From assembly GCF_000334895.1 (NCBI RefSeq), contig NZ_BAFM01000015.1, positions 1-64,000 on the forward strand: 64,000 nucleotides of DNA, given 5' to 3'. This document shows, in pieces, positions 1 to 64,000 of the stretch. The notes below the pieces were generated by a model, which had not been told where the DNA came from, ran no database searches, and saw only the letters and a program-made list of their open reading frames with translations. Within the stretch, counting starts at the first letter, position 1; every line of letters starts with the position of its first letter. The stretch is from Halococcus agarilyticus (GTDB lineage Archaea > Halobacteriota > Halobacteria > Halobacteriales > Halococcaceae). A program made the position numbers and the translations under genes.

Positions 1-393
1 CTCAAGAATACATGAGACTACCCTCCTCTATTATCACATGTTTTGTAATTTTCGACGCCTATCTCTCGGTATTGTTGTCGTTGAGTTTCCCCTCGGAAGC
101 GGGCCGACGTTCACCGTCTCGCTTCATCGAACGGCGTTGATCCGGCCGCCAGCAGCCCAGATAGGGATTGAGTCGAACGAGCACAGTAACGGAAACGACC
201 GGGCATAATACAGCGACCCTCGACAGGTTGAGCAGAGTATTATGAACAGCTAGCACGGAGTCAGTTCGAGACCGATACCGACGACGATTGAGGCGACCGG
301 TGGCGAACGGGGAGGGCCACGGAAGGAATCGACGCTCGGGAGTCTGTCGACGGATATAGGCAGTATGCTGCCGCCGGGTCGGACGAACGACGG
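1..393. other. intergenic stretch downstream of the paa operon
   Basis: I see no convincing gene here. The first 60 bases are AT-rich compared with the rest of the window. An 8-bp inverted repeat (cataatac at 204-211, gtattatg at 237-244) with a 25-nt loop could be a terminator or processing hairpin for the operon ending at 394, but there is no T-run to support a terminator. An arginine-rich reading frame on the minus strand looks like a GC-driven shadow. Confidence 0.5.
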
Positions 394-567
394 CTATTCG
401 AACTTCTCGAACGGCTGTTCGCAGTCGTGACAGTAGTGCATCGAGCGACAGAGCGACGGCCCTTTCGGGTGCTCGCGCTCCGTCTCGGTCGAGCCGCAGT
501 ACGGACACTCGGCGCGGTCGTGTTTGCCGGTCGTGTCGACGCTCGGATCGAGGCTTCTGTGTGGCAT
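394..567 (-). CDS. small zinc-ribbon protein, PaaD C-terminal-domain-like
   Basis: This 57-residue protein carries CPYCGS near residue 20 and YCHDCEQPFEKF at the C-terminus, a four-cysteine zinc ribbon of the kind that forms the C-terminal part of bacterial PaaD. Here it is a separate gene, beginning 2 nt after the paaD stop, in a different frame. Known: bacterial PaaD has a MIP18/DUF59 domain followed by such a ribbon and is needed for active phenylacetyl-CoA epoxidase. Inferred: this protein partners the preceding DUF59 protein. The start is the ATG at 567; longer in-frame extensions run across paaD and are not needed. The gene is too short for many gene callers. Confidence 0.8.
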   Translation of the reverse strand: MPHRSLDPSVDTTGKHDRAECPYCGSTETEREHPKGPSLCRSMHYCHDCEQPFEKFE

Positions 568-569
568 GG

Positions 570-992
570 TCAGATGCTCAGTCCGAACTCGCGGAGATCC
601 TCCTTCCCCTGGTCGGTCACCAGCTCGATCGACCAGCCGGGACTCCAGACCAGGCGGAGGTCGACCGACTCGATTCCCGACACGCCCGCGATGGTCTCGC
701 GAATCTCGTCGCGGAGCATGTCGCGGGCGGGACACCCGGTGTAGGTCAGCGTCATGTCGATGGCGGCGTGATCCCCGTCGACGGCGACGCCGTAGATCAG
801 CCCGAGGTCGACGATGCTGATGGGCATCTCGGGATCCTGGACGCCGTAGAGCGCGTCCCACACGTCGCGCTCGGTGCCCTCCGTGTCCTCGCCGGTCGCC
901 GGCAGCCCGTCGACGTCCTCGCCCTCGGTGTAGTCGGTGTACGCGCAGTATTCGGCGTCCGGGTCAGGGATGGAATCCATCTCGCTACTCAT
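570..992 (-). CDS. paaD: phenylacetyl-CoA epoxygenase maturation subunit PaaD (DUF59/MIP18 domain)
   Basis: The 140-residue protein has an acidic N-terminal extension of about 40 residues, then a MIP18/DUF59 domain with DPEMPISIVDLGLIYGV and the conserved cysteine of TYTGCPARDM. MIP18-family proteins take part in Fe-S or metal-centre assembly; PaaD is required for ring epoxidation of phenylacetyl-CoA. It overlaps the end of paaC by 8 nt, which suggests translational coupling, and is followed directly by the zinc-ribbon gene that would complete a bacterial-type PaaD. Assignment rests on domain plus operon position. Confidence 0.88.
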   Translation of the reverse strand: MSSEMDSIPDPDAEYCAYTDYTEGEDVDGLPATGEDTEGTERDVWDALYGVQDPEMPISIVDLGLIYGVAVDGDHAAIDMTLTYTGCPARDMLRDEIRETIAGVSGIESVDLRLVWSPGWSIELVTDQGKEDLREFGLSI

Positions 993-1896
993 CGTCGGGG
1001 TCCTCCATCAGCCGGGTGGCGTCGTGGCGTTCGAGCTCGCGGTAGGTGTTCGTGATCTCGTCGAACTGTGTGCGCCAGTGCTCGGTGTGGTCGCCGTCGC
1101 GACCGACGTGTTCGGGCAGGTCCTCGGCAGCGACGCGGCCGTCCTCGACGTGCGGGCGCTCGACGTCGATCCCGATCGCAGTCAGCGTGTCGGTGACGGT
1201 CTCGATCCACTCCGTCCGCATATCTTCGAGGGTTCGCGTCCGGAGTCCGAGGTCGTCGATGTCGTCCTCGACCTCGCCAGCGTCTCGCGGGCTCTGCCCG
1301 CTCGACGTATCCGTGGCGCTTCGCGCCACGCTCGGTTCGAAGAGCGCGAGCGCGTATGGGAACAGCCGATCGACGGCGTCCTGAACGCGCTCACGACCCT
1401 CGTCACCGCCCGCGAGCCGGCGGAGCCAGTTCTCCGCGTGCTCGCGGTGGTAGTCCTCCTCGCTCGTGACCTTCCCGATCCGGTTACGGATGCGGGGGTA
1501 CGACGAGCCTTCGAGTGCGCCGAGGCGGAGGTGTTCGGCTTCGTCGTAGAGGTACGATCGGACGATCGCGTCGGCCCAGTCGCCGTCGGCGAACGGGAGT
1601 TCGCAGAGCGTGCTGTGCCGGAAGGTGTCCGGATCGCGTTCCCAGATCAGGTCGGACTCGGTGTAGCCGAAGTCCTCCAGGAGGTCGTACCACAGCCGGG
1701 CGTGACCCAGCTCGTCCTGGGCGATGTTCGCGATCGCGATGTCGGACTCGATCGTGGGCGCGTGGACCTGCCAGTCGGTGTACCGGTCCGCGATCACGAA
1801 CTCGTCGTCGGCGAGGCGGTAGAGCAGCGCCTCGACCGCCTCGCGCTCACGGTCCGAGAGCTCTCCGGGGGCCGAGAGGTCGGCGGTGGCGGCCAT
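985..1896 (-). CDS. paaC: phenylacetyl-CoA epoxygenase structural subunit PaaC
   Basis: This 303-residue ferritin-like helical protein contains IAQDELGHARLWY near residue 60 and EEDYHREHAENW near residue 145, the signature of the PaaC subunit of the bacterial multicomponent monooxygenase that epoxidises phenylacetyl-CoA. In bacteria PaaC forms the heterodimer scaffold with the catalytic di-iron subunit PaaA. A roughly 50-residue low-complexity acidic stretch follows residue 180. Its ATG shares one base with the stop of paaB, so the genes are tightly coupled. Confidence 0.93.
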   Translation of the reverse strand: MAATADLSAPGELSDREREAVEALLYRLADDEFVIADRYTDWQVHAPTIESDIAIANIAQDELGHARLWYDLLEDFGYTESDLIWERDPDTFRHSTLCELPFADGDWADAIVRSYLYDEAEHLRLGALEGSSYPRIRNRIGKVTSEEDYHREHAENWLRRLAGGDEGRERVQDAVDRLFPYALALFEPSVARSATDTSSGQSPRDAGEVEDDIDDLGLRTRTLEDMRTEWIETVTDTLTAIGIDVERPHVEDGRVAAEDLPEHVGRDGDHTEHWRTQFDEITNTYRELERHDATRLMEDPDDE

Positions 1897-2210
1897 CAGT
1901 TCTCACCCCGGGCGCGCTCGGCCTCGGCCTGTTCGCTCTCGGAGTCCGCGACTTCCTCGGCGACCGGCTCGATGTTGTAGCTCGTCGCCCACCGGTAGGC
2001 CTTGTTGGTCGTCCCGCCGAACGCCGCCTCGCTCTCGTCGACCTCGCTGATCTCCTCGCTCGGCGCGACCCAGAGGCTGTGGGTCGGCTTTCGCCTGGCG
2101 TGCTGGATCTGGGCGAACATGAGCGCCATCTCGCGGTCCGGTGCATGAACGTTCCCGCAGTGGGTGTGATACTCGCCCGGCTTCTCTTGGCGGAAGACTT
2201 CCCAGATCAT
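1896..2210 (-). CDS. paaB: phenylacetyl-CoA epoxygenase subunit PaaB
   Basis: The 104-residue protein starts MIWEVFRQE and has HCGNVHAPDREMAL and the HSLWV segment, as in PaaB, the small subunit that bridges PaaAC dimers in bacteria. The C-terminal 20 residues are an acidic tail typical of haloarchaeal proteins. I chose the ATG at 2210 because it starts at the family N-terminus and lies 2 nt from the paaA stop. The longer frame reaching back to 2819 is an overlap with paaA and not real. Confidence 0.92.
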   Translation of the reverse strand: MIWEVFRQEKPGEYHTHCGNVHAPDREMALMFAQIQHARRKPTHSLWVAPSEEISEVDESEAAFGGTTNKAYRWATSYNIEPVAEEVADSESEQAEAERARGEN

Positions 2211-2212
2211 GA

Positions 2213-3157
2213 TCAGTCGGCCGCCTGCGGCGCGTGGCCGCCGGTGGCTGCTTCGTACTCGTCGAGGCTCTCGCGGACCCACGCCACGGCGTCCTGGGCC
2301 TCCTTGCGGGCGTTGATCTGCTCTTTGCCCGAGTCGAGCTCGTTCTTCGCCACGGTGAAGAACTCGTCCCAGTCGAGTTCGTCCTCGGCGATCTCGTAGG
2401 TGTTCGACTCCTCGTCGTGCTCGATCGTGGGCGTGTCCGGGATCTCGAGACCGTACTCCTTCGCCTTCGGGACGTAGGAGTTCAGGAACGCCTGGCGGAG
2501 CCCGTCGTTGCTCATCTGTTTCAGCCCGACCTCGGCGGCGAAGTCGTGGTGGGTCGATTTGTCGTCGGTCGGCCCGAAGAACTGGATGATACGGGGCCAC
2601 CATGTCTCGAAGGCGTCCTGAACCATCTCCTGTTCTTTCTGCGACCCGCTCGCGAGCTCGGCGAGGATGCTCTCGCCGTGTTTGATGTGGAACCCCTCCT
2701 CGAAGCAGACTTTGTCCATCGCGTGGGCGTAGGGCTCCCAGCTCGATCGCCGGAGAGTCGCCTGACGGCGCATCGCGGCCCCGTCGACGAAGAAGGCGAT
2801 CATCGGCACCTCGACCCACGAGTCCATCGGGTAGTGGAAGCAGTTCAGGAACTTCCCCTCGCCGTTGGCGAGCTCGTTGAGCATCTGATCCCTACTTTTG
2901 ATCCCGAGCGACTCGGCCGCCCGGTAGAGGAGCTGGCCGTGGCCGAGCTCGTCCTGAACCTTCGCCGAGTACGCGAGTTTGCGCTCCAGACTCGGGGCCT
3001 CCCGGATGAACGGCCGTTCGAGGTACGCCCCCATGATCTCGGAGTTCGCGTGGAACTGGATCATTCGGGTCGCGGCCTTGCGGTACTCCTCGGGCATGTC
3101 GTCTTTCGGGCTGAACTCCCGCGGTCCAGCGCGTTCCTTTACGGTGTCGAGATCCAT
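2213..3157 (-). CDS. paaA: phenylacetyl-CoA epoxygenase catalytic subunit PaaA
   Basis: This 314-residue di-iron monooxygenase subunit shows the ferritin-like metal motifs KVQDELGHGQLLY and CFEEGFHIKHGES. PaaA carries the di-iron centre that inserts oxygen into the ring of phenylacetyl-CoA during aerobic phenylacetate breakdown. It is the first gene of paaABCD. The start chosen is ATG 3157 (MDLDTVKERAG); an in-frame ATG at 3208 would run into the palindrome at 3200-3215 and add residues absent from the family. No paaE reductase, paaK ligase or beta-oxidation gene of the pathway is seen in this window, so the electron donor must be encoded elsewhere. Confidence 0.94.
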   Translation of the reverse strand: MDLDTVKERAGPREFSPKDDMPEEYRKAATRMIQFHANSEIMGAYLERPFIREAPSLERKLAYSAKVQDELGHGQLLYRAAESLGIKSRDQMLNELANGEGKFLNCFHYPMDSWVEVPMIAFFVDGAAMRRQATLRRSSWEPYAHAMDKVCFEEGFHIKHGESILAELASGSQKEQEMVQDAFETWWPRIIQFFGPTDDKSTHHDFAAEVGLKQMSNDGLRQAFLNSYVPKAKEYGLEIPDTPTIEHDEESNTYEIAEDELDWDEFFTVAKNELDSGKEQINARKEAQDAVAWVRESLDEYEAATGGHAPQAAD

Positions 3158-3199
3158 CGTTCTGTCACCATCTTGTAGGCGGGACCGGATAGACCTTGA

Positions 3200-3225
3200 C
3201 CCGTTCATGAACGGGGTATATATGT
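3200..3225. promoter_or_regulatory. 16-bp perfect palindrome next to a TATA box in the paa divergent promoter
   Basis: CCCGTTCATGAACGGG at 3200-3215 is a perfect palindrome, immediately followed by a TATA-like element (gtatatatg, from 3216) about 27 bp before the ATG at 3247, the right spacing for a leaderless haloarchaeal transcript. The paaA start lies about 43 bp from the palindrome on the other side. It is a good candidate operator for controlling paaABCD, the neighbouring regulator, or both. Confidence 0.65.
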
Positions 3226-3246
3226 GGCTGCGTCATACCCCCACCG

Positions 3247-3885
3247 ATGATCGACGAGTGTCTCGTGGTCGAATTCCGGGTGAAAGACGACGACTGTCCG
3301 CTGGCCGACGCCACACGCACGGCGGGCGTGACCGTCGACGCGCGGCCGCCCCAGCTCCGGGCCGACGGCTACGCACTCCTCCGGTTCACCGCCCCCGATT
3401 CGGAGGAGTTCGTGACGACGCTCGATGCCGACGACCGGATCCGATATCTCCACGTCTCGTCGGTCGATGGTCGGCGGAACGGACGGTGTCTCTCGAAACA
3501 TCTCTGTGTGGTCCACGACCTCGTGAGCGCGGGCTTCATGGTCGAATCCCTGCGGTACCGCGACGGCAGCGCGACCCTCACTGGCGCGGTGGTGGGCCAA
3601 GAGGTCCTCCGCGGAGTGCTCGATACGGCCGGCGAGACCGTCGGCGTCACGCTCGAACGCACCTACCCGCTGGGTGCGGACGAGGAGAGCACGGTGGTCC
3701 AGCAGTGGGATCTCACCCCACGCCAGGAGGAGGCGCTCCGGACGGCCGTCGGGATGGACTACTTCGCCGTGCCGCGTGGAGCGACCGCTGCGGAGGTCGC
3801 GGCGGAGGTCGGCATCAGCAAGTCGGCGTTTCTCGAACGACTCCATCGGGGTGAGAGCGCGCTGTTCGGTCAAGTGTTCGCGTAA
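3247..3885 (+). CDS. HTH_10 (bacterio-opsin activator-type) transcriptional regulator, likely paa regulator
   Basis: The 212-residue protein has a C-terminal HTH_10 domain: LTPRQEEALRTAVGMDYF near residue 155, then a helix-turn-helix with GATAAEVAAEVGISKSAF. The N-terminal 150 residues are a sensory module of unknown ligand as in other Bat-type haloarchaeal regulators. It is divergent from paaABCD with an 89-bp shared promoter region containing a palindrome and TATA box. Inference: it controls phenylacetate catabolism, perhaps sensing phenylacetyl-CoA. No direct evidence for the ligand. Confidence 0.85.
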   Translation: MIDECLVVEFRVKDDDCPLADATRTAGVTVDARPPQLRADGYALLRFTAPDSEEFVTTLDADDRIRYLHVSSVDGRRNGRCLSKHLCVVHDLVSAGFMVESLRYRDGSATLTGAVVGQEVLRGVLDTAGETVGVTLERTYPLGADEESTVVQQWDLTPRQEEALRTAVGMDYFAVPRGATAAEVAAEVGISKSAFLERLHRGESALFGQVFA

Positions 3886-4140
3886 CCGTACTCGATCGAT
3901 CCAGACGGTCCGGATTGATCCACACGACAGGGAACTTTTGTTCTCCGGTGTGCTACGATCGGTCGGTGGTGATGACGAGCAGTTACCCCCACCGAGCCCC
4001 GTGTGACGAGGGACTTTCGCCGAACCACCACCTCACGATACAACCAGGGACGGAGGATACTGTTTATCCGAGGGACATACGACCCCGCTACAGGATTTGA
4101 CGATAGTACCGTCTCGTCGACGATCACGATGCAAACGAGA

Positions 4141-4330
4141 GACCACAGGCCACACCCTCCCCAACCGACTCCTTCGCTCATTCCCGTGGGTCGTTCGCTC
4201 AGTCATCCACCATCAGAGCACAGCTCTGACGAGCCTGCACTCGCTTCGCTCGTGCAGACCTCCGCGCGAGTCGGACGCTCCGCGTCCTCCCGCGCGCCAC
4301 CGCCAAAAACTCCAGCGAGGGCGCACCGTC
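4141..4330 (-). repeat. dispersed intergenic repeat, copy A
   Basis: Read on the minus strand, this segment matches 10520-10675 on the plus strand: gatgactgagcgaacgacc, then gagtgagcgaaggagtcgg-like words, then ggggagg and tgtgg. The closest identity is over about 60 bp (4148-4208), with a more variable flank starting ggcggtgg and containing cgcgcggg. It sits in a 500-bp gap between the HTH_10 gene and the aldolase gene. The rest of the gap (3886-4140) shows nothing I can name. Confidence 0.7.
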
Positions 4331-4385
4331 GTCTGTCCCCGTGTTCCACACAAACTATTAGTCGCTATCGCGGGTGGGTTCACGC

Positions 4386-5180
4386 ATGCTCGCACTGGAC
4401 GACTCGGCGATCGCGCGGGACGGCAAGATCCTGATCCTCGCCTACGATCACGGCCTCGAACACGGCCCGACCGATTTCGAAGGGCTCGAAGAGCGGATGG
4501 ATCCTCAAACGGTGTTCGACGTCGCGACCCACGACGCGGTCACGTCGATCGCGGTCCAGAAGGGGATCGCCGAGGGGTACTACCCCTCCTACGAGGACGA
4601 CGTCGCGCTGGTGGCGAAGCTCAATGGCACCTCGAACCTCTGGATGGGCGAACCGGACTCTGCGGTGAACTGCTCGGTCGAGTACGCCGCCGACCTGGGC
4701 GCGGACGCGATCGGCTTCACCCTCTACGGTGGCTCGAACCACGAGATCGAGATGGCCGAGGAGTTCCGCGACGCCCACGAGGCCGCCCGCGAGTACGATC
4801 TGCCCTCCGTGATGTGGTCGTACCCTCGTGGACAGGGACTCAAAGACGACACGAGTGCCGGAACCATCGCCTACGCCGCACGCCAGGCGCTCGAGCTCGG
4901 GGCCGACGTCGCGAAGGTCAAGTACCCCGGCAGCCGCGACGCGATGGAACACGCCGTGCGGGCGGCGGGCGGACCGAACGGCACCAGCGTCATCATGTCC
5001 GGCGGATCGAAAGTCTCGGACGAGGCGTTCCTCCAGAACGTGAAGGCCGTGATCGACGCCGGCGGCGCGGGCCTCGCGGTCGGCCGGAACATCTGGCAGC
5101 GCGAGAACCCGACCGAGCTCCTCGACGCACTCGAAGAGGTTATTTTCGAGGAAGCGTCGGTCGACGCCGCGCTCTCCTGA
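4386..5180 (+). CDS. archaeal class I fructose-bisphosphate aldolase (DhnA/FbaB type)
   Basis: The 264-residue TIM-barrel protein has [12 protein letters not shown] at the N-terminus, the Schiff-base lysine region [12 protein letters not shown] near residue 175, and the phosphate-binding end IMSGGSKVS and [13 protein letters not shown]. It interconverts fructose-1,6-bisphosphate with triose phosphates. The ATG at 4386 is preferred to the GTG at 4374 because a TATA-like element (actattag, 4353-4360) lies about 28 bp before it, fitting a leaderless transcript. The fructose-bisphosphatase gene follows after 4 nt, so this is a gluconeogenic pair. Confidence 0.92.
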
Positions 5181-5184
5181 GCCG

Positions 5185-6084
5185 ATGAGTCACGCATCGA
5201 CGATCGAGGCGATCCTCGACGCCGTCGCCGGGACGGCCCCCGAGATCCGCGAGGGGCTCGTCGGCCGACGCGAGTACGTCGAGGGCGAGAACCCCAGCGG
5301 CGAAGATCAGCTCGCGGCGGACGTTCACGCCGATCGGCTCCTCGAAGAACGACTGCTCGCGATCGACGGCGTCGACAGCTACGCGAGCGAGGAGCGCGAG
5401 GCGGTCGTCGGGGCCGACGACGAAACGGCGGACGGCGGTGACGGCGACAGCAGCGGCGAGCTGTCGGTCGCGGTCGATCCGCTCGACGGCTCCTCGAATC
5501 TCAAGCCGAACAACGCGATGGGCACGATCGTCGCGGTGTACGACGCCCCGCTCCCGGCGCAGGGCCAGGACCTCGTCGCCGCCATCTACGTCCTCCTCGG
5601 TCCGATCACGACGATGGTGGCCGCCGTCGATGGGCAGGCTACCGAATACGTCGTTGATGACGGAGACCGTCACACTGTCCGTGAGAACATCACTCTGCCG
5701 GGCGACCCGACGGTGTACGGGTTCGGCGGTCGAGTGCCCGACTGGACTGAGGGGTTCACCGAGTACGCACGGGGGATCGAGTCGGACACCTCGCTGAAGC
5801 TCCGCTACGGCGGCGCGATGATCGGCGACGTGAATCAAGTCATGACCTACGGCGGCGTGTTCGCCTACCCGGCGCTCGAATCCGCCCCCGAGGGCAAACT
5901 CCGGCTCCAGTTCGAGGGCAACCCGATGGCGTACATCGTCGAGTCGGCGGGCGGGAAATCCTCGGACGGCGAGCGCTCGCTGCTCGACGTCGAGCCCGAC
6001 GGTCTCCACGATCGGGTGCCGGTCCATCTCGGCAACGCCGACCTGATCGATCGTCTGGAAACCACGATCGACGGCGGCGAGTGA
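5185..6084 (+). CDS. fbp: class I fructose-1,6-bisphosphatase
   Basis: The 299-residue protein shows the FBPase metal site DPLDGSSN near residue 98, [14 protein letters not shown] near residue 212 and the substrate-binding segment [17 protein letters not shown] near residue 235. It hydrolyses fructose-1,6-bisphosphate to fructose-6-phosphate, the committed step of gluconeogenesis. A serine/aspartate/glycine-rich insertion near residue 75-90 is haloarchaea-like. Its start lies 4 nt after the aldolase stop, implying co-transcription. Confidence 0.93.
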
Positions 6085-6085
6085 G

Positions 6086-6253
6086 ATGACCGATCGTTCG
6101 GATGCCGATGACGACGATGCGTGGGAACCGCGAGGGCCGTGGATTATGGCGATCGGTACCGCGCTCATCGGTGCCGTCGCCGTTCTCGCGACCGGCGTCC
6201 GGGCGATTCGAAAACGGCTCCAACGGGACGGCGAGTCGCCGAACGACGGATGA
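6086..6253 (+). CDS. small single-pass membrane protein
   Basis: A 55-codon ORF begins 1 nt after the fbp stop. It has an acidic N-terminus (MTDRSDADDDDAWEP), one hydrophobic segment (residues 19-38, about IMAIGTALIGAVAVLATGV) and a basic tail (RAIRKRLQR), so positive-inside would place the C-terminus in the cytoplasm. It is too short for routine calling. Function is unknown; position suggests co-transcription with fbp. Confidence 0.6.
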   Translation: MTDRSDADDDDAWEPRGPWIMAIGTALIGAVAVLATGVRAIRKRLQRDGESPNDG

Positions 6254-6316
6254 TCGCTCCCGATCGCTCTCCAGCGAATCGGACGGTCGATTCGAAGTGG
6301 TTCTCGATCGCTCCGA

Positions 6317-6937
6317 CTACGGATCGGGGTTCTTCGCGAGGAGAATCGGAAACGCACCGCCAAGTTCGTCCTCCACAGTGTGGCGTTCGAGGATCTCGAA
6401 CCCCGCGCCGGTGAGATGATCGATGCTCGTCTCCGGGTCGGGGAAGCTCCAGTGCATCTCGACGCCGGTGTCGAGCCAGTCGGGATTGCTGCCGTCCCAC
6501 TCCTCGCTGCCGATCGAGAGCAGCACGAGGCCGCCTGGCCGCAGCACGCGGTGGAACTCCCTCACGACCCGAGGATGATCGTCCATCGGCACGTGGATCA
6601 GCGAGTAGAGGGCACAGATCGCGTCGAACGAGTCGGCGGCGAACGAGAGGTGGGTCATGTCGCCCTGCGCGAAGCGCGCCTCGGGGACGTTCTCGCGGGC
6701 GCGGCGGACCTGCTCGATCGAGAAGTCGACGCCGACAACCGCGAGTGACGACGCCAGGCGCGCCGCGATCGGCGTGCCCGCACCGCAGCCGGCGTCGAGC
6801 ACCCGCGCACCCGCGGGGAGTCGGTCGGCGAAGTCATCGAGAAGCGGCGTCGCCGGTGGTTCGGCCGAGCGCTCGTCGAGATAGTCGTCGGCGATCGCGT
6901 CGTACGCCCGTCTGATGGCGTTCTTCCGGTCGGTCAT
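6317..6937 (-). CDS. class I SAM-dependent methyltransferase
   Basis: The 206-residue protein has motif I VLDAGCGAGTPIA near residue 46, the post-I acidic residue in VVGVDFS, FAQGDMTHLSF, and HRVLRPGGLVLLS, the Methyltransf_11/25 pattern. The substrate cannot be read from sequence. It is convergent with the small fbp-linked gene. The start chosen is ATG 6937 (MTDRKNAIRRAYD); an in-frame ATG at 6973 is an alternative. Confidence 0.82.
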   Translation of the reverse strand: MTDRKNAIRRAYDAIADDYLDERSAEPPATPLLDDFADRLPAGARVLDAGCGAGTPIAARLASSLAVVGVDFSIEQVRRARENVPEARFAQGDMTHLSFAADSFDAICALYSLIHVPMDDHPRVVREFHRVLRPGGLVLLSIGSEEWDGSNPDWLDTGVEMHWSFPDPETSIDHLTGAGFEILERHTVEDELGGAFPILLAKNPDP

Positions 6938-7010
6938 CGGTACACTCTCGAAGGAATCGTTCACGACACGCATCAACGTTGCGCGGTCGAAACGGCGATC
7001 GTACAGGGCC

Positions 7011-8264
<1,254 letters not shown>

Positions 8265-8266
8265 CG

Positions 8267-9139
8267 TTACTTGCCCCGCCCGGCCGAGCCGTTCGCCGAC
8301 TCGCGCTCCGCGGACCGATCGCGCGCCGACCCGTCGTCGCTGCGTTCGCCGGGGTCCTCCCTGGGATCGCCATCGGGATCGTCGGGGCCGTCGCTGCCTC
8401 GATCAGTGGGATCGTGCTCGTCGTCGAGCGACTCGATCGATTCGATCACGCCGTCGCGGATGTGGACGATCCGATCGGCGTGCTCGGCGATCCGGCGCTC
8501 GTGGGTCACGAGTAAGATAGTGTTGCCGCGAGCGTTCACCTCGCCGAGCAGCGCCATGATGTCGCCGCCGGTCTCGGTGTCGATGTTGCCCGTGGGTTCG
8601 TCGGCGAGCAGGACGGTCGGATCGGACGCGAGCGCCCGCGCGATCGCGACGCGCTGGCGTTGGCCCCCCGAGAGTTCGTTGGGCCGGTGGTCGAGTCGGT
8701 CGCCGAGGCCGACCCGTTTCAGTACGTCCTGTGCGCGCTCGCGCCGTCGATCACGCGACCAGTCGTCGAACACCAGCGGCAGCGTGACGTTCTCGACGGC
8801 GTTCGATCGGGGCATCAGGTTAAACGTTTGAAAGACGAACCCGATCTCGGTTCCGCGGATCGCGGCACGGTCGTCCTCGGAGTCGGTATCGACGTCGTGG
8901 CCCGCGACCGTGACGTGCCCCTCGTCGGGGGTGTCGAGCGCGCCCACGAGGTTCAGCAGGGTGCTCTTGCCCGACCCGCTCGGGCCCATGACGGCGGTGT
9001 ACGATCCCTCCTCGAGCGTCAGCGAGACGCCAGCGAGCGCCTCGACGGTGCCGCCGAGATCGTAGGTCTTCCGGACGTCTTCGAGACGAACGACAGGCGT
9101 GTCCTCGGCCGATGTCGTCGTAGAGGCAGACTGGCTCAC
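8267..9139 (-). CDS. ABC transporter ATP-binding protein, LolD/MacB type
   Basis: The 290-residue ATPase has Walker [10 protein letters not shown] near residue 53, signature [15 protein letters not shown] near residue 158, Walker [11 protein letters not shown] and the H-loop LVTHE. The GN after Walker B and [13 protein letters not shown] are typical of the MacB/LolD subfamily. The last 60 residues are an acidic, Asp/Ser/Arg-rich tail absent from bacterial relatives. It is the first gene of a two-gene operon with the FtsX-type permease. Confidence 0.92.
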
Positions 9140-9274
9140 TGAGAATCGCTACGGGACTCAGAACCATGAAGATTTCCGGGATTCGCGCCGCTGCGGCGGT
9201 GCAAGATTCTTTCACGCCGATCCGTCGGGACGACTGACCGTGAGTATTTAGCCCACAAGTTCCAACACCGTTCG

Positions 9275-10471
9275 ATGGCTGACCAAGAGGACAGTCGCGG
9301 GGATCGCGGGCGCGTCTCGCCCGCCGTCGCCCTCGCGCTGGTGCTCGTCGTGGGGGCCGTCGGCGGCGTGGCGTTCGCCCAGTCGACTCCCGATGGACCG
9401 TCCGGGGAAACGGTTCTCGAAAACGCTCACGACCAGTATCGGAACGCCGAAACTCTGACCGGTAGCGCCGACGTCACCGTCTCGAACGCGACGGACGAAC
9501 GATCGGCGACCGTCGAGTACGCGCTCGCCGAGGAGGGCGCACGCGTGAGCGCGACGTACAACGACACGACGATGACCGCAGGAACGAACGAAAGCGTCGC
9601 GTGGGTCTCGGCCCCCGAGGTCGGCGTCCAGCGGACGTGGAACGTCGAGAGCGCGTCGTCGTGGGACGCGAACGAACTCTGCGAGGCCGTTCGGGACGAG
9701 GCGAGCGGGTTCGAACTGACGGACCGGACCGACGTTCCGGACGGTGTGAACGTCTCGGCAGTGCAGGCGAACGTCTCCGCCATCGACTGCGAGTCGCTGA
9801 CGACTGAGTGGGCGGACGCGGAGCGATCGATGCCCGCGAACTGGTCCGAGACGAACCTCAGCGCGACCCTGACCGGGACCGAGACGCTCGACGGGACCGA
9901 GGCCCACGTCGTCGAGATGGCACACGAAAACGAGAGCATTGACGTCGAGGGGACGGTCTGGGTCGCGACCGAGGACGATCGCGTGCTCAAACAGCGCGTG
10001 AGCGACGGCACGAACGCGACCGTCGTGCGCTACGACGACCAGCGGTTCAACGTCAGCATCGACGAGAGCACGTTCGCGCCGCCGACAGCCCGTGACAGCG
10101 CGGTCGGATCGACGACCTACGACGAGTTCGGGGCAACGCAGGACGCGACCGACCGCGACCTCGCGACGCTCGACGCCGACGGGTTCGCGTTCGAAGGAGC
10201 GGTCGTCACGAACGCCGGTGGCGGAACGACCGTCGCCCAGCAGTACGAGAACGGGGCATCGAACGCCACGCTCCTCACGACCGATGCCGAGAGCCTCCCC
10301 TACGACGAACTGAACGGGACCGCCGTCTCGGTGAACGGCGACGACGCCACCGCGACCACGCTTCAGGGCCGAACGATCGTCGTCTGGACGGACGGCGACA
10401 TCACTCACGCCGTCGTGAGCGAGGGGACGACCGACGAGACGGTCGCGCTCGCGGAGTCGGTCTCGGGCTGA
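9275..10471 (+). CDS. exported LolA-like protein
   Basis: The 398-residue protein begins with a hydrophilic stretch and a signal-anchor (residues 15-35, ending GVAFAQ), then a domain with LENAHDQYRNAETLTGSADV, YNDTTM and ETLDGTEAHVVEM, the layout of LolA/LolB-like outer-membrane lipoprotein-sorting folds found in haloarchaea. Many N-x-S/T sequons fit a surface-exposed, glycosylated protein. It is divergent from the LolD/MacB-like ATPase-permease pair and probably works with it. Archaea lack the Lol outer membrane, so the cargo is unknown. Confidence 0.72.
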   Translation: MADQEDSRGDRGRVSPAVALALVLVVGAVGGVAFAQSTPDGPSGETVLENAHDQYRNAETLTGSADVTVSNATDERSATVEYALAEEGARVSATYNDTTMTAGTNESVAWVSAPEVGVQRTWNVESASSWDANELCEAVRDEASGFELTDRTDVPDGVNVSAVQANVSAIDCESLTTEWADAERSMPANWSETNLSATLTGTETLDGTEAHVVEMAHENESIDVEGTVWVATEDDRVLKQRVSDGTNATVVRYDDQRFNVSIDESTFAPPTARDSAVGSTTYDEFGATQDATDRDLATLDADGFAFEGAVVTNAGGGTTVAQQYENGASNATLLTTDAESLPYDELNGTAVSVNGDDATATTLQGRTIVVWTDGDITHAVVSEGTTDETVALAESVSG

Positions 10472-10519
10472 GGCGGTTCGAGTGGCTCGGACGCCCATCG
10501 CCGGACGCGACTGCCGACG

Positions 10520-10675
10520 GCGTGGCGGTGGAGTGGCGCGCGGGAGTGCGCGGGTGGCGCGAGCGTAGCGAGTGCCACCGAACGCACGACTCGCGCGAGG
10601 GATGACTGAGCGAACGACCAGCGGGAGTGAGCGAAGGAGTCGGCTGGGGAGGCGTGTGGTCTGCGGTTCTCGTTT
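10520..10675 (+). repeat. dispersed intergenic repeat, copy B
   Basis: This is the plus-strand copy of the element at 4141-4330. The best-conserved part is 10601-10659, which shares nearly all bases with copy A over about 60 bp; the upstream flank has the same ggcggtgg and cgcgcggg words but is rearranged. It fills most of the 334-bp gap between the LolA-like gene and the carboxyltransferase gene. A frame beginning inside it at 10627 resembles a frame in copy A, which reflects the repeat rather than a gene. Confidence 0.7.
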
Positions 10676-10805
10676 GTGTCGGCACCGCAGCGGTCTCCGA
10701 TACTACTGACACCGGCGACATCAGCCAAAGTGCCGACGCTTTCGCGTCCATCCAGCGCGGAACTGCATGGAAAACCCTTTCCGCAATTCTTGCGCATCGA
10801 AGAAC

Positions 10806-12593
10806 ATGGACATCCGCATCGGCGGGGACGCGAGCGACGAGGAGGCACGCGCCGTCGGGAGTGCGCTGGCCGAACACGTCGGCGAGAGCGTCACGGTCTA
10901 CGTCGGCGATGCCGACGATGCCACGACGACCGTCGAGCCGCCCGAACCCGAGTCATCCGAGTCCGAGCCGCGGTCGCGTGAATCCGGTGGGGCAGCCGAG
11001 TCGGCCGACCACGGCCCGACCGAGCGCGAGGAGCGCCTGCGCGAGGAGATCGCGGACATCGAGCGCGGCGGGCCGGAGAAATACAAAGAACGGCTCGCCG
11101 ACCAGGGCAAGCTGTTCGTCCGCGACCGACTCGATCTCTGGTTCGGCGAGGGCGGGTTCACCTTCGAGGACGGCCGGTTCGCGGGCTTCGACGACTGGCA
11201 TCCCGACAGCCCCGAAGTCGAGGATCCGGACCCGAACACCCGACTGCCCGGCGACGGTCTCCTGACCGGCGCGGCGGAGTTCGAGGGCCGAACGCTCCAC
11301 GCGATGGCGAACGACTTCACCGTGAAGGCCGGCTCGATGGCCGGGAAGGGCGTCGAGAAGTTCCTCCGGATGCAACAGCGCGCGCTCAAGACCGGCCGTC
11401 CGGTACTCTACTTGATGGACTCCTCTGGGGGTCGGATCGACCAGCAGACCGGCTTCTTCGCCAACCGCGAGGGCATCGGGAAGTACTACTACAACCACTC
11501 GATGCTCTCGGGGCGCGTCCCGCAGATCTGCGTGCTCTACGGCCCCTGCATCGCCGGGGCGGCCTACACACCGGTCTTTGCGGATTTCACGGTGATGGTC
11601 GAAGGGATGAGCGCGATGGCCATCGCCTCCCCCCGGATGGTCGAGATGGTGACCGGCGAGGAGATCAGCATGGAAGATCTCGGTGGCGCACAAGTCCACG
11701 CTGCCGAATCGGGCAGCGCCGATCTCGTGGCCGAGGACGAGGAGCACGCCCGCGAGCTCGTCGCCCAACTCGTCACCTACCTGCCGGACAACTCGGACGA
11801 GAAACCGCCTCGCGCCGATAGTGCTCCGCCCGCACGATCGCCCGACGGGATCGATTCGGTGATCCCCGAACGACCGAACAAAGGGTACGACGTTCACGAC
11901 GTGATCGACCGCGTCGCCGATCAGGGCTCGGTGCTCGAACTCCGCGAGCAGTACGGCCCGGAGATCGTGACCGCGTTCTGCCGGATCGACGGCCGGCCCG
12001 TGGGTGTGGTGGCGAACCAGCCCGCCCACCGCGCGGGCGCGATCTTCCCCGACGCCGCCGAGAAGGCCGCGGAGTTCGTCTGGACCTGTGACGCCTACAA
12101 CGTCCCGCTACTCTATCTCTGTGACACGCCAGGGTTCATGGCGGGCTCGCAGGTCGAGAAGGACGGCATCCTCGAACAGGGCAAGAAGATGATCTACGCC
12201 ACGTCGTCGGCCACGGTCCCGAAGCAGTGTGTGGTACTGCGGAAGGCCTACGGCGCGGGGATCTACGCGATGAGCGGGCCGGCGTACGACCCCGAAGCGA
12301 CGCTCGGCCTTCCATCCGGGGAGATCGCCATCATGGGCCCCGAGGCAGCGATCAACGCGGTCTACCGCAACCGGCTCGACGACATCGAGGATGACGACGA
12401 GCGCGCCGAGCGCGAGGCCGAACTCCGCGAGGAGTACCGCGAGGACATCGACGTCCACCGGATGGCGAACGAGGTGGTGATCGACGAGATCGTGCCGCCG
12501 AGCGACCTCCGCGAGGAGCTCGGCGCACGCTTCGCGTTCTACGAGGACGTCGAGAAGTCGGTGCCCGACAAGAAACACGGGACCGTCCTCTGA
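10806..12593 (+). CDS. acyl-CoA carboxylase carboxyltransferase subunit with N-terminal PccX-like extension
   Basis: The 595-residue protein is a biotin-dependent carboxyltransferase (PccB/MMDA family): YLMDSSGGRIDQQTGFF, GPCIAGAAYTPVFADF, CDTPGFMAGSQVEKDGI and MGPEAAINAVY are clear. It would transfer CO2 from carboxybiotin to propionyl- or another acyl-CoA; which one is not decided by sequence, and no biotin carboxylase gene is nearby. The first 75 residues (GDASDEEARAVGSALAEHV, then a Glu/Ser/Pro-rich linker) are extra relative to PccB and resemble the small haloarchaeal acc-operon protein (PccX). The ATG at 10806 is preferred over 10767, which adds non-conserved residues. Confidence 0.87.
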   Translation: MDIRIGGDASDEEARAVGSALAEHVGESVTVYVGDADDATTTVEPPEPESSESEPRSRESGGAAESADHGPTEREERLREEIADIERGGPEKYKERLADQGKLFVRDRLDLWFGEGGFTFEDGRFAGFDDWHPDSPEVEDPDPNTRLPGDGLLTGAAEFEGRTLHAMANDFTVKAGSMAGKGVEKFLRMQQRALKTGRPVLYLMDSSGGRIDQQTGFFANREGIGKYYYNHSMLSGRVPQICVLYGPCIAGAAYTPVFADFTVMVEGMSAMAIASPRMVEMVTGEEISMEDLGGAQVHAAESGSADLVAEDEEHARELVAQLVTYLPDNSDEKPPRADSAPPARSPDGIDSVIPERPNKGYDVHDVIDRVADQGSVLELREQYGPEIVTAFCRIDGRPVGVVANQPAHRAGAIFPDAAEKAAEFVWTCDAYNVPLLYLCDTPGFMAGSQVEKDGILEQGKKMIYATSSATVPKQCVVLRKAYGAGIYAMSGPAYDPEATLGLPSGEIAIMGPEAAINAVYRNRLDDIEDDDERAEREAELREEYREDIDVHRMANEVVIDEIVPPSDLREELGARFAFYEDVEKSVPDKKHGTVL

Positions 12594-12673
12594 CCGCGCT
12601 CATCGAAGACGAGAACTGGCCCCTCGCGGGCGTCGAGAGAAGCGTTTAGGTCGACACCGCACGTTCGAGAAGT

Positions 12674-13423
12674 GTGCGCATCGAGAACAGCTTCATCCCC
12701 GTCCACGGCGTCGGGGAGGCGACCGAACGCCGGCTCTGGGCGGAGGGCATCACCCACTGGGACGCGTTCGACGGTTCGAGCGTCGGCGCGACGACCGAGC
12801 GCCGCATCCGCGAGTTCATCGCGACCGCGCGCGACCGCCTCGACGCGGGCGACGCCGCCTTCTTCGACGACGCCTTCCCCTCGTCGAGTCGGTGGCGACT
12901 CTACGAGAACTTCCGGAACGCGACCTGTTTTTTCGACATCGAGACCACGGGCCTCGACGCACGTCACAGCGACGTGACGACCGTGAGCTTTCACCGTGCC
13001 GGCGAGACGACCACGCTCGTCCGCGGAGAGGATCTCACCCGGACAGCGGTCGAAGAACAGCTCGCCGACGCTAGCCTCCTGGTGACGTTCAACGGCAAGC
13101 GCTTCGACGTCCCCTTCCTCGAACGTTCGTTCGACCTCGACATCGACCGCCCACACATCGATCTCATGTACCCGTGCCGCCAGCTCGGGCTCACCGGTGG
13201 GCTGAAACCAATCGAACGCGCGGTCGGGATCGAGCGCGATCGGCCGGAGCTCTCGGGGCGGGACGCGGTCCGGCTGTGGCACCAGTACGAACGCGGCGAC
13301 GATCGCGCGCTCTCGACCCTGGTGTCGTACAACCGTGCCGACACGGTGAACCTCGAATCGCTCATGGACGTCGTCACCGGTCGGCTCCACGACGAGGTCT
13401 TCGCCACGGACGACGAGGCCTGA
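12674..13423 (+). CDS. RNase H-like (YprB-type) exonuclease domain protein
   Basis: The 249-residue protein has FFDIETTGLDARHSDVTTV near residue 87, a DEDD-superfamily exonuclease motif I, plus LLVTFNGKRFDVPFLE (motif II) and YNRADTVNLESLM (motif III), as in the YprB/ribonuclease-H-like family. The N-terminal HGVGEATERRLW segment resembles a helix-hairpin-helix. Likely a nucleic-acid 3'-5' exonuclease; the substrate is unknown. Translation starts at GTG 12674, which opens the conserved N-terminus. Confidence 0.82.
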   Translation: MRIENSFIPVHGVGEATERRLWAEGITHWDAFDGSSVGATTERRIREFIATARDRLDAGDAAFFDDAFPSSSRWRLYENFRNATCFFDIETTGLDARHSDVTTVSFHRAGETTTLVRGEDLTRTAVEEQLADASLLVTFNGKRFDVPFLERSFDLDIDRPHIDLMYPCRQLGLTGGLKPIERAVGIERDRPELSGRDAVRLWHQYERGDDRALSTLVSYNRADTVNLESLMDVVTGRLHDEVFATDDEA

Positions 13424-13577
13424 CCACGGGACCTCGGCGATCGGAGGGGACGGGCTCGACTTCGAAACGGCGTCGCTGGTTCTCGAGGGGGAGCACTGCA
13501 AGGCTCGTTCGCTCCGCTGTCGACTGTCGATCGGCTCACGCCGTCAAAAAAGCCGCGAGAAGGATCGTCGAGAGGGG

Positions 13578-14477
13578 TTATTCGCGCCGTGCAGCGACGA
13601 GTGCGGCCGCGAGCAGCGCCACCACGCCGGCGATCAGCGTGAAGCCCGGCCCGTTACCGCTGCTGGTCGTCGTCTCTTCGCCGCCACCGCCGCCGTCAGT
13701 GGCAGTATCGCCGCCGCCTTCAGTAGCGGTCTCCGTGCTGCCTTCGGTCGTCTCCATGCCGGTGGTCGTCATGTTGCCTTCCATGCCGGTGGTCGTCATG
13801 TTGCCTTCCATGCCGGTGGTCGTCATCTCGGTCCCGGTCGTGGTCATCATCGACTCGTTGGCCTCGGCGACGTCGAGGGTGGTGTTCGCGAAAGAGCCGT
13901 TGTTGACCGCGACGCCCACGGTGTAGTTGCCGGCTTCCGGCGGGTTCGTCACGCCGCCGTAGGTCATCATGATCTGGTCACCCTCGCTGACCTCGATCGA
14001 CTCGTCGAACCCGATCGTGAGGTTCTGGCCGTTCGGCCCGTACGTCGCCGCGGTCGCGTTCGCGGTGGCGTCCGTGTCGCCGGCGGTCACCGAGAACAGC
14101 GAGCTCAACACCAGCCCGAAGCTCGCGTTGGACTCGCCGTAATTGACTGTGACCTCGGTCAGGTTCCCGGTGGCGTTCTCACCCATCACGACCGCCGAGA
14201 CCGTGTGGTTCGCGCTCGCGTTCGCCGCGCTCGGCTCCGCCACGATCGAGACGTTCTCGTCCGTCGCGTTCGTCATCGTCCCGTTGTCCATGGTCGTCCC
14301 CGCCATGGTCGTCTCGTTGCCCATGGTCCCGTTCATCATCGTCGTCTCGTTTCCAGTCTCGTTGCCACCGTCCTGTGCGCCGACCGTTCCGACCGCGGCG
14401 ACAGTGCCAACTGCGGCTGCCAGCACTACCAGCCCGGCGAGGAACAGGCTCCGACGTGTATCGTGCGTTCGTGTCAT
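13578..14477 (-). CDS. PGF-CTERM surface glycoprotein, paralogue 1
   Basis: The 299-residue protein has a signal peptide (MTRTHDTRRSLFLAGLVVL, cleavage near VGAQD), a Met/Thr/Asn-rich segment full of N-x-S/T sequons, a central domain of about 145 residues, a Thr/Gly-rich stalk with a 9-residue repeat, and the C-terminal GPGFTLIAGVVALLAAAL plus AARRE, a PGF-CTERM signal. Known: such proteins are processed by archaeosortase ArtA and lipid-anchored to the cell surface. The ATG at 14477 starts the signal peptide; an upstream in-frame ATG at 14594 adds an unrelated 39 residues. A second paralogue lies just upstream. Confidence 0.85.
   Translation of the reverse strand: MTRTHDTRRSLFLAGLVVLAAAVGTVAAVGTVGAQDGGNETGNETTMMNGTMGNETTMAGTTMDNGTMTNATDENVSIVAEPSAANASANHTVSAVVMGENATGNLTEVTVNYGESNASFGLVLSSLFSVTAGDTDATANATAATYGPNGQNLTIGFDESIEVSEGDQIMMTYGGVTNPPEAGNYTVGVAVNNGSFANTTLDVAEANESMMTTTGTEMTTTGMEGNMTTTGMEGNMTTTGMETTEGSTETATEGGGDTATDGGGGGEETTTSSGNGPGFTLIAGVVALLAAALVAARRE
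13754..13826. repeat. 27-bp tandem repeat in the glycoprotein stalk
   Basis: Two full copies (13754-13780, 13781-13807) and 19 bp of a third are identical. On the coding strand they give the 9-residue unit NMTTTGMEG, each unit supplying an N-glycosylation sequon and threonines. The second paralogue lacks this array, so the stalk length has diverged by repeat slippage. Confidence 0.85.
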
Positions 14478-14753
14478 AGTTCGATGGATCACCGTTTCAT
14501 GGAGGCGATGGACGTTCTGTGCCGGGTCGCCCGGACCGATCCCGGCGATGGAGGCCGCCACCACCCATGAGTGACTTCGGTATCTGCGATACACCGCCCT
14601 CGTAAAATCCTTTTGGTATTATGTACGGCAGGACGAGACGAACGGAGGCGACGTCACTGAGGGCGTTCGCTCGTCGGTCCGGTCGAGCGATCGGCTCGGA
14701 GAACCGATCACGGAACGCCGAAAAATCCACCCGAAACGCTCGCTACACCGCGT

Positions 14754-16175
14754 TCAGTCGCGCCGTGCAGCGACGAGTGCGGCCGCGAGCAGCGCCACCA
14801 CGCCGGCGATCAGCGTGAAGCCCGGCCCGCCGGCCTCGGTCGTCTGCTCGCCGCCACCACCGTCCGTGGCGGTCTCCCCGCCGTCACCGCCGGTGGTTCC
14901 GTCGTTGCCGGCGGTGGTGGCCCCGCCTTCTGTCGTCTCGTCCGTTCCCTGCGTCGTACCGTTCATCCCGGTCGTCTCCGTCGTGTCGCCCTCGGTCGTC
15001 TCGGTTCCGGTGGTCTCCGTTTCGCTCGTCCCGGTCGTGGTCATCATCGACTCGTTGGCCTCGGCGACGTCGAGGGTGGTGTTCGCGAAGGAGCCGTTGT
15101 TGACCGCGACGCCCACGGTGTAGTTGCCGGCTTCCGGCGGGTTCGTCACGCCGCCGTAGGTCATCATGATCTGGTCACCCTCGCTGACCTCGATCGACTC
15201 GTCGAACCCGATCGTGAGGTTCTGGCCGTTCGGCCCGTACGTCGCCGCGGTCGCGTTCGCGGTGGCGTCCGTGTCGCCGGCGGTCACCGAGAACAGCGAG
15301 CTCAACACCAGCCCGAAGCTCGCGTTGGACTCGCCGTAATTGACTGTGACCTCGGTCAGGTTCCCGGTGGCGTTCTCACCCATCACGACCGCCGAGACCG
15401 TGTGGTTCGCGCTCGCGTTCGCCGCGCTCGGCTCCACCACGATCGAGACGTTCTCGTCCGTCGCGTTCGTCATCGGCCCGTTGCCCATGGTCGTCTCGTT
15501 GGCCGTCCCGTTCGCCATCGCCGTGCCGTTCTCGGCTCCCATTTCGGTCTCGTTGGCCGACGGCTCCGACGTGGTCCCGTTCGCCGTCTCGTTGGTCGTC
15601 GTCTCGTTGGTCGTCGTCTCGTTGGCCGTCGTGGCTCCCTCGGCCGTCTCGTTTGCCGCGGATTCGTTCGAGGGCTCCTCGGCCGACGGTTCGCCGGTGA
15701 CTTCGAGCGGGACCGTGGTCGTCGCGTCCTCGCCGACGACGCTCACGGTGAAGTCGTACTCGCCGGCCTCGACGCCGGTGAAGTTCATGCCGACGATGTC
15801 GGTCCGATCGAGATCGGTCGGCGGCAGGCTCGTGTCGTTGCCGAAGGTGATCTTGTCGACCCGATCGTCGCTGAGCCCCGACGCGGCGATCTCGACGTCG
15901 TACGTCTCTCCGTCCGCCGGACCGTAGACGATGTTCAAATTGAGTACGCCGCCGTCGGTCGAGTCGACGGTGTTGGCACAGCAGTCCCGAAAGCGTGCGT
16001 TCAGCGGATCGTCCGCCGGCGGGTCGTAGAAGTTCTCCACGCTCGCGTTGCCGGTCTCGTTGCCGCCGTCCTGTGCACCGACCGTCCCGGCCGCGCCGAC
16101 CGCACCGACGGCGGCCGCCAGCACCATCACGCCAGCGAGAAGCAGGCTCCGACGTCTCTCGTTCGTTCGTGTCAT
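14754..16175 (-). CDS. PGF-CTERM surface glycoprotein, paralogue 2
   Basis: The 473-residue protein has a signal peptide closely matching its neighbour, an extra N-terminal domain of about 130 residues with an adjacent cysteine pair (RDCCANTV) not present in paralogue 1, an Asn/Glu/Thr-rich linker with repeated NETTT units, the shared 149-residue central domain, a Thr/Gly stalk and the PGF-CTERM tail GPGFTLIAGVVALLAAAL. A TATA-like box (minus strand, about 16285-16293) precedes it by roughly 110 bp. It is expected to be ArtA-processed and surface-anchored; its ligand or role is unknown. Confidence 0.85.
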   Translation of the reverse strand: MTRTNERRRSLLLAGVMVLAAAVGAVGAAGTVGAQDGGNETGNASVENFYDPPADDPLNARFRDCCANTVDSTDGGVLNLNIVYGPADGETYDVEIAASGLSDDRVDKITFGNDTSLPPTDLDRTDIVGMNFTGVEAGEYDFTVSVVGEDATTTVPLEVTGEPSAEEPSNESAANETAEGATTANETTTNETTTNETANGTTSEPSANETEMGAENGTAMANGTANETTMGNGPMTNATDENVSIVVEPSAANASANHTVSAVVMGENATGNLTEVTVNYGESNASFGLVLSSLFSVTAGDTDATANATAATYGPNGQNLTIGFDESIEVSEGDQIMMTYGGVTNPPEAGNYTVGVAVNNGSFANTTLDVAEANESMMTTTGTSETETTGTETTEGDTTETTGMNGTTQGTDETTEGGATTAGNDGTTGGDGGETATDGGGGEQTTEAGGPGFTLIAGVVALLAAALVAARRD

Positions 16176-16386
16176 GGTTGGGTTGGTCCCTCCAGCGACG
16201 GCGGTGCGACCGGTCCGGACATCCGGCGGTCCTCGAAGACGTGCCGTCGGTGGTTTCGGAGGTTGGTCTGGAGGACACACCAGCGTAATAAATTCCTTGT
16301 GGTGGCGCACGCGCCACGCACTCCCGACGATCCCGACCCGGTCCCGGACGTCGACGAGCGGTCGACGTTCTCCCCCGATAGAGAGC

Positions 16387-16842
16387 TCACTCGACGTGCT
16401 CGCGCTTCAGCGAGAGCGTCGTCCTGTCGAACTCACAGACGAGATCGTCGTCTTGGTTGAACGCCTCGACGTGTATGGTGACGACGCCGCGCTCGCCGTC
16501 GCTGGTCTCGCGCTTCTCGACGACGGTCGAACGCGCGCGGATCGTGTCGCCGTGAAAGACCGGGGAGGGATGTTCGACGTCGTCGTACGAGAGGTTGGCG
16601 ACGATGGTTCCATCCGACGTGTCCGGGATCGTGAGGCCGACCGCGAGGCTCATGGTGTAGAGCCCGTTGACGAGTCGCTCGCCGAACTGGCTCTCCTCGG
16701 CGAACTCGCCGTCGAGGTGGAGCGGCTGCTGGTTCATCGTCATGTCACAGAAGCGCTGGTTGTCGCTCTCGCTCACCGTCCGGCGTTTCTCGTGCTCGAT
16801 GGTCTCGCCCTCGTCGTAGTCCTCGTAGTAGCGGCCGACCAT
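16387..16842 (-). CDS. MaoC-family (R)-specific hydratase/dehydratase
   Basis: The 151-residue single hot-dog domain begins YYEDYDEGETIEHEKRRTV and includes NQQPLHLDGEFAEES, the MaoC hydratase motif with catalytic Asp/His-type positions, and PSPVFHGDTIRARSTV. MaoC proteins hydrate enoyl- or mesaconyl-type CoA esters. It is divergent from a CitE-like lyase gene and near glutamate dehydrogenase, which fits C4/C5 dicarboxylyl-CoA metabolism such as the haloarchaeal methylaspartate cycle, but that is inference; it is much shorter than a two-domain mesaconyl-CoA hydratase. Confidence 0.82.
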   Translation of the reverse strand: MVGRYYEDYDEGETIEHEKRRTVSESDNQRFCDMTMNQQPLHLDGEFAEESQFGERLVNGLYTMSLAVGLTIPDTSDGTIVANLSYDDVEHPSPVFHGDTIRARSTVVEKRETSDGERGVVTIHVEAFNQDDDLVCEFDRTTLSLKREHVE

Positions 16843-16953
16843 ACGGTTCCTTCGCGCGCTCGAACCGAAAAGCCACCGGTGAGCGAGTGATCGGTGTCGC
16901 GATGACGGCGTGTCGGACACCATCTTGAAACCACCGGCCGCCGGAGTACGCTC

Positions 16954-17802
16954 ATGGTCCGCAGAAGCGTGCTGTTCACGCCCGGTGATCGACCCGAGAT
17001 GTGCCGAAAGGCTCCCGAGACTGGCGCGGATGTCGTGGTGTTCGACCTCGAGGACGCGGTCGCGCCCGCCCGGAAAGCCGAGGCCCGCACGGCGGTCGCT
17101 GACGTGCTCACCTCCGGGCTCGATCCCGACTGTGAGGTCTGCGTTCGGGTCACGGCCGACGACGCGGCCGCCGATCTCGACGTCCTCCTCGACGACACGC
17201 CCGACGAACTCCGTCTCGATGCGCTCATGCTGCCGAAGGTCGAAACGAGCGAGGACGTTCGCCGGCTCGCCAACCAGGCCACCGAGCGCGAGCACGATCT
17301 CCCGGTGTTCGCACTGGTCGAGACCGCTCGGGGTGTGCTCCACGCCGAGGGGATCGCCGCCGCCGAGCCCACGACCGCGGTGTGTTTCGGCGCTGAGGAC
17401 CTCGCGGCCGACGTCGGGGCGAGCCGAACCGAGGAGGGAACGGAAGTGCTCTATGCCCGCGAACACGCCGTTCTCGCGGCGAGCGCAGCCGGCGTCGACG
17501 CTATCGATACGGTCTTCACCGACATCGAGAACAGGGAGCGACTCCGGACTGAGACCGAGTTCGCCGCCGAACTCGGCTACGACGGCAAGATGGCGATCCA
17601 TCCCGCCCAGGTCGACCCGATCAACGACGCCTACACCCCGAGTCCGGAGCGCGTCGCGTGGGCCGAGCGCGTACTCGACGCGCGAGCCGAGGCCGACGCC
17701 GACGGCCGGGGCGTGTTCCGGGTCGACGGCGAGATGATCGACGCGCCGCTGATCGCCCAGGCCGAACGAGTGATCGAACGAGCGAACGCCGCCGGTCGCT
17801 GA
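16954..17802 (+). CDS. CitE-like HpcH/HpaI aldolase (malyl-/citramalyl-CoA lyase type)
   Basis: The 282-residue TIM barrel has RSVLFTPGDRPEM, VVFDLEDAVAPARK, MLPKVE, CFGAEDLAADVG and GKMAIHPAQVDPIN, the full CitE/Mcl motif set including the Mg-binding Glu and Asp. Enzymes of this family cleave malyl-CoA, beta-methylmalyl-CoA or citramalyl-CoA to glyoxylate or pyruvate plus an acyl-CoA. It starts 111 bp from the divergent MaoC gene, a frequent pairing. Which CoA ester is used cannot be read here. Confidence 0.85.
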   Translation: MVRRSVLFTPGDRPEMCRKAPETGADVVVFDLEDAVAPARKAEARTAVADVLTSGLDPDCEVCVRVTADDAAADLDVLLDDTPDELRLDALMLPKVETSEDVRRLANQATEREHDLPVFALVETARGVLHAEGIAAAEPTTAVCFGAEDLAADVGASRTEEGTEVLYAREHAVLAASAAGVDAIDTVFTDIENRERLRTETEFAAELGYDGKMAIHPAQVDPINDAYTPSPERVAWAERVLDARAEADADGRGVFRVDGEMIDAPLIAQAERVIERANAAGR

Positions 17803-17879
17803 TTACCGTATACACCTCAATATTATTCGTGTGGTATGTGTCTCGACACGCTTAACAGGCGGCTCGGCGAGGTACGGGT

Positions 17880-19136
17880 ATGTCCGAGCAGGTGAATCCG
17901 TTCGAGAGCCTCCAGGAACAGGTCGACGACGCCGCAGCCTACCTCGACATGTCCGACGATCAGCTCGAACGGCTCAAACACCCCGAGCGCGTGCTCGAAA
18001 CCACCCTCTCGATCGAGGCCGACGACGGGTCATTGGCGAGCTTCAAGGCCTTCCGCTCGCAGTTCAACGGCGATCGCGGCCCCTACAAGGGCGGGATCCG
18101 ATATCACCCGAACGTCTCCCGCGACGAGGTCAAGGCGCTCTCGGGCTGGATGGCGTACAAGTGCGCAGTCGTCGACATTCCCTACGGCGGCGGCAAGGGC
18201 GGCATCATCATCGATCCCAAGGAGTACTCCACAGCCGAACTCGAACGGATCACCCGCGCGTTCGCGACCGAGCTCCGGCCGCTGATCGGTCCGGATCGGG
18301 ACATCCCCGCGCCCGACGTCAACACCGGCCAGCGCGAGATGAACTGGATCAAGGACACCTACGAGACCCTCGAAAACACGACTGCACCGGGCACCGTCAC
18401 CGGCAAGGCGATCGCGTCGGGCGGCAGCGAGGGCCGGGTCGAGGCCACGGGCCGCTCGGTGATGCTCACCGCGCGCGAGGCGTTCGACTATCTGGGTACC
18501 GATGTCGCGGATGCGACGGTCGCCGTGCAGGGCTACGGCAACGCTGGCGCGATCGCGGCCCGCCTCCTCGACGAGCGCGGTGCGACGGTGGTCGCGGTCT
18601 CGGATTCGAGCGGCGCAGTGTACGACGACGATGGCCTCGACGCCGCGGCCGTCAAGGACCACAAAAACGAGACCGGCAGCGTCGTCGACTACGCCGACGC
18701 CGACGAGGAGCTCTCGAACGAGGAGCTGCTCACCCTCGATGTCGATCTCCTGATCCCGGCGGCGCTCGAAAACGCCATCGACGCCGACATCGCGCAAGAC
18801 GTCGCGGCCGACGTGATCGTCGAGGCCGCGAACGGGCCGCTGACGCCCGAGGCCGACGACGTTCTGGCCGACCGCGACGTCTACGTCCTCCCCGACGTGC
18901 TCGCCAACGCCGGCGGTGTCACGGTCTCGTACTTCGAGTGGGTGCAAAATCGCCGTCGGTTCTACTGGTCCGAGGAGCGCGTCAACGACGAGCTCGAAAC
19001 GGTGATCGTGAACGCCTTCGACGGACTCGTCGCAACGTTCGAGGAGCGCGATCTACCGACGTTCCGGATGGCGGCCTACGTCGTCGCCATCCGGCGCATC
19101 CTCGACGCCCACGAAGAGGGCGGTACGTTCCCCTGA
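17880..19136 (+). CDS. gdhB: glutamate dehydrogenase
   Basis: The 418-residue enzyme carries [19 protein letters not shown], the catalytic-lysine loop [11 protein letters not shown], the Asp-containing [10 protein letters not shown] and the Rossmann motif [12 protein letters not shown]. It interconverts glutamate and 2-oxoglutarate plus ammonia. Length and motifs match archaeal hexameric GDH. A TATA-like element (cgcttaacag, about 17847-17856) is about 28 bp before the ATG. The gdhB symbol follows haloarchaeal usage; the cofactor preference is not certain. Together with the CitE-like and MaoC genes it may feed the methylaspartate route. Confidence 0.93.
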
Positions 19137-19139
19137 AAG

Positions 19140-19500
19140 CCCTCGGCGCGCCTTGGCGGCGCGCCTCGCCCTTTTCATGTCGCTCAAAAACGCCGCTCCA
19201 CGGCGTTTTTGGCATGCGAAAAATCGGGGATTTTTCAGCACCACCAGGCAGCACAGCACCGCGATTGCGCGCGCCGGGCGCGTCGCCCGGCTCACGGCTG
19301 CGCCGTTCGCCCGTTTCGTCCGCTCGCGTTGCTCGCGGACGCCCGGCACGCGCTGAAGCCCCCGTCCCTCCCCGTGCGGCCGCGATGAACGCGGCCGCGT
19401 GGCTTCCTCCCGCCTCCGCACCGCCCGCAACGCACAGTATCGCTACCGCACCATCCGGCTCCGGCCGTCGCACAGTCGCTACCCAGCGCCCCGAAACTCG
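19140..19500. repeat. intergenic element with stacked inverted repeats
   Basis: In about 360 bp without a gene I count four perfect hairpins beyond background: 19186-19210 (10-bp arms), 19218-19236 (gaaaaatc/gatttttc, 3-nt loop), 19273-19291 (gccgggcg/cgcccggc, 3-nt loop) and 19376-19398 (gcggccgcg/cgcggccgc, 5-nt loop). The left end (agccctcggcgcgcc then ctcgccctt) shares its boundary words with units at 38397-38439 and 38458-38589. It may be a REP-like repeat, a structured RNA or a 3' boundary. Confidence 0.6.
19186..19210 (+). terminator. hairpin with T-run after glutamate dehydrogenase
   Basis: Perfect 10-bp inverted repeat (aaaaacgccg at 19186-19195, cggcgttttt at 19201-19210) with a 5-nt loop and a terminal T5, 50 bp after the stop codon. 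It looks like a terminator for gdhB, although it is also part of a larger structured element, so termination is only one possible role. Confidence 0.5.
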
Positions 19501-19509
19501 TCGTGACTG

Positions 19510-20750
19510 TCAGATGCCGAGGATCAGCGGTCCCATCAACACCCCCATCAGGTGGACGCGGCGCGCACGGAACTTCGCAGGAACCAGGCCGATCAGCGCG
19601 CTCGCACAGAACGCACCCACGCCGATCGGCCCGGCGAACAGGTACGCGAGCCCGAGCAGGAGACAGAGCACGCCGACCGAGAGATGGGTGTACTCGACCC
19701 GTCCGACCGTCCGGAGATACCGGTCGCCGACCCACGGCACCAGCACGAACCCGACACCGGCCGCGAGCGCGACGGCCGAAAGCAACAGCGGCAGATCGAG
19801 CGGCACGCCCGTCGAATCGAGCGCGACCAGTACACCTGTGCGGGGCGATCCGAGCGCGACGAGCGCGAACAGCGCGAAAATCGTGTTTGAGGTGTTGACA
19901 CCGCTCGTGGCGATCAGAAAGCCGCGCGCACCGTCGTCTTCCGGCACTGCTGGCAGTGTCACCGTCGCCGCGACCGCGGCCGACACCCCGGGAGATACCC
20001 GACGATCGCACCCGAAGCCGTTCCGACGAGTGCCGTCACCCCGATGGTCCGCCGGGGGGTCGTGACGGTGGCATCGGCCTGTTCGGGCACCCCCGCACCG
20101 TCGAGCGCCTCGATCAGGACGGGCGCACCGAACAGGCCCGCGAACAGCGGCATCAACATCCCGCCGGCGGCGAGCGGCGCGCTCGGCTCGACGTCGAGCG
20201 TGAGCCACCCGAGCCCCGCGCTCAGGAGGAAGGCGAGCGCACCCCCGATCCGCGAGATGTTCGATCGCTCGGTGATCACCAGAAAAAGCGCGACGCCGCC
20301 CAGGGCGAGCGGGAGGTGTGCCCGCACCGTCGGGTACACCGCCACCATCACCCGCGTCATCGGGATCGCGAGCGGCACCGCGAACGCGACCGCGAGCCCG
20401 CTCCCGAGCGCCGACAGCCGGAGCGCTTCCCGACCACGGCCTTCGATCACGAGCCGGTGGCCCGGCAGCGCCGAGGCTGCCATCGCGGCGTCGGGCACCC
20501 CGAGCGCGAGCGCCGGCACCACGTCGAGAAACGTGTGCGTGACGCCGGCCGCGAGCATCGCCGCGCCGACGTAGAGCGCTGGCCCCGGAACCCCCGGCGC
20601 GGCCGCCGCCAGCAGCAGCGCGAAGTTGTTGGCGTGGAGTCCGGGCACCAGACCGCTCACCGTCCCGAGCGCGATCCCGCCGAGGACGAACCCGAGCGCC
20701 GGCAGCGCGGCTTCAGGGGCAATCACGACGCTCCCACCGAACGGACCCAT
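19510..20750 (-). pseudogene. TctA/DUF112-family permease, interrupted by a one-base frameshift
   Basis: Two overlapping frames make one protein of about 413 residues with many membrane segments. The N-terminal part (start 20750) has GTVSGLVPGLHANNFALLL, the TctA glycine/proline loop, and ends in GAIVGYLPGC before reading out of frame. The rest (VSAAVAATVTLPAVPEDD, then TSGVNTSNTIFALFALV, ending at 19510) resumes in the next frame. Adding one G (plus strand C) to the four-base run at 19986-19989 restores a continuous frame. This is either a pseudogene or a homopolymer sequencing error. Family role: tricarboxylate or unknown solute transport; no TctB or TctC gene is next to it. Confidence 0.85.
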
Positions 20751-20840
20751 TCACCTCGCGGTGGCTGCGTCCCGGTATGTAAACGCTCGCACGGCTATCG
20801 GGGTCGGTGAAAGAAAAGCGTGGGTCGAACTGACTGTCGT

Positions 20841-21194
20841 TCAGCCGAAGAGTTCGCCGAGACCTTCGCCGCCAGCGTCGTCGTCCTCGTCGTCGTCCGC
20901 TTCGGCTTCCTCGGCCGCTTCCTCCTCGTCGGCTTCCTCGGTCTCGTCGGTCTCGGTCTCGCCGCCGGCCCCGCCGGCTGCTGCGCCGCCCGCACCGCCA
21001 GCGCCGCCCGCCGGCACCGCGGCGGCCTGATCGACTGCTTCCTCGATGTCGACGTCTTCGAGCGCCGCGACGAGCGCCTTCACGCGCGAGTCCTCGACGT
21101 CCGCACCGGCCGCCTCGAGCACGTCGGTCAGGTTCTCTTCGTTGATCTCTTCGTCCGTCTCGTTCAGGATGAGTGCTGCGTAAACGTATTCCAT
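20841..21194 (-). CDS. rpl12: ribosomal stalk protein P1 (L12e)
   Basis: The 117-residue protein has the archaeal P1 N-terminal dimerisation helices (MEYVYAALILNETDEEINEE), an Ala/Gly hinge, a long Asp/Glu tail and the factor-binding C-terminus GGEGLGELFG, nearly the same as the end of L10. It forms the stalk that recruits translation factors. It is the last ribosomal gene of L11, L1, L10, P1. Confidence 0.96.
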   Translation of the reverse strand: MEYVYAALILNETDEEINEENLTDVLEAAGADVEDSRVKALVAALEDVDIEEAVDQAAAVPAGGAGGAGGAAAGGAGGETETDETEEADEEEAAEEAEADDDEDDDAGGEGLGELFG

Positions 21195-21228
21195 TGTTGT
21201 GGTGTTGGGTGTTGATTTCGTGATCGAA

Positions 21229-22287
21229 TCAGCCGAACATCTCGCCGAGACCTTCGCCCGCGTCGCCGTCGTCATCGTCGTCGGACTCGTCGTCCGCGTC
21301 GGCGTCGGGTTCGGTCTCCGCCTCGGCCTCGTCGTCGCTCGATTCGTCTTCGTCCGCATCCGCGCCTGCGTCAGCCGCTTCCTCGACGCCGCGGAGCTCC
21401 TCGGGCAGGGCCTCCTCGTCGTCGATCCGGGCTGCGAGCGCACGGACCTGCGCGTCCGCCTTGCTCACGAGCTCGTCGGCGATGTCGGGGCTCTCGATCG
21501 CGGCGTGGACCCCGAGGCTCCGCGCCTCGGTGCTCGCCTGGCCGAGCAGCGCGCCGGCCGTGCGATCGGTCGGATAGACCGCGTTGATCGAGAGATTCCG
21601 CCCCGCCGCGGCCGCCGCCTCGACGTCCGCACGGTACTCGTCGACGTCGATCGCGAGCTCGTCGGGCTCGAACAGGATGCCGTCGGCGTAGACGGTCTTG
21701 AGGTCGAGTCCGACTTCTTTGGGTTCGATCCCGAGTTCGCCGAGGACGTTCGCGAGCTGGGCGGAGACCTCCTCGCCCTCCTCTAGAACTGTCGAGTCCT
21801 CGGTGACGTGGATCGAACCGTCCATGATCCGGGCGGCCGCGCCGACCTGCTGGAGCTCCCCGACGAACGGACCGGGATCGACGCCGGTGTCGCTCTCGGG
21901 GATCGTGATCGAGTCCGAGGCGACCTCGCCCGCGTTGATCGGGGCGGGCGTCTTCGACGCCTCCAGCTGGCGGTAGAGCCCGAACGGGTTCTCGTCCGTC
22001 CCGATCAGCCCGACCTGGCCCTCGACCTCGCTCGTGAGATCCGCGACGCCCTCGCCGGCCGCCTCGAGCGCACGCACGAGCAGGGTGTTCCGGGAGACCC
22101 GAAGCTCGGCGTCGCCGTGGAGCTCCCGGCGCATCGCCTGAAGCTGGCGGCTCGGGATCCCGCCGATCGAGACGACGCCGACGCTCTCGTAGCTCTCGAT
22201 CAGGTCGGCGAGTTCGGCGACCTCCTCGCGCTTCCACTCCGGGATCGCCTCGGTCTGCCGGTCGCTCGCCTCGCTCTCGGCGGACAT
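21229..22287 (-). CDS. rpl10: ribosomal protein L10 (stalk base, P0)
   Basis: The 352-residue protein starts with [20 protein letters not shown], contains [14 protein letters not shown] and [12 protein letters not shown], and ends in a very acidic tail and EGLGEMFG, which matches the P1 C-terminus. It binds 23S rRNA and anchors P1 dimers. The ATG directly follows the L1 stop with no gap. Confidence 0.96.
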
Positions 22288-22926
22288 TTAGGCCACCTCC
22301 ACGGAGGGCCCCATCGTCGTCTTGACGTACACCGTATCGATGTTGAGGGGTCCCTTTTCGAGGTCGGCCTCCAGTCGCCGGACGATGACGTCGATGTTGT
22401 CCCCGATCTCCGCGGCGGACATGTCGTCGGCACCGACTCGGGTGTGGAAGGTTCGCCGGTCGCGGCTCCGGAGCTGCACGGTGTTTTTCATCCGCTCGAT
22501 CGTCTCGACGACGTCGTCGTCGGGCTGGAGCGGGGTCGGCATCTTCCCTCGAGGACCGAGAACGGTCCCGAGGTAGCGACCGATGTCCTGCATCATGCTC
22601 GCTTCGGCGATGAAGAAGTCGGTCTCGCCGGCGAGATCCTTCGCCTCGTCGTCATCGTCGCCGAGCTCTTCGAGGGCGTCGCCGTCGAGCACCTCGTCGG
22701 CGACCTCCTGAGCCCGAAGGGCGGTCTCGCCCTCGGCGAAGACCACGATCCGTGTCTCTTGGCCGGTTCCCTCCGGAAGAACGATACTCTCGTCGACGCG
22801 GTTCGATGGGTCGTTGAGGTCGAGATCGCGCAGGTTGACCGCGAGGTCCACCGTCTCACTGAAGTTCCGCGGTGGGGCCTCGTCAAGCGCGCGCGTCACG
22901 GCCTCCTCTATGTCCTGATCTGCCAT
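22288..22926 (-). CDS. rpl1: ribosomal protein L1
   Basis: The 212-residue protein has [20 protein letters not shown] at the N-terminus, [18 protein letters not shown] in the middle and STPSVEVA-like end TMGPSVEVA, all L1 signatures. It forms the L1 stalk of the large subunit and, in archaea and bacteria, can repress its own operon by binding a leader hairpin. Such a hairpin is visible at 22936-22963. Confidence 0.96.
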
Positions 22927-22935
22927 TATCCACCT

Positions 22936-22963
22936 CCGTAGTACGCCTTCGTGGCTGCTACGG
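22936..22963 (-). promoter_or_regulatory. candidate L1 autoregulatory hairpin in the L1 mRNA leader
   Basis: On the minus strand, ccgtag and ctacgg form a 6-bp stem closing a 16-nt loop, ending 9 nt before the L1 ATG. A TATA-like ttaag sequence at 23012-23017 would give a leader of roughly 60-70 nt containing it. Known: the L1-L10-L12 mRNA leader of haloarchaea and methanococci contains a mimic of the 23S L1 site. Whether this stem is that mimic needs alignment to H69-region 23S; here it is inferred from position and folding. Confidence 0.5.
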
Positions 22964-23046
22964 CGTGAAACAGGCGCTGCCTGCCTCGGTTGAGTGGAGG
23001 CCGATGCGCTCCTTAAACCCGTCGAAGCCGCCGCGGGCGCTCCCGG

Positions 23047-23310
23047 TCAGTCGACGAGGTTGCGCTCGGCGTCCTGTCTGTTCCACTCGATCTCGAACCC
23101 GATGCTGCGCTCTGCTGCCCCGAACCGCGAGGACTCCTCCTCGACTTCCACTTCGAACTCGCAGGTTTCGGGCGGGTTGATCCGGACGTGCTCGCCGCCG
23201 ACCGCGAGCGTCACCTCGCCGTCGCCGCGGAGTTCGCCCGCGAAGCTCTCGAAGACGTCGGCGATCTCGTCGCGATCGAGCGACCGTTCGGTTTCGTACT
23301 CCTCGGACAT
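23047..23310 (-). CDS. amphi-Trp domain protein
   Basis: The 87-residue protein has ERSLDRDEIADVFESFAGEL, then the beta-rich GEVTLAVGGEHVRINPPE and ends IGFEIEWNRQD, the pattern of the amphi-Trp domain, a small family of unknown function. It lies between L11 and L1, transcribed the same way, separated by about 100-120 bp on each side, so it may have its own promoter. ATG 23310 is preferred to 23322 because it begins at MSEEYETERS as in relatives. Confidence 0.78.
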   Translation of the reverse strand: MSEEYETERSLDRDEIADVFESFAGELRGDGEVTLAVGGEHVRINPPETCEFEVEVEEESSRFGAAERSIGFEIEWNRQDAERNLVD

Positions 23311-23410
23311 GACACCGACCACGACTCCGGAGTGATCCCTAAATCTACTGCCGGGACTCGCAACGACGGACCACCCGACCCGCCTCCCACGGCAAAAGGT
23401 GTTCTGCGGT

Positions 23411-23890
23411 CTACGACTGCGCGAGCGTCTCGTCGTACTCGCCGTCGTCGACCCGGTCGTCGAAGGTGCGTGCGTCCTCGCCCTCGATGGTGACGCCGAG
23501 GCTGACGCAGGTGCCGGCGACTTCTTTCGCGGCGTTCGCGGTGTCGTATGCCAGCAGGTCGGACTGCTTCTGTTCGGCGATCTGTCTCACCTGGTCGACC
23601 GAGAGGTCGGCGACGAAGTCCTTCTGGGGTTCGCCGGAGCCGGTCTCGAAGCCGGCCTCGTCCTTCACGAGCGCCGCCGTCGGCGGGACGCCCACCTCGA
23701 TCTCGAACGCGCCGTCGTCCTCGTACTCGACGGTGACGGGGACTTCGGTGCCGTCGAACGCCTCGGTTCGATCGTTGATCTCGCCCACGACTGCCTGCAC
23801 GTCCACCGGCGTCGGCCCGAGCTCCGGGCCGAGCGGCGGTCCCGGATCGGCCTCCCCGCCGGGAACGAGGACTTCGATGGTTCCAGCCAT
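23411..23890 (-). CDS. rpl11: ribosomal protein L11
   Basis: The 159-residue protein begins with IEVLVPGGEADPGPPLGPELGPTP, the L11 N-terminal motif with the conserved proline-rich loop (quoted here only in part as PGPPLGPELGP), and has a C-terminal rRNA-binding domain with NAAKEVAGTCVSLGV. It binds the GTPase-associated centre of 23S rRNA. It heads the stalk cluster and its start faces the flippase gene with about 108 bp between them. Confidence 0.95.
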   Translation of the reverse strand: MAGTIEVLVPGGEADPGPPLGPELGPTPVDVQAVVGEINDRTEAFDGTEVPVTVEYEDDGAFEIEVGVPPTAALVKDEAGFETGSGEPQKDFVADLSVDQVRQIAEQKQSDLLAYDTANAAKEVAGTCVSLGVTIEGEDARTFDDRVDDGEYDETLAQS

Positions 23891-23998
23891 ACCGGCAGGA
23901 TCGCCGCCGCGAGGTTAAGGATTGTCTTTCGCCCGCCGGCCGGCCCGGAAACCAATTCTTATACACGCGTGACGATCGAAGCGAAACAGAATAGATCG

Positions 23999-25600
23999 AT
24001 GGCTGTCGACGACGATCGGGAGGCGTCGGCGGAGAGCAACCTCTCGCGGATCGCCTCCAGCGCGAGCCTCATGCTGTTCGTGGGCTCGCTCGGCTCGTTC
24101 TCGAAGCTGATCGAGCGCGTCATCATCGGGAACACACTCGGCCAGGAGGCTCTCGGTGCGGTGAGCATCGGTATCTCGCTCATGACCCTCGGGAAGACGG
24201 TCGCGCTCGTCGGCTTCGATCAGGGCGTGCCGCGGTTCATGTCGCGGTTCGACGACGATCGCGACGTCCGCGGGGCGTGGCTCACCGGCCTGCTCGTTGC
24301 GGGAATCGGGGGGATCGCCATCAGCGCGATCCTGCTGTTCTACGGCGATTGGGTGGCCGATGTCCTCCTGAACGAGAGCGGCGACATCCCGCAGGCGCTG
24401 CTCGTCGCGTTCGTGTGCTCGATCCCGCTGGTCGCGGTCCAGCAGATCGCGATCCGCGCGATCCAGGGGTTCGAGAACACCATCTACCGTGTCTACGTCC
24501 AGGACCTGCTCTACAACGGGTTCCGGATCGTCCTGCTCGTCGTGTTGTTGCTTGCCGGGGTCGGCGTCATTGCGGCTGGCTATGCGTACTTCGTGTTGGC
24601 GGCACTCTCGGTCGTCGCTGGCTTCTACTTCCTCGATCGGTTGCTCCCGATCCGAGGGGAGTTCCGACTCCATACGCGGCCGATGCTCTCCTTCTCGCTC
24701 CCGCTCGTGATCTCCTCGGTGGTGACGGTGGTGCTCTCCCAGATCGACACGCTGATGCTCGCCGCGTTCACCCCGACCGGGGCGGTCGGCATCTACAACG
24801 CCGCGTACCCGATCGCGGCCGGCGTCCCCGTCCTGCTCTCCTCGTTCGGGTTCATCTACCTCCCGCTGATCTCCCGCCTCGACAGCGAGGGCGAGCACGA
24901 CGAGATCGAGCGGATCCACAAGCTGATCACGAAGTGGATCTACACTCTCGGATTCCCGGTGGTGCTCACCGTCGTCTTCTTCGCGACGGACGTCGTCTCG
25001 TTCGTTTTCAACGAGGATTTCGCCGCAGCGGGCCCCGCGCTCGCGATCCTCGCGCTCGGGTTCTACACGAGCGGGGCGGTCGGCAACTGTCAGGACGCCC
25101 TCTCGGCGTTCGGCTACACCCGCCTCATCCTCGGGATCAACGTCACTGCGGCCGTCGCGAACGTCGTCCTGAACGTCGTGTTGATCCGCGGGCTCGGGCC
25201 GATCCCGGGCTACGGCGTCACCGGTGCGGCGCTGGCCTCGGCGCTGTCGTTCGCGGCGCTCAACGTGCTCGCGTTCGCGGCCCTGTGGTACACGCGCTCG
25301 ATTACGCCGTTCTCGCGGTGGAACGTCAGGGCCTACTTCGTCCTGCCGCTCGTCCTCGTCCCGCCCACGGCCCTCCTCACGCGCGCCGTCACGCTGGGGC
25401 CGATCGGGCTCGCGGTGTTCGGGCTCGCGGCGGCGCTTTCGACCGTGGCCGTCGTCGCGGTGAGCGGGGGTCTCCAGTCCGAGGACATCGTCCCCGTCGA
25501 GGGGGTCGAGAACCGGCTCGGTGTCGAGATCCCGCTCATCCGTCGCTTCATCCCCGACGACGACGACCGACACGAGATCCTGCGCGACAGCGATCTGTGA
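23999..25600 (+). CDS. flippase / polysaccharide biosynthesis membrane protein (RfbX/MVF superfamily)
   Basis: The 533-residue protein has about 12-14 membrane segments. It starts after a short acidic cytoplasmic segment with SLGSFSKLIERVIIGNTLG, a common flippase opening, and includes VVTVVLSQIDTLMLAAF and AVGIYNAAYPIAAG. Relatives flip lipid-linked oligosaccharides; in Haloferax such proteins act in N-glycosylation. ATG 23999 is close to a TATA-like attcttatac 37 bp before. No glycosyltransferases lie next to it, but an alkaline-phosphatase-superfamily gene follows 1 kb downstream. Confidence 0.85.
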   Translation: MAVDDDREASAESNLSRIASSASLMLFVGSLGSFSKLIERVIIGNTLGQEALGAVSIGISLMTLGKTVALVGFDQGVPRFMSRFDDDRDVRGAWLTGLLVAGIGGIAISAILLFYGDWVADVLLNESGDIPQALLVAFVCSIPLVAVQQIAIRAIQGFENTIYRVYVQDLLYNGFRIVLLVVLLLAGVGVIAAGYAYFVLAALSVVAGFYFLDRLLPIRGEFRLHTRPMLSFSLPLVISSVVTVVLSQIDTLMLAAFTPTGAVGIYNAAYPIAAGVPVLLSSFGFIYLPLISRLDSEGEHDEIERIHKLITKWIYTLGFPVVLTVVFFATDVVSFVFNEDFAAAGPALAILALGFYTSGAVGNCQDALSAFGYTRLILGINVTAAVANVVLNVVLIRGLGPIPGYGVTGAALASALSFAALNVLAFAALWYTRSITPFSRWNVRAYFVLPLVLVPPTALLTRAVTLGPIGLAVFGLAAALSTVAVVAVSGGLQSEDIVPVEGVENRLGVEIPLIRRFIPDDDDRHEILRDSDL

Positions 25601-25800
25601 TCGGTCGGATGAGTCGACCTCGACGGTCGCCACGGAATGGACACCGTCCGCCGGCCCGCTGCGTCTCCCGAAACACCAGTCGATAGTGTTTAGCGTCGGG
25701 GGCGAAAGCGGGCGAACGTGATCGCGACCGACACGCGGACACCGAACGCGAGGACGCACCCGGGACCGGAAACGAGGACGGAACCCACGGGGAGCGGCTC

Positions 25801-26034
25801 GTGACCGCCTCCACGAGCGACGGCGACCACGCCGCCGTCGAACTCCCCGAGCGAGTGCTCTCGCGGATCGAGCGGCGGGTCGAGCGCACGGACTTCGACT
25901 CGACGAGTGCGTACGTCACGTTCGTACTCGAAGAGGTCCTCGCGAGCGTCGAGGCCGACGACGACCTCGACGAGGCGGTCGACGAGGACGAGGTGCGCGA
26001 CCGGCTGCGATCGCTGGGCTACCTCGACGAGTAG
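25801..26034 (+). CDS. small ribbon-helix-helix-like protein
   Basis: The 77-residue acidic protein has VELPERVLSRIERRVERTDF followed by STSAYVTFVLEEVL, a beta-strand then two helices as in CopG/RHH proteins, and ends DRLRSLGYLDE. It starts at GTG. Similar small proteins occur near alkaline-phosphatase/sulfatase genes in haloarchaea as far as I recall; here one lies 490 bp downstream. DNA binding is inferred from the fold only. Confidence 0.65.
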   Translation: MTASTSDGDHAAVELPERVLSRIERRVERTDFDSTSAYVTFVLEEVLASVEADDDLDEAVDEDEVRDRLRSLGYLDE

Positions 26035-26218
26035 TCTCGGGGGAACGGCTGCCAGCCCACCGGCATCCGTGTCTCGGACCCCACTGATCGATAACTGGTG
26101 TCATCGAACCCTTCTCATGGATCGGTTCCATCCACACGTCGGTGAAACGGGCGATACGTAGCTATGTGAATCAGCCATCGACAGAACGTTTTTGAACAGC
26201 ACTTCCCTGCTGCCAATT

Positions 26219-26407
26219 ATGGAAAGCCGATGGCTCCTCCTGGGTTTCGGTCTGGTTTTCGGGGTCTTGATACTCGTGAATGTTTCTCAGGAAAATCCCT
26301 TGCTCGCCCTTACTGCAGCCGTCTTCGCAGCTTTTGGACTCGGTGGATTCTGGTGGAATACGACCCAAGATACCCCGATTCAAACGAGGTTTTCACAGTC
26401 TCGGTAG
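26219..26407 (+). CDS. small two-pass membrane protein in AT-richer DNA
   Basis: The 62-residue ORF has two hydrophobic segments (about residues 5-21 and 28-46, the latter with LTAAVFAAFGLGGFWW) and a polar tail. The DNA from about 26160 to 26470 is clearly poorer in GC than its neighbours and uses codons with A/T at third positions, which suggests recent acquisition. A TATA-like gtttttgaac lies about 28 bp before the ATG. Function unknown. Confidence 0.55.
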   Translation: MESRWLLLGFGLVFGVLILVNVSQENPLLALTAAVFAAFGLGGFWWNTTQDTPIQTRFSQSR

Positions 26408-26524
26408 CGTAGCACGCCATCACCGATACTGGCTGTTCGTCGGGCACCGTACCGTGGGGTGAGAGCGCCTCGATGACACCCTCATCGATAGCCTATTACG
26501 TCGCGACGGGGTGGTTGCGAGACG

Positions 26525-27775
26525 ATGGACGAGACACGGAACACGGTGCTCGTGACGATCGACAGCCTCCGTGCGGATCGCTGTGGGTTCATCGACGGCG
26601 ATCGGGACACGACCCCGACGCTCGACCGGCTCGCCGAGGACGGACTCGCCTTCGAGCAGGCGATCGCGCCGGGCCCGACGACGTTCAACTCGATGGTGCC
26701 GAGCACCACCGGCGAGTTCTCCATCAGCCGCGAGGGCGACCCCGCTCGGGGGATGAGCAAGGAACGCATCCGCAAGCACCTGCGCGGGCGCGAGACGATC
26801 GCCGAGCGCTTCGCCGAAATGGGCTACGAGACCGGCGGGTTCACCGCGAACCCGTGGACCTCGCGCTTCTTCGAGTTCGACCAGGGGTTCGATCACTTCG
26901 AGGACTTCATGGACACCGACAGCTCGAGCTCGGTGTTCGACGACACCGACGAGGGGTCGAACTCGACCGTCGCGACGATGGTCCAGAACGTCGCCAACTG
27001 GCGCGAGGGCCAGAACATGTTCATGCAGTGGGAGGCCTTCTACGACGACATCCTCGCGTGGCAGCGCCAGGCGTCGGAGCCCTCCTTCCTCTGGATCTTC
27101 CTCGTCGACCCGCACATGCCGTATCTCCCGCCGAGCGAGTACCGCTCCGGGTCGAAACTCGGGAATCTCGCCGCGAACGCCTGGCTGCTCTCGGGCAAGT
27201 ACGAGCCCGTCGCGCCGTTCGTCCACGACACGCTCTCTGTGGCCTACGACGACTGCATCCGCTACACCGACGCGTTCCTCCGGCGGCTCCACGACGACCT
27301 CGACGATGACACGCTGCTCGCCATCCACGCCGACCACGGCGAGGAGTTCGGCGACCACGGGAGTTACGGCCACGGAACCAATCTCCACGAGGAGGTGCTC
27401 CACGTCCCGTTCGTGGTGGCGAACGGACCAACTGGAACGGTCGAACACCCCGTTTCGCTCCGGCGACTGCCCGACCTCCTCACCGATCTCGCGAGCGGAG
27501 CGGATCCGCGCGAGACCGGCACGCTCGATCCCAGTCCTTACGTTCGTTCGCGCAACTGGGATCCGAAGTACGCCCTCCGTGGCGACGACTGGAAGTACGT
27601 GCGGGAGGCGACCGACGACGCGCTCTACGATCTCACCGCGGGCGAGGCACCGACGGAGAACGCCGAGCTCGTCGAGCTCGGTCGGCAGCTGGTCCGTCGC
27701 TGGCGAAGCTCGGACGGGGAGCGCAAGCGGATCGCGAACGCCGTCGCCGAAACGACCGAGAACGAACCCCTCTGA
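26525..27775 (+). CDS. alkaline-phosphatase-superfamily enzyme (sulfatase-like)
   Basis: The 416-residue protein begins VLVTIDSLRADRCGF, with the metal-binding Asp, and has HADHGEEFGDHGSYGHG near residue 270, the second metal site of the sulfatase/phosphoglycerol-transferase fold. The usual formylglycine motif C/S-x-P-x-R is not visible; the matching region reads PGPTTFNSMVPSTTGEF, which supplies threonines or serines instead. So it may be a phosphodiesterase or phosphotransferase rather than a sulfatase. The flippase upstream hints at a cell-surface glycan role. Confidence 0.78.
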   Translation: MDETRNTVLVTIDSLRADRCGFIDGDRDTTPTLDRLAEDGLAFEQAIAPGPTTFNSMVPSTTGEFSISREGDPARGMSKERIRKHLRGRETIAERFAEMGYETGGFTANPWTSRFFEFDQGFDHFEDFMDTDSSSSVFDDTDEGSNSTVATMVQNVANWREGQNMFMQWEAFYDDILAWQRQASEPSFLWIFLVDPHMPYLPPSEYRSGSKLGNLAANAWLLSGKYEPVAPFVHDTLSVAYDDCIRYTDAFLRRLHDDLDDDTLLAIHADHGEEFGDHGSYGHGTNLHEEVLHVPFVVANGPTGTVEHPVSLRRLPDLLTDLASGADPRETGTLDPSPYVRSRNWDPKYALRGDDWKYVREATDDALYDLTAGEAPTENAELVELGRQLVRRWRSSDGERKRIANAVAETTENEPL

Positions 27776-27826
27776 GGGGCGACGCGAACGGAGGATTTTT
27801 CGACGCCCGCCGGCCATGACTACGCG

Positions 27827-28936
27827 ATGGGACTCGAAGGGGAGATCGAGGAGCTCCGCGAGGAGATCGCGGAGACCCCGTACAACAAGTCGACCGAGGC
27901 CCACATCGGCCGGTTGAAATCGAAGCTCGCCGAGAAAAAGGAGAAGCTCGAGAACCAGAGTTCGGCGGGCGGCGGCCAGGGCTACTCGGTCGAACAGACC
28001 GGCGACGCGACCGTGGCGCTCGTCGGGATGCCGAGCGCCGGCAAGTCGACCCTCCTGAACGCGCTCACGAACGCCGAGAGCGAGGTCGGGGCCTACGAGT
28101 TCACGACCCTCGACGTGAACCCCGGCATGCTCCAGCACAAGGGCGCAAACATCCAGCTCCTCGACGTGCCGGGTCTGATCGCGGGCGCGGCCGGCGGTCG
28201 GGGCGGCGGCCAGGAAGTGCTCTCGGTGATTCGTACTGCTGACCTCGTGGTGTTCGTGCTCTCGGTGTTCGAGATCGAGGCGTACGCCAAACTCAGCGAG
28301 GAGCTCTACCAGAACAAGATTCGGCTCGACACCCGTCCCCCGAAGGTCCGGATCACTCGGAAGGGGAAGGGTGGGATCGACGTCACCATGGCTCCCGAGG
28401 TCGAACTCGACGAGAACACCGTCCGGGAGGTGCTCCGCGAGCGCGACTACGTCAACGCCGACGTCGCGGTGAGCGAGGCGGTCGACATCGATCGGCTGCT
28501 CGACGGCGTGCTCGACAACCGCGTGTATCTCCCCTCGCTCGTCGCGGTCAACAAGGCCGACCTGATCGAGCCCGACTACCTCGAAACCGTCAATAGCGAT
28601 CTCCGCGACCACGACATCGACCCCGACGACGCGATCTTCATCAGCGCCGAGGCCGAGAAGGGTCTCGACACACTCCGTGAACGGATCTGGCGGGAACTCG
28701 ATCTCATCCGGATCTACATGGACAAGCCCGGCCGCGGCACCGACTACGAGGAGCCGCTGATGCTCCGCGCGGGCCAGACGGTGGGGGACGCCTGCGAGAA
28801 GCTCGGCGGCGAGCTCGAAGACCGGTTCCGGTTCGGCCGCGTGTCGGGCCCGAGCGCGAAACACGACGACCAGCAGGTGGGCAAAGACCACGAACTCAAA
28901 GACGAGGACGTGCTTCGGATCGTCGCGCGCCGGTGA
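27827..28936 (+). CDS. DRG/Rbg-family GTP-binding protein
   Basis: The 369-residue protein has an N-terminal helix-turn-helix-like region (residues 1-50, EELREEIAETPYNKST), G1 GMPSAGKSTLLN, G3 DVPGLIAGAAGGRGGG, G4 NKAD and a C-terminal TGS domain. This is the archaeal orthologue of eukaryotic developmentally regulated GTPases, which associate with ribosomes. It overlaps the start of the next gene by one base. Confidence 0.93.
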   Translation: MGLEGEIEELREEIAETPYNKSTEAHIGRLKSKLAEKKEKLENQSSAGGGQGYSVEQTGDATVALVGMPSAGKSTLLNALTNAESEVGAYEFTTLDVNPGMLQHKGANIQLLDVPGLIAGAAGGRGGGQEVLSVIRTADLVVFVLSVFEIEAYAKLSEELYQNKIRLDTRPPKVRITRKGKGGIDVTMAPEVELDENTVREVLRERDYVNADVAVSEAVDIDRLLDGVLDNRVYLPSLVAVNKADLIEPDYLETVNSDLRDHDIDPDDAIFISAEAEKGLDTLRERIWRELDLIRIYMDKPGRGTDYEEPLMLRAGQTVGDACEKLGGELEDRFRFGRVSGPSAKHDDQQVGKDHELKDEDVLRIVARR

Positions 28937-29412
28937 TGGCCGGCGTGGCCGCCTCGCTCGTCTCGCCTGCCCCGTCCGCCCCGCGTCGTCGGCTGCTCGT
29001 TCTTCTCGCGCTCGCGCTCGTGCCGTGGACCGTCGTCGTCGAGGGTGATGTCACTCTGCTCTTCCCGTTCGGTCTGGTCAACGCGAACCCGCTCCACCTC
29101 ACGCCGCTCGACGACTATCTCCGGTTCGCGCAGGGGTTCGCGGCGCTGCCGGAGTACCTCCAGGCCTGGCCGGTGAGCGTCGGGTGCTATCTCGCGGCGC
29201 TCGCCAGCGCTCTCGGTGGCGTCGTCTGGCGCGAGGACCTCCGCGTGACCGGTGGCCTGATCGTCCTCACTGGGCTGAGCCACGCCGGGGTCGCGATCGG
29301 ACTGTCGCGGGGGATCGGTCGGATCGCGCTCCCGCTCGGCCCGGTGCTCGCGCTCGCGATCGCGTGGTGGTGCTACTGGCCGCTCGTCCAGCGATCGGAC
29401 CGGTTCCCGTAA
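28936..29412 (+). CDS. haloarchaeal four-pass membrane protein (TIGR04206-like)
   Basis: The 158-residue protein starts MAGVAASLVSPAPSAPRRR and has about four membrane segments, with the RRRLLVLLALALVPWTVVV motif and FPFGLVNANPLHLTPL that I recognise from haloarchaeal proteins annotated as TIGR04206. The function is unknown. Its ATG overlaps the DRG stop (TGATG), so they are translationally coupled. A GTG three bases earlier is an alternative start. Confidence 0.7.
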   Translation: MAGVAASLVSPAPSAPRRRLLVLLALALVPWTVVVEGDVTLLFPFGLVNANPLHLTPLDDYLRFAQGFAALPEYLQAWPVSVGCYLAALASALGGVVWREDLRVTGGLIVLTGLSHAGVAIGLSRGIGRIALPLGPVLALAIAWWCYWPLVQRSDRFP

Positions 29413-29442
29413 TCTTTTGCCCGCGGCCCGAGTGGAGCGGAC

Positions 29443-30210
29443 ATGGACGCAATCCTCGACCACACGATGATCCGGGTCGAAGACCTGGAGGAGACGACCG
29501 AATGGTACAGCGACCACCTCGACTACGTCGAACACGGTCGAATGGAAGCCGACACGTTCACGAACGTGTTCATGGGCCCGGAGGGAGTCGGCGACGAGGG
29601 CGCGCTGCTCGAACTCACGTACAACCACGACGGCCGGAGCTACGAGATGGGCGACGCGTGGGGCCACATCGCGGTCCGCGTGCCAGAGGGAGAGCTCGAA
29701 TCGGCCTACGACGAACTGATGGACGAGGGTGTCGAGGACTACCGCGATCCCGAGTCCTGCGGCGGGCGCTACGCGTTCGTGACGGACCCCGACGGCCACG
29801 AGATCGAGATCGTCCAGCGCGATCACGGCGCGCGCTGGAGCCTCGATCACACCATGATGCGCGTCGAGGACGCCGACCGGAGTCTCGGCTTCTGGACGCG
29901 GAAGTTCGAGTACGACGAGCTTCCGGGGGGTCGATGGGAGTCCGACGACTTCGCGAACTACTTCGTCGAACCGGAGGGCGCGGCCGACGAGGCGATGAGC
30001 GTCGAACTCACCTACAACTACGACGGGCGCTCCTACGAGATGGGCGACGCGTGGGGCCACGTCGCGGTTCGCGCCGACGACCTCGATGACGCGTGGGAGA
30101 CGCTGATGACCCGCGACGCCGAGGACTACCGCGATCCGGAGTCCTGCGATCACCAGTACGCGTTCACGAAGGACCACGACGGCCACGAGATCGAAGTCGT
30201 CACGTCGTAG
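29443..30210 (+). CDS. tandem VOC (glyoxalase-like) protein
   Basis: The 255-residue protein consists of two homologous vicinal-oxygen-chelate domains (about 1-128 and 129-255). Each has a DHTM(I/M)RVED start, a SYEMGDAWGH(I/V)AVR segment and DGHEIE(I/V)V end with metal-ligand His/Glu positions. Glyoxalase I enzymes normally function as dimers of such units, so the fusion forms a monomeric equivalent. Whether it acts on a thiol-methylglyoxal adduct is unknown; gshA for gamma-glutamylcysteine is 1.9 kb away. Confidence 0.85.
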   Translation: MDAILDHTMIRVEDLEETTEWYSDHLDYVEHGRMEADTFTNVFMGPEGVGDEGALLELTYNHDGRSYEMGDAWGHIAVRVPEGELESAYDELMDEGVEDYRDPESCGGRYAFVTDPDGHEIEIVQRDHGARWSLDHTMMRVEDADRSLGFWTRKFEYDELPGGRWESDDFANYFVEPEGAADEAMSVELTYNYDGRSYEMGDAWGHVAVRADDLDDAWETLMTRDAEDYRDPESCDHQYAFTKDHDGHEIEVVTS

Positions 30211-30357
30211 CCACGGCCCGTAATCGAACGTTTTACAGTTGAATCGACACGTTCGGGTGCTATCCGTTCGACGTCGATCCGGTCTTCTCGAACATCCGAC
30301 GGTGCTGTGAACCGCTTCGAGCACCGTGCTGTGACGGAATCCGTGAGTGGGGAGTCG

Positions 30358-31158
30358 TCAAGCCGTCCGGTTCGGTGCCCCCTCCCCCTCGATGAAGGCT
30401 CGTACTTCGGCCGTGATGCGATCGGGTGCTTCCGTTGGCCCGCTATGGCCGAAGCCGTCGAACTCGACGAGACGGCTGTTCGGGAGGGCCTCGTCGACCG
30501 CACGGACGCTCTCTCGGAGATGAGACGGTCCTTCAGTTCCAGTCAGCAAGAGTGCGGGCGCGTCGATATCGAGCGTGTCGGGTAGTCGGTACTGCTCAAC
30601 GGCACGGTTCATCCGGACGAGATTTTCCGCCAAGCTGGCGAAGTCGGGCCAAGGCGGCCACTCGGCGAGCCATCCATCGAGGTCGTCTATTTCGCCGCCA
30701 TGCATGACCTCGCGGATGTAGTGCTTCACTGCCGACCGTTGCTCTCCTTCGTCGAGACGTGCCTGCATCTGGGCTGCAAGACTGGCTTGCTCTCTGTACT
30801 CACCGACGAGGACTGCCGGTTCGTAGGCGACGATCTTCTCGACGGGCGCGACACGAGCAGCCTCGATCGTCAGGAGGCCACCGAAGGAGTGCCCGAACAG
30901 AACCGGTTCCCCGCCAACTGCATCGATGACTGCACGAACGTCTTCGACCTCCCGATCGAGGTCGTAGTGGTCATTGTCACCACTGTCCCCATATCCCCGT
31001 CGGTGTGGGACGATAACCGTGTAGTCGTCGGAAAACCGAGGAGCGATCGGCTCCCAGTAGTGAGGGGTGGACCCGCCGTGGAGAAGAATCAGCGGTGGCC
31101 CCTCTCCGTGTTGTTCGTATGCAATGCTGATCCCGTCGGCCGCTGTGACTGTCTGCAT
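30358..31158 (-). CDS. alpha/beta-hydrolase
   Basis: The 266-residue protein has the oxyanion-hole region LILLHGGSTPHYW, nucleophile elbow GHSFGG near residue 92, an acid in LLLTGTEG and the catalytic His in DGFGHSGP. It is a generic soluble hydrolase (esterase/lyase-like). The start is ATG 31158 (MQTVTAADGISIAYEQ). A TATA-like tatataaac on the minus strand near 31214-31223 lies about 60 bp upstream, after the stop of the regulator gene. Confidence 0.85.
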   Translation of the reverse strand: MQTVTAADGISIAYEQHGEGPPLILLHGGSTPHYWEPIAPRFSDDYTVIVPHRRGYGDSGDNDHYDLDREVEDVRAVIDAVGGEPVLFGHSFGGLLTIEAARVAPVEKIVAYEPAVLVGEYREQASLAAQMQARLDEGEQRSAVKHYIREVMHGGEIDDLDGWLAEWPPWPDFASLAENLVRMNRAVEQYRLPDTLDIDAPALLLTGTEGPSHLRESVRAVDEALPNSRLVEFDGFGHSGPTEAPDRITAEVRAFIEGEGAPNRTA

Positions 31159-31249
31159 CGGTGTACTCACTGGTCCGAGAGCAACTCGGCTCTGTCTGTC
31201 CCTCATCAGTGCGGCAGTTTATATACTACCTGTCGAAAGAGGAGCACTC

Positions 31250-31936
31250 TCAGTCAGGCAGCGGTGGCCACGTCGAGGCAACGGTCGTTTCGATAAGGTG
31301 GGTCTGTGCTCGTCGGAGGCGCTCGGAGAGCGACGACGCGGTGATGTCGAATTCGGTGGCGACGTCGTCGAGCGACGCCGCCCGCGGAATTTCGAAGTGA
31401 CCCATCTCGTAGGCGATCCGGAGCGCCTCACGCTGGTGGTCGGTGAGTCCGTCGCCTGGTGCTTCGGCTTCGCCATCGCGAGTGAGTCGCCGCAGGATGA
31501 AATCACCGTTTCGCTGCCAGAACGTGCGAAACTCGTCCAAGACAGCCCTGTCGGCGAACCAGCCGGTCTGGACCCAGCCGGTTGGCGTGACACGGATCCG
31601 TTCGATGATGGAGTCGGTAGTGGCGAGCGCCCGAAGTTCCGAGAGGTTTTCGATGTGTTCGCCGAGTCGAGCTTGCTCCCCGACCGCCGGCTGAACCTGA
31701 TACTGGCGCGTCTCGCCTGCTCGTCCGACCAGCGTGTACGCCGCAACGAACGCCGTCGACTCGAAGGCGCGCTCCACCAATGCGTCCGTCCCGCCAGTCG
31801 CGTGGACGATGAACAGGGGAAGATCACCGTGGTTGTACTGGAGTTCGACCTCCAGCGTCGCCTCCGTCACAGCGGCTGCGACTTCAACGAGCGGCAGAAC
31901 CTCACAGATAATCTCGTACTCGGCAACAAGTCCCAT
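31250..31936 (-). CDS. HTH_10 transcriptional regulator
   Basis: The 228-residue protein ends in an HTH_10 domain (LTDHQREALRIAYEMGHFEI, then SLDDVATEFDITASSLSERL). The N-terminal part is a Bat-type sensor region. It lies upstream of the alpha/beta-hydrolase on the same strand, 91 bp apart, and opposite gshA; it probably controls the hydrolase. A TATA-like element (tatttatgg on the plus strand, 31957-31966) sits about 25 bp before its ATG. Confidence 0.83.
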   Translation of the reverse strand: MGLVAEYEIICEVLPLVEVAAAVTEATLEVELQYNHGDLPLFIVHATGGTDALVERAFESTAFVAAYTLVGRAGETRQYQVQPAVGEQARLGEHIENLSELRALATTDSIIERIRVTPTGWVQTGWFADRAVLDEFRTFWQRNGDFILRRLTRDGEAEAPGDGLTDHQREALRIAYEMGHFEIPRAASLDDVATEFDITASSLSERLRRAQTHLIETTVASTWPPLPD

Positions 31937-32116
31937 GTTACACCTCGTTTTCGCGGATATTTATGGGCGTGTTGATGGCTTCGGTGGAGGGGGTATGGTA
32001 CTGTTCGGTGATCGCACCTGTTTAGCGTAGTTACGAGACACGCATCCGACACCAGTGACGGGAAAACACGCCGAAATCCTGCAGTTTTAATCCGGCGGCC
32101 CGGTATCTCGCGCGAG

Positions 32117-33238
32117 ATGGACGTGGGTTCGGCCGAGAACTTCACTCGGATGGGGACGCTTGGCGTCGAGGAGGAGTTTTACGTCGTCGACGACGCGGGC
32201 CGCCCCACGTCGGGCACCGACGAACTCGTCTACGGGAGCGAGCCGCCCGCGATCCTCGACGACCGACTGGATCACGAGCTGTTCAAGTTCATCATCGAGA
32301 CCCAGACACCGATCTGCGAGGGGCTCGACGAGGCGCGCGAGCAGGTCGTCGCCGTTCGGGAGGCGCTCGTCGAGCACGCCAGGCAACACGGCTACGCCAT
32401 CGCGGCGGCGGGGCTCCATCCCGCCGCGCGGTGGCGCGAGCTCGAACACGCCGAGAAACCACGCTATCGCTCGCAGCTCGATCGGATCCGATACCCACAG
32501 CACCGCAACACCACCGCCGGAGTCCACGTCCACATCGGGGTCGACGACGCCGAGAAGGCGACGTGGATCGCGAACGAGCTTCGATGGTTCATGCCGATCA
32601 TGCTCGCGCTGTCGGCCAACTCCCCGTACTGGGAGGGGTACGACACCGGCCTCGCGTCGGCGCGTGCGAAGATCTTCGAGGGACTTCCCAACACCGGGAT
32701 GCCGACCGCGTTCGCGAGCTTCGAGGAGTACGCGCGCTTCGAGCGGCTGATGGTCGAGAAGGGTTCGATCGCCGACCGCGGCGAGCTCTGGTACGACGTC
32801 CGACCGCACACCGGTCACGGCACCGTCGAACTTCGCGCGCCCGACGCACAGTCGAACTCCGAGCGCGTGATGGCGTTCGTGAAGTACGCCCACGCGCTCG
32901 TGCTCGATCTCGCCGAACGCTACGAGGACGATCCGGACCCGTGGGCAACGTACCGATCGAGTGGAGAAGGCGCAAACGCAGTCGGGAACGGCGGGCTCCG
33001 TCGCGAACTCCTCGACGAGAACAAGTGGCGCGCGCTGCGGGACGGCCACGACGCGACGTTCGTCGACCGCGACGGCACGGACACGATCGGTCTCGAAGCC
33101 CTCGTCGAGCGCGAGATCGACCGGCTCGGCGTCGAGGGCCTCCAGCGTCTCCTCCGCGCCGAGAGCGGTGCGACGGCGCAGCGACGCCACCGCCGCGAGG
33201 GCGGGCTCGACGCCCTGTGTGCGTCGCTCCTGCTGTAG
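32117..33238 (+). CDS. gshA: glutamate-cysteine ligase (gamma-glutamylcysteine synthetase)
   Basis: The 373-residue protein has [15 protein letters not shown] near the N-terminus and [20 protein letters not shown] near residue 135, typical of the GCS2/YbdK-type ligase. Haloarchaea use gamma-glutamylcysteine instead of glutathione as the main low-molecular-weight thiol, and this enzyme family makes it from glutamate, cysteine and ATP. A TATA-like gttttaatcc at 32084-32093 is about 28 bp before the ATG. Confidence 0.88.
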
Positions 33239-33282
33239 GCGAGGAAGACTTTTTATCCCGTGAGCGGCTGGTTACCACAGTT

Positions 33283-33915
33283 ATGACCGCCGACGACACG
33301 CCCATCGACGAAGACACGGGCGGCGAGAACGAGACGGCGGACGACGAGATCGAACCCGCCGACGTGCGCGCGGAGCTCGACCGCCAGCGGTCGGGCACTG
33401 CCGTGACTGACGGGGCGAGCCCGGCGAGCGACTCGCGCAGCGAGGGCACCGAGGAGTTCGACGAGGGGATCGTGGAGCTGCTCTCGGCGGCGCTCGACAC
33501 CGACCGGGCCGCGCGGGTGTACGTCGCGGTCCGGCGTCGCCGGTCAGCGACCGCCGAGGAGGTCGCAGCGGGGACCGGACTGTACCCCGATTCGGTCCGC
33601 GAGATGCTCGCCGAGCTTCGCGACGAAGGTGTCGTCGACAGACACACTCGCACCACGGACCACGAGGACGACGAGTTCGAGTACACCGCGATCCCGCCGA
33701 GCGAGCTCGTCCGCGTGATGGTCGATCGCGTCCGCGACGAGTTCGACGCCAGGCTCGGCCTCGATCGGCTCCCGGACGAGCGCTCCGAGCCGACCCGCCG
33801 AACCCCCCGGAGCGATCCCGTGACGATCACCGTCGAGGACGCCAGCGAGAGTGACGGGACGACGGACGACGAATCGTCGGACAGCGACGGGATGGCCGAC
33901 GGCTCCGGGGAGTGA
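33283..33915 (+). CDS. winged-helix (TrmB/MarR-like) regulator with acidic tails
   Basis: The 210-residue protein has a disordered acidic N-terminus (residues 1-55), a winged-helix core with ARVYVAVRRRRSATAEEVA, GTGLYPDSVREMLAELRDEG and a wing ending EFEYTAIPPSELV, then a Ser/Asp-rich C-terminal tail from about residue 165. It probably binds DNA; target unknown. The ATG at 33283 is about 28 bp after a tttttatcc TATA-like element. Confidence 0.75.
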   Translation: MTADDTPIDEDTGGENETADDEIEPADVRAELDRQRSGTAVTDGASPASDSRSEGTEEFDEGIVELLSAALDTDRAARVYVAVRRRRSATAEEVAAGTGLYPDSVREMLAELRDEGVVDRHTRTTDHEDDEFEYTAIPPSELVRVMVDRVRDEFDARLGLDRLPDERSEPTRRTPRSDPVTITVEDASESDGTTDDESSDSDGMADGSGE

Positions 33916-34064
33916 CGAACGTCGGTCGACGGCGGTTGCGGCCGGCCCTCGGTGGGGACGACGCTCGTTGACGTCAGTTTGCACGCAGACAGCCGGCGAG
34001 CAGCGTCCTGCCCGATCGATCGTGGAGTCGAAGCCACTAAATCGTGGGCACGCCTCCGCCGGGT

Positions 34065-34553
34065 ATGGATGTCGCGCTCGGCGGGACGTTCGACCCGGTC
34101 CACGACGGCCACCGCCGGCTGTTCGAGCACGCGTTCGAGCGCGGCGACGTCACCGTCGGGCTGACCAGCGACGATCTCGCCGCCGAGACCAGACACGAGG
34201 AGCGGTACGTCCGCTCGTTCGCGGAGCGCCAGGCGGACCTCGACGACGAACTCGCCGAAATCGCCGAGCGCCACGACCGTGAATACGAGATCCGCCGTCT
34301 CGACGAACCGACCGGTATCGCGGTCGAGGAGGGGTTCGACGTGCTGGTGGTTTCGCCCGAAACCGAGGCGGGCGGCGAGCGGGTGAACGAGATCCGCCGC
34401 GAGAACGGGCTCGACCCGCTCGACATCGAGGTGGTCGATCACGCCCGCGCCGAGGACGGCGACATCATCTCGAGCACGCGGATCGTCCGCGGCGAGATCG
34501 ATCAGTACGGAAACCTCACGCCCGAGCACGAGGGGCGTCCGCGACCCGAGTGA
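34065..34553 (+). CDS. coaD: archaeal phosphopantetheine adenylyltransferase
   Basis: The 162-residue nucleotidyltransferase opens with ALGGTFDPVHDGHRRLF (GxFDPxHxGH motif) and has the ISSTRIVRGEID signature near residue 142. It makes dephospho-CoA from 4'-phosphopantetheine and ATP in CoA synthesis. The archaeal form is only distantly related to bacterial CoaD but the gene name is commonly used. ATG 34065 opens the conserved fold; the 34044 start adds seven residues. Confidence 0.9.
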   Translation: MDVALGGTFDPVHDGHRRLFEHAFERGDVTVGLTSDDLAAETRHEERYVRSFAERQADLDDELAEIAERHDREYEIRRLDEPTGIAVEEGFDVLVVSPETEAGGERVNEIRRENGLDPLDIEVVDHARAEDGDIISSTRIVRGEIDQYGNLTPEHEGRPRPE

Positions 34554-34571
34554 GCCGGCGGGTCGCCGGAG

Positions 34572-34880
34572 CTACCACGTGGGCGGATCGAGGCCCGCCT
34601 CGTCGAGCAGCGGTCGCCAGCGTCCCTGGATCGTGAGCCGGGAGACGCCGACCGCCTCCGCGACCACGCGCTGGGATCGTCGGTCGCCCGCGATCAGCCC
34701 GCCGGCGTAGAGGCTGGCCGCGAGCGCCGCCGGTTTCGAGCGCTCGCCGTCGGGGACCGTCGAGAGGAACAGGTCGGTCGCGCGCTCGCGGGCGGCCGCG
34801 CCGAGGTCGAGCGCGTCGGCAGCGGCGTCGAGGTCGTCGAGCCACCCCTCGTTTTCGACCCGATCGCGCGCCCGGTACAT
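34572..34880 (-). CDS. single cyclin-box TFIIB-like protein
   Basis: The 102-residue protein matches one TFIIB cyclin repeat: GAAARERATDLFLSTV, SKPAALAASLYAGGLIAGDR, then the HTH-like VAEAVGVSRLTIQGRW. It lacks the N-terminal zinc ribbon, B-finger and second cyclin repeat of a true TFB, so it cannot be a full initiation factor. It could modulate transcription or be a remnant. It is convergent with coaD. Confidence 0.75.
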   Translation of the reverse strand: MYRARDRVENEGWLDDLDAAADALDLGAAARERATDLFLSTVPDGERSKPAALAASLYAGGLIAGDRRSQRVVAEAVGVSRLTIQGRWRPLLDEAGLDPPTW

Positions 34881-34955
34881 GCCAGGCGTCGGGGCCGACG
34901 GACCCTAAACGTTCGTGAAGCGAAGGTCTATCCGGACCGCTCTCCTTCGTCCGCC

Positions 34956-35477
34956 ATGCAAGCGACCGTCGAGACGATCTACACCACGCCCGAGGGATCG
35001 GAGCCGATGCAGGAAATCACGGAGATTGAGGCCGTCGCGCGCCAGGGGCTGCGCGGCGATCGGTATATGAAGGGCACAGGCTACTACTCGGGGATGGACG
35101 AGTGCGAGGTCACCTTCATCGAGAGCGAGGCCATTCGAGAGATCAAGGACGAGTTCGACATCGACCTCACCGACGGGCGACACCGCCGGAACGTCGTCAC
35201 CAGCGGGGTCTCGGTCCACGACCTCCTCAACCGCCAGTTCACCGTCGGCGACGTGACGTTCGAAGGGACGCGCCCGCGCCCGCCGTGCGCCCACGTCGAG
35301 CAGGTCGCCGACGAGGAAGGTGTCTCGCGCGCGCTCAAGAACAAGCGCGGCGGGATCTGTGCGAGCGTCGTCGAGGACGGGACGATCCACACTGGCGACG
35401 AACTCGCCGTCCTCGACGACGCCGAACACGGCGATGGCGTGGCCGACGCGATCAAGAACCGGCTGACGGGCGAGTAA
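34956..35477 (+). CDS. MOSC domain protein
   Basis: The 173-residue protein has GLRGDRYMKGTGYYS, VTFIESEAIREI, HRRNVVTSGVSVHDLL and the cysteine loop GTRPRPPCAHVEQ, the MOSC (molybdenum cofactor sulfurase C-terminal) fold. MOSC proteins bind sulfur or molybdenum-cofactor intermediates, and some reduce N-hydroxylated compounds. The tRNA-Leu gene starts 41 bp downstream. Confidence 0.88.
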   Translation: MQATVETIYTTPEGSEPMQEITEIEAVARQGLRGDRYMKGTGYYSGMDECEVTFIESEAIREIKDEFDIDLTDGRHRRNVVTSGVSVHDLLNRQFTVGDVTFEGTRPRPPCAHVEQVADEEGVSRALKNKRGGICASVVEDGTIHTGDELAVLDDAEHGDGVADAIKNRLTGE

Positions 35478-35517
35478 ACGACAGGTTCTTTTTGCGCTCC
35501 CGGGAAGGCGGTACTGC

Positions 35518-35602
35518 GCGCGGGTAGCCAAGCCAGGCCAACGGCGCAGCGCTTAGGACGCTGTCCTGTAGAGGTCCGCCGGTTCGAATCCGGTCCCGCG
35601 CA
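35518..35602 (+). tRNA. tRNA-Leu (anticodon UAG)
   Basis: Class II tRNA of 85 nt without encoded CCA. Acceptor gcgcggg pairs with cccgcgc; anticodon arm cagcg-cttagga-cgctg gives anticodon UAG; a long variable arm (cct/agg) and T-arm loop ttcgaat follow; the discriminator base is A. It decodes CUA and, by wobble, other CUN leucine codons. Confidence 0.95.
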
Positions 35603-35647
35603 GTGAGTGGAGTAAGCGAGCGCAGCGAGCGAACGGAACGAACGAGC

Positions 35648-35732
35648 AGGAGCGTGATTCGAGGCAGGGAGGTCGCGCGCAGGCGAGCGCAGCGAGCCAA
35701 GCACGTCCGACCGTGGTTCGAATCGCGCTCCT
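35648..35732. repeat. tRNA-sized inverted repeat behind tRNA-Leu
   Basis: aggagcgtgattcg (35648-35661) and cgaatcgcgctcct (35719-35732) are complementary at 13 of 14 bases. The right arm includes ggttcgaatc, the same 10 bases as the tRNA-Leu T-arm, and the whole is 85 nt, equal to that tRNA. No convincing D-arm, anticodon arm or T-stem can be drawn, so it is not called a tRNA. Confidence 0.45.
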
Positions 35733-35756
35733 ACGTGGATTCTCGACACACACGGC

Positions 35757-36092
35757 TCACAACCACTCCTGAGTGAGAAAGACGACTGGCGGAAGGGCCT
35801 CTCGGTCCGGGTACGCCTCGATCACTGCGGTGATGATTCGGTAGATCTCGAACGGCGGCAGGCGTTGATTCGGACAGTAGAAAACGCCTCGGTGCTCGTC
35901 GCTTCGAGCGGTATCGGCGAAATCGTCGTCGTGCGTAACGATGATTCGATCCGTCGAGCGTGCGTGGGCCATCACCTTGTGATCAGAGGTGCCGGATCCA
36001 AGAACGTCGACGACGCGCTTGACGTCATGGGTGCTCTTCGAGAGATGGCGTGCGAGTGCCGATTCCGTGTCTTCGTCGAGAAGGAATCGCAA
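35757..36092 (-). CDS. DUF5615 PIN-like toxin candidate
   Basis: The 111-residue protein opens with RFLLDEDTESALARHLSK and has DRIIVTHDDDFADTA in the centre, the DUF5615/Mut7-C-like PIN fold with acidic residues D6, E7 or D8 and D54-D56 that could bind metal. It follows the DUF433 gene by 6 nt. DUF433-DUF5615 pairs are generally regarded as toxin-antitoxin-like modules, with the PIN-like partner as an RNase toxin. Confidence 0.8.
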   Translation of the reverse strand: MRFLLDEDTESALARHLSKSTHDVKRVVDVLGSGTSDHKVMAHARSTDRIIVTHDDDFADTARSDEHRGVFYCPNQRLPPFEIYRIITAVIEAYPDREALPPVVFLTQEWL

Positions 36093-36098
36093 CTGTGT

Positions 36099-36410
36099 CT
36101 ACCCCGAGTCCGTGTCACCGAGGTCGTCCGGTCCGGTTGCGGCCCGTGGGTCCGCTTCGCCCGCCTTCAGCCGTTGCTCGCGGCGTGACTGGATGGCCGC
36201 CATGCGTTCGGGGTGGTCGTAGTAGTACGTCAGCGCCCGATACACGTCGGCAACATCGAGATCGTGTTCGGCGGCGAGTGTCTTCGGGTCGACGCCGCGA
36301 CCGTCGATCTGCTCGTGGACGAAGTACACGCCGATCCGTGTGCCGTCGATTCGTGGCTTTCCGCCGAGCACGTCTGGCGTTTCCACGATACGGGCGACGG
36401 CCTGTGCCAT
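36099..36410 (-). CDS. DUF433 antitoxin-like protein
   Basis: The 103-residue protein has RIVETPDVLGGKPRIDGTRI, the defining DUF433 segment, and a helix-turn-helix-like YRALTYYYDHPERMAAI. It precedes its DUF5615 partner on the same strand. ATG 36410 is chosen as MAQAVARIVETP; upstream in-frame ATGs at 36434 and 36458 are possible. Confidence 0.8.
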   Translation of the reverse strand: MAQAVARIVETPDVLGGKPRIDGTRIGVYFVHEQIDGRGVDPKTLAAEHDLDVADVYRALTYYYDHPERMAAIQSRREQRLKAGEADPRAATGPDDLGDTDSG

Positions 36411-36609
36411 ACCTGCTTTTCGGGGTACAGTCATATAAGGATGGCAGCCCTTCCACACCCCTCCACGTTGCTATGTGGAGGCGAAGCATCAGCGTGCCGG
36501 CTATGCAGGACGCCGTTCGCTGGACGGTGATTGTCCACTACTTTGACCGACACTGCCGGGATAGCCGTGTCACAAACCTTTTTGCGGCCCCGGAAGCCCG
36601 TATCGGGTA

Positions 36610-37422
36610 ATGCCGACTGTACGCGACCTCCTCGGCGAGATCGTCGACGAGGTCGAAACTGTGCTCCTGTTCTCGCCGAGTGCCTCGTACTACGAGCGGT
36701 GTCAGGCGGTCGAGAACGTCTCGACGGTCGTGGTCGCGCCGGACAACGGGGTCGGCGCGGAGCGGTACGTCGAACTTCCCTTGGAGTTCGCCGATCTCTC
36801 CGAGCGCATCCGGTTCGGGATCGAGGGCGCGCTCGACGAGGGCCACATCGACGAGGGCGACGAGGTGGCGTGTGCGACCAAGCTGTTCGACGACGTGATC
36901 GACAGCGTGAGTCGAGCGCGGGCGGGCGATCTCGACCAGTCGGGCGTCTACGATCTGTTCACCAACTCCCGCGGCGATCCCGAAGTCATCCGGGATGTGC
37001 TGGATGTTGCAGTCGAACTCGGGCAGAAGGGTCAGAAGGGCAAACCGGTCGGGGCGCTGTTCGTCATCGGCGACGCCGGCAAGGTGATGAACAAGTCCCG
37101 GCCGCTGTCGTACAACCCCTTCGAGAAGAGCCACGTCCACGTCGGTGATCCGATCGTGAACGTGATGCTGAAGGAGTTCTCGCGGCTCGACGGCGCGTTC
37201 GTCATCAGCGACGGCGGGAAGATCGTCTCGGCGTACCGCTATCTCGAACCGAGCGCCGAGGGCGTCGACATCCCGAAGGGGCTCGGGACCCGCCACATGG
37301 CGGCAGGATCGATCACGCGGGACACCAATGCGACCGCGGTCGTGTTGAGCGAGAGCGATCGCCTGGTGCGCGCGTTCAAGGGCGGCGAGCTGATCCTCGA
37401 GCTCGATCCGGAGGAGTACTGA
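36610..37422 (+). CDS. dacZ: diadenylate cyclase DacZ (DisA_N/DAC domain)
   Basis: The 270-residue protein has a regulatory N-terminal half and a C-terminal DAC domain with LDGAFVISDGGKIV (DGA motif) and GLGTRHMAAGSIT (RHxxA motif), the ATP-binding and catalytic residues for making c-di-AMP. In Haloferax volcanii DacZ is essential and its product level matters for osmoregulation. An mscS gene overlaps its stop by one base, matching an osmotic role. Confidence 0.92.
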   Translation: MPTVRDLLGEIVDEVETVLLFSPSASYYERCQAVENVSTVVVAPDNGVGAERYVELPLEFADLSERIRFGIEGALDEGHIDEGDEVACATKLFDDVIDSVSRARAGDLDQSGVYDLFTNSRGDPEVIRDVLDVAVELGQKGQKGKPVGALFVIGDAGKVMNKSRPLSYNPFEKSHVHVGDPIVNVMLKEFSRLDGAFVISDGGKIVSAYRYLEPSAEGVDIPKGLGTRHMAAGSITRDTNATAVVLSESDRLVRAFKGGELILELDPEEY

Positions 37423-38216
37423 TGGCGCTGCTGGCCCAGTCCGTGGTGCAGGACCTCCTCACCCGCAATCTCGATGTGGTGCTCCTCGCGGTCATCCTCG
37501 TGGTCGGCGGTCTCGTGGCTTACCTCGTCGCCCGATCGACGAACCGGCTGCTCGTCGCCGCCGGTGTCGCGGACGTGGTGGAAGGGACCGCCTTCGAGCG
37601 TGCCGCGAGGCGGCTCGGCACCTCGACCGTCGCCCTGCTCTCGTGGCTCCTCGGTCTCTTCGTGTTCGTCCTCGCCGCGGTGATCGCCCTCGGCGTCGCC
37701 GCGCTGTTCGACATCCAGAGCTACCTGATCGACTTCATCGACTTCCTGCCGGACCTGTTCATCGCCACGCTCATCGTGATCGTCGGACTGGTCCTCGCCG
37801 ACCGGGCGGAACTCCGGGTCGCCGAGCGCCTGAGCGGCTACAAGTTCACCTCGACGGGCGCGCTCGGCGTGGTGCCCGGCCTCGTGAAGTACAGCGTGAT
37901 CTACATCGCGGGGCTGATCGCGCTCGGCCAGATCGGTGTCGCCGATGACGCGCTGATCGTGCTGCTCGCGGCGTACGTCTTCGGCGTCGTCTTCCTCGGG
38001 GGGCTCGCCGGTAAGGACCTCCTCGCGGCGGGTGCGGCAGGAACCTACCTTCTCTTCACTCAACCGTACGCCATCGGCGACGAGGTCCGCGTCGACGGCA
38101 TGCACGGTGTGGTCCAGGAGGTCGAACTGTTCGTCACCCGCGTCGAGAGCGACGGCGAGGAGTTCATCATCCCGAATCACCGTGTCTTCCGGGCGGGCGT
38201 CGTCCGAGTACGCTAA
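37422..38216 (+). CDS. small-conductance mechanosensitive channel (MscS family)
   Basis: The 264-residue protein has about five membrane segments and an MscS_TM/beta domain: LFTQPYAIGDEVRVDGMHGVVQEVELF and EEFIIPNHRVF near the C-terminus are typical of MscS. The C-terminal alpha/beta cage domain is missing; it ends soon after the beta domain. ATG overlaps the dacZ stop (TGATGG), so it is co-translated with the c-di-AMP synthase and is a natural candidate effector of that signal. Confidence 0.88.
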   Translation: MALLAQSVVQDLLTRNLDVVLLAVILVVGGLVAYLVARSTNRLLVAAGVADVVEGTAFERAARRLGTSTVALLSWLLGLFVFVLAAVIALGVAALFDIQSYLIDFIDFLPDLFIATLIVIVGLVLADRAELRVAERLSGYKFTSTGALGVVPGLVKYSVIYIAGLIALGQIGVADDALIVLLAAYVFGVVFLGGLAGKDLLAAGAAGTYLLFTQPYAIGDEVRVDGMHGVVQEVELFVTRVESDGEEFIIPNHRVFRAGVVRVR

Positions 38217-38637
38217 ACCACTTTTTTACTTCGTCGGATCTCCTCGCTCGTCGGCTTCGCCGACTCGCTGTGGGGACCTCTCCTCGTAAAAACCTGGACT
38301 AAAAACACCCACTCACTCGCGCCCTGCGGGCGCTCGTTCGCGGTAAACCGCGCTCGCTGCGCTCGCGCGGACGATACTGCCATCTGCACCGTGACCGCCG
38401 AAGCCCTCGCTCCCTCCGGTCGCTCGCCCTTGATCCACCGAGGACCGCCACCGCACCGCCGAAGCCCTCGGCGCGCGCTCACTTCGCTCCCGTGAGCGAA
38501 GCGAACGGGAGTTCGGAGCGCGTGAAGCGTGCTCCGGCGTTCGCTGCTCGCTCCCTTCGGTCGCTCGCGCACCTCGCCCTTCATCCACCAGGCCCGCTGC
38601 CGCTCCGCACCGCCCCACACCGCCACTGCAGCCGCCC
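38217..38637. repeat. intergenic repeat-rich region
   Basis: No gene in 420 bp. Two units with shared ends, gccgaagccctcg and cgccctt(g/c)atccacc, lie at 38397-38439 and 38458-38589; the second contains self-complementary runs such as cttcgctcccgtgagcgaag. The unit boundaries also appear at 19137-19180. Runs of cgctcgctgcgctcgcg add local dyad symmetry. Confidence 0.65.
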
Positions 38638-39135
38638 TCACACCTCCGTCGCCGGCACGCCAGCGACCGTCGCCTCCGGTGGGACGTCCTCGGCGACGAG
38701 CGAGTTCGCAGCCACCCGTGCCTCGGCACCGATCTCGACGCCGGGCAGAACGATCGCGCCAGCGCCGATCATCGCGCGCTCGCCGACGACCACCTCGCCG
38801 GTGCGGTACTCGTCCTGGAGGTACTCGTGACAGAGCAGGGTGGCGTCGTAGCCCACGATGGCGTGATCCTCGATCGTGATGAGTTCGGGCCAGAACACGT
38901 CGGGCGTGGCTTCGAGCGCCCACGAGACCCCCTCGCCGACCGTGACGCCGATCCGCCGGAGCGCCCAGTTTTTCACCCGGAGGAACGGCGCGAGCCGCGC
39001 GACGAGAACGAACAGGTAGTTCACGACGATCCGCCACGTCGAGTGCGCCTCGGGCCAGTGCTGGAGGGAGTTTCGGGGACCGGGCGTCGGATGCACAGTG
39101 GTGCGATCCCGGCGGGAGTCGGTGTCGTCGGTCAC
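38638..39135 (-). CDS. hexapeptide-repeat acyltransferase
   Basis: The 165-residue protein carries left-handed beta-helix repeats: ITIEDHAIVGYDATLLCHEY, GEVVVGERAMIGAGAIVLPG and VEIGAEARVAANSLV. Such enzymes transfer acetyl or other acyl groups to sugars or amino acids. The N-terminal 70 residues are less conserved with one amphipathic or membrane-associated stretch (VVNYLFVLVARLAPFL). I chose GTG 39135 (MTDDTDSRRDR) rather than the ATG at 39180, which adds 15 non-conserved residues. Confidence 0.8.
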   Translation of the reverse strand: MTDDTDSRRDRTTVHPTPGPRNSLQHWPEAHSTWRIVVNYLFVLVARLAPFLRVKNWALRRIGVTVGEGVSWALEATPDVFWPELITIEDHAIVGYDATLLCHEYLQDEYRTGEVVVGERAMIGAGAIVLPGVEIGAEARVAANSLVAEDVPPEATVAGVPATEV

Positions 39136-39198
39136 GACGAACCGTTCGCCCCCTGATGACTTGAATCCGCAGACCGCCACGCACTCGATGGGACGAAC

Positions 39199-40563
39199 CT
39201 ACTCGGCTCGCAGTTCGTCCATGTGCTCGACGCGAGACTCGACGAGCGCCGCCGTGCCGATGTCGTGGCGGACCCGGAGTCCCTCGGTGCCGGCCTCGGT
39301 CAGCGTCTCGTCGACGATCGCCTCGGCGGTTTCGATGGTGTCGGCGACCCCGACCACCGCGAACGCCCGCGACGTGGTGGTGTAGATCCCGTCGTCGCGC
39401 TCGTCGACGCTTGCGTAGTAGAGTTCGACCCGCGGCGAGGTCCCACCGTCCGCGGCCGCCGAGCCGCCGGCGTCGGCACCGGCCGCGAACCGCTGGTTGA
39501 TCGTCTCGACGACGCCCTCGTCGACCTGGATCTTCGCCCCTGCGTCCGGATCGGTGGGATAGCCCTCGGGAACCGCGTACTTACAGACCGTGGCCCGCGG
39601 CGCGAAATCGAGATCCGGCAGCGAGTCGCCGTCCCGCGCCGCGGTGAGAACCGAGAGCAGGTCGGTGTCGAGCACCGGCAGCGTGTTCATCGCCTCGGGA
39701 TCGCCGAAGCGCGCGTTGAACTCGACGACCTTCGGGCCATCGGCGGTCAGCATGAACTGGCCGTAGAGCACTCCCGTATAGTCGTCGAGCGCCGCGACCG
39801 TCTCCTCGACGATCCCGACGGCCGCGCGGTAGTCCTCGTCGATCATGAACGGAAGCTCAAGCCCGCTGTCGGAGTAACTCCCCATTCCTCCTGTATTGGG
39901 GCCTTCGTCGCCCTCGTAGGCGCGCTTGTGGTCCTGGACCGCCGGAGTCGTGCGCACGTCGCCGTTCGCCACCAGCGCCTGCACGGTGAATTCCTCGCCG
40001 ACGAGGCGCTCTTCGAGCACCACCCGGTCGTACGCCGAATCGCGGAGGTACTCCTTGGCTTCCTCGGGGGTTACCTGGTCACCGATGACGCGGACGCCCT
40101 TCCCGCCGGTGAGTCCGGCGGGCTTCACCACGAGATCGCCGTCGTGGTCGTCGATGTACGCACACGCACGCTCCATGTCGTCGAACGTCTCGAACGTGGG
40201 ACAGCCGGGAACGTCGTGCTCGCGCATGAACCGCCGCTGGTAGGCCTTGTCGGTCTCGATCCGCGCCGCATCGGCGTGCGGCCCGAACGGGAAGACGCCG
40301 GCGTCGGCGAGTGCGTCGGCGACACCGGCTTCGAGCGGCGTTTCGGGCCCGACGACTGCGAGCGTCGCCCCGACCTCCTCGGCGTAGGCGACGACAGCCT
40401 GCGGGGTGGTGGTGTCGAGCGTTGCGAACCCCGCGGCGAGGCCCGCGATGCCCGGATTTCGGTTCGTTGCACAGGCGTACAGCGTCGCCTCGGTGTCGGC
40501 GAGTGCGCGCGCGATGGCGTGCTCGCGCCCGCCGCCACCGACGACGAGAACCGTCTCGCTCAT
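39199..40563 (-). CDS. purD: phosphoribosylamine-glycine ligase
   Basis: The 454-residue ATP-grasp protein has VLVVGGGGREHAIARALADTE at the start (quoted in part, VLVVGGGGREHAIARAL), DLVVKPAGLTGGKGV, GPNTGGMGSYSDSG and VVEFNARFGDPE. It joins phosphoribosylamine and glycine in purine synthesis. An alanine/glycine-rich insertion lies near residue 365. No other pur gene is adjacent. Confidence 0.95.
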   Translation of the reverse strand: MSETVLVVGGGGREHAIARALADTEATLYACATNRNPGIAGLAAGFATLDTTTPQAVVAYAEEVGATLAVVGPETPLEAGVADALADAGVFPFGPHADAARIETDKAYQRRFMREHDVPGCPTFETFDDMERACAYIDDHDGDLVVKPAGLTGGKGVRVIGDQVTPEEAKEYLRDSAYDRVVLEERLVGEEFTVQALVANGDVRTTPAVQDHKRAYEGDEGPNTGGMGSYSDSGLELPFMIDEDYRAAVGIVEETVAALDDYTGVLYGQFMLTADGPKVVEFNARFGDPEAMNTLPVLDTDLLSVLTAARDGDSLPDLDFAPRATVCKYAVPEGYPTDPDAGAKIQVDEGVVETINQRFAAGADAGGSAAADGGTSPRVELYYASVDERDDGIYTTTSRAFAVVGVADTIETAEAIVDETLTEAGTEGLRVRHDIGTAALVESRVEHMDELRAE

Positions 40564-40786
40564 GCGCGATACGCCGACCCGGGCGACCTAAGCGTTGTCC
40601 TTCTGGTTGCTATCGCTCCAACCGCTCGCCCGTCCTCGGCGTCGAACGGTCGTTGGACCGTTTCGAGCGGAGCGTCGTCGAACGGCATTCGGATCGAAGT
40701 AACGCACTGGCGAGCGCAGGCAGCACGTTTAGCGAGGGATGACGTGTCGTTACGCCCGCAACGACCATCGCTGTTTTGGTCTCACA

Positions 40787-40802
40787 CGAAAGCGCGCTTT
40801 CG
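40787..40802. promoter_or_regulatory. 16-bp perfect palindrome upstream of a broken small gene
   Basis: CGAAAGCGCGCTTTCG is a perfect palindrome, ending 19 bp before the ATG at 40822. This position would overlap a basal promoter, so it could be an operator. The region 40564-40786 to its left shows nothing I can name. Confidence 0.45.
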
Positions 40803-40821
40803 AACGGCGAGTGATCCGATC

Positions 40822-41090
40822 ATGACTGAGATACCTGGGATCGAGCCGTCGAGACCGCGGACGACTACATCCACGTCCGGTTCAGGGACCCGGACCGGTT
40901 CGACGAGATCCGGACGCCGGACTGGGCGGCGAACGCAGCCCAGTCGGTATCGGATGGGGCCGAGGTACGTACCGGACGAGTGGAAGAAAGCGACGACTGG
41001 CAGGTAGAGGCAGTGTTGATCGAAGAACACGTCGGTGAGGACAAAGCAAAGGAGCAAGCGAGGGGGATCGTGGAGACGATCGAATCGTGA
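40822..41090 (+). pseudogene. small conserved haloarchaeal protein broken by a one-base frameshift
   Basis: From ATG 40822 eight codons read MTEIPGIE, then the frame is lost. In the next frame from 40848 the sequence reads VETADDYIHVRFRDPDRF, EIRTPDWAANAAQSV, VEAVLIEEHVGEDKAKEQA to a stop at 41088-41090. That second frame has no ATG or GTG after the stop at 40827. Restoring one base at 40846-40848 gives an intact protein of about 89 residues resembling a small conserved haloarchaeal family I recall but cannot name. Either it is a pseudogene or the assembly has an indel. Confidence 0.72.
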
Positions 41091-41094
41091 GCGA

Positions 41095-42435
41095 TCACCG
41101 GTTCGTCGATCGAGGGGACGAGTGTTCGCCGTCGACTGCGGTGGGACTCGGTGATGGCATTTGTGAGGCGTTCGACCGCTGGAACGTCACGAATCGAACG
41201 TCGACGCGAACGTCGTTGCCGGTCGTCGCTTCGATTCGCCGTTCGAGTCGTCCCGAGAGGCCAGGATACGACGAGTTCGGCGCACTGAGGATGACGGTGA
41301 CCGCTTCGGGCGTCGAAAGCGGGGCAGTGCCACCGTGCTGGGTCCGTATCGAAACGACACCGAGTTCCGCGTAGGCCGGCTCGTCGAGAACGTCCTCCAC
41401 GTCTTCGGTAACCGCCCGCTGGAACGTGGCCTGCTGTGCGGCCGCGACCCCGGCGATGCCGACGGCGATGACGATGAGGGCCGCCGTCGCGAACGCGGCC
41501 CGTGTCGGTGTGCGGTCGGTGAGCAAGGCTGGACTGGAGTCGGTGTTGCGGTAGAGCCCCCAGAGCACGCCGTACATCGCGAGGTTGATCGCGGCCATCG
41601 TACTCACCAACAACAGTGCACTCCCGAGCGCGATCAGATACTCACCCCACGCAAGGGCGATGCCGACGGTGGCCGCGGCAGGAATCAACGCCGCAGCAAT
41701 CATCACGCCGATCAACGATCCCGTTCCCTTCGTCGTCAGCCCGAACGCGGCGGCCGCGCCGGCAGCGAACCCGACGATCACCGCGAACGCGCTCGGTGCC
41801 ATCCGGAGCGCGATCAACTCGATCGTGGCGATATCGAGCATCGAGGGGACGAGACCGGCGATCTTGACGCTGAAGCTGAACACCACTGCACCGACGACTC
41901 CGGCCACGAGCCCGAGCGCCTGGATCCGGACGCTATCCACGAGCATCGCCCGATCGCCCGTGACGGCTCCGACGGTCGTGGTGAGGACGGGACCCACGAG
42001 CGGGGCGATCACCATCGCGCCGACCACGATCGCGGGCGAATCGATCAGCAAGCCGGCGGCGGCGATGATCGCGCTCAGGAAGATCATGGCGGCATACGAC
42101 AGCCAGTCCAGACTGAGACCGCGCGCCTTCGAACGCAGCTCCGGCAGCCGGAGCGGGTCGTAGTCGGTGGCGTACCGATCCTGTAGCTTCTCGGTGTGTG
42201 GTGTGGACGCATTTTCGGCAGTGAGAACGACGAGGTAGTCGTCGTCGAGCCCGACCCCCCGGGTGGCATCGAGGACATCGCCGAGCCCGTCGGTCGGCAC
42301 CGGAAACTCGACCAGCGACGATCCGGGCGATTCCTCGCTTCCCGCCGTGACGACGAAATCGATCTCCTTCCCCCGAAGCACGTCGAGAACGTCGTCGCGA
42401 TTCTCCTCGGTGACGAGTAGCCTGACGAGACGCAT
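41095..42435 (-). CDS. DUF389/TIGR00341 family membrane protein
   Basis: The 446-residue protein has a soluble ACT-like N-terminal domain (RLVRLLVTEENRDDVLDVL), then a membrane region with SAIIAAAGLLIDSPAIVVGA and MVIAPLVGPVLTTTVGAVTG, the DUF389 signature, about 8-10 helices, and a soluble C-terminal domain. The function is unknown. The ATG at 42435 (MRLVRLL) is preferred to 42447. It is convergent with the frameshifted small gene, 4 bp apart. Confidence 0.88.
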   Translation of the reverse strand: MRLVRLLVTEENRDDVLDVLRGKEIDFVVTAGSEESPGSSLVEFPVPTDGLGDVLDATRGVGLDDDYLVVLTAENASTPHTEKLQDRYATDYDPLRLPELRSKARGLSLDWLSYAAMIFLSAIIAAAGLLIDSPAIVVGAMVIAPLVGPVLTTTVGAVTGDRAMLVDSVRIQALGLVAGVVGAVVFSFSVKIAGLVPSMLDIATIELIALRMAPSAFAVIVGFAAGAAAAFGLTTKGTGSLIGVMIAAALIPAAATVGIALAWGEYLIALGSALLLVSTMAAINLAMYGVLWGLYRNTDSSPALLTDRTPTRAAFATAALIVIAVGIAGVAAAQQATFQRAVTEDVEDVLDEPAYAELGVVSIRTQHGGTAPLSTPEAVTVILSAPNSSYPGLSGRLERRIEATTGNDVRVDVRFVTFQRSNASQMPSPSPTAVDGEHSSPRSTNR

Positions 42436-42631
42436 ACGGTGGAACACGTGCGACAGCGATGAAGGTGCTTAGCCGGCACTCGACTGCTCGTTTCGTTCCC
42501 GGGTTGCGAACCGGATGGTCACTTCGTCAGCACGAAACGGCAGCGACTACGGGTGCTCGGTGGGCCGCGCTGCGTCGACACCGGTGTATCGCCGGCAGCA
42601 GTCCTATGTACGCTGGCTGTGTCCTCCTGGC

Positions 42632-43120
42632 ATGAACTGTGGGATCGTTCCGACGAACTGGCGAGACGGACTCCTCGGTACCCAAGACGCCGAAGGGAAG
42701 CGTCATCCACTCCGTACCGGGGCTGTGGGTGGCGTCTTCGCGACCTTCGTGATGACTGCTTTCCGCGAACCGACCGCCCGGGCCCTTCCGCCGACTGCCG
42801 TGTTCGTGAGCCGGTATCGTGGGGGCGACCCCGAGGAGTACCCCGTGACGTCGTTGGCACTCCACGTTCTGTACGGGATCGGTGGCGGGGTCGGTTTCGG
42901 CCTCGCGTTCGAGTCGATCGTCGACGACACCGACGAACCCGAAACCGTCGGACTCGTCGCCGGAGTGATCTATGCGATACTCCTCTCGGTGTTCGGTGAG
43001 CGCGTCGTTCTCGATTGCCTGCTCGACATGGACCTCAGTACCGACGAGAGGGCGGTCTTTCACGCCGGCCACGTCGTCTATGGTCTCGCGCTCGGCGCAT
43101 GGGTCGGTTCGCGCTCGTAG
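42632..43120 (+). CDS. hypothetical membrane protein
   Basis: The 162-residue protein has four hydrophobic segments: GAVGGVFATFVMTAF, ALHVLYGIGGGVGFGLAF, GLVAGVIYAILLSVF and HAGHVVYGLALGAWVG. I do not recognise the family with confidence; small membrane proteins of this layout are widespread in haloarchaea. ATG 42632 is used; an upstream start at 42515 would add 39 residues with no hydrophobic segment and is less likely. Confidence 0.65.
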   Translation: MNCGIVPTNWRDGLLGTQDAEGKRHPLRTGAVGGVFATFVMTAFREPTARALPPTAVFVSRYRGGDPEEYPVTSLALHVLYGIGGGVGFGLAFESIVDDTDEPETVGLVAGVIYAILLSVFGERVVLDCLLDMDLSTDERAVFHAGHVVYGLALGAWVGSRS

Positions 43121-43331
43121 ACAGGAGCGATACCCACGATCCGGGTTCTTCCTCTCGGCGATCGTTCTCTCGGGATGTCGTTCACGACCTCCATCGCTGG
43201 CGTCGCTACTGCCACGTCGTCGGTGCAACGATCCTTCGCGGACTCGACCACACGCTCTTCGAATCAACACCAGTCACTGGCAGGCAGTACGGCTAATCAC
43301 TCGTCCTGTATCGGTTGTAGTGGAGAAACGA

Positions 43332-44141
43332 ATGTTCTACCACGACGACGAACTCCAGTACGAAGTCGAGGTCGAGAGCCCGGATCCACGCTTCGCCAAG
43401 CTGCTCCAGCAGGCCATCGGCGGGGCCGAGGGCGAGATGCGCGTCGCGCTCCAGTACATGTTCCAGGCGTTCGCGGTGCCCGCCGAGAAGAGCGAGTACC
43501 GCCGGCTGCTGATGGAGACCGCGACCGAGGAACTCGGCCACATCGAGATGCTCGCGACCGCGGTCGCGAAGAACCTCCAGGGAGCCTCCGACGAGCAGCG
43601 TGAGGCCGCGCGCGAGGACGCCGTCATCGCGGAGATGCTGGACAGCGGCCAGCCGCGTCAGGCGCTCTCGGCCGGTCTCCACGCGATGCCGGTCGATTCG
43701 AACGGGACGCCGTTCAACGGTGGCTGCGTCGTCGCTTCCGGCAACCTCGCTGCCGACATGTACGCGAACGTGATGGCCGAGTCGACAGGCAGGTTGCTCG
43801 CCACCCGCCTCTACGAGATCACCGACGATCCCGGGATGGAGGACATGCTCTCGTATCTGATCGCCCGGGACACGATGCACCAGAACCAGTGGCACGCCGC
43901 GCTCGAAACCATGGACGAGCACGTCCCGGTGCCCAACAGCTTCCCACAGGAAAAGGAAAACCAGGACCACAACTACGAGTTCATGTCCACCTACAGGGAC
44001 GAACGGCCGGACCCCGAACAGCGCTGGACGCAGGGCGAATCCATCGACGGCGAGGGCGAGTTCTCCTACGGCCGGCAGCCGGGCGGCGGCGAACCCGACC
44101 TCGACGACGTCATCGACGCGATGCACAACGAGATCAACTGA
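43332..44141 (+). CDS. manganese catalase
   Basis: The 269-residue ferritin-like protein has EGEMRVALQYMFQAF, ATEELGHIEMLATAV, GNLAADMYANVMAESTGR and ARDTMHQNQWHAALE, giving the Glu/His ligands for a di-manganese centre. It disproportionates hydrogen peroxide. A short conserved gene follows after 45 bp. A 210-bp gap upstream (43121-43331) holds no gene. Confidence 0.92.
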   Translation: MFYHDDELQYEVEVESPDPRFAKLLQQAIGGAEGEMRVALQYMFQAFAVPAEKSEYRRLLMETATEELGHIEMLATAVAKNLQGASDEQREAAREDAVIAEMLDSGQPRQALSAGLHAMPVDSNGTPFNGGCVVASGNLAADMYANVMAESTGRLLATRLYEITDDPGMEDMLSYLIARDTMHQNQWHAALETMDEHVPVPNSFPQEKENQDHNYEFMSTYRDERPDPEQRWTQGESIDGEGEFSYGRQPGGGEPDLDDVIDAMHNEIN

Positions 44142-44186
44142 ACCGTTCCCCCGTCGTTTATAATCACCCGCCGAGACAACCTCGAT

Positions 44187-44471
44187 ATGGCAGATGTGAC
44201 CATCGATATGGACGACCGGGAGCTCGAAGACGCCGCCGACGAGCTGACCGCCGCCCGCGACGACCTCGACGACGGGACGGTGACGGTCGACCTCCACAAC
44301 CTGGATGCGCCGACCGCGTTCGCGTTCTTCGAGGGCGCGCTCGACGCCGGCTACCGCGTCACGATCGTCGGGCTCGAATCGGAACCGACCGGCCACCAGA
44401 CGATCGTCGAGATGCTTCAGGACGACGAGATCGTCCACATCGAGACGCTCTCCCTCGAACTCGGCGTCTGA
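44187..44471 (+). CDS. conserved small acidic protein
   Basis: The 94-residue protein is acidic, with DRELEDAADELTAARDDLDD as a likely helix and a compact alpha/beta end (GHQTIVEMLQDDEIVHIETL). I do not recognise it. A TATA-like gtttataatc is about 28 bp before the ATG, so it has its own promoter although it follows the Mn-catalase gene by 45 bp. Confidence 0.62.
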   Translation: MADVTIDMDDRELEDAADELTAARDDLDDGTVTVDLHNLDAPTAFAFFEGALDAGYRVTIVGLESEPTGHQTIVEMLQDDEIVHIETLSLELGV

Positions 44472-44559
44472 GGCACCACGCTCCCGTCGTCGGCCGACCG
44501 CTCGCGAACCGAATGCGCCGAGCACCGCTGGACGCCACCGATACCGCCGAGTCGGTCCG

Positions 44560-45057
44560 CTACTGCTCGGTCTCCTCGGTACCCGTGTTCCAGACGGCCT
44601 GGTTCTGCAGCGCGGCGGCGGTGTTCTGGATCGACCGCATCGTGGCCGCGGTCGCCATCACCGAGTCCATCACCGCCTGCTGGCTCGCGCCGTCCGGGTA
44701 GATCCGGTGTTCGAGCAAGATCGAGTGGACCGCGGGGAACTCACACGGGTCGCCGTCCGCGTCGAGGAAGGTGTAAAACCCCGGTGCGGTCGCGAGGATG
44801 GGGCCCAGTCGGGTGAGTAGTTTCTGGCGGTCCTCGTCGTCCTCGACCAGCGCCGCGACGCGCTCGGTGTCGAACGTACACTCCCCGACGACTCGCAGCG
44901 GGCCCCACGTCTCCTCCTTGATGACGTGGAGCGGGAGTCGCGAGAGCTGGAGTCGGAGGTTGAACTCGGTCCCGTCTGTGGTCTCGTGCTCGATCCCCTG
45001 AACGACCTTCTCGTCGAGCCACGCCTCCGCCTGCTCGCGACTGATGTGGTCGACCAT
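44560..45057 (-). CDS. DUF2299-type protein
   Basis: The 165-residue protein begins ISREQAEAWLDEKVVQGIEH and has EFNLRLQLSRLPLHVIKEE and APGFYTFLDADGDPC, which fit DUF2299, a family with a secretion-chaperone-like fold and unknown role. A C-terminal helical extension (residues 130-165) is Gln/Ala-rich. Divergent from the DUF255 gene with 100 bp between starts. Confidence 0.7.
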   Translation of the reverse strand: MVDHISREQAEAWLDEKVVQGIEHETTDGTEFNLRLQLSRLPLHVIKEETWGPLRVVGECTFDTERVAALVEDDEDRQKLLTRLGPILATAPGFYTFLDADGDPCEFPAVHSILLEHRIYPDGASQQAVMDSVMATAATMRSIQNTAAALQNQAVWNTGTEETEQ

Positions 45058-45157
45058 CCTCGATCCTCGGGCCGCACCCGCAAAGAAGCTGCTGCCGGCT
45101 GACGCCGCCGCGAACGACGAGCCAGCGTTTACCCGTGACGGGAGCGTACACCGAGCC

Positions 45158-47323
45158 ATGAGCGCCATCGAACGAAATCGGCTCGACGAAGAAGGGAGTC
45201 CGTATCTCCGCCAGCACGCCGACAACCCCGTGAACTGGCAGCCGTGGGACGACGACGCGCTGGCGGCAGCCCGTGAGCGCGACGTCCCGATCTTCCTCTC
45301 GATCGGCTACTCGGCGTGTCACTGGTGTCACGTCATGGAAGAGGAGAGCTTCGAGGACGAAGCGGTGGCCGAGCGGCTCAACGACGAGTTCGTCCCGATC
45401 AAGGTCGACCGCGAGGAGCGCCCGGACCTCGACCGGCTCTATCAGACGATCTGCGGGATGGTCTCGGGCCAGGGTGGGTGGCCGCTGTCGGTGTGGCTCA
45501 CGCCCGACGGCCGCCCGTTCTACGTCGGGACGTACTTCCCCCGCGAGGCGAAGCGGGGCCAGCCTGGCTTTCTCGACCTGCTCGACTCCATCGCGGAGTC
45601 GTGGGAGAACGACCGCGAGGACATCGAGGGTCGCGCCGACCAGTGGGCGGGCGCGATGGCCGGCGAGTTGGAGGCGACGCCCGAGCAGCCAGGCGACCCA
45701 CCAGGAACCGACTTGCTCGAAACCGCCGCCCAGCAGGCGGTCGAGAGCGCCGATCGCGAGTATGGGGGGTTCGGTCGCGGCCAGAAGTTCCCGCAGACGG
45801 GTCGGCTCCATCTTCTCATGCGCGCCGCCGAGCGAACCGGGAGAGAGGTCTTCGACGAGGTCGCCCGCGAGGCGCTCGACGCGATGGCCGATGGTGGGCT
45901 CCGGGATCACGTCGGCGGCGGCTTCCACCGCTACACCACCGACCGCGAGTGGACGGTGCCCCACTTCGAGAAGATGCTCTACGACAACGCCGAGCTCACG
46001 CGGGCGTATCTCGCGGGCTATCGCCGGACGGGCGCTGAGCGCTACGCCGAGGTCGCGCGCGAAACGTTAGGATTCGTCGAACGCGAACTCCGTCACCCCG
46101 ACGGCGGCTTCTTCAGCACGCTCGACGCTCAGAGCGAGGACGAGTCCGGCAAACGCGAGGAAGGGGCGTTCTACGTCTGGACGCCCGATGAGGTTCACAA
46201 CGCGGTCGGCGACGAGTTCGCTGCCGATCTGTTCTGCGAGCGCTACGGCGTCACCGAGGCGGGGAACTTCGAGGACGGGAGGACGGTGCTGACGGAGAGC
46301 GCCGAAATCGAAGGCTTGGCCGACGAGCACGACACCACCGTCGAAGAGGTCGAGGCGGAGCTCGAACGCGCCCGCGAGGCGGTCTTCGCGGCACGATCCG
46401 AGCGCGCACGCCCGGCACGCGACGAGAAAATTCTGGCTGGATGGAACGGCCTAACGATTTCGGCGTTCGCCGAAGCCGGGCTCACGCTCGATGCGCGCTT
46501 CGCCGACACCGCCGTCGCGGCGCTCGACTTCGTTCGCGAACACCTATGGGACGACGAGGAAAAGCGGCTTTCCCGGCGATACAAGGACGGAGAGGTGAAG
46601 ATCGAGGGCTACCTCGAAGACTACGCGTTCCTTGCGCGCGGCGCGCTCAACTGCTACGAGGCCACCGGCGATGTCGACCACCTCGCGTTCGCGCTCGATC
46701 TCGCGCGCGAGATCGAGGCGGAGTTCTGGGACTCAGAGGAGGAGACGCTCTATTTCACCCCACAGACAGGGGAGACGCTCGTCGCGCGACCCCAGGAGCT
46801 CGACGACCAGTCGACGCCCTCCAGCACCGGGGTGGCGGTCGACGTGCTGCTCGCGCTGGATCACTTCGCCGATGACGATCGCTTCGAGTCGATCGCCACG
46901 GCGACTCTCGAAACCCACGCCGAAACCGTCGAATCGAGCCCGCTCCGGCGTGCGTCGCTCGCGCTCGCGGCCGATCGCCACGCTACCGGGTCCCTCGAAT
47001 GCACAGTCGTAGCCGACGCGCTCCCCGACGCGTGGCGCGAGCGGATCGGTCGAAGCTATCTGCCCCGCCGGCTGCTCGCGCGGCGACCACCTTCCGACGA
47101 GGAACTCGCCACGTGGTGTGACCGGCTCGGACTCGACGAGCCGCCGGCGATCTGGGCCGATCGAGACCAGCGCGATGGTGAGCCCACGGCGTACGTCTGT
47201 CGATCGTTCACCTGCTCGCCGCCGCAGACTGACATCGAGGACGCGCTGTCGTGGGTGGAGCGACTCGCGTCCGACACGGATGCGGATCCAGAATCGACTC
47301 CAGCGGACGACCGTTCGCGTTAG
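45158..47323 (+). CDS. DUF255 thioredoxin-domain protein with (alpha/alpha)6 barrel
   Basis: The 721-residue protein starts NRLDEEGSPYLRQHADNPV and has the thioredoxin-like active site SIGYSACHWCHVMEEES with a CxxC pair, GGWPLSVWLTPDGRPFY, then a long helical barrel with GGGFHRYTTDREWTVPHFEKML (quoted in part). Eukaryotic and bacterial relatives (spermatogenesis-associated protein 20, YyaL) lack a settled function. The ATG at 45158 opens the conserved N-terminus. Its stop overlaps the convergent thioredoxin stop by 4 bp. Confidence 0.9.
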   Translation: MSAIERNRLDEEGSPYLRQHADNPVNWQPWDDDALAAARERDVPIFLSIGYSACHWCHVMEEESFEDEAVAERLNDEFVPIKVDREERPDLDRLYQTICGMVSGQGGWPLSVWLTPDGRPFYVGTYFPREAKRGQPGFLDLLDSIAESWENDREDIEGRADQWAGAMAGELEATPEQPGDPPGTDLLETAAQQAVESADREYGGFGRGQKFPQTGRLHLLMRAAERTGREVFDEVAREALDAMADGGLRDHVGGGFHRYTTDREWTVPHFEKMLYDNAELTRAYLAGYRRTGAERYAEVARETLGFVERELRHPDGGFFSTLDAQSEDESGKREEGAFYVWTPDEVHNAVGDEFAADLFCERYGVTEAGNFEDGRTVLTESAEIEGLADEHDTTVEEVEAELERAREAVFAARSERARPARDEKILAGWNGLTISAFAEAGLTLDARFADTAVAALDFVREHLWDDEEKRLSRRYKDGEVKIEGYLEDYAFLARGALNCYEATGDVDHLAFALDLAREIEAEFWDSEEETLYFTPQTGETLVARPQELDDQSTPSSTGVAVDVLLALDHFADDDRFESIATATLETHAETVESSPLRRASLALAADRHATGSLECTVVADALPDAWRERIGRSYLPRRLLARRPPSDEELATWCDRLGLDEPPAIWADRDQRDGEPTAYVCRSFTCSPPQTDIEDALSWVERLASDTDADPESTPADDRSR

Positions 47324-47697
47324 TTCGTCGGCTCGGGCGCGTCGAGCTGCTCGGCGAGGTGGACGATCGGGGGTTCGGGTTCGTCCTCGACGAACCGTGC
47401 GACCTCCTCGCCGTCGCGCTCGATGACGATCGTGGGGATGTATTCGATGTCGTATTCGGCGACCAGTTCGCCTTGCTTGTCCTGATCGAGCGCGTACTCC
47501 TCGATCCGTTCCTCGGGGACGTCGGCTTCGTCGAGCGCCGCCGCGAAGTCCGGGAGAACGGCCCGACAGTCTTTGCACCAGTCACCGGCCCAGACTCGGA
47601 CGGTGAGTTCGTCTGCGTGTTCGGCGACGGCGTCGATCGCATCCTCGTAGCCCGCGGGGTTCCAGACCGGGTTCGGCGACATCGTTTCGAGGCTCAT
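47320..47697 (-). CDS. thioredoxin-family protein
   Basis: The 125-residue protein has VRVWAGDWCKDCRAVLPDF with active-site CKDC, a cis-proline segment YDIEYIPTIVIERDG, and is convergent with the DUF255 thioredoxin protein, sharing 4 bp at their ends. It probably reduces or exchanges protein disulfides. Start ATG 47697 is used; the ATG at 47682 would also give a full fold. Confidence 0.85.
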   Translation of the reverse strand: MSLETMSPNPVWNPAGYEDAIDAVAEHADELTVRVWAGDWCKDCRAVLPDFAAALDEADVPEERIEEYALDQDKQGELVAEYDIEYIPTIVIERDGEEVARFVEDEPEPPIVHLAEQLDAPEPTN

Positions 47698-47821
47698 GGA
47701 CGGTGTTCGTTACCGGCGTGCTTAGGCTTCCCGCATCCTCCACACGATGTCGATGAATCACCTCGCGCACGAATCACCAATCCCGTCATCGGTTTAGGGC
47801 CGCGTTCCGTACTGACGCACA

Positions 47822-48796
47822 ATGGACGACAGCATCCTCGACGCCATCGGATCGCCCCTCGTGCAGGTCGGTTCGCCAGAGGGCGCGACCGTGGCCGCGA
47901 AGATCGAGTCGAAGAACCCCGGCGGGTCGGCGAAGGACCGCCCCGCGAAGGCGATGGTCGAGGCCGCCGAACGCGAGGGCATGCTGAAGCCGGGCGATCG
48001 CATCGTCGAGCCGACGAGCGGCAACACCGGCATCGGTCTCGCGGTGGTCGCGGCGGCGAAGGGGTACGATCTCACGGTCGTGATGCCCGCCTCGAAATCG
48101 GCAGAACGCCGCCAGGTCATGGCGGCGTACGGTGCGAACCTCGAACTCGTCGACGGCGAGATCGAGCGCGCGAAGGAGCGGGCCGACGACCTCGAAAGCG
48201 AAGGGATGGTCCAACTCCGCCAGTTCGAAAACCCGGCGAACGTCCGCATGCACTACGAGACCACCGCCACGGAGATTCTTGATCAGGTCGGCGATCGAAC
48301 CGTCGATGCGCTCGTCGCCGCGGTCGGTACCGGTGGGACGCTCACCGGGATCGCCGGCCGGCTCGGCGAGGAGTACCCCGAGATGAACGTCGTCGCGGTC
48401 GAACCCGAGACGAACGCCGTGCTCTCGACCGGCGAGGCGGGCGCGGACGAGTTCGAGGGGATGGGCCCCGGGTTCGTGAGCGACATCCTCGATATCGATT
48501 CCATCGACACCGTCGAGACCGTCGGGATCGAGGCCGCGGAAGCCGAGTGTCGCCGGCTCGCGCGCGAGGAAGGAATCATGGTCGGCCAGTCGAGCGGCGC
48601 GGCGAACCTCGCCGCCCGTCGGGTCGCCAAGCGACTCGCCGAACCCGAACTCGACTGTCCGCCCGCCCCGACGGAGCTCCGGGCCGACGGAAGCGGCGAG
48701 GCAGTCGGTACCGAGTACGACGACTGCCCGCTGGTCGTCACCGTCTTCCCCGACAGCGGCGAGCGCTACCTCTCGACCGGGATGTTCGACGGGTGA
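47822..48796 (+). CDS. cysK: cysteine synthase / O-acetylserine sulfhydrylase-type PLP enzyme
   Basis: The 324-residue fold-type II PLP enzyme has KNPGGSAKDRPAKAMVEAAE with the Schiff-base lysine, PTSGNTGIGLA, GTGGTLTGIAGRL and VGQSSGAANLA. It makes cysteine from O-acetylserine (or phosphoserine) and sulfide. A 22-residue insertion near the C-terminus is present. It lies close to the sulfur-transfer cluster starting at 49.6 kb and could supply cysteine to both that and gshA. Confidence 0.88.
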   Translation: MDDSILDAIGSPLVQVGSPEGATVAAKIESKNPGGSAKDRPAKAMVEAAEREGMLKPGDRIVEPTSGNTGIGLAVVAAAKGYDLTVVMPASKSAERRQVMAAYGANLELVDGEIERAKERADDLESEGMVQLRQFENPANVRMHYETTATEILDQVGDRTVDALVAAVGTGGTLTGIAGRLGEEYPEMNVVAVEPETNAVLSTGEAGADEFEGMGPGFVSDILDIDSIDTVETVGIEAAEAECRRLAREEGIMVGQSSGAANLAARRVAKRLAEPELDCPPAPTELRADGSGEAVGTEYDDCPLVVTVFPDSGERYLSTGMFDG

Positions 48797-48908
48797 TCGC
48801 CCGCTCGGCACATGGGACTCTCGACGACTCACGCCCGTCGGCGTCACCATCGAATCGGCGATCGTGGCCGACTGAAAACTTATGCCAGCGTGATTCGTAC
48901 ATCCGGAT

Positions 48909-49553
48909 ATGAGATACCGCCGCCCTCGGGCCGTCGGTGTCGCGGCGATCGTGCTCGCTGGCCTCGCGAGCGCCGCCGTCTACCCGGAGCTCCCGGCCAG
49001 GATGGCGACCCACTGGGGCGCGAGCGGCGAGGTCGACGGCACGATGTCGCGGCTTGTGGGTGCGTTCTTCCTCCCGGTGTTCAGCATCGGCGTCTACGCG
49101 GTCTTGCTGGTCGCGCCGCGTCTCGATCCTGACGACCAGAACATCGAGTCGTTCCGGGGCGCGTACGAGTGGTTCGCCGCCGGCATGATGTGGTTTCTTG
49201 GTTACGTCCACGGGCTCACGCTGCTTTGGAACCTCGGCGTCCAGCCACCCATCGGTGCGGCGCTCGCGCCGGGTCTTGCCGCGGTGCTCTACGCGAGCGG
49301 ACTCCTCGTCGAGCGTGCCGAACCGAACTGGATCGCTGGCGTCCGCACCCCGTGGACGCTCGACGATGACGAGGTGTGGGAACAGACCAACCACCGCGCC
49401 GCGCTCGCGCTAAAAATCGCGGGCGTGCTCGCGCTCGGCGGACTCGTCTTTCCCGAAGCCGGTTTCGTGTTCTTCCTCATCCCGATCGTGGCCGCCGTCG
49501 TGTACGTCACCATCTACTCCTACGTCGCGTACAGACGCCGGCGGGCGACATGA
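48909..49553 (+). CDS. SdpI/DUF1648 family membrane protein
   Basis: The 214-residue protein has about six membrane segments, with YPELPARMATHWGASGEVDG near residue 25 (DUF1648) and GVRTPWTLDDDEVWEQTNH near residue 145, the SdpI signature. SdpI of Bacillus confers immunity to a killing peptide; archaeal roles are unknown. It is convergent with the rhodanese-MBL gene, 10 bp apart. Confidence 0.88.
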   Translation: MRYRRPRAVGVAAIVLAGLASAAVYPELPARMATHWGASGEVDGTMSRLVGAFFLPVFSIGVYAVLLVAPRLDPDDQNIESFRGAYEWFAAGMMWFLGYVHGLTLLWNLGVQPPIGAALAPGLAAVLYASGLLVERAEPNWIAGVRTPWTLDDDEVWEQTNHRAALALKIAGVLALGGLVFPEAGFVFFLIPIVAAVVYVTIYSYVAYRRRRAT

Positions 49554-49563
49554 GACGTCCCCT

Positions 49564-50715
49564 TCAGGCCGCGCAGTTGTTCGCGCCCGTTTCGAGCATC
49601 GTCGCCGCACGCGCACTCTCGACGCTCTCGACACCACGATTGATCGCGATCACCGTCTCGTAGTTGTCGGGCTTCTCGGGGACGTTCTCGACCATCTGTT
49701 CGACGAACGCCGCCCGGTCGAGGTCGACGAGGTCGAGTCGATCCCGCACCTCGTCGAGGGAACGTCCGACGAGTTTCCCTGGGGTTCCGTTCTCGTAGGT
49801 ACCGTCGCTGTTCACGGTGACGTGGCCCGGTAGGACGGTGAGTTCTGTGGGGAGTTCGAGCAGCGTGTCGTGAAGCGTCTCGTACTGCATCTCCGCACCG
49901 TCCTCGGCCCCCTCGTCGCCGAACTCGAGCTCCGTGCGACCGATCGAATCGAGAAACAGGCTATCCCCGGTGAGCACGGCGTCGTCGCCGACACGATACG
50001 CGACCATCTCGGTGGTGTGACCGGGCGCGCCGAGGGTCTCGATCCCAGTATCGCCGACCGTGATCGTCGCACCGTCGGCCAGCGGTTCGAACTCGTAATC
50101 GAGGTCGCGCTCGGCCGCGCGTTCGCCGAGACGATAGGGGACACCGAGTCGTGTCGCGAGCGTCCGCCCGCCGGAGAGATGGTCGGCGTGGACGTGGGTA
50201 TCGAGAACGTGGGTGATCGCCATCCCGTGCTCGGCGGCGGTGGTCACGTACTGGTCGGTGTGTCGCGTGGGGTCGACGACGACCGCCTCGCCCGCGCGTT
50301 TCGAGCCGACGAGATAGGAGAGACAGCCCTTCGCCCGACGCTGGAACTGCACGATCACGAGATCGTCGCTCGTGGTGTCCACGCGGACGGTCTCGTACAG
50401 CGAGTTCCACTCGCGCATTCCCCCTGTCACGACCGCAACGTCGTCGAACTCGTTGGCGTCGAGTTCGGCGGCAAGGATCGTCGACGTCGCACCCTTCCCG
50501 CAGATCGTGACGATCCGCTTACCGTCCGCCAACGACGCGATCGTCTCGCGCTGGTCCACCCCCAGCGTCTCCGTCGGCCCGAACGGGACGTTCACCGCAC
50601 CCGGCACACGCCACGACTCGTAGCTGTCCGCCGGACGCGTGTCGATGAGTGTGAAATCGTCCACACCTGCATCCTGTGTGTCAGCGAGTTCTCTGGCAGT
50701 GATCGTCTCGAACAT
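49564..50715 (-). CDS. rhodanese-metallo-beta-lactamase fusion, persulfide-dioxygenase-like (1)
   Basis: The 383-residue protein has an N-terminal rhodanese domain (LIDTRPADSYESWRVPGAVN, active-site TICGKGATS near residue 72) and a C-terminal ETHE1/glyoxalase II-like MBL domain with THVHADHLSGG, APGHTTEM, LTGDSLF and LPGHV. ETHE1-type enzymes oxidise persulfide sulfur to sulfite. The domain order is the reverse of most described persulfide-dioxygenase-rhodanese fusions. It ends GANNCAA, a cysteine close to the C-terminus shared with its paralogue at 53.1 kb. A TATA-like gtttatct lies about 32 bp upstream of ATG 50715. Confidence 0.87.
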   Translation of the reverse strand: MFETITARELADTQDAGVDDFTLIDTRPADSYESWRVPGAVNVPFGPTETLGVDQRETIASLADGKRIVTICGKGATSTILAAELDANEFDDVAVVTGGMREWNSLYETVRVDTTSDDLVIVQFQRRAKGCLSYLVGSKRAGEAVVVDPTRHTDQYVTTAAEHGMAITHVLDTHVHADHLSGGRTLATRLGVPYRLGERAAERDLDYEFEPLADGATITVGDTGIETLGAPGHTTEMVAYRVGDDAVLTGDSLFLDSIGRTELEFGDEGAEDGAEMQYETLHDTLLELPTELTVLPGHVTVNSDGTYENGTPGKLVGRSLDEVRDRLDLVDLDRAAFVEQMVENVPEKPDNYETVIAINRGVESVESARAATMLETGANNCAA

Positions 50716-50960
50716 CGTCCTACTTGTCTGTACGGTATTGGGACAGATAAACATTCTTGCACACAGCCGCTGGACCCACGAATCATCCGACAGACGGCAC
50801 AGGCTGCGATTCGGGTTCGGTGTTCGCTACGTAACGTTGTTTTCCGGTGGTCTCTCGGGGGCGTATCGGCCCGATCCGGCTCGGAGCGATCGTGCCCATC
50901 GTGCTGAGTGGAATCAACTGGACGACCCGAGCATGGCGGCGGGTGAACGCCGACGGGTGG

Positions 50961-51521
50961 CTACTCGATCGTCGCGACCAGCAGAAACGTCTCCGGACGA
51001 CTGATCTCGTGCTCGATCGCGAACCCGTGGTCACGGAGCGAATCCGCGGCTGCACCGACGGTGTACCGTTCGTCGAGCGGTGGGCCGTTCTCGCCGGTGC
51101 CTGTGGCAGTCCAATCGACGATGGCGAGTCGTCCTGTGGGCCCGAGCACCCGGTGAATTGCCGCGAACGCGTCGTCGCTCGCGAACTCGTGATAGGTCAT
51201 CGTCGAGAACGCGGCGTCGAGACTCCCGTTCTCGAACGGGAGCTCCTCGATGTCCGTCGTCACGAGTTCGACGTTCGCCGGCACGCCCTTCTCGCGGTAG
51301 TACTCGTGCATCGCCTCCTGGACATCGACCGCGTAGACCTCGCTTGCATGCGGCGCGACGTCGTCTGTGTAAAACCCCGTCCCGCTGCCGAGGTCGGCGA
51401 CAGCATGCTCCGGCGACGGCGAAAGCGCCCACAGCAGCTCCTCGGCCGAGAGAAACCGGTAGCGCCACGCCGTCTCCTCCAGCTTGTCGGCTCGTGCGGC
51501 GTCGAAGGTGTGGTACCCCAT
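50961..51521 (-). CDS. class I SAM-dependent methyltransferase in the sulfur cluster
   Basis: The 186-residue protein has VADLGSGTGFYTDDVA, EVYAVDVQEAM, TDIEELPFENGSLDAAF and RVLGPTGRLAIVDW, the Methyltransf_11 pattern. Its ATG overlaps the DUF302 stop by one base. Its place in the sulfur gene set suggests a thiol or chalcogenide substrate, but this is only inference. The 245 bp between it and the next gene downstream contain that gene's own promoter. Confidence 0.83.
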   Translation of the reverse strand: MGYHTFDAARADKLEETAWRYRFLSAEELLWALSPSPEHAVADLGSGTGFYTDDVAPHASEVYAVDVQEAMHEYYREKGVPANVELVTTDIEELPFENGSLDAAFSTMTYHEFASDDAFAAIHRVLGPTGRLAIVDWTATGTGENGPPLDERYTVGAAADSLRDHGFAIEHEISRPETFLLVATIE

Positions 51522-51961
51522 CAGAGCGCCTCGAACGCCTCGTCGGCGAGCTCGCCGGTGTCCTCGATGATGTCGGCCATCGCGTCGTCGTCCGGTGCTA
51601 CTCCGACGAGTCGGGCGATCCGCATGATCGAAACGTGGTAGACGGTCTGCACGCCGGGTTCCTCCTCCCAGACGACGACGTTGCAGGGGAAGAGGCCACC
51701 CATTCGCTTATCGGTGGCATCGAGCGCGCGGTCGGCGATCGCGGGGTTGCACGCACCCAGCACGTAGTAGGGATCACGGTCGGCGTCGACCTTCTCGTTG
51801 AGGAGATCCGACGGCGAGAACTCGACGGGGATGCCGAACCCAGCGTCGGTGAACACCGCTCTGACGTGCTCGATCGCCTCCTCGTGGCTCATCTCTAGGG
51901 TCGTTCGTTTCACACCGATATCGTCTTCGTCCAGCTGGGTCGGGTCGATGGGGAGCGTCAT
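51521..51961 (-). CDS. DUF302 protein
   Basis: The 146-residue protein has EEAIEHVRAVFTDAGFGIPV, LGACNPAIADRALD, LFPCNVVVWEE and EDTGELADEAFE, all DUF302 features. DUF302 proteins often sit beside YeeE/YedE, rhodanese and MBL genes in sulfur loci, though their biochemistry is unclear. Two cysteines (in GACNP and FPCNV) are conserved in the family. It is co-translated with the methyltransferase. Confidence 0.88.
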   Translation of the reverse strand: MTLPIDPTQLDEDDIGVKRTTLEMSHEEAIEHVRAVFTDAGFGIPVEFSPSDLLNEKVDADRDPYYVLGACNPAIADRALDATDKRMGGLFPCNVVVWEEEPGVQTVYHVSIMRIARLVGVAPDDDAMADIIEDTGELADEAFEAL

Positions 51962-52033
51962 CGTGTAGAGTATTGTGTCTGTCGTGAAAATCGTTTTCGG
52001 TTCGTGAGATCCGGTGTGTAGGGGCGGACCGAC

Positions 52034-52606
52034 TCAGACGAGAAGTTGGATGTCGGCGTCGGTCATACGCTGGAAGGCGCTCGCCGCGCCAACACCCGTC
52101 TCGATGCCGTCGTAGAAGTCGGCTTCATCGTAGTCCAGCAGATCGATCGTCATCTGGCAGGCCTGCAACTCGACGCCGCTGTCGAGGGCAGTCTCGACGA
52201 GTTCCTCGACGGTCGCGACGTCGTTGTCGGCGATGCGTCGCTCCATCATCTTCGAAATCGCACGATCCATGCCGGGCAGCGCACCGATCACGTTCGGGAT
52301 CGGCATGTTCGGATTGCCGACCGAGCTCAACTGAAGCTCCCCGGAATGCTCCTCGTGGAGGATTTCGAGGCCCCAGAACGTGTGAAAAACCGTCACGTCC
52401 CAGCCGAAGGCCGCGGCCGTCGAGGCGAGGATCAACGGTGGGTACGCCATGTCGAGAGTGCCTTTCGTGGCGATGATGACCATCTGCTGGTCGTTCTCGT
52501 CGGCGCGCATCTCGGCAAGTTCGGCTTCGAGCTCCTCGATGCGAGCTTCGAGGCTTGCAACGTCCTCGATCGACTCGCCAGCGGTGGATCGGGTCTCCGT
52601 GCTCAT
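52034..52606 (-). CDS. DsrE/DsrF/DrsH-like protein
   Basis: The 190-residue protein has an N-terminal coiled coil (residues 15-38, EDVASLEARIEELEAELAEM), then a DsrE fold with VIIATKGTLDMAYPPLILAS and a cysteine in LQACQMTIDLL near residue 150. DsrE-like proteins pass sulfane sulfur between TusA-type carriers and other enzymes. It sits 58 bp downstream of the tusA-like gene on the same strand. Confidence 0.88.
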   Translation of the reverse strand: MSTETRSTAGESIEDVASLEARIEELEAELAEMRADENDQQMVIIATKGTLDMAYPPLILASTAAAFGWDVTVFHTFWGLEILHEEHSGELQLSSVGNPNMPIPNVIGALPGMDRAISKMMERRIADNDVATVEELVETALDSGVELQACQMTIDLLDYDEADFYDGIETGVGAASAFQRMTDADIQLLV

Positions 52607-52664
52607 CGTCGCCTCTCGGCCGATCGATTGGCCGACGCGCGTGCCCCGATCTCGTCGGTGGTCA

Positions 52665-52910
52665 TCATGCGGTCTTCCGGACGTAGTGTTTGTACACGTC
52701 CCCGTCGTCGGTCTGATCGACCAGTTCGACGCCCGTGGTCGAGCCGGCCCATCCCTTGATGTCGCTCGTGCTCCCAGCATCGGTCGCGAGCACTTCGAGC
52801 ACCTCCTCGCTCTCCAACTCGTCGACCGCCTGCTTGGTCTCGATGACCGGCATGGGGCAGTTCTCACCTTTGACGTCGAGCGTCTCGGCAGTATCGTGTT
52901 CGTCGCTCAT
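52665..52910 (-). CDS. TusA-family sulfur carrier
   Basis: The 81-residue protein has LDVKGENCPMPVIETKQAV, the CPxP sulfur-carrier motif, and the alpha/beta end WAGSTTGVELVDQ. TusA proteins receive sulfane sulfur on this cysteine and deliver it to partners. It heads the minus-strand half of the sulfur cluster; its promoter region contains an inverted repeat at 52933-52951. The start at 52910 (MSDEHDTAETL) is preferred over 52940. Confidence 0.92.
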   Translation of the reverse strand: MSDEHDTAETLDVKGENCPMPVIETKQAVDELESEEVLEVLATDAGSTSDIKGWAGSTTGVELVDQTDDGDVYKHYVRKTA

Positions 52911-52932
52911 GTTTTGTCTTGCCTCTATCGAA

Positions 52933-52951
52933 CAATACAACCCGGGTATTG
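52933..52951. promoter_or_regulatory. inverted repeat in the tusA-like promoter
   Basis: caatac (52933-52938) and gtattg (52946-52951) are perfect arms around a 7-nt spacer, 22-41 bp before the TusA ATG, so the repeat covers the expected TATA/BRE position. It could be a repressor site. Confidence 0.45.
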
Positions 52952-53056
52952 CAAAAGTCTTGTGAATCTACCGAACACCCCTCTCTCGAAGACCTCCGGA
53001 TACTGCATCGAAGCGTCTTTGGAGTCCGTACGACCCATCTTCGACCAGCCTATATT

Positions 53057-53093
53057 GTATAGAATTCACTATTCTATACGAAGGCTTATTTGG
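53057..53093 (+). promoter_or_regulatory. 9-bp inverted repeat abutting a TATA box, second rhodanese-MBL operon
   Basis: gtatagaat (53057-53065) and attctatac (53071-53079) form a perfect inverted repeat with 5-nt spacer, directly followed by the TATA-like gcttattt (53084-53091) about 28 bp before ATG 53117. The surrounding 52.93-53.10 kb is unusually AT-rich. This is a strong operator candidate for the sulfur gene set. Confidence 0.6.
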
Positions 53094-53116
53094 GCCGAAC
53101 GGGTAGTTGGGGTACG

Positions 53117-54304
53117 ATGAGTGACGAAGCGTTTCCCGACCCGGCTGTCGATGTCGAATCGATCGAGCCGAACGAACTGAAAGAGCGCATCGACGACAGC
53201 GAGGGCGTGTTCCTGCTCGACACGTGTTCGAGTGAGGCGTTCGAGGAGTGGCACATCGACGAACCGAACGTTACCGTCCGGAACGTGCCGTACTTCGAAT
53301 TCCTGCTCGGCGATGTCGACGAGGAGGTCTTTGATGCGATCCCTGACGACCGGGACGTGACGGTTCTCTGCGCGAAGGGTGATTCGAGCGAGTACGTCGC
53401 CGGTCTGCTGGCCGAACGCGGCTACGAGGTGCGTCATCTCGCACGCGGCATGAACGGCTGGGCGGAGCTCTACGAATCCCATGAACTCGCCATCGATGCC
53501 GACGCCACAATCGTCCAGTACCAGCGCGCCTCCAGCGGCTGCCTCTCGTATCTCGTCGTTAGCGGCGACGAGGCCGCGGTCGTCGATCCACTCCGACCGT
53601 TCGCCGACACCTATCACCAGGACGCGCGCACGCTGGGTGCGGAGATCACGGCCGCGCTCGACACCCACATCCACGCCGACCACATCAGTGGAGCCCGACG
53701 CGTCGCCGCAGGAACCGACGCGGAGGCGTTCCTTCCTGCATCCGCCGCCGAGCGTGGTGTCGACGACGACACTGCCTATTCGACGATCGAGGACGGCGAG
53801 ACGATCGCCGTCGGCGAGACCGATATCGAGGCGTTTCACACGCCCGGGCACACGTCGGGAATGACCGCCTACCGGGTCGGGAACGCCCTGTTCGCCGGCG
53901 ACGGTCTGTTCATCGAAAGCGTCGCTCGTCCCGATCTCGAAGCGGGAGCCGAAGGCACAGCCGACGCCGCAGAACAGCTCCACGAGACGTTGCACGAGCG
54001 TGTGCTGGAGCTTCCCGACGAGACCATCGTCGCTCCAGGCCACTTCAGCGGGAACGCCGAGGCCGACGACGGCACGTACACGGCTCGACTCGGCGACCTC
54101 GAATCCCGGATGGACGCACTCGGAATGGATCGTGCGGCGTTCGTCGATCTCGTCCAGTCGGATATGCCGCCACGACCGAGCAACTACGAGGCAATCGTCG
54201 CGACCAACCTCGGCGAACGCGAGCCGACCGACGAGGAGGCGTTCGCGCTCGAACTGGGCCCGAACAACTGTGCGGCGAGCCAGGACGTGCTGACGAGCGA
54301 CTGA
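53117..54304 (+). CDS. rhodanese-metallo-beta-lactamase fusion, persulfide-dioxygenase-like (2)
   Basis: The 395-residue paralogue has an N-terminal rhodanese domain (FLLDTCSSEAFEEWH, active-site VLCAKGDSSEYVA) and a C-terminal MBL domain with THIHADHISGARRVA, TPGHTSGMTAYR and FAGDGLF. An MBL ligand position after APGHF is visible. It ends GPNNCAASQDVLTSD, sharing the NNCAA motif with the 49.6 kb gene but with eight extra residues. The first domain has an additional Cys in place of the usual Arg (DTCSS). It heads the plus-strand operon. Confidence 0.86.
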   Translation: MSDEAFPDPAVDVESIEPNELKERIDDSEGVFLLDTCSSEAFEEWHIDEPNVTVRNVPYFEFLLGDVDEEVFDAIPDDRDVTVLCAKGDSSEYVAGLLAERGYEVRHLARGMNGWAELYESHELAIDADATIVQYQRASSGCLSYLVVSGDEAAVVDPLRPFADTYHQDARTLGAEITAALDTHIHADHISGARRVAAGTDAEAFLPASAAERGVDDDTAYSTIEDGETIAVGETDIEAFHTPGHTSGMTAYRVGNALFAGDGLFIESVARPDLEAGAEGTADAAEQLHETLHERVLELPDETIVAPGHFSGNAEADDGTYTARLGDLESRMDALGMDRAAFVDLVQSDMPPRPSNYEAIVATNLGEREPTDEEAFALELGPNNCAASQDVLTSD

Positions 54305-54307
54305 TCG

Positions 54308-54820
54308 ATGATCGAACAGTTCGACGTCCTGACGGTCATCGGACAGGCGTCGCTCGCGGGGCTGTTCCCCCGCGGGATCGGCCAGTACGCCATCGGCGGC
54401 GTCCTCATCGGGCTTGGGGTTTCGATCATCTACCTCGGAACAGCGATCACGCCGGGTGCGAGCACGTTCTTCGAGTCGACGCTGTCGTACGTCTCGACGA
54501 TCCCGCGATTCAACCGGGCGAAATATCTCGCCACACGTGACTGGCGGCTCGTTTTCACGCTGAGCATGGTCGCCGGCGCGGCCGTCTACGCCCTCCTCTT
54601 CGGACAGGGTGGCTGGACGACCGACGTCCAGCCGTGGCGACTGCTCGGCGGTGGCGTCCTCGTCGGTGTCGGGACGCGGATCGGGAAGGGCTGTACCTCC
54701 GGCCACGGGATCAACGGGCTGGCGTCGCTGTCGCGGACCTCGTTCGCGAACGTCGCGACGTTCATGGCAGTCGCGATTGGGGCCGCGCTCTCGATGCAGG
54801 CGATCGGGGTGACGCCATGA
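54308..54820 (+). CDS. YeeE/YedE family transporter, first half
   Basis: The 170-residue protein has about four membrane segments, including IGGVLIGLGVSIIYLG, and a conserved GKGCTSGHGINGL loop near residue 128, which in bacterial TsuA-type YeeE holds the cysteine that transiently binds thiosulfate. Bacterial YeeE is about twice this size. Start is 4 nt after the MBL gene's stop. The next gene provides the second half. Confidence 0.88.
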   Translation: MIEQFDVLTVIGQASLAGLFPRGIGQYAIGGVLIGLGVSIIYLGTAITPGASTFFESTLSYVSTIPRFNRAKYLATRDWRLVFTLSMVAGAAVYALLFGQGGWTTDVQPWRLLGGGVLVGVGTRIGKGCTSGHGINGLASLSRTSFANVATFMAVAIGAALSMQAIGVTP

Positions 54821-55284
54821 GCGCGAGCGATACCCGTCACCCGCTGTTCGTGCCGCTGATCGCCGTCGGCGGATCGCTGTTCGGGTTCGGCCTCGCCTAC
54901 AGCGGGATGGCGAGACCCGAGATCGTCCTCGATTTCCTCCAGTTGGAGGATCTCGGACTCCTCTTCGTGATGGGCGGAGCGGCGGCCGTCACTGGAACCG
55001 TCATCACGCTTGCGATGCGCCACCTCGACCGTGCACCGCTCACCGGCGATCCCTACGGCAAACGCGAGCGATCCTTCGACCGCAGCGTGCTCCTCGGCGG
55101 AGCGGTCTTCGGCGTCGGCTGGGGGATCTCGGGGCTCTGTCCCGGCTCGGCGTACGCCAGTCTCGGCATCGGGAACTACCCGATCCTACTCGGGATTGCC
55201 GGGATGTTCCTCGGTGCGTACGCTCAGGGCTACTGGCGCGCGTATCGACAGGAAACCGATAGAACGGTCACACCGAGCGACTGA
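54817..55284 (+). CDS. YeeE/YedE family transporter, second half
   Basis: The 155-residue protein has four membrane segments and the matching loop GWGISGLCPGSAYASLG, with its own conserved Cys. Its ATG overlaps the first half's stop (ATGA), so the two are translated together and probably form one transporter for thiosulfate or another sulfur compound. It lies directly upstream of a 29-codon ORF and DUF2270. Confidence 0.88.
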   Translation: MSASDTRHPLFVPLIAVGGSLFGFGLAYSGMARPEIVLDFLQLEDLGLLFVMGGAAAVTGTVITLAMRHLDRAPLTGDPYGKRERSFDRSVLLGGAVFGVGWGISGLCPGSAYASLGIGNYPILLGIAGMFLGAYAQGYWRAYRQETDRTVTPSD

Positions 55285-55306
55285 TCGTACCCGATTCGAC
55301 TCCCAG

Positions 55307-55396
55307 ATGATGCGAAACACCGAACACGAGCACGATATCGAATACGAGCACGACACCGACCGCGAACAGCTATCGTGGATAGAGGAGGACTCGTGA
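55307..55396 (+). CDS. 29-codon ORF before DUF2270, possible leader peptide
   Basis: MMRNTEHEHDIEYEHDTDRE begins an ORF that ends overlapping the DUF2270 GTG by 4 bases (GTGA). The repeated EHEHD and EYEHD segments supply three histidines and several acids, which could bind metal. The gaggagg Shine-Dalgarno sequence for the next gene is inside it. Coupling is likely; whether the peptide itself matters is not known. Confidence 0.4.
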   Translation: MMRNTEHEHDIEYEHDTDREQLSWIEEDS

Positions 55397-56103
55397 GCGA
55401 CGACACACCCTTCGATCCAACCGGAGAGGTCGAGCGCCACATCGGTCGCGGGATGTTCGAGGAGGGGATGGGTCCCGGCTCGTCGATGGCCCATCTCTAC
55501 CGCGGCGAGGTCCACCGGATGAAGTTCTGGCGCGAGCGCCTCGATCGAACGACCAACTGGGCCATCACGATCATGGCAGCGATCCTGACGTGGGCGTTCA
55601 CGGGCAACAATCCCCACTACATCGTGCTGATCGGGCTGGCGATGATCACGGTCTTCCTCGTGATCGAGGCCCGTCGATACCGTGGCTACGACCTCTGGCG
55701 GTCGCGCGTGCGACTGATGCAGGAGAACGTCTTCGCGAACGCGCTCGATGCGTCCAAAGATATCAGTGACCCCCACTGGCGACGCGAGCTGAGCGAGGAC
55801 TACCGCCAGCCGAAGATCAAGATCAGCTTCGAGGAGGCGCTCGCCCATCGCCTGCGCCGCGTATATCTGCCACTCATGGCCGTGCTCCTCGTCGCCTGGT
55901 TTATCCGGATCACTGCCTTCATGCAGGCAACCGGGTGGCCGGCGAGTGCCGCGATCGGTGCCATTCCCGGGGTCGTCGTAACCGGACTCGTCGCCGCGTT
56001 CTTCGTCGCTGCAACCGTAGTCGCCTGCCGACCGCGGACGTGGAAGGCGAACGGGGAGCTCCGACTGACCGACGTCGATGTCTGGGGCGACACCGAACAG
56101 TGA
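55393..56103 (+). CDS. DUF2270 membrane protein
   Basis: The 236-residue protein has an acidic N-terminus, the segment AHLYRGEVHRMKFWRERLDR, two membrane segments near residues 55-90 and two near 165-215. This is DUF2270, a haloarchaeal membrane family of unknown function. GTG 55393 is preferred because a gaggagg Shine-Dalgarno motif lies 4-5 bp upstream; ATG 55375 is an alternative adding six residues. Confidence 0.8.
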   Translation: MSDDTPFDPTGEVERHIGRGMFEEGMGPGSSMAHLYRGEVHRMKFWRERLDRTTNWAITIMAAILTWAFTGNNPHYIVLIGLAMITVFLVIEARRYRGYDLWRSRVRLMQENVFANALDASKDISDPHWRRELSEDYRQPKIKISFEEALAHRLRRVYLPLMAVLLVAWFIRITAFMQATGWPASAAIGAIPGVVVTGLVAAFFVAATVVACRPRTWKANGELRLTDVDVWGDTEQ

Positions 56104-56204
56104 GCCGCTCCCTCGACGACAGGAGCTCGACCGTGATGGTCGTGTACAGTCGTGCGGAGCATGCACAACGTCTTTATTCGCGCCAGCCCTACGGGGCGTA
56201 ACCA

Positions 56205-56609
56205 ATGCCCGACTCGATGGCGGAGTATCTTCGTGCGGACATGGAGTGTGAGGGGCTCCTCGAATGTTTCCACGGTCTGACCGATCTCGACCGGGACTGC
56301 TTCGAAGTCGTCGTCAGTCATGACAACGCCCTGACTGTCGATGAGATCGCCGAGGAAGTCGACCGGGAACGCTCGACGGTGTATCGCTCGCTCCAGCGAC
56401 TGCTCCAGGCGGGGTTCGTCCAGAAGGAGCAGGTCAACTACGAACAGGGTGGCTACTATCACGTCTTCCGGCCGACCGATCCCGATGTCGTCGCTGACGA
56501 GATGCAACGCATGTTGAACGACTGGTACGCGAAGATGGGGCAGCTCATCGGGGAGTTCCGGACGAAGTACGAGCCGTCCGATCAGCCCACGGCGGCCGTC
56601 GAGGGGTGA
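56205..56609 (+). CDS. helix-turn-helix regulator with three N-terminal cysteines
   Basis: The 134-residue protein has a winged-helix core: ALTVDEIAEEVDRERSTVYR then LQRLLQAGFVQKEQV. The N-terminal 32 residues contain C15, C21 and C32, which could form a redox- or persulfide-sensitive site. It ends the plus-strand sulfur gene set, 101 bp after DUF2270, with its own TATA-like ctttattcgc about 30 bp before the ATG. Likely the local regulator, by position. Confidence 0.78.
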   Translation: MPDSMAEYLRADMECEGLLECFHGLTDLDRDCFEVVVSHDNALTVDEIAEEVDRERSTVYRSLQRLLQAGFVQKEQVNYEQGGYYHVFRPTDPDVVADEMQRMLNDWYAKMGQLIGEFRTKYEPSDQPTAAVEG

Positions 56610-56759
56610 ATCGATCGGTTCGTGTCCGGTGACGGATGCGGACGATCCGTTGCAGATCGACTGCCCAGCGGCTGTTGGATTCGTTCCGAAGAGTAGTCGT
56701 ACCGTTCCGAGTCGACCCGGTACCTGCGGACTTTTATCACCCGCCATCCAACGCCGGCC

Positions 56760-57491
56760 ATGCGCGTTGGCCTGGTCTCGGTCGGCGACGAACTCCTCGC
56801 GGGCGACACCGTGAACACCAACGCCGCGTGGCTCGGCAGCCGACTCACCGAGCGCGGCGCGACCGTCGAGCGGTGCGTCGTGGTGCCCGATCGGATCGAG
56901 ACGATCGCCGAGGTCGTCACCGAGCTCCACGACCGCCACGACGCCGTGCTCGTCACGGGCGGGCTCGGGCCGACCCACGACGACCTCACGATGGATGCCG
57001 TCGCGCGCGCGTTCGATCGCGATCTCGAAGCAAGCGACGAGGCGATCGAGTGGCTCGCCGAGCACGGCGGCTACGAGCGCGCGGATCTCGCCGCGGGCAC
57101 CGCAGACCTCCCGGCTGGCGCACGAGTGCTCCACAACGAGGCCGGGGTCGCGCCGGGCTGCGTGGTCGAGTCGGTGTACGTGTTTCCCGGCGTCCCAGCG
57201 GAGATGCACGCGATGTTCGAGACGGTCGCGGGGGAGTTCTCGGGCACAACCACCCACGTCGAGTGGGTCCACGCCGCCGAACCCGAGAGCGCGCTGCTCG
57301 ATCGGATCGCCGCCGTCAGGGAGCGCTTCGACGTTACAGTGGGAAGCTATCCGGGCGAGCACGTCCGGCTCAAGCTCCAGAGCGACGATGCCGACGAGGC
57401 GTCGGCGGCGGCCGCGTGGCTCACGGAACGCGTCGACGTGGCGGAGCCAGCGGATAGAGATGGCGGAGCCGACGACGTCTCCGGAGAGTGA
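56760..57491 (+). CDS. CinA N-terminal-type molybdopterin-binding protein
   Basis: The 243-residue protein has GLVSVGDELLAGDTVNTNAA, LVTGGLGPTHDDLTMDAVA and AGVAPGCVV, the MoCF/CinA N-terminal domain. The C-terminal nicotinamide-mononucleotide deamidase domain of full CinA is missing, as usual in archaea. Role is likely nucleotide pyrophosphatase-like but unproven. TATA-like tttttatca is about 28 bp before the ATG. Confidence 0.88.
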   Translation: MRVGLVSVGDELLAGDTVNTNAAWLGSRLTERGATVERCVVVPDRIETIAEVVTELHDRHDAVLVTGGLGPTHDDLTMDAVARAFDRDLEASDEAIEWLAEHGGYERADLAAGTADLPAGARVLHNEAGVAPGCVVESVYVFPGVPAEMHAMFETVAGEFSGTTTHVEWVHAAEPESALLDRIAAVRERFDVTVGSYPGEHVRLKLQSDDADEASAAAAWLTERVDVAEPADRDGGADDVSGE

Positions 57492-57500
57492 TCGATCGAT

Positions 57501-57626
57501 TCAGCGATAGAGATACGCCCACCACGCGACGACGAGGACGATTCCCGCGATCGTGACCGCGTAGCCGGCTCCGTTGATGATACCCGTCTGTACGTTCTCC
57601 TGAAGGAGGACGCCGATCGCGTTCAT
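57501..57626 (-). CDS. 41-residue membrane protein
   Basis: Translation from ATG 57626 gives MNAIGVLLQENVQTGIINGA followed by a hydrophobic segment of about 18 residues and the end AWWAYLYR. The ORF is convergent with the CinA-like gene, 9 bp from its stop, and is too short for most gene finders. It looks like a real single-pass membrane protein because of its clean hydrophobic helix and conserved-looking Trp/Tyr tail, but the function is unknown. Confidence 0.6.
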   Translation of the reverse strand: MNAIGVLLQENVQTGIINGAGYAVTIAGIVLVVAWWAYLYR

Positions 57627-57739
57627 GCCGGACGCTTGCACGCCCGGGATTTAAGCGTTCCATCCGAGCGGGGAGCCCGATTCGAGCCCCATACTACCCG
57701 GGCCGGACGCCTTTTGCCGCCGCCGGCGGTAGCGACGGC

Positions 57740-58909
57740 ATGCGACGAGTCGGCTTCGTGGTGAACCCCATCGCCGGGATGGGGGGCCGCGTCGGACTGA
57801 AGGGAACCGACGGCAAGGTCGAGGAGGCACGGGATCGGGGTGCGGAACCGCGCGCGCCAGGCCGCGCCCGCGACGCGCTCGCATCGCTCGCGACCCACGC
57901 GGCAGACGCGGGCGAGACGATCGAACTCCTCGCTGCCGGCGGCGAGATGGGCGCGTCGATCGTCCGCGACGCCGGCCTCGATTTCGAGTGCGAGGTCGTG
58001 ACCGATCCTCCCACGGAGACGAGCGCCGCCGACACCCGCGAGGCCGTCCGCCGGTTCGTCGAGCACGTTCCGCCGGCGGCGGAACGGAACGGTCGAGCGG
58101 CGGAGCCGCGAGACGAAGGGGTCGACCTCGTCCTGTTCGTCGGCGGCGACGGCACCGCGGTCGACGTCGCCGAGACGCTCGAAGATCGGGAGAGTGACAT
58201 CCCGATTCTGGGGGTGCCGGCCGGCGTCAAGATCTACTCCTCAGTCTTTGCGGTCTCGCCCCGCGCGGCCGGCCGGATCGCGGCGACGTTCGACGACACC
58301 GAGTCCCGCGAAGTGAACGACATCGACGAGGACGCCTACCGCGAGGGCGAGGTCCACACCGAGCTTCGGGCGATCGCCCAAGTTCCGATCGCCGAGGAGG
58401 TCCAATCGAGCAAACAGCTCGGCGGCGGTACCGTCGAAACGCTCGCGGCGGGGGTCGCGAGCGATGTAGAGCCGGGGACGACGTACGTCCTCGGCCCCGG
58501 CAGCACCGTCGGCGCGATCGAGCGCGAACTCGGGTTCGAGGGAACGCCGCTCGGTGTCGACGTCTGGCGTGCGGACCCGGCGGGGCCGGAGGCAGGCGAG
58601 TGGCCGACCGGCGAGGTGCTCGCCCGCGACGCGAGCGCCGACGAGATCCTCGACGTGCTCGGCGAGCGCGCAGTGATAGTCGTCTCGCCGATCGGCGGCC
58701 AGGGGTTCGTCTTCGGCCGGGGCAACCAGCAGCTCTCGCCGGACGTGCTCCGCCGCTCCGAAATCGAGATCGTGGCCTCGCGGCGCAAGCTCGACGACAT
58801 CGGCGTGCTGCGGGTCGACACCGGGGACCGGGACCTCGACGACGAACTCCGGGGCTGGCGGAAGGTCAGGATCGGGCGGGTCGAGCGCCGGCTGCTGAAG
58901 GTGGTGTAG
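57740..58909 (+). CDS. ATP-NAD kinase family protein
   Basis: The 389-residue protein starts RRVGFVVNPIAGMGGRVGLKG, has VLFVGGDGTAVDVAETL (GGDGT motif) near residue 131, GVPAGVKIYSSVFAVSPRAA and GGTVETLAAGV. This family (sometimes PpnK/NadK-like with an extended C-terminus) phosphorylates NAD or a related substrate; the exact substrate is not settled in archaea. A Ser/Glu-rich insertion appears near residue 120. Confidence 0.85.
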   Translation: MRRVGFVVNPIAGMGGRVGLKGTDGKVEEARDRGAEPRAPGRARDALASLATHAADAGETIELLAAGGEMGASIVRDAGLDFECEVVTDPPTETSAADTREAVRRFVEHVPPAAERNGRAAEPRDEGVDLVLFVGGDGTAVDVAETLEDRESDIPILGVPAGVKIYSSVFAVSPRAAGRIAATFDDTESREVNDIDEDAYREGEVHTELRAIAQVPIAEEVQSSKQLGGGTVETLAAGVASDVEPGTTYVLGPGSTVGAIERELGFEGTPLGVDVWRADPAGPEAGEWPTGEVLARDASADEILDVLGERAVIVVSPIGGQGFVFGRGNQQLSPDVLRRSEIEIVASRRKLDDIGVLRVDTGDRDLDDELRGWRKVRIGRVERRLLKVV

Positions 58910-58995
58910 CGTTCGGCGGATGAACTAGTAGGCTGCCGGCTTCCTTTAGTGGCATAGGGAGAAGATTAAGGTGTGTGGGCGCGTCGACTCCCGAC

Positions 58996-60030
58996 ATGGT
59001 TGAGACGCGGAAGGTCCAGCGGTTGGGCCCCTCGACGCTGGCGATGACGCTGCCCGCGGAGTGGGCGTCGGCACACGACGTCGAGAAGGGCGACGAGGTG
59101 TCCCTCCGGACGAGCGGCAAGGGAACCCTCACGGTGATGTCCGAGTCGGCACAGACCGAGGAGTCGAAGGCGACGATCCACGCAGAGAACCTCGACGCGG
59201 CCGCGGTCGAACGCGCGATCGTCGCCCAGTACGTCCTCGGTCGGCGAGTGATCCACGTCGAGGTCGCGGAGGGCACGCTCGACTCCGAACACATCAACGC
59301 GGTCTACAACGCCGAAACCCAGCTGATGGGCCTCGGCGTGATCGAGGAGACCCCCGAACGCATCGCGATCCGGTGCTCGGTCGATCCCGAGGACTTCACG
59401 CTCGACAACCTCCTCGAGCGGCTCGAATCGACGGGATCGACGATGCGCGAGGAGGCCGTGAAGGCGCTCGCGCTCGGCAACCCCGACTTCGCCCAGCGCG
59501 CGCTGAATCGCGAGCGCCAGGCCAACAAGATCTTCGTCCTCCTCCTCCGGCTGATCTTCACCGCCTACCAGAACCCCAATCTCGCGCGGGCGGTGGGGCT
59601 CGACGATGGCTTCCCGCTCGTGGGCTATCGCGCGATCGCGAAGAACCTCGAACTCACCGCGGACAACGCCGAGGACATCGCGGACATCGCGATGGAGGCC
59701 CCGGGTCACAAGCTCGACGTCGACGACGCGACGGTGCGGCGCATCCGGGAGTTCACCGATCAGGTCGACGAGATCTCCGCGCTCGCGGTCCAGGCGGCAG
59801 TCGAACGCGACTTCGAGTGCACGATCGAGGTCCGGCGGCTGTTCGCCGAGATCAACGACCGCGAGAGCGAGATCCTCGACGACCTGCCCGAGATGGACAA
59901 CGAGAGCCTGCTCCGGGTGCGCGAAGTGCTCGTCAGCCTCGCCAAGACCGCGGAGTACGCCGTCCGGAACGCCGAGATCGCGACCAACCTCGCGCTCAAC
60001 GAGGAATCGGAACACACCACGATCCTGTAG
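58996..60030 (+). CDS. AbrB-PhoU regulatory protein
   Basis: The 344-residue protein has an N-terminal SpoVT/AbrB DNA-binding domain (VETRKVQRLGPSTLAMTLP, WASAHDVEKGDEV) and two PhoU helical-bundle repeats (from about residue 115 and 230). In haloarchaea such fusions regulate phosphate uptake. ATG 58996 opens the AbrB domain; 58975 would add seven residues. No pst genes are adjacent. Confidence 0.9.
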   Translation: MVETRKVQRLGPSTLAMTLPAEWASAHDVEKGDEVSLRTSGKGTLTVMSESAQTEESKATIHAENLDAAAVERAIVAQYVLGRRVIHVEVAEGTLDSEHINAVYNAETQLMGLGVIEETPERIAIRCSVDPEDFTLDNLLERLESTGSTMREEAVKALALGNPDFAQRALNRERQANKIFVLLLRLIFTAYQNPNLARAVGLDDGFPLVGYRAIAKNLELTADNAEDIADIAMEAPGHKLDVDDATVRRIREFTDQVDEISALAVQAAVERDFECTIEVRRLFAEINDRESEILDDLPEMDNESLLRVREVLVSLAKTAEYAVRNAEIATNLALNEESEHTTIL

Positions 60031-60072
60031 TTCGGTCGTTCGGGCTCGCCTCCGCCGACCGGAACCCGCGTG

Positions 60073-60705
60073 TCAGCCGCCCGCTGTCGTCGTCCCCGCC
60101 GACGCCTGACGAGCGGCGACGATCCGCCCGTTCGGGTCCTCGACGAGCACCGTGTCGCCGCTGCTGTCGATCACCGGCGAGAAGAAGCCGGCGTAGCGCT
60201 CCGTTCCGGCGTCGTCACCCCGGCCGGTGTGGAGCGTGAGCGTGTCGCCCGGTTCGAGCACGTACCGGGAGAACGTGTAGCGCTGGCCGTCGTCGAAGTC
60301 CACGGCGTACCCGTCGAGATCGAGCGGGCGACCGCCCACGTTGCGGAGGACGACGATCTCGCGCTCGGCGTCAAGGCGGACGATCGTCAGCGTCGCCGGT
60401 TCGGGCGTCGGCGTCGGTGTGGGAAGCGGCGTCGCGGTTGCCGTCGGAGTGGGCGTTGCGGTCGCTGTGGGCGTCGGTGTCGCTGTCGCCGTGGTGGTCG
60501 ATGTTGCAGTTGGGGTCGGGGCTTCGGTCGCGGTCGCCGTCGGCGTCGGCTCAGTCGGCTGTGACGTCTCGACGAGTGAGACGGTGGCGCGATCCTGCGA
60601 GTCCGTCGTCGGCGGTGTCGCCTCGCCGACCGGCGACGCCAGCTGCGAACAGCCCGCGAGCACGCCACACACGAGGACCACGACGATCGCGAGCCGCCGT
60701 TGCAT
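60073..60705 (-). CDS. lamin-tail-domain lipoprotein
   Basis: The 210-residue protein has a lipoprotein signal (MQRRLAIVVVLVCGVLAGC, lipobox LAGC), a Thr/Pro/Ala-rich linker built from TPTPTATA-like repeats (residues 50-100), and a lamin-tail (LTD) domain with EIVVLRNVGGRPLDLDGYAV and DGQRYTF. LTD domains occur in surface-bound proteins. It should be lipid-anchored outside the cell. Confidence 0.85.
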   Translation of the reverse strand: MQRRLAIVVVLVCGVLAGCSQLASPVGEATPPTTDSQDRATVSLVETSQPTEPTPTATATEAPTPTATSTTTATATPTPTATATPTPTATATPLPTPTPTPEPATLTIVRLDAEREIVVLRNVGGRPLDLDGYAVDFDDGQRYTFSRYVLEPGDTLTLHTGRGDDAGTERYAGFFSPVIDSSGDTVLVEDPNGRIVAARQASAGTTTAGG

Positions 60706-60814
60706 GGTCGCCCCTCACGACCGAGGACACAATTACCTTTGCCGCCCCGTGGCTCCGGAGCGGTTCGGCGTGTCGGCACGAGTCCCTCCGCTCGTGGAGC
60801 CGATCGACCGTCGA

Positions 60815-61750
60815 TCAGCCGTCGTCGAGCACGTCGGTCTCGATCGTGGTGTCGTATCCGAGCCCGTCGAGCGGGAGCCTCGCGGTCTCGCCGTCGGGGA
60901 GTTCGACCACGGCGGTGAGGTCGACCCGGAGATCGGTGCGCTGTCCCCGTTCGAGGTGTGAGACCCACCACTCGTCGAGTTCGCCGTTGTCGATGGTCAC
61001 GTCCGCGCGTATCGTCTCCCGGCCCTCCGCGGGGATGGTGTACCCGCGAGCGGTGGTGCCGTTGCCGACGGTCACGTCGTTCATGGCGATCTCGTACTCG
61101 ATCCGGGAGATCGGATACGGGATGGATTTCGGGTTCGAGACGACGATATCGCTCGATAGCGTCGTCGTCCCCTCGGTCACGTCGCCCCACGTCGCGCTCG
61201 TCCGATCGACGACGAGGACGGGATCGTCGATCAGCGGGAGGCTCGCGTTCACCGGGCGCGGCTCCGTCGAGTTGAACGCGTCGGTGATTCCGGTCTCGAC
61301 GACTTCGGTCTCCCTGACGGTGGCGGTGCGGCCGAGCAGCGACGAGCGCACGCGTGCGGTCGCGACGAGACGCGTCCGCTCGCCGTTCCGGACGTGACTC
61401 GCCCACCACGCTGGAATCCGTCGATTGTCGATGGGGGTCGTGAGCCCGATCGTCGTGTTCCCCGTGGTGAGCCGGAACCCCTCCGTGGTGGCGGCCCCCA
61501 TCTCGATCCCGTTCATCGCGATGGTGTGGCCGACCGTGGCGTTGCTGAGGCGGACGCCGACCGGGTTCGGGTTGGCGACGATCACGTCGGTCTCGGCGAC
61601 GGTCGTGCTCGCGTTCACGCTCGCGAACCGGCTCTCGGTGGCGGCGACCGACGGTCGATCGACCACCCCGAACGCCACCGCGCCCGCGACGATCACGCAG
61701 AGAACGACGACGGCGAGCACGAGCGTCCGGAGCACGCTGCGGAGGCTCAT
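60815..61750 (-). CDS. LEA-type (WHy domain) membrane-anchored protein
   Basis: The 311-residue protein has an N-terminal membrane anchor (residues 8-30, LRTLVLAVVVLCVIVAG) and two LEA14/WHy-like domains (around 60-150 and 200-300) with VIVANPNPVGVRLSN and DIVVSNPKSIPYPIS. The start ATG 61750 begins at MSLRSVLRTLV; 61819 would add a non-hydrophobic leader. Function unknown, possibly stress protection at the surface. Confidence 0.8.
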   Translation of the reverse strand: MSLRSVLRTLVLAVVVLCVIVAGAVAFGVVDRPSVAATESRFASVNASTTVAETDVIVANPNPVGVRLSNATVGHTIAMNGIEMGAATTEGFRLTTGNTTIGLTTPIDNRRIPAWWASHVRNGERTRLVATARVRSSLLGRTATVRETEVVETGITDAFNSTEPRPVNASLPLIDDPVLVVDRTSATWGDVTEGTTTLSSDIVVSNPKSIPYPISRIEYEIAMNDVTVGNGTTARGYTIPAEGRETIRADVTIDNGELDEWWVSHLERGQRTDLRVDLTAVVELPDGETARLPLDGLGYDTTIETDVLDDG

Positions 61751-61847
61751 CGGCGGGGTGATCGCCTCATTGGAGGAGTTCGGGCCGGCGGCAGCATAAC
61801 CTCCGCGGCATGGAACCACCTAAGTCCCCGCGACCGATAGCGGTGGC

Positions 61848-62039
61848 ATGGCCACCGAAACCGTCGGGACCGATCGCGGCGTGGGATTCGCGGTGCTGTT
61901 CGGACTGCTCGGCCTCGCTGGCGCGCTCGTGGCGTTCGCCGCGGCGCTCGCACACAGTCAGGTCGTCGCGGCGTGGGGCTTTGCGGCCGCGGTGCTCGCC
62001 GGGGCGATCCTCGTCGTGGGGATCCACCTCTCCGGGTGA
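61848..62039 (+). CDS. small two-pass membrane protein
   Basis: The 63-residue protein has two hydrophobic helices (about 12-34 and 41-60) joined by HSQVVAAW, with short polar ends. Similar small proteins are common in haloarchaeal genomes (I recall a DUF7525-type family, not confirmed). A TATA-like cctaagtcc at about 61819 is 28 bp upstream. Confidence 0.65.
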   Translation: MATETVGTDRGVGFAVLFGLLGLAGALVAFAAALAHSQVVAAWGFAAAVLAGAILVVGIHLSG

Positions 62040-62103
62040 CGCCGCGCGGCCAGGCGTCGAATCGCTACAAAGGATTAAGGGCGTCACGACCGTAGTCTAC
62101 GTA

Positions 62104-62328
62104 ATGACCGACTTCACCGAGGAGGACCGCCGGATCCTCGCGTACCTCCACGACAGCGTCGCCCGTGGGGAGCGGTACTTCCGGTCGAAGAACATCGCCG
62201 ACCAGCTCGGCCTGAGCTCGAAACAGGTCGGCGTTCGCCTCCCGCGGCTGGCCGAGCGCACCGAGGACATCGAGATCGAGAAGTGGGGCCGCGCCAAGTC
62301 GACGACGTGGCGCGTCTCGCCGGGCTGA
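62104..62328 (+). CDS. small winged-helix protein
   Basis: The 74-residue protein reads MTDFTEEDRRILAYLHDSVA at the start and has YFRSKNIADQLGLSSKQVGV as a recognition helix and ERTEDIEIEKWGRAKSTTW as the wing. It looks like a compact DNA-binding protein conserved in haloarchaea (DUF7123-like in my recollection). The ATG at 62104 is used. Confidence 0.72.
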   Translation: MTDFTEEDRRILAYLHDSVARGERYFRSKNIADQLGLSSKQVGVRLPRLAERTEDIEIEKWGRAKSTTWRVSPG

Positions 62329-62487
62329 TCCCCGCAGTCGATCGGACAACTGCTCGACATCCCGAACGGTTCTCGTCGTCGTTCTTTCTTTCGAGTGAAG
62401 CAAATCGACCCGGATCTGTCTCGTCCCTTCGTTGCAAAACCGCTCACTCGTTCTCGACCCATCGGAGTCGAACGTCGCGGCAGTCGA

Positions 62488-63570
62488 TCACCCCTCCATG
62501 CCGCTGAACGAGAGTCCCCCCTCGATGTAGCGCTGGGCGAACAGGTACACGAGCATGATCGGTGTCGCGAAGGTGAGCGCGAACGCGGAGAAGCGCGCCC
62601 ACGGGATGGAGTACTCGCTGATGAGGGAGTACAGTCCGACGGGCAGGGTGTAGTTCTCGGTGCCGAGCAGGGTCTGGGCGACCACGAACTCCGTCCAGCC
62701 GGTGAGAAAGGTGAAGACGAACACCGTGGCGAGTCCCGCGGCCGAAAGCGGCAGGATGACCTCGGTGAGGACGCGCCACGGCGGCGCACCGTCGACGACG
62801 GCGGCCTCCTCGTACGAGACGGGGATGCCGTCCATGTACGTCTTCAGCAGCCACGTGTTGAACGGGACCGCGGTCGCCGCGTAGTATACCGCGAGCGCGA
62901 GCTTGCTGTCGTTGATGCCGAACTGGACGTAGACGGTGTACAGCCCGATCAACAGCGCGACGCCGAGCCCGCCGCCGACCTGGGTCATCAACACGTACAC
63001 GAACAGCACCTTCCGGCGTAGGATGAACTCCCGGCGCGAGAGCGCGTACGCCGCCGGTACCACCAGCGTCATGGCAATGACGACGGTCGGGATCGCGACC
63101 GTGAGGCTGTTCCAGAGGAACCCCTTGAACCCCGAGGGGTTCTCGACGCCGTACTGTGAGACGTCGAGGACGACGAGTTCCGGCGTGTCGACGACGATGG
63201 CGAGATCGGAAACGGGGACGTTCAGGGAGACGGTGTACGCCGGAACGACGAGATCGCCGACGACCCAGAGGAACGGCTGCAGCGACGGGTTCTTCGGGAG
63301 CAGCGCCAGCCCGCCCGACGAGTAGATCGAGCCTCCTGAGCCGGAGAGCGCGGCCGTGAGGATCCAGTAGATCGGGAACAGCAGGAGGAGAACGACGAGC
63401 AGGGCACCGAGGGTCGCCCCGACCGTCTTCAGCGGTTCGAGGGGTGATATTTTGCCGCGTCTGACCCCCTGTACCGTGTAGGCCGCATCCCGGGCGGCCG
63501 CCAGCGGTCGGAGCGCGAGGCTCCGGGCGTCCCCTTTCAGCCGGCGACCGATTCTGGTGACGAGACTCAC
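62488..63570 (-). CDS. sugar ABC transporter permease, MalG-type
   Basis: The 360-residue protein has six membrane segments and the EAA loop EEAAVVDGAPPWRVLTEVIL. A large exocytoplasmic insertion of about 80 residues lies between the first two helices (from SGSGGSIYSSGG to GVENPSGFKGF), as in MalG of maltose systems. GTG 63570 overlaps the upstream permease stop by 4 bp (GTGA). Together with its partner it would form the membrane channel; the ATPase and binding protein lie outside the window or were not seen. Confidence 0.9.
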   Translation of the reverse strand: MSLVTRIGRRLKGDARSLALRPLAAARDAAYTVQGVRRGKISPLEPLKTVGATLGALLVVLLLLFPIYWILTAALSGSGGSIYSSGGLALLPKNPSLQPFLWVVGDLVVPAYTVSLNVPVSDLAIVVDTPELVVLDVSQYGVENPSGFKGFLWNSLTVAIPTVVIAMTLVVPAAYALSRREFILRRKVLFVYVLMTQVGGGLGVALLIGLYTVYVQFGINDSKLALAVYYAATAVPFNTWLLKTYMDGIPVSYEEAAVVDGAPPWRVLTEVILPLSAAGLATVFVFTFLTGWTEFVVAQTLLGTENYTLPVGLYSLISEYSIPWARFSAFALTFATPIMLVYLFAQRYIEGGLSFSGMEG

Positions 63571-64000
63571 TGTTCGGCCACCCCGTCGGCGAGTCGCCCA
63601 CGCTTGACGTTGAGCCACATGAACGCGCCGATGAACGCCACGGCGACGAGGCTGATCGCCGCGCCACGACCGTACTCGGCGAACGAGAGCGCCTCGCGGT
63701 AGCCGTACACCACGATCAGCTCGTTCGCGCGGGCGGGGCCGCCCTGGTTGAACACGAACGGAATGAGGAACTGCTGGAACGACGCCGCGGCGGTGAGGAT
63801 CGACGCGAACAGCACGGGGCGTTTGATCGACGGCAGCGTCACGTGGACGAACCGCGAAACGTACCCCGCACCGTCGACTTTCGCCGCCTCGTGGAGCTCG
63901 CCGGGCACGTCTTGGAGCGCGCTCACCGTGATGATGACCATGAACGGGTACGCGAGCCACGCCTCCGTGATGTTGTACGCGAAGAAGGCCGACCAGCGAC
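63567..64000 (-). CDS. sugar ABC transporter permease, MalF-type (5' end beyond window)
   Basis: The C-terminal 143 residues are visible, with the EAA loop HEAAKVDGAGYVSRFVHVTL and a final membrane segment before VKRGRLADGVAEQ. It overlaps MalG and continues past 64000, with no start in view. It is the upstream partner of the MalG-type gene. Confidence 0.9.
   Translation of the reverse strand, partial: RWSAFFAYNITEAWLAYPFMVIITVSALQDVPGELHEAAKVDGAGYVSRFVHVTLPSIKRPVLFASILTAAASFQQFLIPFVFNQGGPARANELIVVYGYREALSFAEYGRGAAISLVAVAFIGAFMWLNVKRGRLADGVAEQ

Follow-up and report, generated by a model that had tools for sequence, protein, structure and literature searches.

The ten genes at positions 49564–56609 of the window (the whole stretch of 64,000 nucleotides analysed here) probably constitute a regulon for the import, relay and oxidation of sulfane sulfur, in the form of persulfide, polysulfide or thiosulfate. 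With about even confidence, we propose that their TrmB-family regulator, with its N-terminal two-cysteine switch, represents the first archaeal sulfane-sulfur sensor family, acting in nearly all Halobacteria via the operator GTATTG-N11-CAATAC. Persulfide-sensing control of reactive sulfur is well studied in bacteria, and our literature search found no haloarchaeal version or archaeal counterpart of it. The preliminary description could not name the biochemistry of this combination of genes in archaea; a functional counterpart is recognisable in the bacterial BigR, CstR and FisR operons, and the kinds of enzyme are already known, while for the sensor, operator and regulon in archaea there appears to be no earlier description.

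Gene content and conservation of the locus

All ten genes described previously were found in place, each above its curated Pfam cut-off (families called: Rhodanese plus Lactamase_B, twice; methyltransferase; DUF302; DrsE_2; TusA; Sulf_transp; DUF6691; DUF2270; TrmB-type HTH), and the coordinates agreed with the described gene order and two divergent gene sets. Start codons were corrected for fusion A (50715), fusion B (53117), TusA (52910) and DsrE2 (52606).

49564–50715, minus strand: rhodanese-metallo-beta-lactamase (MBL) fusion A (Pfam Rhodanese 55 bits, Lactamase_B 44.7 bits)
50961–51521, minus strand: class I SAM-dependent methyltransferase (Methyltransf_11 68.6 bits)
51521–51961, minus strand: DUF302 protein (DUF302 59 bits), with two conserved cysteines, C71 and C93
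52034–52606, minus strand: DsrE2-type sulfur carrier (DrsE_2 162.7 bits, cut-off 25)
52665–52910, minus strand: TusA sulfurtransferase (TusA 75.4 bits, cut-off 28.6)
53117–54304, plus strand: rhodanese-MBL fusion B (Rhodanese and Lactamase_B)
54308–54820, plus strand: YeeE half 1, PmpA/PmpB-like (Sulf_transp 44.9 bits)
54817–55284, plus strand: YeeE half 2, PmpA/PmpB-like (DUF6691 72.4 bits, Sulf_transp 29.7 bits)
55393–56103, plus strand: DUF2270 membrane protein (242.5 bits)
56205–56609, plus strand: two-cysteine TrmB/arCOG02242-type winged-helix regulator (TrmB 60.5 bits, against 24.5 for the ArsR family HTH_5)

Co-conservation had been named beforehand as the check that could overturn a common function, and the core is kept across Halobacteria in 51–56 of 60 loci, which represent 36 genera of haloarchaea: tusA is divergent from gene B in 53, DsrE2 is present in 51 and both YeeE halves in 56. 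The regulator, counted within about 10 kb, occurs in 44. The methyltransferase (16/60) and DUF2270 (21/60) lie near fewer loci, the latter as a recurrent neighbour with the operator in few. Related loci also carry TauE, thioredoxin and a PiT-family transporter; TauE is absent at the present locus, and two TauE genes lie elsewhere in the same genome. Genes for a cysteine synthase, a thioredoxin-like protein and a DUF255 protein lie nearby, but a link with them was rejected, as they are not kept beyond the closest relative among the 60 loci.

Sulfur-handling proteins

Fusions A and B are predicted ETHE1-type persulfide dioxygenases. In fusion A, the rhodanese precedes the ETHE1-type MBL domain. 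Residues C85, C142 and C385 of fusion B are invariant (60/60), as are its metal ligands H184, H186, D188, H189, H245, D262 and H309; the same ligand set, together with C72, C131 and C381, is kept in 7/7 orthologues of fusion A. Both thus carry the ETHE1-type metal site, HxHxDH with a downstream His and Asp. The nearest solved structures to fusion A are of the persulfide dioxygenase (PDO) type. The AF2 model of fusion B (pLDDT 85.5) matched Beggiatoa PDO, human ETHE1, CstB and BpPRF ahead of glyoxalase II in a Foldseek search, where ranks 1–22 were ETHE1, PDO, PDO-rhodanese or related MBL proteins and the first glyoxalase II stood at rank 23. The sulfurtransferase domain is a Pfam rhodanese (PF00581) and not DUF442, and the fusions scored 48.5 and 45.5 bits against the Blh equivalog (NF040641), below its cut-off of 625. 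The fusions had been called reversed, which holds against BpPRF and CstB, the closest solved structures, where the same two activities are fused with the dioxygenase first, but not against Blh, which is likewise sulfurtransferase-first.

Every sulfur-handling cysteine tested is invariant across relatives. These include the CPxP cysteine C18 of TusA (54/54), C150 of DsrE2 (52/52), both DUF302 cysteines (11/11) and one cysteine in each YeeE half (C129 in half 1 and C108 in half 2, each 53/53). TusA and DsrE2 scored below the cut-offs of the NCBIfam equivalogs TusA (43.9 against 78) and SulfCarrDsrE2 (158.9 bits against 210). The overlapping YeeE genes encode 170 and 155 a.a., and they fit the published definition of a split YeeE (PmpA/PmpB), in which two short YeeE proteins are encoded side by side and each has a single conserved cysteine (PMC11582611). 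Judging from sequence, they are putative sulfane-sulfur importers, a designation that covers both substrate and transport direction.

A shared operator at the sulfur-transfer promoters

The AT-rich stretch that separates tusA from gene B contains a perfect 9-5-9 palindrome (53057–53079), which is unique in the window at up to 3 mismatches and was matched by 0 in 100 shuffles. The two inverted repeats noted there are real but are a genus-level version of the class-wide operator GTATTG-N11-CAATAC. The palindrome itself, GTATAGAAT-N5-ATTCTATAC, was rejected as the regulon motif: it has one other weak site genome-wide, between polysaccharide-type genes, and is therefore a lineage variant. The regulatory elements in the window are the following.

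50735–50757, minus strand: operator-like site in the A promoter, with 2 mismatches to RTATTG-N11-CAATAY (score 9/12)
51970–51992, minus strand: operator-like site upstream of DUF302 (score 9/12)
52916–52938, minus strand: operator GTATTG-N11-CAATAC at tusA (11/12 match)
52951–52965, minus strand: TATA/BRE-like element of the tusA-dsrE2 promoter (ACAAGACTTTT; columns -27 to -14, conserved when the tusA upstream regions are aligned)
53052–53079, plus strand: operator of fusion B, an ATATTG-N11 variant plus the perfect palindrome, abutting the BRE
53078–53090, plus strand: BRE and TATA box of the B promoter (ACGAAGGCTTATT; conserved columns 24–35 in 61 loci)

The tusA operator lies downstream of the TATA box and covers the expected transcription start, and at fusion A the right half, CAATAC, immediately follows the TATA box. 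The operator fits weakly at fusion A and DUF302 in the window.

In the 60 loci, from which the motif was itself derived, 98 sites were counted at a spacer of 11; no other spacer gave more than 8, and no rearrangement of the half-sites more than 4. A scan of 78 whole genomes, partly overlapping these loci, returned 43 exact sites versus 1 for the control. All tusA promoters (54/54 loci) scored at least 9/12, and an aligned operator variant overlapping the B-factor element was found at gene B in 61/61 loci. Scores of at least 9 were reached by 6/7 promoters of A orthologues and 10/11 DUF302 promoters, versus 3.6% of shuffles; promoter scoring found no operator at YeeE half 1 and DsrE2, the second genes of their operons. 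Searching with a matrix of 44 columns built from the B promoter gave hardly any further sites; these were recovered with the shorter palindrome that the B and tusA promoters share. Sulfur or thiol genes adjoin 24 of the 30 retrieved operator sites, and the regulon marked in this way includes thioredoxin, TrxR, VKOR and DUF302. DUF302 and fusion A look like regulon members because they carry the operator, and so does the methyltransferase in some genomes. Shared regulation, previously considered only possible, thus has direct sequence support from the common operator.

The TrmB-family regulator as a candidate sensor

The preliminary reading of the locus as sulfur transfer is well supported, but its three functional regulator cysteines are not: C15 and C21 are invariant (45/45), whereas C32 is present in only 26/45, and this variable residue was rejected as a sensor. 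The nearest solved structures to the regulator are 3R0A (the best match), which has been assigned to arCOG02242 (PMC9426492), and AbfR2. The AF2 model has the single-domain TrmB/arCOG02242 architecture with a long C-terminal helix (93–122); residues 14–16 score below 50, and given this low confidence around Cys15 we claim no geometry. OxsR (HVO_2970) of Haloferax volcanii likewise belongs to arCOG02242 and the TrmB family, has a single domain and carries a conserved cysteine close to its N-terminal helix; its sites can lie upstream or downstream of BRE/TATA (PMC9426492). Its paralogue HVO_1360, 28% identical and with cysteines 15 and 21, was mentioned in the same paper without a known function (PMC9426492), and is likely the orthologue of the cluster regulator.

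The regulator was found in 284/292 genomes, and the other 8 also lack DsrE2 (8/8; hypergeometric 1.5e-8), a test confounded by the loss of target genes along with the regulator. From its linkage, co-loss and two cysteines, this neighbouring protein likely reads the operator; a single reader is an assumption, since the operator has conserved variants at gene B and at the regulator's own promoter.

In the proposed mechanism, a sulfane-sulfur compound would enter the cell via the two YeeE halves, and TusA, DsrE2 and the rhodanese domains would carry the sulfur in protein-bound persulfide form. In both fusions, the ETHE1-type domain would use O2 to convert a low-molecular-weight persulfide to sulfite, which the TauE-family exporter encoded at many related loci, though not at this one, would export. 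The regulator is a putative sulfur sensor in which Cys15 and Cys21 would respond, most likely by forming a di- or polysulfide bridge from one chain of the dimer to the other. It would bind at the tusA-dsrE2 and gene B promoters and more weakly at those of A, DUF302 and itself, mainly as a repressor released by sulfane sulfur. Repression at all of these promoters is not certain, as the operator position differs between them; for the same reason, its placement relative to BRE/TATA, the tusA-dsrE2 (relay) and B-YeeE (import-oxidation) operons might be switched in opposite directions.

Alternative explanations

The cluster could instead serve assimilation, which we consider improbable: the YeeE halves would import thiosulfate, TusA and DsrE2 would supply the synthesis of cysteine, tRNA, molybdopterin or iron-sulfur clusters, and A and B would be sulfur-balance enzymes. 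E. coli provides a precedent, with YeeE/TsuA and a TusA-like partner taking up thiosulfate for cysteine synthesis, and the NCBIfam name of a weak TusA-like match, to the YeeD model, points the same way. So do a cysteine-synthase-type gene (PALP, 47822–48796) about 1–2 kb outside the cluster and the lack of a close sulfide:quinone oxidoreductase in this genome, where only distant flavoproteins were found. Among the 60 loci, however, the nearest relative is the only one in which the cysteine-synthase gene sits beside the cluster, and DsrE2 is conserved, not TusA alone. The two PDO-type enzymes with invariant ligands, TauE in relatives, and the thioredoxin, TrxR, VKOR and DUF302 genes of the regulon argue for sulfane-sulfur management.

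The thiol-redox genes among these (thioredoxin, TrxR and VKOR) would also suit a general thiol-oxidation regulon, in which the sulfur genes form one branch of a redox response under a sensor of the OxsR type that responds to hypochlorite or disulfide stress. The regulator shares its TrmB fold family with OxsR, which forms an intersubunit disulfide through Cys24 and has thiol-relay targets (PMC9426492). This too seems unlikely to us. OxsR responds to hypochlorite and has a CG-rich motif and a single conserved cysteine (PMC9426492), in contrast to the two invariant cysteines and AT-rich operator here. Operators are most frequent and best matched at tusA and gene B, and loss of the regulator is confined to genomes in which DsrE2 is missing. 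We are equally doubtful that another DNA-binding protein reads the operator while the neighbouring HTH gene controls something else, although some related loci contain other HTH genes and the site at the promoter of the regulator gene itself is a variant and not the strict palindrome. The regulator is the HTH gene kept with the cluster (44/60 loci), its absence coincides with that of DsrE2, and genomes without it have few operator sites above control (10 versus 4, compared with 29 versus 5 in matched genomes with the regulator).

Comparison with known systems

On the best explanation, the sulfane-sulfur regulon would function as BigR and CstR systems do in bacteria, but its regulator is unrelated to theirs. 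The bigR operon of Xylella and Agrobacterium (BigR, Blh and a TauE-related exporter; PMC5823870) shares with the haloarchaeal loci a sulfurtransferase-first, ETHE1-type-second fusion and a winged-helix regulator with two cysteines, sulfur-responsive in the case of BigR and predicted to be so here, and shares with many of them an exporter of the TauE family. BigR is an ArsR-family protein with cysteines 42 and 108 (PMC5823870), whereas both cysteines of the haloarchaeal TrmB-family protein are near the N-terminus, unlike the one early and one late cysteine on an ArsR fold that characterise BigR/SqrR. Blh has DUF442 in place of the PF00581 rhodanese, and TusA-DsrE2 belongs to the haloarchaeal core, unlike the bigR operon. 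The BigR-regulated yeeE-yedE-pdo2 genes of Acinetobacter and the pmp operon of Serratia (PMC7315123) likewise place two short YeeE-type proteins beside a persulfide dioxygenase and a thiol regulator, but with an ArsR-type regulator, a different operator, no rhodanese-first fusion pair and no divergent tusA-dsrE2.

A conserved operator and a candidate sensor can be named for a whole archaeal class. The regulon is directly testable, as Haloferax volcanii (with HVO_1360, the likely orthologue) and Halobacterium salinarum NRC-1 (with the genes on pNRC200) are genetically tractable, and the operator gives DUF302 and, in some genomes, DUF1684, DUF2270 and the methyltransferase a testable place in sulfur/thiol metabolism. 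Archaeal DsrE and TusA carriers are also encoded together in the dsrE3A-dsrE2B-tusA cluster of Metallosphaera, which is linked to an Hdr-like complex and lipoamide dehydrogenase (PMC4175335), whereas the haloarchaeal carriers are linked to dioxygenase fusions and a split YeeE.

Composition and conservation of the sulfur-transfer cluster

All ten genes that the preliminary description had placed at 49564-56609 are present there, and every gene call lies above its Pfam cut-off. They form two divergent sets.

Minus strand, outward from the centre: TusA, DsrE2, DUF302, methyltransferase, rhodanese-MBL fusion A
Plus strand: rhodanese-MBL fusion B, two overlapping YeeE halves, DUF2270, TrmB-type winged-helix regulator

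In an analysis based on sequence throughout, we compared 60 mutually related loci (57 genomes, 36 genera of the class), picked around the best matches to B. The tusA gene was divergent from B at 53 of them, DsrE2 followed tusA at 51, both YeeE halves lay downstream of B at 56, and the regulator was no more than about 10 kb away at 44. DUF2270 (21 loci), the methyltransferase (16) and DUF302 (14) also occurred nearby. In a wider sample, the regulator was found in 284 of 292 genomes and DsrE2 in 258. The eight regulator-less genomes, which span seven genera and include one Halococcus-like genome, all lacked both DsrE2 (hypergeometric 1.5e-8, approximate owing to relatedness) and a strong B match (best E about 1e-104 or weaker).

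The cluster can be plasmid-borne: in Halobacterium salinarum NRC-1 it lies on the megaplasmid pNRC200 (340000-357000), accompanied by genes for TauE, thioredoxin, a transporter of the PHO4/PiT family and cytochrome bd oxidase, and further haloarchaea also carry it on plasmids. Near the cluster in the window are a cysteine-synthase-type PALP enzyme (47822-48796, plus strand), which adjoins a thioredoxin-like gene (47320-47697, minus strand), and, on the same side, a 759 aa protein (45044-47323, plus strand) that is DUF255/YyaL-like (thioredoxin-related) by eye. The nearest relative, L044, was the only other locus in which the PALP and the DUF255/YyaL-like gene were linked to the cluster; the closest named relative is Halococcus morrhuae.

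Conserved residues and folds

In B, the rhodanese cysteine C85, C142, C385 and the MBL ligands H184, H186, D188, H189, H245, D262 and H309 are invariant (60/60). The same holds for TusA C18 (54/54), DsrE2 C150 (52/52), C129 and C108 of the YeeE halves (53/53 each), and DUF302 C71 and C93 (11/11). The invariant positions are those needed by the known families. B was modelled with AF2 (pLDDT 85.5), and the model matched persulfide dioxygenases and their rhodanese fusions ahead of glyoxalase II, in agreement with a sequence search of solved structures using A and B. The short YeeE proteins, with one cysteine each, fit PmpA/PmpB as described in PMC11582611, which names archaeal YeeE proteins from Sulfolobales and Thermoplasmatota, not Halobacteria. 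At the end of each fusion is an NNCAA motif (A residues 379-383, B residues 383-387) that is strictly conserved and whose invariant cysteine falls outside the rhodanese and MBL domains.

A shared operator at the cluster promoters

In an alignment of 61 regions upstream of B, GTATTG-N11-(A)A(A/T)TAC stood out as conserved, with the B-factor element and TATA box, TATGCAAA-nn-CTTAT, immediately after it. Upstream of tusA, RTATTG-N11-CAATAC was found at 54 of 54 loci with identical spacing, downstream of the TATA box at the expected transcription start. The sites in the window are as follows.

50735-50757: A site
51970-51992: DUF302 site
52916-52938: tusA site, one mismatch
53052-53079: B site

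The palindrome noticed in the preliminary description (53057-53079) is one version of the B operator, shared with several close relatives (L039, L040, L044). With at most one mismatch, the strict palindrome GTATTG-N11-CAATAC occurred 98 times in the 60 loci, the same loci in which the motif was first recognised, as compared with at most 8 copies for any other spacer from 5 to 19 and at most 4 for each of 59 other arrangements of the half-site letters. Sites scoring at least 9/12 were present at 6 of 7 A promoters, 10 of 11 DUF302 promoters and 28 of 45 regulator promoters, against about 3% of shuffles preserving base composition, not dinucleotides. At the promoter of the regulator itself, the site is a variant that lies closer to the B-factor element. 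As expected, the second operon genes, DsrE2 and YeeE half 1, showed no enrichment.

Across 78 genomes, a set only partly independent of the loci where the motif was recognised, the exact palindrome occurred 43 times, versus once for the reversed control. The tusA promoters accounted for 12 of 30 fetched sites. The total rose to 24 of the 30 with the sites at other sulfur- or thiol-type neighbours, namely DUF302, DsrE, a TusA-like gene, rhodanese-MBL/methyltransferase genes, thioredoxin reductase, a pyridine-nucleotide disulfide reductase and VKOR genes; the neighbours at L117, L124 and L128 were identified by inspection. The operator was also found repeatedly at Pfam-identified thioredoxin genes near clusters. 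With two mismatches allowed, the window's own genome contained 61 sites versus 26 controls.

A candidate two-cysteine regulator and a model for its action

The regulator (56205..56609, plus strand) belongs to the single-domain TrmB-type archaeal regulators; the NCBIfam Sta1 model scored 69 bits, below its cut-off of 80. Each of the 45 regulator sequences compared has both C15 and C21; C32 is not invariant. The nearest solved structure by sequence and fold is 3R0A (Methanosarcina), in which the cysteine aligned with C21 participates in intersubunit disulfides; in Haloferax OxsR, the equivalent cysteine senses hypochlorite (PMC9426492). The same paper mentions an OxsR paralogue with cysteines 15 and 21, HVO_1360, without known function, which is probably the orthologue of our regulator. 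Circumstantial evidence connects the regulator with the operator: regulator-less genomes held 10 sites versus 4 controls, and matched genomes with the regulator 29 versus 5, although the target genes are missing from the former as well.

In the proposed pathway, the YeeE halves would import sulfur, TusA, DsrE2 and the rhodanese would relay it, and the MBL domains would oxidise it to sulfite, with export by TauE in relatives. As a candidate source of sulfane sulfur, a close sulfide:quinone oxidoreductase was sought in the own genome and none was found. The position of the tusA site, over the expected transcription start, leads us to favour a repressor that persulfide would release; the overlap of the B site with the B-factor element would also suit repression. 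Since OxsR activates from upstream sites (PMC9426492), the regulator may, by analogy, instead activate at B.

Functionally, the import-relay-oxidation path resembles the bigR (PMC5823870) and yeeE-yedE-pdo2 (PMC7315123) operons, but the regulator family and operator differ, and the haloarchaeal set belongs to neither. Enzymes and carriers of these kinds are already known. A literature search, which did not reach most subscription journals, turned up no account of the archaeal operator, of its regulon or of the candidate sensor with two cysteines.

Other genes beside operator copies

In two genomes, DUF1684 lies beside exact operator copies (position 1501 of L101 and L112), and at L101 it is divergent from a pyridine-nucleotide disulfide reductase; this neighbourhood suggests that DUF1684 has a part in thiol or sulfur chemistry. 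VKOR-family membrane proteins are directly downstream of, or adjoin, exact copies at L121, L124 and L128, hinting that disulfide formation is linked with the regulon. Elsewhere in the own genome, the window palindrome has a single near-match (L002, G000:C37:1763-1783), which, flanked by glycosyltransferase-like and polysaccharide-flippase-like genes, is probably due to chance.
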